A stretch of DNA of 22,977 nucleotides from a virus. Positions 1-22,977 of this stretch are shown here, piece by piece. The DNA lies in IMG/VR virus record IMGVR_UViG_3300035034_001766, positions 1 to 22,977 of that record; one strand, given 5' to 3'. Within the stretch, counting starts at the first letter, position 1. Every line of letters starts with the position of its first letter. The notes under the pieces were generated by a model that saw only the letters and a program-made list of their open reading frames with translations, had not been told where the DNA came from and did no database searches. Both the position numbers and the translations under genes were made by a program.

Positions 1-990
1 ACAGACAAGACAAAATATGCGTGGTATCCAGCCCTTGCTAAGTCAAATAATCTCGTAAAGCGCTGGATCGGTGAGAAAACAGTACCATCGTATCCGATGT
101 ATATTATATCCAAAGGGCGACACGAGACGATGCACACTTCTCGTACATTTGCTATGATGCAACTTCATCACTACATTATCATTGAGCCACAGGATCATGA
201 CAGATATGTAGAAGCTCTAGAAAAGTTCAAGATTAATCCATATGCCACGCTTGTGGTCGCTCCGTTTTCTAATCACGGAGATGGCCCAGGTCGCGCAAGA
301 AACTACGCATGGGATCATTCCATTGCACTCGGCGCAGAAAGACATTGGGTCTTTGACGATAATATCAAGGACTTTTATAGACTGCATCTGAATTCTCGCT
401 ATAGAGTTATGACTGGTGCTATTTTTAATGCAATGGAAGACTTCGTAGACAGATTTACGAATATTATGATTGCTGGACCTCAGTACTTTTTCTTCTGTGC
501 AGACAGCCAAAAATATCCACCATATGTTCTAAATACTCGCATCTAGTCTGCGCTGTTGATCAAAAACGACTGTAAGCACAGATGGAGAGGAAGATACAAC
601 GAAGATACTGATCTGTCACTTCGCGTACTCAAGGACGGTGACGCTACTATCCAGTTCAATGCCTTTCTGCAGGGCAAAATGGGCACACAACTTCTTAAAG
701 GTGGAAACACAGAAGAGTTCTATCACAAAGAAGGTGACACTGACACGACAGCGTGGCGCGAAGGTCGCATGAATGCTTCAGGTACGATCAACAAGTCAAA
801 AATGCTTGTAGATATGCACCCTGATGTTGCTACGCTTGTCTGGAAGTATGGTAGATGGCACCATTTTGTTGACTACAGCCAATATAGAAAGATTAAACTT
901 ATTCCGAAAGAAGGGGTAACTGTTCCCAAGGGCACTAATAACTACGGTATGTCTTACGTCGATGATTACGACATAAGCCAACTGCAGTGA
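1..990 (+). pseudogene. TAGT-like DNA-base glycosyltransferase, 5'-partial, interrupted by in-frame amber codon
   Basis: The frame is open from base 1, so the true start lies before the window. The product reads as a GT-A-like glycosyltransferase of the TET/JBP-associated type (TAGT): a YIISKGRHET segment near the N-terminus, a VFDDNI motif (bases 349-366) where the family has its metal- or sugar-nucleotide-binding acidic motif, then RGRYNEDTDLSLRVL in the second half. Such enzymes are predicted to add sugars to oxidised or hydroxylated DNA bases. A TAG at 544-546 splits the frame (NTRI-stop-SALLIKND). The reading frame and the family-like sequence resume immediately in the same phase, so this is a point nonsense change; I recall a tyrosine at this spot in relatives. 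Other genes here end in TAG (2178-2180, 5955-5957), so global amber recoding is unlikely. The downstream half could be re-initiated at TTG 556. Family call fairly sure; whether the gene is dead, suppressed, or a sequencing error is open. Confidence 0.75.
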
Positions 991-2180
991 AGATTTACTT
1001 TATTCCATATTCCTTACGCGTTTATCTTTCTGACACAGTTTTTCATAGCGGCATAGATATGTCCATGATGTCAAATATGAGCGCCGTTAAGAGCTTAGGA
1101 CACGAGTGCAGAGTATTCTGCCTTGCTGGTGATTTTGATAGAGAAAAGACGGACGCGTTTATCTTTAATCCTACACTCAGAAATGATGAAATCAAAGCCT
1201 ACTACAAGATCAGAAGAAAGCAGATTTATGAAGCAATGTATGCTGATATTATAGACTATCAGCCAGATGTTATCTTGTCAAATCACATTGTTTGCCCAAT
1301 TTATAGAGATCTAGTATCAAAAATAGATTTACCTATAGTTATTCAAAATCATCTTGTTCCTGGTTTCTTTACAGATCTCGTAAATGCAAATCTATATTCC
1401 GAGCTGTCCGAAAGATCTGTATCTACTTACTGCGTTTCAGATTATTCAAGAAAGAGATTCGAGAAATATTACAGTAAGGCAGCAGACGGTTGGAATTTTA
1501 TTGATATTAAAGCAGACGGTGTGCTGTATCCTGCATGCGTAACAGAAAGAAAAACAGCAAAAGAATCTGATGGAGTCATTCGACACGTATCAGCACTGAA
1601 TCCCGGGAAGAAAACATTTATCATTCACGAGTTTCTAGAAGAGACAGAAATCAAAACGGAAGTTTATACCACTATGCTTTACCTCTCTTCGACTGGAGAC
1701 AAAGTAAAGAACTACGCCGAAAAAAATATCAAGAGGTTTCAAGATGAGCCGCTACGAAAAACAATCTTTGACCTTCCTCACGAAAAGATTATGGATGCTA
1801 TATCTAATTCAATGTGTACTTTCGTGGGACTCGCACCGTATGACACTTATACGATAACGTCACTTGAATCTCTACAGCGTGGTGTACCTCTGATACTGTT
1901 CGGTAATAGAGATGGTGACCACCCTGCACTTGAAATACTAGATGCTGAGACTAGAAATAAATTTATTCGCGTAGTACGAAACAAGGATCAGTTTCTATCT
2001 GCAGTTCAAGATTTCTCTAAACTCACTTTAGATGACAGACAAGAGTTAGCTGATAAAACGTATGAGTTTAATTCTATTGAAAAGACCAAATCTTCCCTTG
2101 AGTTAATCTTCAAGAAAAGTATTCTTAAGCACCAAGCATCTGAAGATGTTACAAATATAGAAAGATTTATGAATGGCTAG
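987..2180 (+). CDS. GT-B-like glycosyltransferase
   Basis: The 397-aa protein starts at GTG 987, which overlaps the TGA stop of the preceding TAGT-like gene (GTGA), so the two are translationally linked. The N-terminal half looks like a Rossmann lobe (MKIYFIPYSLRVYLSD, then QPDVILSNH and PIVIQNHLVPGFF). The C-terminal half has the GT-B style nucleotide-sugar region, with GLAPYDTYTITSLESLQRG followed by PLILFGNRDGDHP, resembling the E-x(7)-E type region of GT4-like enzymes. No membrane segment or signal peptide is visible, so it should be cytoplasmic. Its position next to a TAGT-like gene suggests a second step in sugar addition to phage DNA bases. A role in host glycan modification is the main alternative. 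It ends in TAG and overlaps the exonuclease start by 8 bases. Fold assignment moderately sure; substrate unknown. Confidence 0.7.
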   Translation: MKIYFIPYSLRVYLSDTVFHSGIDMSMMSNMSAVKSLGHECRVFCLAGDFDREKTDAFIFNPTLRNDEIKAYYKIRRKQIYEAMYADIIDYQPDVILSNHIVCPIYRDLVSKIDLPIVIQNHLVPGFFTDLVNANLYSELSERSVSTYCVSDYSRKRFEKYYSKAADGWNFIDIKADGVLYPACVTERKTAKESDGVIRHVSALNPGKKTFIIHEFLEETEIKTEVYTTMLYLSSTGDKVKNYAEKNIKRFQDEPLRKTIFDLPHEKIMDAISNSMCTFVGLAPYDTYTITSLESLQRGVPLILFGNRDGDHPALEILDAETRNKFIRVVRNKDQFLSAVQDFSKLTLDDRQELADKTYEFNSIEKTKSSLELIFKKSILKHQASEDVTNIERFMNG

Positions 2181-2817
2181 ATCAAACAAGCATTTTATCC
2201 TAGACTACGAGACAATGGGAACTAACGTGAATGACTGTGCAGTAATTGACTGCTCGTTCTTTACATTTGATCTCGAAAAAATGGTATCAGATACACCATA
2301 CACTTTAAGATCAATTGCTGATATGCAAAAGTGCAAGCTGTCAATTAAAGAACAGGTCAGAGACTACGGCTGGGTAGTATATGCTGATACAGTAGAGTTT
2401 TGGCAGAAGCAAGATGCTAGCGTTCAGAAAAAAATCATGCCTCTCAAGACTGATAAAACAGTCGAAGAATTTACCGTAGAGATTCTGACATATCTCTCAA
2501 AGAATTCAAAGTATGATTGCTGGTGGTCTCGGGCAAACTCTTTTGATCCGCCTATTCTGTGGAGAATGTTTGAAGCGCAGAAGAAGGGTTCGTTTTTAAA
2601 CAGCACAATACCTCATTGGAAACTGAGAGACACCAGGACATTTATCGACGCGAAGTTAGACTTTCCAAAAGAAAACGGATTTATACCAATTCAAGACGAA
2701 GAATTCTGGGGTAAAGTATTCCAGAAGCACGACAGTTCTTGGGACATTCTTGCTGATATCCTAAGAATTCAGGCAATACTAAGAGCAGAGCAAGATCTAG
2801 AAATGATAAAAAGGTAA
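2173..2817 (+). CDS. dexA: DexA-like 3'-5' exonuclease (DEDDh family)
   Basis: The 214-aa protein resembles T4 exonuclease A (227 aa) in length and motif layout. Exo I is LDYETMG with D11 and E13, Exo II is SFDPPILW with D125, and Exo III is HDSSWD with H186 and D191, which fits the H-x4-D spacing of the DEDDh subclass. All expected metal-binding residues are present, so the enzyme should be active on single-stranded DNA 3' ends. In T4, DexA is an early non-essential DNA exonuclease; here it sits ahead of the replication block and behind the glycosyltransferases. The start ATG at 2173 overlaps the end of the preceding gene by 8 bases. A UvsW-operon-like or RNase T-like relative is less likely, given the DexA-like tail. 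Confidence 0.82.
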   Translation: MARSNKHFILDYETMGTNVNDCAVIDCSFFTFDLEKMVSDTPYTLRSIADMQKCKLSIKEQVRDYGWVVYADTVEFWQKQDASVQKKIMPLKTDKTVEEFTVEILTYLSKNSKYDCWWSRANSFDPPILWRMFEAQKKGSFLNSTIPHWKLRDTRTFIDAKLDFPKENGFIPIQDEEFWGKVFQKHDSSWDILADILRIQAILRAEQDLEMIKR

Positions 2818-2825
2818 AATATATT

Positions 2826-3383
2826 ATGAGTGAAGAACGTAAAGGCGACTGGCTACAGACTTCAAGTGGTATTGCATTTTGGCCACTCGATCCAAGACCA
2901 GAAGAGGTTGAAATTCAAGACATTGCGCATGCACTTTCAAATATGTGCAGATACGGTGGGCACTGTAGAGAATTTTATTCAGTAGCACAGCATTCCGTGC
3001 TCGTCTCGCAAGCACTTTCACCGGAGTACAAGCTATGGGGCCTTCTACATGACGCCGGTGAAGCATATGTGGTCGACATACCCAGGCCACTAAAGCGTTT
3101 TCTTACAAACTATGCTGAAATCGAGAAAGGTGTTATGAATGCTGTCTGTGATAAATTCGATATGGCTCGTAAGATGCCAGACGAAGTAAAGCGGGTAGAC
3201 AACGCGATCCTTGCAGATGAGATGCCTCAGCTTATGAAGTCACCACCTCGTCCGTGGAATCTTATAGAACCACCACTGGGAATTACGATTCGACCTTGGA
3301 CATCAGCCGAAGCAAACATCAGATTCCTCAGCGAGTTTAGAATGCTGACTGGTATATTGCAGCATCAACGCAATTCAAGTTAA
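2826..3383 (+). CDS. HD-domain phosphohydrolase (5'-nucleotidase-like)
   Basis: The 185-aa protein belongs to the HD metal-dependent phosphohydrolase superfamily. The metal ligands are visible as H46 (YGGHCREFYSVAQHS), H75-D76 (LLHDAGEAYVVDIPRPLK) and the late Asp in VDNAILADE (D125). The arrangement resembles YfbR-like deoxynucleoside-5'-monophosphatases and related phage HD proteins. A likely role is trimming host or phage deoxynucleotide pools, which fits a site between a DNA exonuclease and the replication genes, with dUTPase downstream. The start ATG 2826 follows an AAAAGG element that overlaps the end of dexA. The gene is the last before a promoter-bearing gap. Fold is secure; substrate is inferred. 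Confidence 0.75.
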   Translation: MSEERKGDWLQTSSGIAFWPLDPRPEEVEIQDIAHALSNMCRYGGHCREFYSVAQHSVLVSQALSPEYKLWGLLHDAGEAYVVDIPRPLKRFLTNYAEIEKGVMNAVCDKFDMARKMPDEVKRVDNAILADEMPQLMKSPPRPWNLIEPPLGITIRPWTSAEANIRFLSEFRMLTGILQHQRNSS

Positions 3384-3390
3384 TCTTAAG

Positions 3391-3419
3391 TTGACTTCGC
3401 GGAAGCTTTGGTGTACTAT
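3391..3419 (+). promoter_or_regulatory. Sigma-70-like promoter for the clamp/clamp-loader operon
   Basis: TTGACT at 3391-3396, a 17-base spacer, then TACTAT at 3414-3419 lie in the 89-base gap between the HD gene and gp45. Spacing is ideal and five of six -35 positions match the bacterial consensus. The transcript would start near 3426 and give a leader of roughly 45 bases containing TAAGGAGT (3455-3462), a strong ribosome binding site 10 bases before the gp45 ATG. The same TTGACTTCG start is found at 9346. Confidence 0.75.
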
Positions 3420-3472
3420 AAACAATCCCCAAAATCTTAAAATCTTAACTCATCTAAGGAGTACTATTTAAT

Positions 3473-4138
3473 ATGAAACTATCGCAAGAAACAATTGCTG
3501 TACTGCGCAACTTCTCGGCAATCAATCAATCAATTCTTTTTAAGGAAGGTTCGACACTTCGTACAATAAGCCCGACGAAAACTGTTATGGCTGTTGCAGT
3601 TGTACCGGACGAATTCCCGCAGCAAGCTGGTATCTATAATCTACCTAGATTTTTGGCCGTTTGTGGTCTTTATGCTGAACCGAATCTTGTCTTTGGTGAC
3701 AAAGCAGTCACGATTACTGAAGGTAAAAGTAAAGCAAAATATGTTTACGCAGATCCTTCGATGATCATTACTCCTCCTGAAAAAGAAATCAAGTTGCCGA
3801 CAGTAGACGTGGCTGTAACTCTTACTGCAGAAGACTTTCTGAAAGTATTAAAAGCGTCCAGTGTATATCAGCTACCTGAAATTGCTTTCGTCGGTGAAAA
3901 TGGCACCTGTTATCTGAAAGCAATCGACAGCGCCAACCCCTCGGCTGACTCATTTGGCGTCGAACTAGGTGAAACTGAAGATACATTCTCCTTGATTATC
4001 AAGACAGAAAATCTTCAAATTATGCCGTTTGACTATGAAGTAGAACTTTCGTCAAAGGGTATTTCCAAATTCTCTTGCCCTACTGTAACTTACTTTATCG
4101 CAATTGAATCTAAATCAACATATAAGAAAGGATCATAA
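3473..4138 (+). CDS. 45: DNA polymerase sliding clamp gp45
   Basis: The 221-aa protein closely follows T4 gp45 (228 aa) in length and pattern. It opens MKLSQETIAVLRNFSAINQSIL, like T4 MKLSKDTTALLKNFATIN, has a central YADPSMIITPP segment like T4 AADPSTVVAP, and ends YFIAIESKST like T4 YVVALEADST. Gp45 is a trimeric ring that tethers DNA polymerase to the template. In T4 it also coactivates late transcription together with gp33 and gp55, which matters here because TATAAATA late promoters occur at 18744 and 18785. It has its own promoter and the best ribosome binding site in the window, fitting a highly expressed clamp. Its stop overlaps the next start as TAATG. Confidence 0.93.
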   Translation: MKLSQETIAVLRNFSAINQSILFKEGSTLRTISPTKTVMAVAVVPDEFPQQAGIYNLPRFLAVCGLYAEPNLVFGDKAVTITEGKSKAKYVYADPSMIITPPEKEIKLPTVDVAVTLTAEDFLKVLKASSVYQLPEIAFVGENGTCYLKAIDSANPSADSFGVELGETEDTFSLIIKTENLQIMPFDYEVELSSKGISKFSCPTVTYFIAIESKSTYKKGS

Positions 4139-4344
4139 TGGCACATAAGCTAACATTAGCAGTAGAAGATTACGGGCAAATGGTCAAACTCATAGATGCC
4201 TGTGTAGAGCGGGGTGCCTTTAAAGGAAACGAGATATTCTTTGTCGGTGGTCTGCGCGAAAGAATCGAAAAGCTTCGCACAGACCTCACTGCAGACCAAC
4301 CAGAGCTTCTGGCTGAGACAACTGAAACTGAACCTAAAAAATAA
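4138..4344 (+). CDS. Small hypothetical protein between gp45 and gp44
   Basis: The 68-aa protein starts on the stop codon of gp45 (TAATG), so translation is probably coupled. It is acidic overall, with a predicted helical N-terminal half (VEDYGQMVKLIDACVERGAF), a short GNEIFFVGGL strand-like segment, then a charged helix (LRERIEKLRTDL) and a disordered Glu/Thr-rich tail. No motif I know identifies it. In T4 the 45 and 44 genes are adjacent, so this is an insertion into the clamp block. Its position hints at a role with the clamp or loader, but nothing in the sequence proves it. Confidence 0.72.
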   Translation: MAHKLTLAVEDYGQMVKLIDACVERGAFKGNEIFFVGGLRERIEKLRTDLTADQPELLAETTETEPKK

Positions 4345-4357
4345 GGTATCTTATATC

Positions 4358-5302
4358 ATGAACGACAATATTGCAATGGAAATGCTCTGGAGCCAAAAAT
4401 ACCGGCCCCAGCGCATTTCTGATACCATTCTACCAGAAAAGACAAAAAAAGCATTTCAGCGATTTGTTGACGATAAAAATATTCCGAATCTGTTACTCTC
4501 CGGTTCACCCGGTACCGGAAAAACTACAGCAGCGATTGCGATGCTCAAAGAACTTGACTGTGACTACATTCTTATCAACGGCTCACTGAATGGCGGCATT
4601 GATACACTTCGTCACGAGATAGCAAACTTTGCCTCGTCTGTTTCACTTACTGGTGGTCGCAAGTATGTGATTATTGACGAAGCTGATTATCTGACTCCTG
4701 CTACTCAAGCTGCTATGCGTTCATTCGCTGAAGAATATAGCAAAAACTGTGGGTTTATCTTTACTTGTAACCTCAAGAACAGAATTATTCCTGCTCTTCA
4801 ATCAAGATTCTCGAATGTAGATTTCGCAATCGATAAGGCGGATCGCGCAACCATTGCGATGCATTTCTTCAAGCGTGTTCTTACTATTCTGGATACCGAA
4901 GGTGTAGAATATGACCGAAAGGTAATCGCGAAGATTGTCGAAAAGTACTTCCCAGATTTTCGTCGAGTGCTAAATGAACTTCAAAACTATGCTGCATCTG
5001 GTAAGATTGACGAAGGAATCTTTAATAACTTCAAACAAGAATCCATAGATTCTCTATTCGAACTCATTAAAAACAAAGACTTCACAGAAATGCGTAAGTG
5101 GGTCGCATCAAATACAGATCAAGACTTTGCTGAGCTGTATAGAAAACTCTTTGAGACAGGACTTGACAAGATTAAGATGAATTCCATTCCGAACTTCGTC
5201 GTTATTCTTGCCAGATACCAATTCCAGCACCCTTCTGTTCCTGACCAAGAGCTCAATCTAGTAGCTGCGCTTGTGGAGGTCATGGCTGAGTGTGACCTAT
5301 GA
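4358..5302 (+). CDS. 44: Clamp loader large subunit gp44 (AAA+ ATPase)
   Basis: The 314-aa protein matches T4 gp44 (319 aa). Residues 49-56 are the Walker A loop GSPGTGKT, residues 104-110 (VIIDEAD) are Walker B, TCN at 136-138 fits sensor 1, and SRF at 149-151 supplies the arginine finger. The MLWSQKYRPQRISD N-terminus is typical of clamp-loader ATPases. Four gp44 plus one gp62 load the gp45 ring using ATP. I chose ATG 4358 rather than the in-frame upstream codon at 4214: the extension lies inside the preceding gene in another frame and reads as out-of-frame sequence, and the family N-terminus begins here. An AAGG lies about 11 bases upstream. The stop overlaps the next ATG (ATGA). Confidence 0.93.
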   Translation: MNDNIAMEMLWSQKYRPQRISDTILPEKTKKAFQRFVDDKNIPNLLLSGSPGTGKTTAAIAMLKELDCDYILINGSLNGGIDTLRHEIANFASSVSLTGGRKYVIIDEADYLTPATQAAMRSFAEEYSKNCGFIFTCNLKNRIIPALQSRFSNVDFAIDKADRATIAMHFFKRVLTILDTEGVEYDRKVIAKIVEKYFPDFRRVLNELQNYAASGKIDEGIFNNFKQESIDSLFELIKNKDFTEMRKWVASNTDQDFAELYRKLFETGLDKIKMNSIPNFVVILARYQFQHPSVPDQELNLVAALVEVMAECDL

Positions 5303-5478
5303 ACTTTTTCAAGAAACCCAAAAAGACAGCTATCTGTAGTATCTGTAGGAATTCTTCACCCAAAAAAGAATTCTGGAAAATCGAAGTAAAAGCTGCCGAT
5401 GGAGTCATTGAACTAGACTTATGTAAAGAATGTTCTGATACTATGAATCAGATTAAAAATGAGGCACAACCAAGATGA
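5299..5478 (+). CDS. 59-aa zinc-ribbon-like protein inside the clamp-loader operon
   Basis: This short ORF starts at ATG 5299, overlapping the gp44 stop (ATGA), and its own TGA (5476-5478) overlaps the gp62 ATG, again as ATGA. The product has two CxxC pairs, CSIC (C13, C16) and CKEC (C42, C45), separated by 25 residues, the spacing of a small treble-clef or zinc-ribbon fold, with a basic N-terminus (NFFKKPKK) that could touch nucleic acid. Overlaps on both sides and intact cysteine pairs argue that it is a real translated gene. T4 has no gene between 44 and 62. Function unknown; it may be a loader accessory or simply a small regulator co-produced with the loader. Confidence 0.8.
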   Translation: MNFFKKPKKTAICSICRNSSPKKEFWKIEVKAADGVIELDLCKECSDTMNQIKNEAQPR

Positions 5479-5957
5479 GCAAGGAACTTGACGCGTCTGA
5501 AATTATTAAGCCGTATGTTCATATAGAAGAAATAGAAGAGGTGCTCTCAAAGGAAGAGAAACTCACTCCCTTTTCGTTCATGACTTCAGTATCTGAATCC
5601 AAGCGTGATCTTATCTCAGAAAATCCTGAATCTGCCAAGGAATACAACGCGTATATGGTAAATCGCGGATTCAGTTTCTTCCCAGATACTGTTCTTTATG
5701 CCAATGAACTGAATATGTTGCCTGCAATGCCCAAGGCTGCGCAGTATTACTATTACTACGGATCTCTGCGTAAAAGAAAAAGGTACTCGAAGTGGCATAA
5801 GCTCGCAAAAGATGAAATTCTTGACCTCATCTGTGTCACATATAACTGTAGAGTAGAAGTTGCCAAACAGTATATGAAAATTCTGACTGAAGATAATATT
5901 CAAGCTCTTAGAGACATGAGAAACACTGGTGAAGGTAAGGCAAAAATAAATAAATAG
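5475..5957 (+). CDS. 62: Clamp loader small subunit gp62
   Basis: The 160-aa protein has the gp62 signature in its middle: a FFPDTVLYANELN segment corresponding to T4 FPECMPAVYAMNLI, then RKRKRYSKWHKL corresponding to T4 PRGKRYGKWAKL. It also shares the tail with a late TEDNIQALRDM-like helix. T4 gp62 is 187 aa, so this version is shorter. Gp62 completes the gp44(4):gp62(1) pentamer that opens the sliding clamp. Its location right after gp44 and before regA repeats the T4 order. Start ATG 5475 overlaps the stop of the 59-aa zinc protein. It ends in TAG, which supports TAG being a genuine stop in this genome. Confidence 0.87.
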   Translation: MSKELDASEIIKPYVHIEEIEEVLSKEEKLTPFSFMTSVSESKRDLISENPESAKEYNAYMVNRGFSFFPDTVLYANELNMLPAMPKAAQYYYYYGSLRKRKRYSKWHKLAKDEILDLICVTYNCRVEVAKQYMKILTEDNIQALRDMRNTGEGKAKINK

Positions 5958-6000
5958 ATTGTAACTCATATAAAAACAAAAATAAAAGAGAGTGAATATA

Positions 6001-6426
6001 ATGAACCAAAATCTATTCAGAGGTGTCGGAGCTGAAATAAGACTCATATCAGATGACAGTTTTCTAAAAATACGCGAGACTCTCACCCGTATAGGTGTAG
6101 CATCTAAGACCGAACAGAAGATTTTTCAGTCGTGTCATATCCTACATAAAATGGATAAAGAAACTGATAGGAGTAGATATGTAATCTTGCACTTCAAAGA
6201 ATTGTTTATTCTTGATGGCAAGAATGACACGCTGTCAGAAGAAGATAAAGGAAGAAGAAACACCATTACGAATCTACTCGAAGAGTGGAATCTTTTGGAG
6301 ATTGTCAATCCAGATCAGACTGTAGACCCAATACTGCCCCTCAGTGGGGTCAAAATCATACCATTTAGAGACAAGCCTAAATGGGAACTCATAAGTAAAT
6401 ATACAATAGGAAGCAAAAAGGTTTAA
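6001..6426 (+). CDS. regA: RegA translational repressor
   Basis: The 141-aa protein aligns by eye with T4 RegA (122 aa): FLKIRETLTRIG against T4 FLKVKETLTRIG, QSCHILHK against QSCHILQK, LHFKELFILDG against VHFKEMLRMDG, and WELISKYTIG at the end against WKLVPKYTIG. RegA binds ribosome binding regions of early mRNAs, including those of the clamp and loader genes, and represses their translation. Its position after gp62 is the T4 order. A GTG at 5992 is in frame, but ATG 6001 follows an AGAGAG element by about 9 bases and gives the more natural N-terminus. The short insert before the last 30 residues makes it longer than T4 RegA. Confidence 0.93.
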   Translation: MNQNLFRGVGAEIRLISDDSFLKIRETLTRIGVASKTEQKIFQSCHILHKMDKETDRSRYVILHFKELFILDGKNDTLSEEDKGRRNTITNLLEEWNLLEIVNPDQTVDPILPLSGVKIIPFRDKPKWELISKYTIGSKKV

Positions 6427-6428
6427 CA

Positions 6429-6947
6429 ATGAATATTTTTCGTGATAAAGAAACTGCAACTCTGCCGGTCTATGCTACACAGGGGTCAGCATGCTTTGAT
6501 CTACATGCGTGCATTGAAGAAGGTACAAAATACCTATCCTACAATCCCTTTAACAGACCAGTTGAACACCCAGTAAAACTTACTGGCAACGGCCCCGTAA
6601 TTCAAATCCATTCTGACAGCAGAGTTCTAGTGCCTACTGGTTTAATCTTTGATATTCCTGATCTTCATCTGATGAAGATCTTTATTCGCTCAAGCATGGC
6701 CCTCAAAATGGGTTTAACGCTTGCGAATAGCGTCGCTATTATTGATTCCGATTATGTGGATCCACTATTTGTTATGCTCTATAACATGTCAGATACCATT
6801 GTAACAATTCATCACGGTGACAGAATAGCGCAGGGCGCACTAGAAAAAATGACAGTAAGTGCCCTAACCGAAACAGCTGAGCGCCCAACACAGAAAACAG
6901 ATCGAGTCGGCGGCTTGGGTTCAACCGGGGTAAACGAACTTGTCTGA
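6429..6947 (+). CDS. dut: dUTPase (trimeric type)
   Basis: The 172-aa protein carries the five trimeric dUTPase motifs: motif 1 near 16-27 (ATQGSACFDLHA), motif 2 RSS at 87-89, motif 3 SVAIIDSDY at 101-109 with the Asp and Tyr that bind uracil and activate water, motif 4 GDRIAQ at 130-135, and the C-terminal P-loop-like motif 5 GGLGSTG at 161-167. It converts dUTP to dUMP plus pyrophosphate, keeping uracil out of phage DNA and feeding dTMP synthesis. An extra segment of roughly 30 residues between motifs 1 and 2 makes it longer than the usual 140-150 aa. ATG 6429 follows AAAAGG, 7 bases upstream. T4 uses an unrelated all-alpha dCTPase/dUTPase (gp56), so this is a substitution of family. Confidence 0.92.
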   Translation: MNIFRDKETATLPVYATQGSACFDLHACIEEGTKYLSYNPFNRPVEHPVKLTGNGPVIQIHSDSRVLVPTGLIFDIPDLHLMKIFIRSSMALKMGLTLANSVAIIDSDYVDPLFVMLYNMSDTIVTIHHGDRIAQGALEKMTVSALTETAERPTQKTDRVGGLGSTGVNELV

Positions 6948-7116
6948 TAGAGTAACAATTAAGCTATATAGAGATAATGGGCATTGGATAGCGGCATCAG
7001 AACACCCAGATTTAATGGCACAAGGAGCCACCAGAATGGTGGCTCTTGCCAGCCTTGCACTTTTGCTTGATGTCGAAGCAGACGTGGATCTCCAACAGGA
7101 AATTTTCGGTTATTAA
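6940..7116 (+). CDS. Small HicB-like protein, TTG start
   Basis: A 58-aa frame starts at TTG 6940 inside the last codons of dUTPase, with GGGG about 9 bases upstream, and fills the whole gap to 7116. The pattern VTIKLYRDNGHWIAASEHPDLMAQG followed by an Ala/Leu-rich helix (TRMVALASLALLLDV) resembles the partial RNase-H fold of HicB-like antitoxin domains, which read Y-x-W-x-A-x-x-P-D-L-x-A-x-G and then a TxxxALxxL helix. No HicA-like toxin with a double-stranded RNA-binding fold is seen nearby, so an antitoxin role is not supported. The start codon is weak and the family call rests on pattern only. Confidence 0.55.
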   Translation: MSDRVTIKLYRDNGHWIAASEHPDLMAQGATRMVALASLALLLDVEADVDLQQEIFGY

Positions 7117-7118
7117 AA

Positions 7119-7529
7119 ATGTACATCGTGTCACAGTCAGAGTTTAGCGAAAGACTCGAGCAGGTACTAGACGATCTTCCTCCTATTGACTATGTTACGG
7201 GGCCAGGTCGTAGCGGAGCAATTGCATCTGTTTACGCATCCTATATGCTGCGTGTTCCGTTTGTTCCTTATGGATCTTTCATACCAGATCAAAGAGCCCT
7301 GATTGTAGACACAGCAATTAATACTGGTAAAACTCTTCGCAAAGCGTCAAGACAATACGGAGATGCTCCTTTCGTGTATGCATTTCGTGAACCACCGCAC
7401 GTTCACTTCTGGTATGAATGCTTAGAAGAAACTCCGGTGGAATTTCCAAGGCATCTTTACGAAAGAATGAAAGAACTAGTAAAAGATATCGACGTCGATC
7501 TAAATAAGAGGCTTCAAGATAATGACTAA
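7119..7529 (+). CDS. Phosphoribosyltransferase-like protein
   Basis: The 136-aa protein has the PRPP-binding loop of type I phosphoribosyltransferases at residues 61-76 (ALIVDTAINTGKTLRKA), although the usual second acidic residue (DD) is replaced by Thr. An early TGPGRSGAIASVYASYML segment resembles the pyrophosphate loop. It is shorter than typical enzymes (about 180-200 aa) and lacks a clear hood domain. Phage proteins of this type are thought to act in nucleotide salvage, which would fit the adjacent dUTPase, but the altered loop could mean a non-enzymatic role. The upstream ribosome binding site is poor. Its end overlaps the next gene by 8 bases. Confidence 0.68.
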   Translation: MYIVSQSEFSERLEQVLDDLPPIDYVTGPGRSGAIASVYASYMLRVPFVPYGSFIPDQRALIVDTAINTGKTLRKASRQYGDAPFVYAFREPPHVHFWYECLEETPVEFPRHLYERMKELVKDIDVDLNKRLQDND

Positions 7530-7887
7530 ATTGCTATTGGCTTCTGCGTTTGTTCTCGCAGCTACTGTGACTTATGCGCAGGAGTTTGAACCTTGGCAAT
7601 TTTATGATCCTTGTCTCTTAAACTCAGATATCTTAGAAATCCGTGACGAAGGAATAGATCGCGCGATAGTGACTTACTACAATTCTGAAAGTCTCTGTTC
7701 TGCTGATAGAACGGTAGTGTTGACCTCTGATGCAGGTATCAGTGTAGAAGTTACTATACAAACTAGTGACGCAGAAGAGCACATTACAGTAATACCCCTA
7801 GAAATGCAACTATTTTCATATCCACCAGAATCAGAAATTCTTGATGGTGAGAGCCAAGATTTTATTATCATGGGCGGTATGATGTGA
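7522..7887 (+). CDS. Exported hypothetical protein with signal peptide
   Basis: The 121-aa protein begins with a clear signal peptide: K3, a hydrophobic core LLLASAFVLAATV, then TYA-QE with an Ala-x-Ala-like cleavage site near residue 19-20. The mature part is acidic and beta-rich by appearance, with two cysteines (DPCLL and SLCSAD) that could form a disulfide in the periplasm. No lipobox is present, since the first Cys lies too far in. Secreted phage proteins of this size can act in superinfection exclusion or envelope change, but no known family is recognised. The ATG at 7522 overlaps the preceding gene. Confidence 0.65.
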   Translation: MTKLLLASAFVLAATVTYAQEFEPWQFYDPCLLNSDILEIRDEGIDRAIVTYYNSESLCSADRTVVLTSDAGISVEVTIQTSDAEEHITVIPLEMQLFSYPPESEILDGESQDFIIMGGMM

Positions 7888-7919
7888 CAAAATGTACAAT
7901 TTTAATGTGAGGATATATT

Positions 7920-8669
7920 ATGAATATGTTAAAGTGGGCCGAAGATGAACTAGAGGCGGCCGGATATTCAGCCTCTGATACTGAAGAAGGTCCTAATAAA
8001 TGGTTGCGCGAAGGTACATTGGATCTTCTAAAAGTATTTGTCAACCAGGGACATAGCGGTATGTCCGCACCTTTTGCACTTGAATTATTTAGTGCACTTG
8101 CTGCAAACAAGCCACTTACGCCTCTTTCTGGAAATGATTCTGAGTGGATGGAAGTTGGCAAAGGTACTTGGCAAAATAAACGAGCCTCGAATGTGTTTAA
8201 GTGCGCTGATAAAGGTGCTTATAACATAGAAGGAATTGTATTCTGGGAGTGGTGGATCGACGGAGAAACTGGCGAGAAGTACAAATCATATTTCACTAAC
8301 GCTTACTCTCGCGTACCGGTTACGTTTCCTTATACGGTTCCTGAGAAGCCCGAGTACCGAGAAGCAGTTCCCGCCCGACCCGACATACAAGACAGACTGG
8401 GTGATGGGAGCTATTGGGCTGTCGAGATTAAAAAGCTAAAGAAACAAGAAGAAAATTGGTCTTGTCTTATGATTCCAGTAAACGCAGATTACAGCCCAAT
8501 CTTATTAGACACAAATTATGTGGCTGAATATTTACCATACGTCGGTGGCTATTACGCTACCTGCGCCGACGGAACGGAAAAGTTTTTACCTGCCGGCACC
8601 TTTGCAGAATCTTCTAGAGTCGTACATGAAGGATTCTGGGTAGAATTAATTAAAGAGAAAGAGGAATAA
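7920..8669 (+). CDS. Conserved phage hypothetical protein, 249 aa
   Basis: The start ATG 7920 lies 8 bases after GTGAGG, a good ribosome binding site. The N-terminal 80 residues (LKWAEDELEAAGYS, then LLKVFVNQGHSGMSAPFALELF and a PLTPLSGNDSEW segment) look like a widespread phage module of unknown function; the rest is rich in Trp, Tyr and Glu, with a proline-rich stretch around residues 130-150 (VPEKPEYREAVPARPD). No catalytic signature, signal peptide or membrane helix is visible. It is cytoplasmic by appearance. I recognise the N-terminal pattern from other phages but cannot give a role. Confidence 0.7.
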   Translation: MNMLKWAEDELEAAGYSASDTEEGPNKWLREGTLDLLKVFVNQGHSGMSAPFALELFSALAANKPLTPLSGNDSEWMEVGKGTWQNKRASNVFKCADKGAYNIEGIVFWEWWIDGETGEKYKSYFTNAYSRVPVTFPYTVPEKPEYREAVPARPDIQDRLGDGSYWAVEIKKLKKQEENWSCLMIPVNADYSPILLDTNYVAEYLPYVGGYYATCADGTEKFLPAGTFAESSRVVHEGFWVELIKEKEE

Positions 8670-8697
8670 AATCGAAATTTTTTGGCTATTAACTCTG

Positions 8698-8838
8698 ATG
8701 TACGTGTCTGTTGGCTGGATGATAGTTTTAGCAGTAGGTTCTAGATACGGATTTCTTAACCACTCTACACTTATTCTAGCATGTTTAACCTGGCCTCTTA
8801 TCTGGCCAGCTATCATTCTATTTGTTCGCTATGACTGA
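8698..8838 (+). CDS. Tiny membrane protein
   Basis: This ORF, 46 aa from ATG 8698, is almost all hydrophobic: MYVSVGWMIVLAVGS forms one membrane segment and TLILACLTWPLIWPAIILFV another, joined by a short RYGFLNHS loop. It ends in TGA overlapping the next ATG (ATGACTGA), which suggests coupling. The best ribosome binding site, GAGG at 8661-8664, would instead serve a rare ATC codon at 8671 in the same frame and give 55 aa, so the true start is uncertain. Tiny two-helix phage proteins may act in lysis control or superinfection exclusion, but no specific function can be assigned. Confidence 0.55.
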   Translation: MYVSVGWMIVLAVGSRYGFLNHSTLILACLTWPLIWPAIILFVRYD

Positions 8839-9139
8839 TTGTAACTGGCCTGGCGGTGCCTGTGCATGCTATATGGCAGAGCAAGATAAAGTAGATCACC
8901 GCGGTCGTGTTTGGATGCACTGCGACAAGGGCCTTAGTTTGACAAAGGCGAGTATGTCAAGATTTGTCATGTTTTGCCTCGAAAATAGCATAGAAATCGG
9001 TGACATTTATCCGTTCGACCCAAGACATAAAGGCTGCCAGGTATCCGTTTCTGTTCGTATAAGACCAGAACAGTTTGACGCCTTTACTGATGCCACTAAA
9101 GGAATTCTTAGGCGACCAACAAAACTTAACTTGAACTGA
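8831..9139 (+). CDS. Hypothetical protein, Cys-rich N-terminus
   Basis: The 102-aa protein starts at ATG 8831, overlapping the stop of the tiny membrane gene. An in-frame TTG at 8822 would add three residues, but the ATG is preferred. The N-terminus contains three closely spaced cysteines (DCNWPGGACACYM) and another in MHCDKG, possibly a metal site. The second half has an alternating pattern (CQVSVSVRIRPEQFDAFTDATKGIL) resembling a small alpha/beta ligand or RNA-binding fold. No family recognised. Confidence 0.62.
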   Translation: MTDCNWPGGACACYMAEQDKVDHRGRVWMHCDKGLSLTKASMSRFVMFCLENSIEIGDIYPFDPRHKGCQVSVSVRIRPEQFDAFTDATKGILRRPTKLNLN

Positions 9140-9152
9140 TAGGAATACAAAA

Positions 9153-9341
9153 ATGTATGTTTTAATTGTTGATGGTCGGTATCATACAAACACTAATTTG
9201 TTGTGGTCCAATGATATACTGCAAGCAGCAATATTTGATATTGATACAGCAACACAAATACAGCAAAACTGGATAAAATTTAATACCGTCTTGACTGGTG
9301 TTAACTGCAAGCATGTAAAAGTTCATCTTCTTGCACAATAA
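9153..9341 (+). CDS. Small hypothetical protein, 62 aa
   Basis: The start ATG 9153 follows GATAGG by 8-9 bases. The sequence opens MYVLIVDGRYHTN, a beta-hairpin-like start, followed by a helix and a final KHVKVHLLAQ strand. No cysteine cluster, membrane segment or known motif is visible. It is the last backbone-composition gene before the second promoter and the G+C-rich cassette. Function unknown. Confidence 0.55.
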   Translation: MYVLIVDGRYHTNTNLLWSNDILQAAIFDIDTATQIQQNWIKFNTVLTGVNCKHVKVHLLAQ

Positions 9342-9345
9342 TGTG

Positions 9346-9374
9346 TTGACTTCGGTATCCGTATGGTTTATCCT
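9346..9374 (+). promoter_or_regulatory. Sigma-70-like promoter ahead of the G+C-rich cassette
   Basis: TTGACT (9346-9351), a 17-base spacer and TATCCT (9369-9374) lie in the 56-base gap before the CxxC/OB-like gene. The -35 and following bases (TTGACTTCG) are the same as in the promoter before gp45, and the spacer length is identical, which supports a common class of early phage promoter. Confidence 0.68.
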
Positions 9375-9397
9375 GTACTCAACGGAACCTCATCTGG

Positions 9398-10591
9398 ATG
9401 AAAATCATGGATACCGAAAACACAATTTCAGTGCTTACCTACCGTCTCGAGGAAGCACTTACGAATCTGAAAAAGCTCGCCCGCAAAGCTGAGCGCTACG
9501 GGACTCCTACCATTACCTGGACTCTCGGAACTCCTCGCTTCGAAGAATTTTTTGTCGAAGGCCAGAAAACGAAGCTTGAAGTTACTGACATTATTCTAAA
9601 CCACATCGAAGCGCCGAAAGTCGGAAACTACACTTTTGCCGCCCGCCTTGAGATAGTTGAAGGTGGAACAATTATCGACGGCATTCCGGGTGTCGAGTTG
9701 CCCGACCACTTCCGCCATTCTGATGGTCACTGCGAGCACTGCAACCAAGACAGGCTTCGCAAGCACCTCTTTGTAGTGCAGGATGATGTCGGTAACTTTG
9801 TTCAAGTAGGCCGCTCCTGTCTCCGTGATTATATGGGCACGGATACTCCTGCATCTGTCGCCGCCCGGTTTAGCTTCATCCGCCAACTGCGCGACTTCGG
9901 CGACGAATGGAACTTCGGTGGGCGTTCTGACGATAGTGCCCTGGAACTTCTCGCCGTGACTTCGGTTGCCATCCGTCTTTGGGGATGGATACCCAAGAGC
10001 GCACCAGAAGAAGCTGGTACCCCCACTGCATTCAGTATCTCACCTTGGTTCTACTGCAATCTTGCTAATAAGCACGATGTTGCCACTCGTGATCAGTTGA
10101 AAGCTGCTATTCGCCCCGAAGACTGGGTGATGGCTCAGGATACTCTGGATTGGGTCGCCGGTACTGACTCGGGCGACAGCCAATATATTCACAACCTCCG
10201 GCTTGTTCTTGGTCTCGGCGCTGTGGAACCTGTTCGCCGTGGACTGGCTTGCTCTGCTGTGGGTTCATACCAGCGGCACATCGGAAAGCTTCTCGCCTAC
10301 GCAAAGCAGAAAGAAGAAGCTGTTGATTCCAATCACATCGGGGCAGAAAAAGAACGCCTTCGTGGCTTGAAGTTGCGTGTCACCGCAGCCCGTGGAGTGA
10401 CCAGTGAGTGGGGTGAATCCATTCTGTATAAGTTCATCGACGAAGGCGGAAACTTGTTCTCGTGGTTCAGCTCCAACGGCGCCGAACTGGATGTCAACCA
10501 AGAGGTGGAAGTCGACGCCACTGTAAAATCTCACAATGAGTTCCGCGGCGTCAAAGAAACCCAACTGACTCGCACCAAAGTAAAGGCATAA
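9398..10591 (+). CDS. Putative zinc-binding, OB-like nucleic-acid protein
   Basis: The protein is 397 aa from ATG 9398 (394 from ATG 9407, which has GGA 8 bases upstream and may be the real start). Residues 106-145 hold a zinc-finger-like group: HCEHC (C112, C115) and GRSC (C141) spaced by a LFVVQDDVGNFVQVG strand pair. The last 75 residues (from about 322) look like an OB fold, with GLKLRVTAARGV, then ILYKFIDEGGNLFSWFSS and VEVDATVKSHNEFRG. I recall this combination in plasmid- and phage-borne proteins carried in accessory regions beside methyltransferases. A role in binding single-stranded DNA during entry or anti-restriction is plausible but not proven. Codon use is G+C-rich, unlike the upstream genes. 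Confidence 0.66.
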   Translation: MKIMDTENTISVLTYRLEEALTNLKKLARKAERYGTPTITWTLGTPRFEEFFVEGQKTKLEVTDIILNHIEAPKVGNYTFAARLEIVEGGTIIDGIPGVELPDHFRHSDGHCEHCNQDRLRKHLFVVQDDVGNFVQVGRSCLRDYMGTDTPASVAARFSFIRQLRDFGDEWNFGGRSDDSALELLAVTSVAIRLWGWIPKSAPEEAGTPTAFSISPWFYCNLANKHDVATRDQLKAAIRPEDWVMAQDTLDWVAGTDSGDSQYIHNLRLVLGLGAVEPVRRGLACSAVGSYQRHIGKLLAYAKQKEEAVDSNHIGAEKERLRGLKLRVTAARGVTSEWGESILYKFIDEGGNLFSWFSSNGAELDVNQEVEVDATVKSHNEFRGVKETQLTRTKVKA

Positions 10592-10657
10592 GGGAAAATA
10601 GAATTGCCGTATTACCACAACATCCCAGATATAGAAACCCTGGCAGGGAGCCATGCA

Positions 10658-10894
10658 ATGACGCACGAATTTCAAATTAACCGCAACGGCGACACACCAG
10701 ACACTCTGAAAAGTGAGTTCATTGCAGTAATGAACGCCGCAAGAGAGTTGACCGCGGCATTGCAGGCCATGACCGTCAACGGTCAATCCGCAATCGCACA
10801 GACCGGTCAGGACCGGGCGGTTCTCGCTCAGAATGTTGAAGCAATCCGCATATGGGCAGAAGCTGGTGCTATTCGTGTGATGAATCAGTCATGA
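10658..10894 (+). CDS. Small helical hypothetical protein, 78 aa
   Basis: I chose ATG 10658 because AGGGAG (10645-10650) lies 7 bases upstream. An in-frame TTG at 10604 with its own AGGGAA would add 18 residues and cannot be excluded. The sequence is mostly helical (ELTAALQAMTVNGQSAIAQ, then RAVLAQNVEAIRIWAEAGA) with few charges, suggestive of a small coiled-coil or helical-bundle partner protein. Its TGA overlaps the methyltransferase ATG as ATGA, so the two are probably made together. No known family recognised. Confidence 0.6.
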   Translation: MTHEFQINRNGDTPDTLKSEFIAVMNAARELTAALQAMTVNGQSAIAQTGQDRAVLAQNVEAIRIWAEAGAIRVMNQS

Positions 10895-12264
10895 GCAACC
10901 TTCCCGCCACGCTGCGCCGCCTGTCTGACATCGTAGACGAGTACGACACCAAGGTCGCGGCCATCCCGGCGACCGTTGAAGATTTCAAGCGATCCGTCGC
11001 CGCGGCTGAAATGGCTGCCTGTATCGGTGGGCAGTATGTGGGTTCGATCTTTCACCGGTCCTCGCCAAGCCTACAGGAGCATGCCCTCGCCAGTAACCTT
11101 TTGGAATCAGCGTGGAAGCACGTCTATCACGGACTGAACCTCGACAAGATTGCCCCTGCGTCCGACCGGTCGCGGTTCGAGACGGCTTTCAAGTCACCCG
11201 CACCGTTCACGCTGGACAATATCAGGGCCACGTTTGGTAAATATATCAGCGACCCACGCGGGCACATCTTGCGTGGTTTGGCCGAGGCGTTTGGAGAACT
11301 GGACCAATCCTTCAAGAGCCATGACCGTATGAAGATTGGCGTCAAGGGTCTCCCCAAACGTGTCATATTGTCCAGTGTCACCGACTCATGGCGCGGAGGA
11401 TATGGTACTGCGCGATTGCGTGACATGTTAAACGCGCTTTGCGTTTATAACGGTATGCCCCATCTGACCCACGGGCAGTTTAGCGACATGCTGTCAGGTG
11501 GGAGGGTCAGGGCGGTTGTTGAACCTGACACGACTGAGGGCCGCGCCCCACGCAACGAGGTGCTGGGTGATACCGTTGAGGGCGCCCTGGGCGACGTTTG
11601 GCTGAAGCGGTTTGCCAACGGCAACGGGCATTTGTTTTTCGGGTCGGACATGTTGAAGTTGGTGAACGAGGCGCTGGCCGAATACTACGGTGAAGTATTA
11701 CCTGACTGCCCAGAAGCGCGACCTGAGCGTGCAGCATCGACCGCTGTGGCCCGTGACCTACAATTCTACCGCACACCCGCCCAGGCCGCCGATTTGTTAG
11801 TTGATCGAGCCGAACCGCGGACAGGTATGAGGATCCTTGAACCGTCTTGTGGTGACGGGGCAATCATGGACGCCGTAAAGCGGTTCGCAGGTCGCCGGAA
11901 CATCGACGACCTACGGATCGTCGGAGTCGAGGTCAGCGTGTGTCGGGCCGACGCCGCAAAGGCGAAAGGATATGCGGTCCAGGTTGCCAATTTTCTGCAA
12001 GTCACACCGACCGCCGACTTTGATATGGTGCTGATGAACCCTCCCTTTTACGGTAAGCATTATCAGAAGCACGTCGAGCACGCCCTGAAATTCCTGAAGC
12101 CGGGTGGAGTTCTTTACGCCATCCTTCCGATCACGGCTCTGACCGATCATGGCTATATCGAACCGGGTCGGGGTTGGGATAAATGGAAAGACCTGCCTCC
12201 CGGATCGTTTACCGAAAGCGGCACAAATATAAATACGGGCATCGCGCGGTGGTACTGTGAGTAG
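10891..12264 (+). CDS. DUF4942-type adenine-specific DNA methyltransferase
   Basis: The 457-aa protein has two parts. Residues 1-270 resemble the DUF4942 module that precedes some phage and prophage methyltransferases, probably for target recognition. Residues 290-457 form an S-adenosylmethionine-dependent methyltransferase: FYRTP (292-296), motif I ILEPSCGDG (315-323) and motif IV NPPF (383-386), the catalytic signature of N6-adenine methyltransferases. No restriction endonuclease partner is adjacent, so it is an orphan enzyme and likely protects phage DNA or modifies host DNA. The start is ATG 10891, overlapping the preceding stop; upstream in-frame codons from 10852 lie inside that gene. 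Strongly G+C-rich (37 of 60 bases in 11161-11220), unlike the backbone. Confidence 0.85.
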   Translation: MSNLPATLRRLSDIVDEYDTKVAAIPATVEDFKRSVAAAEMAACIGGQYVGSIFHRSSPSLQEHALASNLLESAWKHVYHGLNLDKIAPASDRSRFETAFKSPAPFTLDNIRATFGKYISDPRGHILRGLAEAFGELDQSFKSHDRMKIGVKGLPKRVILSSVTDSWRGGYGTARLRDMLNALCVYNGMPHLTHGQFSDMLSGGRVRAVVEPDTTEGRAPRNEVLGDTVEGALGDVWLKRFANGNGHLFFGSDMLKLVNEALAEYYGEVLPDCPEARPERAASTAVARDLQFYRTPAQAADLLVDRAEPRTGMRILEPSCGDGAIMDAVKRFAGRRNIDDLRIVGVEVSVCRADAAKAKGYAVQVANFLQVTPTADFDMVLMNPPFYGKHYQKHVEHALKFLKPGGVLYAILPITALTDHGYIEPGRGWDKWKDLPPGSFTESGTNINTGIARWYCE

Positions 12265-12344
12265 GGCTAGTAAATGAGCGGGTACTGTTATTTTTATCGA
12301 CCCGAATAAATGCATCGTAATCTTTAACCAAGCAAGGAAACGCC

Positions 12345-13034
12345 ATGGTCACCATACTGACACGCAACACCGACATTCTACGAGCCGAAGTTACCGCACA
12401 CATCGCGGCTGATGCTCTAGTGCGAGAATCTTATTGGACTCCTAATGAAAATGCTGTTGGTGGTACTGGCTGCTTTATAGGGTGTCTGTCACACTCAGAT
12501 GACCCTGGACCAGCTTTTGAGCGCTTTGGCCTGCCACTTGCTGTTTTAAGACTTGCGGAAAATATCTTCGAGGCGCTGCCTAAAGAAGAGGGTAAGGCGT
12601 TTTTTGCCGCGCTGCCTGATGCCGTTGCCCGCGATGGAAAAGATTTGAACCGTGTGGCGTGGGGGTTTCTTTCATCTGAATTACGGTTACTACCCAAGAC
12701 AACCGATGTGGTGCAGGCGGTCATAGATACAGTAATTCTAGGTATGGATTTGCTGTCTAACGGTCAAGAATGGACCGATGACGTTAATGCTATTTATTCC
12801 GTTAATTGCGCTAATGCTGCCTATACCAAGGCTGATGGATCCTATGCATCATATGCTGCCTCTCATGCCACCGCCGCCGTCCTTGCCTGTCGCGGTACAC
12901 ATCCTGATGTAGATGTACCCTATGCTGCCGACTGTGTCGCCAATGCTGCGCGTACCATTGCCGCAGGTGCCTCCTATACCGCCACCCGACTTCGCCAGCG
13001 GGATACATTGCTTTCGCTAATAGCCGCTGCTTAA
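12345..13034 (+). CDS. CFIGC-motif protein, first of two tandem paralogues
   Basis: The 229-aa protein starts at ATG 12345, preceded by AAGGAA about 6 bases upstream. Residues 42-47 are GCFIGC (C43, C47), followed by a SHSDDPGPAFERFGLPLAVLRL region, and residues 135-165 hold DVVQAVIDTVILGMDLLSNG. The C-terminal 75 residues are a degenerate Ala/Tyr-rich stretch (AAYTKADGSYASYAASHAT, and AANAARTIAAGASY) ending LRQRDTLLSLIAAA. I recall related phage and plasmid proteins with a CFIGC-like motif, an inhibitor-of-unknown-type context and Ala-rich tails, but no established function. It is about 45% identical by eye to the next gene. Confidence 0.65.
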   Translation: MVTILTRNTDILRAEVTAHIAADALVRESYWTPNENAVGGTGCFIGCLSHSDDPGPAFERFGLPLAVLRLAENIFEALPKEEGKAFFAALPDAVARDGKDLNRVAWGFLSSELRLLPKTTDVVQAVIDTVILGMDLLSNGQEWTDDVNAIYSVNCANAAYTKADGSYASYAASHATAAVLACRGTHPDVDVPYAADCVANAARTIAAGASYTATRLRQRDTLLSLIAAA

Positions 13035-13055
13035 CTCAACCTAAAGGATTACATT

Positions 13056-13712
13056 ATGGTCGCTATGCTCACACGCAATATTGCACAATTTCGTGGTAAT
13101 ATCGAATTCCATGCCGCTTCTGATTTACTCGACGGTGGTAATTGTTATTACTATAACCCTAAGTCACAAAAGGCTTGTTTTATTGGTTGTCAGGTTAAAA
13201 CTGGTGACACGAAACTTCTGGAAACAGAATACGGTATTCCTGAAGTTCTGGCTCGTATACTGGAAGCAATTTTTGAGTCACAGCCAAGTAAGATCGACAA
13301 AGTTACATTTGCGCTAGAGGTCGGCGATGCAATTGAAAGAGACGGCAAAGATCTGACTCTCGTATCTTGGATTTTTCTTTCATCTGCGCTAAGGTCGATG
13401 CCTAAAGTTATAGATACGGTCCAAGCAACCATTGATCCTATTATCGCAGGAATGAATTTACTGGCAAATGGAAAAGATTGGTCGTCTGACTTGGCTGGTG
13501 CTGCCGGTTTTACCGCAGAAAATATTTTCGAGTTTACAGACCCCGTCGCAGGATATGCTTCCCTAGCGGCAGCATATGCTGCCTATGCCGTTACTGATGC
13601 CGGCACCGCAGGTTGGGCTGCATACAACGCTATTGATGCGGGTGGTGCTTACGGAGAAGAAGTACGACTGCAACAGCGCAATGATATTTTGTCACTTATC
13701 CGCGCAGCTTAA
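13056..13712 (+). CDS. CFIGC-motif protein, second tandem paralogue
   Basis: The 218-aa protein is a diverged duplicate of the preceding gene. The start (MVAMLTRNIAQF against MVTILTRNTDIL), the CFIGC motif (C41, C45), the VIDTVQATIDPIIAGMNLLANGKDW segment and the LQQRNDILSLIRAA end all correspond. Its Ala-rich tail (SLAAAYAAYAVTDAGTAGWA) differs in composition from that of the first copy, as if the tails expand or contract by small repeat units. The copy is richer in A+T than its partner, closer to the phage backbone, so it may have been resident longer. RBS AAAGGA lies about 8 bases before the ATG. Function unknown. Confidence 0.65.
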   Translation: MVAMLTRNIAQFRGNIEFHAASDLLDGGNCYYYNPKSQKACFIGCQVKTGDTKLLETEYGIPEVLARILEAIFESQPSKIDKVTFALEVGDAIERDGKDLTLVSWIFLSSALRSMPKVIDTVQATIDPIIAGMNLLANGKDWSSDLAGAAGFTAENIFEFTDPVAGYASLAAAYAAYAVTDAGTAGWAAYNAIDAGGAYGEEVRLQQRNDILSLIRAA

Positions 13713-13740
13713 CTCTAATCAGATAGAAGGATACAACCTG

Positions 13741-13911
13741 ATGGAGACTTTTACGGATTATGTAAGAGAAAGAACTGAAATCTGTCCTAAATGTCTTTGG
13801 CATCACAGTAGATTTAGTCCATGTAAAAATTCAGATACACATCAAACTACAAGACCGCCGACATTAGAAGACCTGAGACATGACTATGAGAAATTAATTG
13901 AAAACCTATAA
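13741..13911 (+). CDS. Small CxxC hypothetical protein, 56 aa
   Basis: I chose ATG 13741 because AGAAGG (13725-13730) sits 10 bases upstream. The frame is open further back to 13576, but that part lies inside the second CFIGC gene in another phase. The sequence has CPKC (C15, C18), two histidines (H21, H22) and C28 in a compact cluster that could bind a metal ion, followed by a helical C-terminus (LEDLRHDYEKLIENL). Role unknown. Confidence 0.6.
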   Translation: METFTDYVRERTEICPKCLWHHSRFSPCKNSDTHQTTRPPTLEDLRHDYEKLIENL

Positions 13912-13920
13912 GGAAGAAAC

Positions 13921-14079
13921 ATGAAAGAATCTGCACTACTAAAAGAGTCATTCAAGACTTTTTCTGATAAGCATCTGCTTGCGATCTATAACGTAGCAAA
14001 GACAAGGCTTCGGATCTTTTTCAAGAATCCGAAAGACATGATTGCACTACGGAAAGAAATTGACATTCGCAAACTCTGA
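13921..14079 (+). CDS. Small basic hypothetical protein, 52 aa
   Basis: ATG 13921 follows AAGGAAG, a strong ribosome binding site, 9 bases after the previous stop. The product is lysine- and arginine-rich and mostly helical (LLKESFKTFSDKHLLAIYNVAKTRL), ending EIDIRKL. The last three sense codons and the stop form the left arm of the hairpin at 14065-14093, so its end has a structural constraint. No family recognised. Confidence 0.6.
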   Translation: MKESALLKESFKTFSDKHLLAIYNVAKTRLRIFFKNPKDMIALRKEIDIRKL

Positions 14080-14093
14080 ATTAGTTTGCGAAT
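14065..14093. terminator. Perfect 11-bp hairpin between convergent genes, possible bidirectional terminator
   Basis: ATTCGCAAACT (14065-14075) and AGTTTGCGAAT (14083-14093) are exact reverse complements around a 7-base loop. The structure contains the TGA of the + strand gene (14077-14079) and the TAA of the - strand tape measure (14083-14081), and codes the last residues of both. There is no U-tract on either side, so it may end or protect transcripts by structure rather than act as a classical intrinsic terminator. Confidence 0.65.
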
Positions 14094-16045
14094 CCTGCCA
14101 TACCGGATCCTCGTCCATGACCGGCACCGATTGATGTGATTCTCTGATTATTATAAGTCGTAGCACCTCGGACAGTGTTCTGTACTGGAGCTATAGTAGG
14201 AGCACTCGTAACAATGATGGGTGCGACGTCGCTTTGACTTAGCAGAGCATCTTCCAGAATACTCAAAACCTCAGTCGGATTTACTCCTCCCATCATAGAT
14301 GGCTGGAATATAAACGCAGGTTCTACTTCTGGGATTACCTGGCTGAAGACACTTCTTGCTTCGGTAGACCCTCTTAATGCTGCGATGTCAGTAGAAAGAG
14401 TCGCAAGGAATCTTCTTTGTTCTGCAAGGGCACTGTCAACATTTCTAGTGAACGAAGTATTATCCATTCCGATTTCTTGGATATAGTCTGTTCTACGTTC
14501 TTCCAGATCGCGTATGCGCTCATATGTCTCGCTAACACCCTCGAAGAGTGATCTTCTTTCTCTTTCTGTATTTACCAGATCTATAACGCTCTGTACTCTC
14601 AGTTCTTCCGCTGAGAATGCTATGTCTTCGAATGCACTTTCACTCAATCTTTGAAGATTAGGATTCTCACCTAAGATATTTGAAAAAGATTCCCGCAGTG
14701 ACTCTAGTATTTCTCCTTCGGGTATCTTAAATTCGAACTGACCACCCATTTCTACTGGTGTGTCGGGAGTAATTGCTTCGAGAGATCCTGAAACTGTTTG
14801 TCTGAATACTTCAAGTTCCTCAGCTGCATTGCCTGCTCTGCTAAGTCCTATACCAAGTGCTGTTCTTCTAAGAACTCCTGGTGCCTGGTCATTCTGAACA
14901 GCATCCAGACCGGCAAATCCTGCTGCAGTTCTTTCTTCAAGTTCTGCTATGAAAGCATTCTGTCTTCTCTCTAGCCACCCTTCAACTAACACAACGCTAC
15001 CGACAAGTGCAGCACCAGTCAATGCGGCTAAGCCCACGGGTCCTGTAAGTGCTGCGAGAAGCAAGCCGCCACTCAGTCTTAGTAAAGCAGGTGCGAGTAA
15101 TATCAATGCACCACCTAGTGCCCCAGACATAGCTTGTGTGACTGTAGATGCATTAAAATCTACACCTAGTATTCTCCATGTTTCATCAGATATGTCACCG
15201 TCGGTGAGTCCCAGGGATGCCAGCATATTCTCACCAAAACTCGAAAATAGTCCTGCCATCGCACCTACCGCAGCACCGCGAGCACCGAAGACAAGACCAA
15301 GCGCACCACCTATGGCAGCTCTATTCACGGGATTACTTATGGATGCAATAAACTCTGGAGAGGCACCAGCATCTCTTAATCCCACTTCGACAATTGTCGA
15401 CACAAAGTTACCGATGTATGGTGCCAGAACTGCTAGGGGTATTGCTCGAAGTAGCAGTCCACCAATTGCTCTTACTGACAGGAGCGAGGCAGCGCCGCCT
15501 AAGGCAGCTCCAATAAAACCACCGAACCCAGGTCCTAATGTCGTAAGTAGCGTCTGTAAGAATCCCATCTGGGCTGCTGCCGGGGCACCGGAACCCGAAC
15601 CATCACCACTAGATCCACTGCCTCCTCTTTGTTCGCTCGTATCTGTTCTTTCCGCTCTGCTAAGTTTATCTCTTAATCTTGTGCGCTCTTCAGCATCTTC
15701 AGTTATCTTGAGCATACTAAGACCGGATGCTGCAATGTCCATTAGCGTGCTCGACTGTCGCGTAATTGCTTCTCGCATGGAAGCAAAAACTTCGCCGAAT
15801 TTTTCGACTCCAACAGAAACTGAGCGAAGAGAATCATCATCTCCACTACGAGTGAGTTCACCTTCTCGCTTGATGTTATCAATGAGCTCTGCCTGTCTTT
15901 TTACGCCAGAGTCACTGTCGCGCTTATTGTCACGTCTATTCTTGGAGTTCTCATCACGCTTTCTCTTTTCTTCAGCAATCCTAGCATGATTTGCCTCTCT
16001 CTTAATACTGTTGGCGATATCTGCCTGCGTCTTCTTGTCATCCAT
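14081..16045 (-). CDS. Tail tape-measure protein (gp29-like position)
   Basis: The 654-aa protein, from ATG 16045, overlaps the end of the small ORF at 16038. A further ATG at 16066 gives 661 aa but has no ribosome binding site, whereas AAGAAG precedes 16045. The layout is that of a tape measure: a charged helical N-terminus (residues 1-135, rich in Lys, Arg, Glu), a Gly/Ser linker near 141-155, a long hydrophobic Ala/Gly-rich region from about 160 to 355 with several membrane-like segments (for example LLLRAIPLAVLAPYIGNFV), then helical heptad-like stretches and a Gly-rich tail. Tape measures set tail length and are ejected through the tube at infection. Its place after a gp26/gp51-family chaperone supports this. 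It is longer than T4 gp29 (590 aa); sequence likeness is weak. Confidence 0.75.
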   Translation of the reverse strand: MDDKKTQADIANSIKREANHARIAEEKRKRDENSKNRRDNKRDSDSGVKRQAELIDNIKREGELTRSGDDDSLRSVSVGVEKFGEVFASMREAITRQSSTLMDIAASGLSMLKITEDAEERTRLRDKLSRAERTDTSEQRGGSGSSGDGSGSGAPAAAQMGFLQTLLTTLGPGFGGFIGAALGGAASLLSVRAIGGLLLRAIPLAVLAPYIGNFVSTIVEVGLRDAGASPEFIASISNPVNRAAIGGALGLVFGARGAAVGAMAGLFSSFGENMLASLGLTDGDISDETWRILGVDFNASTVTQAMSGALGGALILLAPALLRLSGGLLLAALTGPVGLAALTGAALVGSVVLVEGWLERRQNAFIAELEERTAAGFAGLDAVQNDQAPGVLRRTALGIGLSRAGNAAEELEVFRQTVSGSLEAITPDTPVEMGGQFEFKIPEGEILESLRESFSNILGENPNLQRLSESAFEDIAFSAEELRVQSVIDLVNTERERRSLFEGVSETYERIRDLEERRTDYIQEIGMDNTSFTRNVDSALAEQRRFLATLSTDIAALRGSTEARSVFSQVIPEVEPAFIFQPSMMGGVNPTEVLSILEDALLSQSDVAPIIVTSAPTIAPVQNTVRGATTYNNQRITSIGAGHGRGSGMAGFAN

Positions 16046-16217
16046 TTTTATTCTTCTTGCTTTCATGTAGTCGTTTCAGATGCTGTATTAACATTGCATA
16101 ATAGATATCACGCTCGTAGGGTATTAAGTTTTCTAGATCTTCGATACTGTATTGATGGTGCTGAGCCAGAAGAAAGATCATTTCGTAATAGATCTTTAAG
16201 TCACAGTGACTCAGCAT
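16038..16217 (-). CDS. Small tail-assembly ORF, likely reached by -1 frameshift or TAATG coupling
   Basis: The 59-aa product reads through YYEMIFLLAQHHQYSIEDLENLIPYERDIYYAMLIQHLKRL. It starts at ATG 16217, overlapping the chaperone TAA (TAATG), and lies in the -1 frame relative to the chaperone. A slippery T_TTT_TTT (16229-16223) sits two codons before that stop, and no stop lies between it and this frame. The element IPYERDIYYAML resembles the short proteins between chaperone and tape measure in other T4-like phages. The position, between a tail chaperone and the tape measure, is that of the GT extension of lambda-like phages, where the fused product binds the tape measure. It could be a separate protein, a fusion tail, or both. 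The ORF itself is secure. Confidence 0.75.
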   Translation of the reverse strand: MLSHCDLKIYYEMIFLLAQHHQYSIEDLENLIPYERDIYYAMLIQHLKRLHESKKNKNG

Positions 16218-16229
16218 TAGGAAAAAAAA
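16197..16229 (-). promoter_or_regulatory. Candidate -1 ribosomal frameshift site
   Basis: On the - strand, the zero-frame codons ACT TTT TTT TCC TAA contain the canonical heptamer T_TTT_TTT at 16229-16223. After a 9-base spacer comes a weak stem-loop: TGAGTCA (16213-16207) pairs with TGACTTA (16203-16197), including one G-U pair, around a CTG loop. Slippage by -1 reads TTC CTA ATG and joins the 59-aa frame, giving a fusion of about 292 aa. Confidence 0.6.
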
Positions 16230-16915
16230 GTTTTGAGTCCTTCGATGACAAATGTCTTTTCTGTTTTTGCACTGTTCGTATAGTGAACTTCATGTCTTAG
16301 AATAGGCATAGTACTAAAGAAATTCTTAATTTCTTTTACGGCAGGCGAAGAAAGATCATCAGCAAAGTCATTAATTTCTGTCTCAGAAAAATCTCTAAAG
16401 TTTAAGACTTCATCACCCTTGATAAGTTTATCCATACAGCTAATCATGATCTGAAACTCTGTTTGGGGATTATTCATATCTTTCATAAGAAGAAGGTACT
16501 CGTTAATAGTAGGATACCTCATTATGATTACGTAGTCGTCGTCAACTCGAATCTGAGTTGTGTGGTCTGGATTTCTATTTACTATGACATCATCTATATT
16601 TAATTCCAGCTTTACTTCTTCAGAAGTATCTGGGTCTTTAATTGCGAATGTTACGTTATTGTTTACAGATTTTGCTCTGATCAATAGGAGAATATACTCC
16701 AGATCAAACATAGACATCGTATCTATATCCTGGTCTTGCAGACAGTTATTTACCACCTGCTTGACAGAAAGTATAGATTGCTCAATGTCTTTTGCCTCTT
16801 GTGCAATCAAGAGTATCTTTTCTTCTCTTACGGTAAACGGTCTGTACAGAATCTCTTTTCCAGACGAAGGAAGAGTTAAAGAATAGAGCGGTTGCGTTAT
16901 TTTTGGTAAGCCCAT
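16217..16915 (-). CDS. Baseplate/tail assembly chaperone, gp26/gp51 family
   Basis: The 232-aa protein fits the T4 baseplate-assembly family shared by gp26 (208 aa) and gp51 (249 aa). It opens LPKITQPLYSLTLPSSGKEILYRPFTVREEKILLIA, the family's typical start, and has acidic stretches in the middle (LELNIDDVIVNRN, DDDYVIIMRYPTINEYL) plus a helical C-terminus. Members act as catalysts or chaperones of hub assembly and precede the tape measure. The ATG at 16915 follows AAAAGG. It ends FFS-TAA on a T8 run that is a possible frameshift site. T4 encodes two such genes; only one is seen here. Confidence 0.82.
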   Translation of the reverse strand: MGLPKITQPLYSLTLPSSGKEILYRPFTVREEKILLIAQEAKDIEQSILSVKQVVNNCLQDQDIDTMSMFDLEYILLLIRAKSVNNNVTFAIKDPDTSEEVKLELNIDDVIVNRNPDHTTQIRVDDDYVIIMRYPTINEYLLLMKDMNNPQTEFQIMISCMDKLIKGDEVLNFRDFSETEINDFADDLSSPAVKEIKNFFSTMPILRHEVHYTNSAKTEKTFVIEGLKTFFS

Positions 16916-16928
16916 GTTATAAAACCTT

Positions 16929-17651
16929 TTATGAGAGTGACGAGGCAGAAGAAAACGTGTCTACTGATCGAGTGTCAAAGTCACGAATGACTCGTGATAT
17001 GTTGCCATTTCTTGCTAGAGAATTTTCTGAGCCTAAGAAGAGACTAGAGTTTTCATATGGTATGTCGTAAAATCCAGAGTACACCAATCTGTTGTACGAG
17101 AAGTTTACAGTAATGGTGGCAGGACCATCTCCTGCCCAGTTCAAATCAATATTGCTTATCTGTGTCGGGTAAACATTCTCGTATCTGCACTCATAATATG
17201 ATGATGGGTTATGAGTGGAAAAGTGACGAATAGTAAGTTCTGACGCGCAGTAGTTGTCTTTGTATTCGATTAGCATTGGAGCCAACCCACGAAAGTTTCC
17301 GCCTCTATTTCCGCTTACGTTCGTCACAGATGTAATCCAGCGGTGAAAGAATGTCAGAATCTTGTGGTTGTTGTCCAGCATGAAGACGCCGTTCAGTGCT
17401 TCAGGTGTAGCACTCATAGGCATATATTCTGCAAAGCCCAGACCAGTTGGCTTATATGCCATCGTCTCAAGATTAATCCCTGGCATAGAGACAGTTTGAC
17501 AGAAGAATCTTAAGTCGTCAGATGTAATGACGCCCGGGACAATGACTTCTCCTCTGCGGTTCGTAGCAGATATCATTGTCTCAAAAAGATTTGTTCTGGC
17601 TGGCCCGCCAAATTTATCTATTCTCGATTTAAATTCTGATATGTTAAACAC
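16929..17651 (-). CDS. 54: Tail-tube-fold protein, gp54-like baseplate tube initiator
   Basis: The 240-aa protein has the tube-protein pattern: N-terminal MFNISEFKSRIDKFGGPARTNLF, FFCQTVSMPGIN (tail-tube proteins carry a similar VxMP segment), a central FHRWITSV-like stretch, and VYPTQISNIDLNW near residue 165, which resembles the gp19 VYPTxI motif, then a GPATITVNFSYNRL strand. Order and length fit a gp54-like initiator that caps the hub and nucleates tube assembly. T4 gp54 is longer (320 aa). A second tail-tube paralogue is the main alternative. The start lies one base after the stop of the upstream gene. Confidence 0.68.
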   Translation of the reverse strand: MFNISEFKSRIDKFGGPARTNLFETMISATNRRGEVIVPGVITSDDLRFFCQTVSMPGINLETMAYKPTGLGFAEYMPMSATPEALNGVFMLDNNHKILTFFHRWITSVTNVSGNRGGNFRGLAPMLIEYKDNYCASELTIRHFSTHNPSSYYECRYENVYPTQISNIDLNWAGDGPATITVNFSYNRLVYSGFYDIPYENSSLFLGSENSLARNGNISRVIRDFDTRSVDTFSSASSLS

Positions 17652-17652
17652 T

Positions 17653-18258
17653 CTACCTCTTGCCCTTCTTCTTCATAGATTGTCTGGAGTCTGCCCAAAC
17701 TTTAGTTTTCGAAGCACCGATAAACTGCTCAGTATTTAGAAACAGTGCAATATCCCATTCAGTCGAATGCACCTCTACGAATCTGCTTCTCACCTGAGAA
17801 TTTAAGTATCGTTTGAATGTAGGACGAAAGAGTTGAAACTTTTCTGTTGACTTCAGAATACTATACGACAGCTGAAGTTTTGTTGTGTCGTCATATTTTT
17901 CGTTGTTCGTGACGTCATAAAGTGCATCCATAAGCTTTGCTCGTAAGGGTAGAGGCAAATAGTGCATATTGATACCAAAGAAACCGTCAGAAGTTCTTTC
18001 GATTGGAAAAATGAGAGGAAAGGCATCATAGTAAGGCAAAGTTTTTTTGTGCTTCGCATCGTACATAAAGAAATACATCTTGCCTGCGGCAGTTCTATTC
18101 TTAAGTCGTGCGCGATCGCTTTTTAACACCACAGTTTCAGAAACTTTACCAGCGTCTTTTGCTTTGTTGCGAAACCACTCTCTCGCAGCAATACTACGAG
18201 CAGGCACTTGTCCCGATTTGATTCCCTTGATAAGAATATCTGAAAAGAGTGAAGCCAA
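17653..18258 (-). CDS. Conserved T4-like tail/neck-region protein, unknown role
   Basis: The 201-aa protein opens MASLFSDILIKGIKSGQVPARS, has a hydrophobic patch YDAFPLIFPIERTSDGFFGINMHYLPLPLRAKLMDALYD in the centre, and ends VWADSRQSMKKKGKR with a basic tail. This pattern appears in many T4-like marine phages beside gp4 and tail genes, but I cannot tie it to a numbered T4 gene. It may be a structural component of the baseplate hub or neck. No signal peptide or catalytic motif. It lies between gp4 and the tube-like gene in the late operon, each separated by a base or two. Confidence 0.72.
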   Translation of the reverse strand: MASLFSDILIKGIKSGQVPARSIAAREWFRNKAKDAGKVSETVVLKSDRARLKNRTAAGKMYFFMYDAKHKKTLPYYDAFPLIFPIERTSDGFFGINMHYLPLPLRAKLMDALYDVTNNEKYDDTTKLQLSYSILKSTEKFQLFRPTFKRYLNSQVRSRFVEVHSTEWDIALFLNTEQFIGASKTKVWADSRQSMKKKGKR

Positions 18259-18259
18259 C

Positions 18260-18727
18260 TTATTTTCCTAACGGCTTGATATGTTTTTCTGTCATGATCT
18301 CAAAACTCCATCCTCTTTGCGCGCAGTACTCTCGAGCAGCTTTCCACTTTGCTTCATTCACACCAAATGTGAGCACTTCGTTCAAATATCTTCTTGACAC
18401 TCGGCCAGTAGGTGTCTTATTCTTGTTGATAGGATTTGGTGGCCTTGTCTGTGCATCCGGTTTCACCTCAATCATCACCGTCTGGTATTTATCCACGCCT
18501 ACTCTCTTTTTTACGACGATGTCAGGAAAGTATCTGCTTGTCTTGCCTTTACCGAGAGGTTTCTTATAAGGAACGACAACTTCTTCTGAAGACCACTCGA
18601 CTACATCTGGGTGTACATCCAAGCGTCTAAAAACTTTTAACTCCCATAAAGATCTGTACTGAATCTTTGTAGGGTCGCCTTTGTATTTCTCGGGATTCGT
18701 TGGTTTGAAACGCCCACTGTATGCCAT
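18260..18727 (-). CDS. 4: Head completion protein gp4
   Basis: The 155-aa protein corresponds to T4 gp4 (150 aa): MAYSGRFKPTNPEKYKGDPTKIQYRSLWE against T4 MAYSGKWVPKNISKYRGDPKKITYRSNWE. The C-terminal half matches too (RYLNEVLTFGVNEAKWKAA against RFMNEIYTYSVNTDKWKAA). The restriction-endonuclease-like core is visible as E29, D69 (RYFPDIVV) and E87-x-K89 (MIEVKP). Gp4 acts after packaging and is needed for head completion before tail joining. I set the start at ATG 18727: the family begins MAYSG there, and the earlier ATG at 18781 would lie at or before the expected transcript start from the late promoter at 18792-18785. Confidence 0.92.
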   Translation of the reverse strand: MAYSGRFKPTNPEKYKGDPTKIQYRSLWELKVFRRLDVHPDVVEWSSEEVVVPYKKPLGKGKTSRYFPDIVVKKRVGVDKYQTVMIEVKPDAQTRPPNPINKNKTPTGRVSRRYLNEVLTFGVNEAKWKAAREYCAQRGWSFEIMTEKHIKPLGK

Positions 18728-18743
18728 ATCGCCAAGATCTCCA

Positions 18744-18751
18744 TATAAATA
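18744..18751 (+). promoter_or_regulatory. Late promoter TATAAATA for the baseplate operon
   Basis: An exact copy of the T4 late-promoter element, TATAAATA, which is read by host polymerase with gp55-type sigma and the gp45 clamp. Transcription should start near 18757, about 50 bases ahead of the gp48-like ATG at 18807, and the operon has no other visible promoter. Confidence 0.72.
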
Positions 18752-18784
18752 GATTGTATCATCCGAACTCACAAGATTCATATC

Positions 18785-18792
18785 TATTTATA
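18785..18792 (-). promoter_or_regulatory. Late promoter TATAAATA for the neck/tail operon
   Basis: Reading leftwards, 18792 to 18785 is an exact TATAAATA. The start should fall near 18779, giving a leader of about 50 bases before gp4 (ATG 18727). It faces the other late promoter 18744-18751, so the two divergently read operons start from converging, overlapping leaders. Confidence 0.72.
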
Positions 18793-18806
18793 GGGCGCAC
18801 GCAAGA

Positions 18807-19754
18807 ATGCCAAGAAGAAATACTTTTGGACCAGTAAGCCAAGATATAGCAAGATCATCACGATCAAGAACTCCATCAAATCTCAACTTTCCGATTGAAG
18901 ATCATGACTACGGCATGTTACTTATGTTTCGTGACTATCAGTATCGTCCTTCTTCGCAAAGAGGATTCTCTCAGATGGGCGCTTCGGGATCGAATGTTTC
19001 TGATACTATTTTCTTGCCACTTCCATCAAACATATCTGACACATTTCAAGTTCGAGCACAAAGATTCGATCAAGAAATCACAGGTGAGCTCGTGTCGACT
19101 CTTATCTCTGATATTGATGTCAATAATCTAGGAGTTGGATCCATCACAGGTGCACTCTCAGGTGCTGCGCTGCGAAGCATTCCTGGAGTTCGAGGCGAGA
19201 CACTTTCTGAGATCACAGGCAATATCTCTCGCGACCTCGCCTTTCTTGCTCGAAGAGGAATTGACGCTGCATTCCCTCAGCAAGGAAGAAACATCGATGC
19301 CGGTACTGGTACTTATGTGAACCCAAAAGCTGCTCTCTCCTTTGAAGGAGTAGAGATGAAAATGCACGCATTCGATTGGACGCTCGCACCCAAGAACGAG
19401 CAAGAGTCAAACAATCTTAGAGATATCGCGAACACGATGAAGAGGCACATGCTTCCAGAATATATCAATACATCAATTCTACAGAGAGCAATGTTTAAGT
19501 ATCCTTCAATGGTTGATGTCTTTTTCGTAGGAATAGATTCGAACTACTATTTTCACTTCAAGACAGCGATGATACAAAGTTTTACTACGAACTTCAGCCC
19601 GAACGGAAATGCTGTGCTTCGTGGAGGCCGCCCTGCTGTGGTTCAGTTTCAACTTGGCTTCATCGAATCTGACATTCACACTTCTGAAGATTACGGTGGG
19701 AATTCTACAAGCGTAGATACGATATCTACACCGACTGGCGAAGGACCCTTCTAA
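18807..19754 (+). CDS. 48: Baseplate tail-tube cap gp48-like
   Basis: The 315-aa protein is smaller than T4 gp48 (364 aa). It has a FPIEDHDYGMLLMFRDYQY start, a central Gly/Ala-rich stretch (SITGALSGAALRSI), and a C-terminal tube-like part (ALSFEGVEMKMHAFDWTLAPKNEQE, then NTMKRHMLPEY), which resembles the gp48/gp54 tube-cap proteins. Such proteins link the central hub to the first ring of tail tube. A late promoter lies about 55 bases upstream; the ribosome binding site is weak. The stop is one base before gp53. Gp54 is the alternative assignment, since both belong to the same fold. Confidence 0.72.
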   Translation: MPRRNTFGPVSQDIARSSRSRTPSNLNFPIEDHDYGMLLMFRDYQYRPSSQRGFSQMGASGSNVSDTIFLPLPSNISDTFQVRAQRFDQEITGELVSTLISDIDVNNLGVGSITGALSGAALRSIPGVRGETLSEITGNISRDLAFLARRGIDAAFPQQGRNIDAGTGTYVNPKAALSFEGVEMKMHAFDWTLAPKNEQESNNLRDIANTMKRHMLPEYINTSILQRAMFKYPSMVDVFFVGIDSNYYFHFKTAMIQSFTTNFSPNGNAVLRGGRPAVVQFQLGFIESDIHTSEDYGGNSTSVDTISTPTGEGPF

Positions 19755-19755
19755 G

Positions 19756-20331
19756 ATGTCAACATACTTTTCTTACTTTCCAATCATATCATATGAAGGA
19801 AAAGCAATTCGTGACATCACTCGCCGTAGTAAGTTCTTAGATGAGAGACTCTCAGATCCATTTACTTATCTGCCTTACACAATCAGAGAAGGCGAGAGAC
19901 CAGAAGACCTTTCAAATAGTTACTACGGATCTGTAGGAGATACTTGGCTTATTCTTCTCGCCAATAAAATCACAGATCCTTATACTCAATGGCCATTATC
20001 TGAAACTGACTTTCATTCTTTCTTTATAGAGAAATACAAAGCACTTTCTGAACTCTCTGGTAGTGCCGTAGTAGAGTGGGGACAAGATCAAACGCTCACA
20101 GAGAATCTCGTCTACCACTATCGAACTTCACCTACTACAGGAAAGATTCTAAGAGTCGCTCCAGACACTTTTCTAACATTGAACTCACAAGAACTCGGCC
20201 CATGGAAACAAGTAAGGGTCTATGACTACGAGAAACAGATGAACGAGAATAAGAGAGAAATCATTTTAATTGACAAGCAATATAGAAATGAAGTCGTGAA
20301 AAACTTTAGAAAGACAATGAACACAGTATGA
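19756..20331 (+). CDS. 53: Baseplate wedge protein gp53
   Basis: The 191-aa protein is near T4 gp53 in size (196 aa). The region YTIREGERPEDLSNSYYGSVGDTWLILLANKI followed by DPYTQWPLSETDFHSF is the LysM-like segment typical of gp53 proteins and of short wedge proteins across contractile systems. Gp53 joins the wedges around the hub. The start ATG 19756 comes one base after the previous stop, and the stop overlaps the next gene's ATG (ATGA at 20328), so the late genes are closely coupled. Confidence 0.87.
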   Translation: MSTYFSYFPIISYEGKAIRDITRRSKFLDERLSDPFTYLPYTIREGERPEDLSNSYYGSVGDTWLILLANKITDPYTQWPLSETDFHSFFIEKYKALSELSGSAVVEWGQDQTLTENLVYHYRTSPTTGKILRVAPDTFLTLNSQELGPWKQVRVYDYEKQMNENKREIILIDKQYRNEVVKNFRKTMNTV

Positions 20332-21776
20332 ACAAATCTAGTTTCGTAAACCCTACATATGCCAATGTGCAAAAGATTTCTATTCGATCAGACTTTTCGG
20401 ATTTGTTGCTAATCGACGTTACTTTAATGGTTCCAAGTGTTTCGTTCACCTCTTCTATAGATAGTGAGACGATGTACGGAGTCGCTCGCTTTGTAGATTC
20501 TGTAGGTCTATTAGAAGAGACACCACTACGCGGAGAAGAACAGATCATCTTCGAGATAGCAGACTCCAGCATGATCAACGAATCTGGCGGTATCCAAGCT
20601 GGCGCAGTATCTGAACCATTTCTATTTACTGGCTTTATCTATAAGATAGACAATGTAACGACTACAGATATCAATGACTCTCTCATCTATGACGTGCACT
20701 TTGTCTCGCACCAAAGCTATGTAGCTGGCACAAAGCAACTCATCCGTTCTTTTCGAGACACTACAGTATCTGACATCGTAAAATCTATCTTCGAAGAATA
20801 CTATAGAGGCCCAAACCATACTACGAACGAGAATCTAAAGCAAGTCACTGTGGAAGAGACATCTGGGCTCATTCGCTGCGTGATACCAAGACTACGCCCA
20901 GAAGAAGCTATGAGCTTTCTATCCAGAAGATCATACTCTGCCAACCAAAGCCCTTCATGCACCTTTAGATTCTACGAAAGCAATAAAGGATACTACTTCG
21001 TCTCTGATGAAGAACTGTTTCGTCTTGCAGAACTAGAAGAACCAAAGAGAATCTTTCAATTCACCTATCTAGATGCTATACCGAATACCCTAGATTACTA
21101 TGAAGAGCAGATGAAGAATCTAGAGTCATTTGAGAATACAGATAGAATCAATACCCTCTCTGATATCTACAATGGCACATATAGAAACAAAGTCTTAGAA
21201 TTAGATATACTGACTCGCAGAACGAATCTTATAGATGGCTCAGGACAGTATGATTACTTTGCAGAGAGAAGAAGATACTTTGATGTAAAGCGAGATGAAA
21301 CACTCATAGACAGGCATACTACGAGGTTCATAGAAGGAGTTCATTCAGATTCTGAAACATCTGGCGGAGAAGATACAGATATCCAAAAGAGATTTCTTGT
21401 CATTAAGAACTTTACATCAGGCGAAGATTTATCTGCAGATCAATCTCTATCTGCAGAAACTCATTACGCAGATATAATCTCTCATAGGCAGGCTTATGGA
21501 AATCATATCGAAAGCACTACAGTTGAAGCAATTGGTCCAGGGAGATTTGATGTTACAGCTGGAGATATCATAGAGATGGATATAAAGCGAATGCAGTATG
21601 CTACTGGCTCAGAATCTGATAGTTCAGAACAGAATAAGCATCTGAGTGGAAGATATCTAGTGAAAACTGTATCTCATGTACTAGAAGGTGATGTAATGAA
21701 GAATGTCTACAGATTGATTAAGAAAGACTGGAGCGAAGTCGAGACGATAAGTGCTAGAAGAGAGGGTCCATTCTAA
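20328..21776 (+). CDS. 27: Baseplate hub protein gp27-like
   Basis: The 482-aa protein is longer than T4 gp27 (391 aa). The order of features fits a gp27-like hub: an N-terminal beta-rich domain (DLLLIDVTLMVPSVSFTSSIDSETMYG), an FTGFIYKIDNVTTTDIND strand pair, a helical TVSDIVKSIFEEYY stretch, and a C-terminal beta domain (AIGPGRFDVTAGDIIEMDI, then LSGRYLVKTVSHVLEGD) as in tube-like hub subunits. It sits directly before the gp5-like gene, the usual order for hub partners. The stop is shared with the next start (TAATG). Assignment rests on order and general pattern. Confidence 0.78.
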   Translation: MNKSSFVNPTYANVQKISIRSDFSDLLLIDVTLMVPSVSFTSSIDSETMYGVARFVDSVGLLEETPLRGEEQIIFEIADSSMINESGGIQAGAVSEPFLFTGFIYKIDNVTTTDINDSLIYDVHFVSHQSYVAGTKQLIRSFRDTTVSDIVKSIFEEYYRGPNHTTNENLKQVTVEETSGLIRCVIPRLRPEEAMSFLSRRSYSANQSPSCTFRFYESNKGYYFVSDEELFRLAELEEPKRIFQFTYLDAIPNTLDYYEEQMKNLESFENTDRINTLSDIYNGTYRNKVLELDILTRRTNLIDGSGQYDYFAERRRYFDVKRDETLIDRHTTRFIEGVHSDSETSGGEDTDIQKRFLVIKNFTSGEDLSADQSLSAETHYADIISHRQAYGNHIESTTVEAIGPGRFDVTAGDIIEMDIKRMQYATGSESDSSEQNKHLSGRYLVKTVSHVLEGDVMKNVYRLIKKDWSEVETISARREGPF

Positions 21777-22977
21777 TGAGTAACGATACTGGCACAGGTA
21801 TAGTTCAGCCACTGTTCTTTATTGGAGTCGTGGAGAACAGAGAAGATCCAAGAGCAGAAGGCAGAGTTCAAGTTCGTGCATTTGGTCTACATGGATCGAA
21901 TCGTGATATCAGTACTCAGGATCTTCCCTGGGCGACATTGATTATCGGTAACCATGACGTGAACTTTACTCCGCCTCCGCTCAATGCATGGGTGTTCGGA
22001 TTCTTCGTAGATGGCAGAGATGCTCAGCAGCCAATGATCTTGGGACTCATTCCTACTCAGTCATCTGAGCTTGTTGATCCTGCAGTTACTGGATGGGGTG
22101 CTATCCCCACTGAAGATTATGACCTCCAGATGCAGGGTTCACGTCCTCGCGATATCGGAACTTCTCCAATGTCGAATCTTGCTACTGGTGAGTTTACGAA
22201 TGAGACATACAACACGCCGTTGGAGATGAATAGATCAGTTGGCATCCCGATCGCAGGCGGGCTTGCTCGTGGGTATGCTTTTGGTGGCAACTCAAACTCA
22301 TGGTCGAATGACTCTGGCGAAAGTGCAGACGAGTTTTCTGCTCGAAGAGGGCCACTCTCAAGTAGCGAAAGAGAAAGCATTGCTGTGCTAGATGCTGATG
22401 CTGAGTTTCAACAAGAACTTGATCTATTAACTCAGAGATATGGAGTTTCGAGAGAACAAGTTTACGGAATCATAGCTGGGGAGAGTGGATACAATCCGGG
22501 AGTTGTGAATCAGTTTGGATATTCTGGCTTGTTTCAGTTTGGTCAACCTGCCCTAGATGACATCAACTCTAGACAGGGAACGAACTATACCACTCGCCAG
22601 ATTGCATCTATGTCTCCTGCTCAACAGACTCGCGTCTACAGTCAGTATCTAGATCGCTGGGGATACAGAAACTCTTCTGGACTTGGAGTCATGCAAGCTG
22701 CTCCTGCTTTTGGAGACAGATCTGGAGGCACTGAAGTCTATGCTGTGAACACGTCAGCATGGAGAAACAATCCTGCCTGGAGAGGTGCTGATGGTCGTAT
22801 CACTGTAGATAGCATCAACGCGTACTACAATAGGCGCAACCCACCTACTGCGAGCGACAGTCTTCTATCGGGTGGGTCTGGCGACAACGCAGTAGCCGGG
22901 GGAGAAGGAAATGATACCTTTTCTAGGGCGGCTGAGATTCGAGCTCGGATTGCTGTGATTGATGATGAGCTCGTGAC
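21776..22977 (+). CDS. 5: Baseplate hub/needle protein gp5-like with transglycosylase-like domain, 3'-partial
   Basis: The first 400 residues are read, and the frame runs off the window. Residues 12-95 (LFFIGVVENREDPRAEGRVQVRAFGLH, then NHDVNFTPPPLNAWVFGFF and DGRDAQQPMILGL) form an OB-fold like the N-terminal domain of T4 gp5. Residues 223-350 look like a lytic transglycosylase rather than the T4-lysozyme type: VYGIIAGESGYNP, with E236 as the likely catalytic acid, then GYSGLFQFGQPAL, which matches the SLT-type GLMQ motif. The protein should open the peptidoglycan from the tail tip during entry. The beta-helix needle domain would follow outside the window. Starts TAATG on the gp27-like stop. 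Confidence 0.85.
   Translation, partial: MSNDTGTGIVQPLFFIGVVENREDPRAEGRVQVRAFGLHGSNRDISTQDLPWATLIIGNHDVNFTPPPLNAWVFGFFVDGRDAQQPMILGLIPTQSSELVDPAVTGWGAIPTEDYDLQMQGSRPRDIGTSPMSNLATGEFTNETYNTPLEMNRSVGIPIAGGLARGYAFGGNSNSWSNDSGESADEFSARRGPLSSSERESIAVLDADAEFQQELDLLTQRYGVSREQVYGIIAGESGYNPGVVNQFGYSGLFQFGQPALDDINSRQGTNYTTRQIASMSPAQQTRVYSQYLDRWGYRNSSGLGVMQAAPAFGDRSGGTEVYAVNTSAWRNNPAWRGADGRITVDSINAYYNRRNPPTASDSLLSGGSGDNAVAGGEGNDTFSRAAEIRARIAVIDDELV

Follow-up and report, generated by a model that had tools for sequence, protein, structure and literature searches.

Organisation of the locus

The window (the whole stretch of viral DNA analysed here, 22,977 nucleotides of IMG/VR record IMGVR_UViG_3300035034_001766) carries on its minus strand a run of tail genes in the order tail tube, gp26 homologue, gp51-like tail and tape-measure-like gene. 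The features relevant to this study are listed below with the evidence for each.

16929-17651, minus strand: tail tube (gp19-like) gene, upstream of the gp26 homologue (phrog_45, E 1.3e-32, and PF23849)
16217-16915, minus strand: gp26 homologue (PF12322, phrog_150), 232 aa, putative short tail assembly chaperone, TAC-N (Pfam, PHROG and fold)
16238-16243, minus strand: SD-like GAAGGA (AAGG at 16242-16239, AAGGA at 16242-16238), lying 9 nt before the heptamer and probably an upstream stimulator (relatives)
16223-16229, minus strand: slippery heptamer T_TTT_TTT in the gp26 phase (sequence and conservation)
16217-16219, minus strand: 0-frame stop codon TAA of gp26, 3 nt past the heptamer and overlapping an ATG as TAATG (sequence)
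16222-16214, minus strand: spacer TCCTAATGC, 9 nt, from heptamer to hairpin (sequence)
16197-16213, minus strand: hairpin TGAGTCA-CTG-TGACTTA, 7 bp, separated from the heptamer by 9 nt and probably a downstream stimulator (folding z -2.5 and relatives)
16038-16217, minus strand: gp51-like C-terminal domain (TAC-C) in the -1 frame, 59 codons from an internal ATG (PHROG and homology to T4 gp51)
14081-16066, minus strand: tape-measure-like protein, 661 aa, directly downstream of the gp51-like tail (position and size)

The 232-aa product of the gp26 homologue matches the Pfam T4_baseplate family (PF12322) with an E-value of 3.5e-52 and a score of 177.7 bits, above the gathering score of 24.5, and matches phrog_150 with an E-value of 2.3e-58. 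In its -1 frame lies a 59-aa reading frame, running from an ATG at 16217 to a TGA that ends at 16038; an in-phase 59-aa frame had been described in an earlier note made from the DNA letters. The translation of this frame matches phrog_634 ('baseplate hub assembly catalyst') with an E-value of 9.8e-20, and also positions 250-281 of phrog_150. The tube gene is clear; the tape measure is assigned from its size and position, together with a weak match to the phrog_58 profile (tape measure, E 0.031). The tape-measure-like ORF has alternative starts at 16066 or 16045, and the latter overlaps the stop codon of the gp51-like tail (ATGGATGA), which suggests translational coupling.

Predicted frameshift site

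Read on the minus strand, the site is ...GAAGGACTCAAA-ACT TTT TTT TCC TAA TGC TGA GTC ACT GTG ACT TA, in which the third base of ACT and the following TTT TTT make up the heptamer. The earlier note had proposed a programmed -1 frameshift from the phase of this heptamer, the 9-base spacer and the 7-bp hairpin, all of which were recovered at the positions listed above. The hairpin region has a folding energy of -10.3 kcal/mol, with a z of -2.5 relative to shuffled sequences. The 0-frame stop that ends the short ORF does not interrupt the -1 frame, which reads on through it. The SD-like AAGGA upstream of the heptamer had been overlooked.

We propose that the gp26 homologue is a TAC-N gene on which a fraction of ribosomes would slip into the -1 frame by tandem slippage on T_TTT_TTT, just ahead of the stop codon, probably with help from the SD-like GAAGGA that precedes the heptamer and from the hairpin that follows it. 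Slipped ribosomes would continue into the gp51-like frame and, at whatever efficiency, produce a long form (TAC-NC) of 292 aa in all, with a junction reading ...LKTFFFLMLSHCDLKIYYEM... (within the wider stretch ...KTFFFLMLSHCDLKIYYEM...) and a predicted tryptic junction peptide of TFFFLMLSHCDLK. The corresponding predicted junctions in relatives are ...LEGLQSFFR followed by ISMFYNNLENYYR in S-PM2 and ...GLSDFFR in P-HM2. The two forms would act jointly as chaperones of the tape-measure protein, whose gene follows; such chaperones are as a rule not found in virions. We regard this reading as a whole, a frameshifting TAC-N gene with a gp51-like long form chaperoning the tape measure, as very likely correct. 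Since the in-frame ATG overlaps the stop codon in the window and in some relatives, gp51 could additionally be translated as a free protein of 59 aa.

Conservation in related phages

Loci of relatives were gathered by gp26 similarity alone, together with annotated phages, and were not selected for the heptamer; this gave 212 distinct loci, with 158 representatives used for the statistics on start codons, the SD-like element and T-runs. The earlier note had suggested looking for conservation of the T-run and its phase in related phages, and T_TTT_TTN was found in the same gp26 phase in 210 of the 212 loci (167 TTTTTTC, 38 TTTTTTT and 5 TTTTTTA), usually 3 nt ahead of the 0-frame stop. It is missing from two loci, those of a T4-type Klebsiella phage, in which gene 25 follows, and of Vibrio phage K444.

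This conservation extends to the level of codon choice. The slippery context was present at the terminal FF pair in 205 of 205 loci, whereas 5 of the 203 FF pairs elsewhere in these genes had it (p about 1e-112 by Fisher's test), and synonymous resampling indicates that random codons would give the heptamer or T6 in about 43% of representatives. The codon preceding the site is AGT, GAT, TCT, AAT, ACT, GCT, GGT or CAT, ending in T always, whatever the residue. Downstream, the -1 frame is open in the relatives and encodes a tail with the consensus LSHxxLExYYxxNFALMQHHKYSLTELENMIPWEREIYV, conserved across the junction as FF-R/L-x-A-LSHxxLExYY. From these comparisons, the T_TTT_TTT and the layout of the -1 frame are not products of chance, and the proposed linkage of gp26 to a gp51-like tail by a -1 frameshift has strong comparative support from conservation and codon controls.

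In GenBank records, Mosig, P-HM2 and HTVC008M carry a truncated gp51 annotated from an internal start and P-RSM1 has no gp51 annotated, the apparent reason being that the real frame lacks a start codon near the junction.

Probable upstream and downstream stimulators

Among the 158 representatives, GAGG occurs 10 nt upstream of the heptamer in 84 and AAGG 9 nt upstream in 45. Pairing with the anti-SD has a stronger duplex energy than expected from synonymous resampling (p 2e-15), though the E-G residues encoded there are themselves conserved. Downstream structure likewise exceeds what synonymous resampling gives (p 6e-24), with a mean z of -2.2, while a control stretch within this tail has a mean z of -0.3; in S-PM2 a 14-bp stem lies downstream of the site. 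These synonymous-codon tests show, at the level of sequence, selection for an SD-like GGAGG or GAAGG 9-10 nt upstream and for a downstream hairpin. One helix common to all relatives was sought and none was found, covariation being weak (excess 0.06), so that the hairpin signal is carried lineage by lineage. The stimulators thus appear to be renewed within lineages.

Relationship to T4 gp26 and gp51

According to the abstract of an earlier study by Vladimirov and colleagues, several T4-like groups reportedly share conserved frameshifting and the T4 group uses separate genes. The comparison with T4 is as follows. In T4 gp51 (249 aa), PF12322 covers residues 1-201 and is followed by the same tail in one frame, whereas T4 gp26 (208 aa) ends near the position of the frameshift site. 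The -1 tail is homologous to the C-terminus of T4 gp51: phrog_634 matches both, and the tail HMM matches every T4-type gp51 tested, matches that are to be read together with the alignment. The tail profile, being short and helical, gives some false positives: it assigned 17.8 bits to one shuffled T4-type gp51.

T4-type gp26 proteins keep the residues GLKEFF, encoded at the end as GAG TTC TTT, GAA TTC TTT or GAG TTT TTT, none of which forms T_TTT_TTN. T4 differs from the present phage in having two separate genes and no slippery heptamer at the FF position, but the proteins are homologous, gp26 to the short form and gp51 to the long form. By sequence comparison, T4 gp51 is the natural in-frame version of the predicted fusion and T4 gp26 is the short form, and the two T4 genes correspond to one frameshifting gene in this phage. 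T4 itself makes the short form from gene 26 and the long form from gene 51. Both proteins are counted among the hub assembly chaperones in a review of T4 (PMC3004832).

Relatives without the heptamer

The earlier note had named, as a case that would count against it, relatives that lack the T-run and keep the gp51 ORF with its own start. Among the relatives examined, T_TTT_TTN is absent only in T4-type phages and in the Ackermannviridae; the former have a separate full-length gp51, and the latter keep the -1 tail behind N_[AC]TT_TT[CT], often without a start codon.

In the Ackermannviridae this variant site stands at the 3' end of gp26 in place of T_TTT_TTN, and the -1 frame again encodes a gp51-like tail. 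Members with the variant site include Ag3, phiEa2809, Dickeya Ds20CZ, K444, D494 and kuttervirus-like contigs. Many of their -1 tails lack a start codon and most are unannotated; homology to the tails of the main set is detectable for the Ag3 type and weak for the Vibrio and Aeromonas tails. The same fusion made via a different site, with frameshifting there, is probable on this evidence.

Alternative explanations

If gp51 were instead translated on its own, through termination and reinitiation at the TAATG, the T-run would merely reflect the FF residues. The window does have the TAATG with its in-frame ATG, and in GenBank records gp51 is annotated as a gene of its own. However, 68 of the 158 representatives have no ATG, GTG or TTG in the -1 frame upstream of the site or in the first 8 codons after it, so in these a fusion of gp26 with gp51 is the only way to produce the tail, and an independent gp51 start was rejected as the general mechanism. 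Homology, moreover, begins at the slippery site and runs through it, and the ATG chosen by annotators sits inside the homologous stretch and is missing in many relatives. FF residues alone were rejected as the cause of the T-run, since the other FF pairs in these genes are seldom slippery and those of T4-type gp26 are not. T4 gp51 itself is a fusion. We consider the stand-alone explanation very unlikely.

Transcriptional slippage, in which an 8-T run would yield mixed mRNAs that fuse the frames, is still less probable. The run in the window does have 8 T, but its length is only 6 T in 125 of the 158 relatives, 7 T in 20 and 8 T in 13, and 6 T is short for slippage by RNA polymerase. The selected downstream hairpins and the upstream SD-like element also point to the ribosome, and transcriptional slippage was rejected on the predominance of 6-T runs. 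No point was found in favour of a coincidental overlap and heptamer from which no fusion is made, and the conservation in 210 of 212 loci and the codon-level tests make it extremely improbable; the frameshifting TAC-N gene is the explanation retained below.

Predicted fold and chaperone function

The AlphaFold model of the gp26 homologue was built from a 59-sequence alignment and has a pLDDT of 87. Residues 1-84 of the model align with the HK97 tail assembly chaperone (2ob9) with a VIA-align Z of 7.8 over 83 residues; other leading PDB matches of the model are 3fgx (Z 8.3), YqbN 3klu (Z 6.6) and PICI ORF19 5ir0 (Z 5.2), and the best unrelated chain scores Z 4.6. Foldseek alone gave a non-significant match of the model to the chaperone (E 1.1). 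A search of the gp26 profile against sequences of solved structures returned only chance-like helical designs and an unrelated protein, and the fold comparison told more. The model of a T4-type gp51 has the same order of elements and C-terminal helices of low confidence.

The predicted fold of gp26 is thus chaperone-like, of the HK97 type, with moderate confidence. The best reading of sequence and model together takes gp26 for the short form of the tail assembly chaperone and the frameshift product for its long form. The analogy to the lambda G/GT system drawn in the earlier note is backed by this fold and by gene order.

Comparison with known systems

In the E. coli dnaX cassette an SD-like element stands about 10 nt upstream of the heptamer A_AAA_AAG, which is followed by a hairpin, and the shifted product is the shorter one. 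The three parts (upstream SD-like element, slippery heptamer and downstream hairpin) are alike in the present phage, but dnaX is an unrelated gene with a different heptamer, and it is there that the shifted product is shorter. The slippery heptamer of lambda G/GT is G_GGA_AAG, whereas here it is T_TTT_TTY, in a larger TAC-N that has further domains and is joined to a gp51-type tail. The present gene resembles lambda G/GT and the chaperones of other dsDNA phages in placing a -1 frameshift close to where the short gene ends, with the tape measure gene soon after, and in the chaperone-like fold represented by HK97 2ob9 (Xu, Hendrix & Duda 2004).

The earlier note did not know frameshifting as described for the gp26/gp51 family. 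This was wrong: Vladimirov, Gautam & Davidson (Virology 2022) identified the tail assembly chaperone genes of T4-like phages, and the title of their paper and the papers citing it indicate that the phenomenon was already known. According to these citing papers, some T4-like phages have one short and one longer fused TAC gene in place of frameshifting (PMC10885494), and poly-T -1 signals occur in the TAC-N genes of T4-like phages (PMC12846349). Our literature search on gp26/gp51 frameshifting found no primary open paper. As far as these sources describe the T4-like chaperones, the present phage shares their poly-T signal and would share their short and long forms, and differs in being one more, uncultured member.

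The surprise is limited accordingly, the core idea having been published before. The SD-like stimulator and the Ackermannviridae site may be new elements. Only tentatively do we suggest that both the dnaX-like cassette of three parts (T_TTT_TTY with an SD-like element lying 9-10 nt ahead of it and a lineage-specific hairpin) and the Ackermannviridae fusion via the relaxed N_[AC]TT_TT[CT] had gone undescribed. On the proposed reading, hundreds of marine T4-like phages would have a single gene that yields two products where databases list two proteins, gp26 and gp51, and the T4 hub assembly proteins gp26 and gp51 would make sense as the short and the long chaperone of the tail. With the cassette conserved, the control of frameshifting is directly testable in cyanophages and their hosts.

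Other genes in the window

Two adjacent paralogous genes on the plus strand (12345-13034 and 13056-13712) encode proteins of 229 and 218 aa that are 37% identical; a PHROG search gave no match for this pair. Also on the plus strand, 10852-12264 encodes a 470-aa protein whose C-terminal part is DNA methyltransferase-like (phrog_6263) and which is not a usual T4 core gene.
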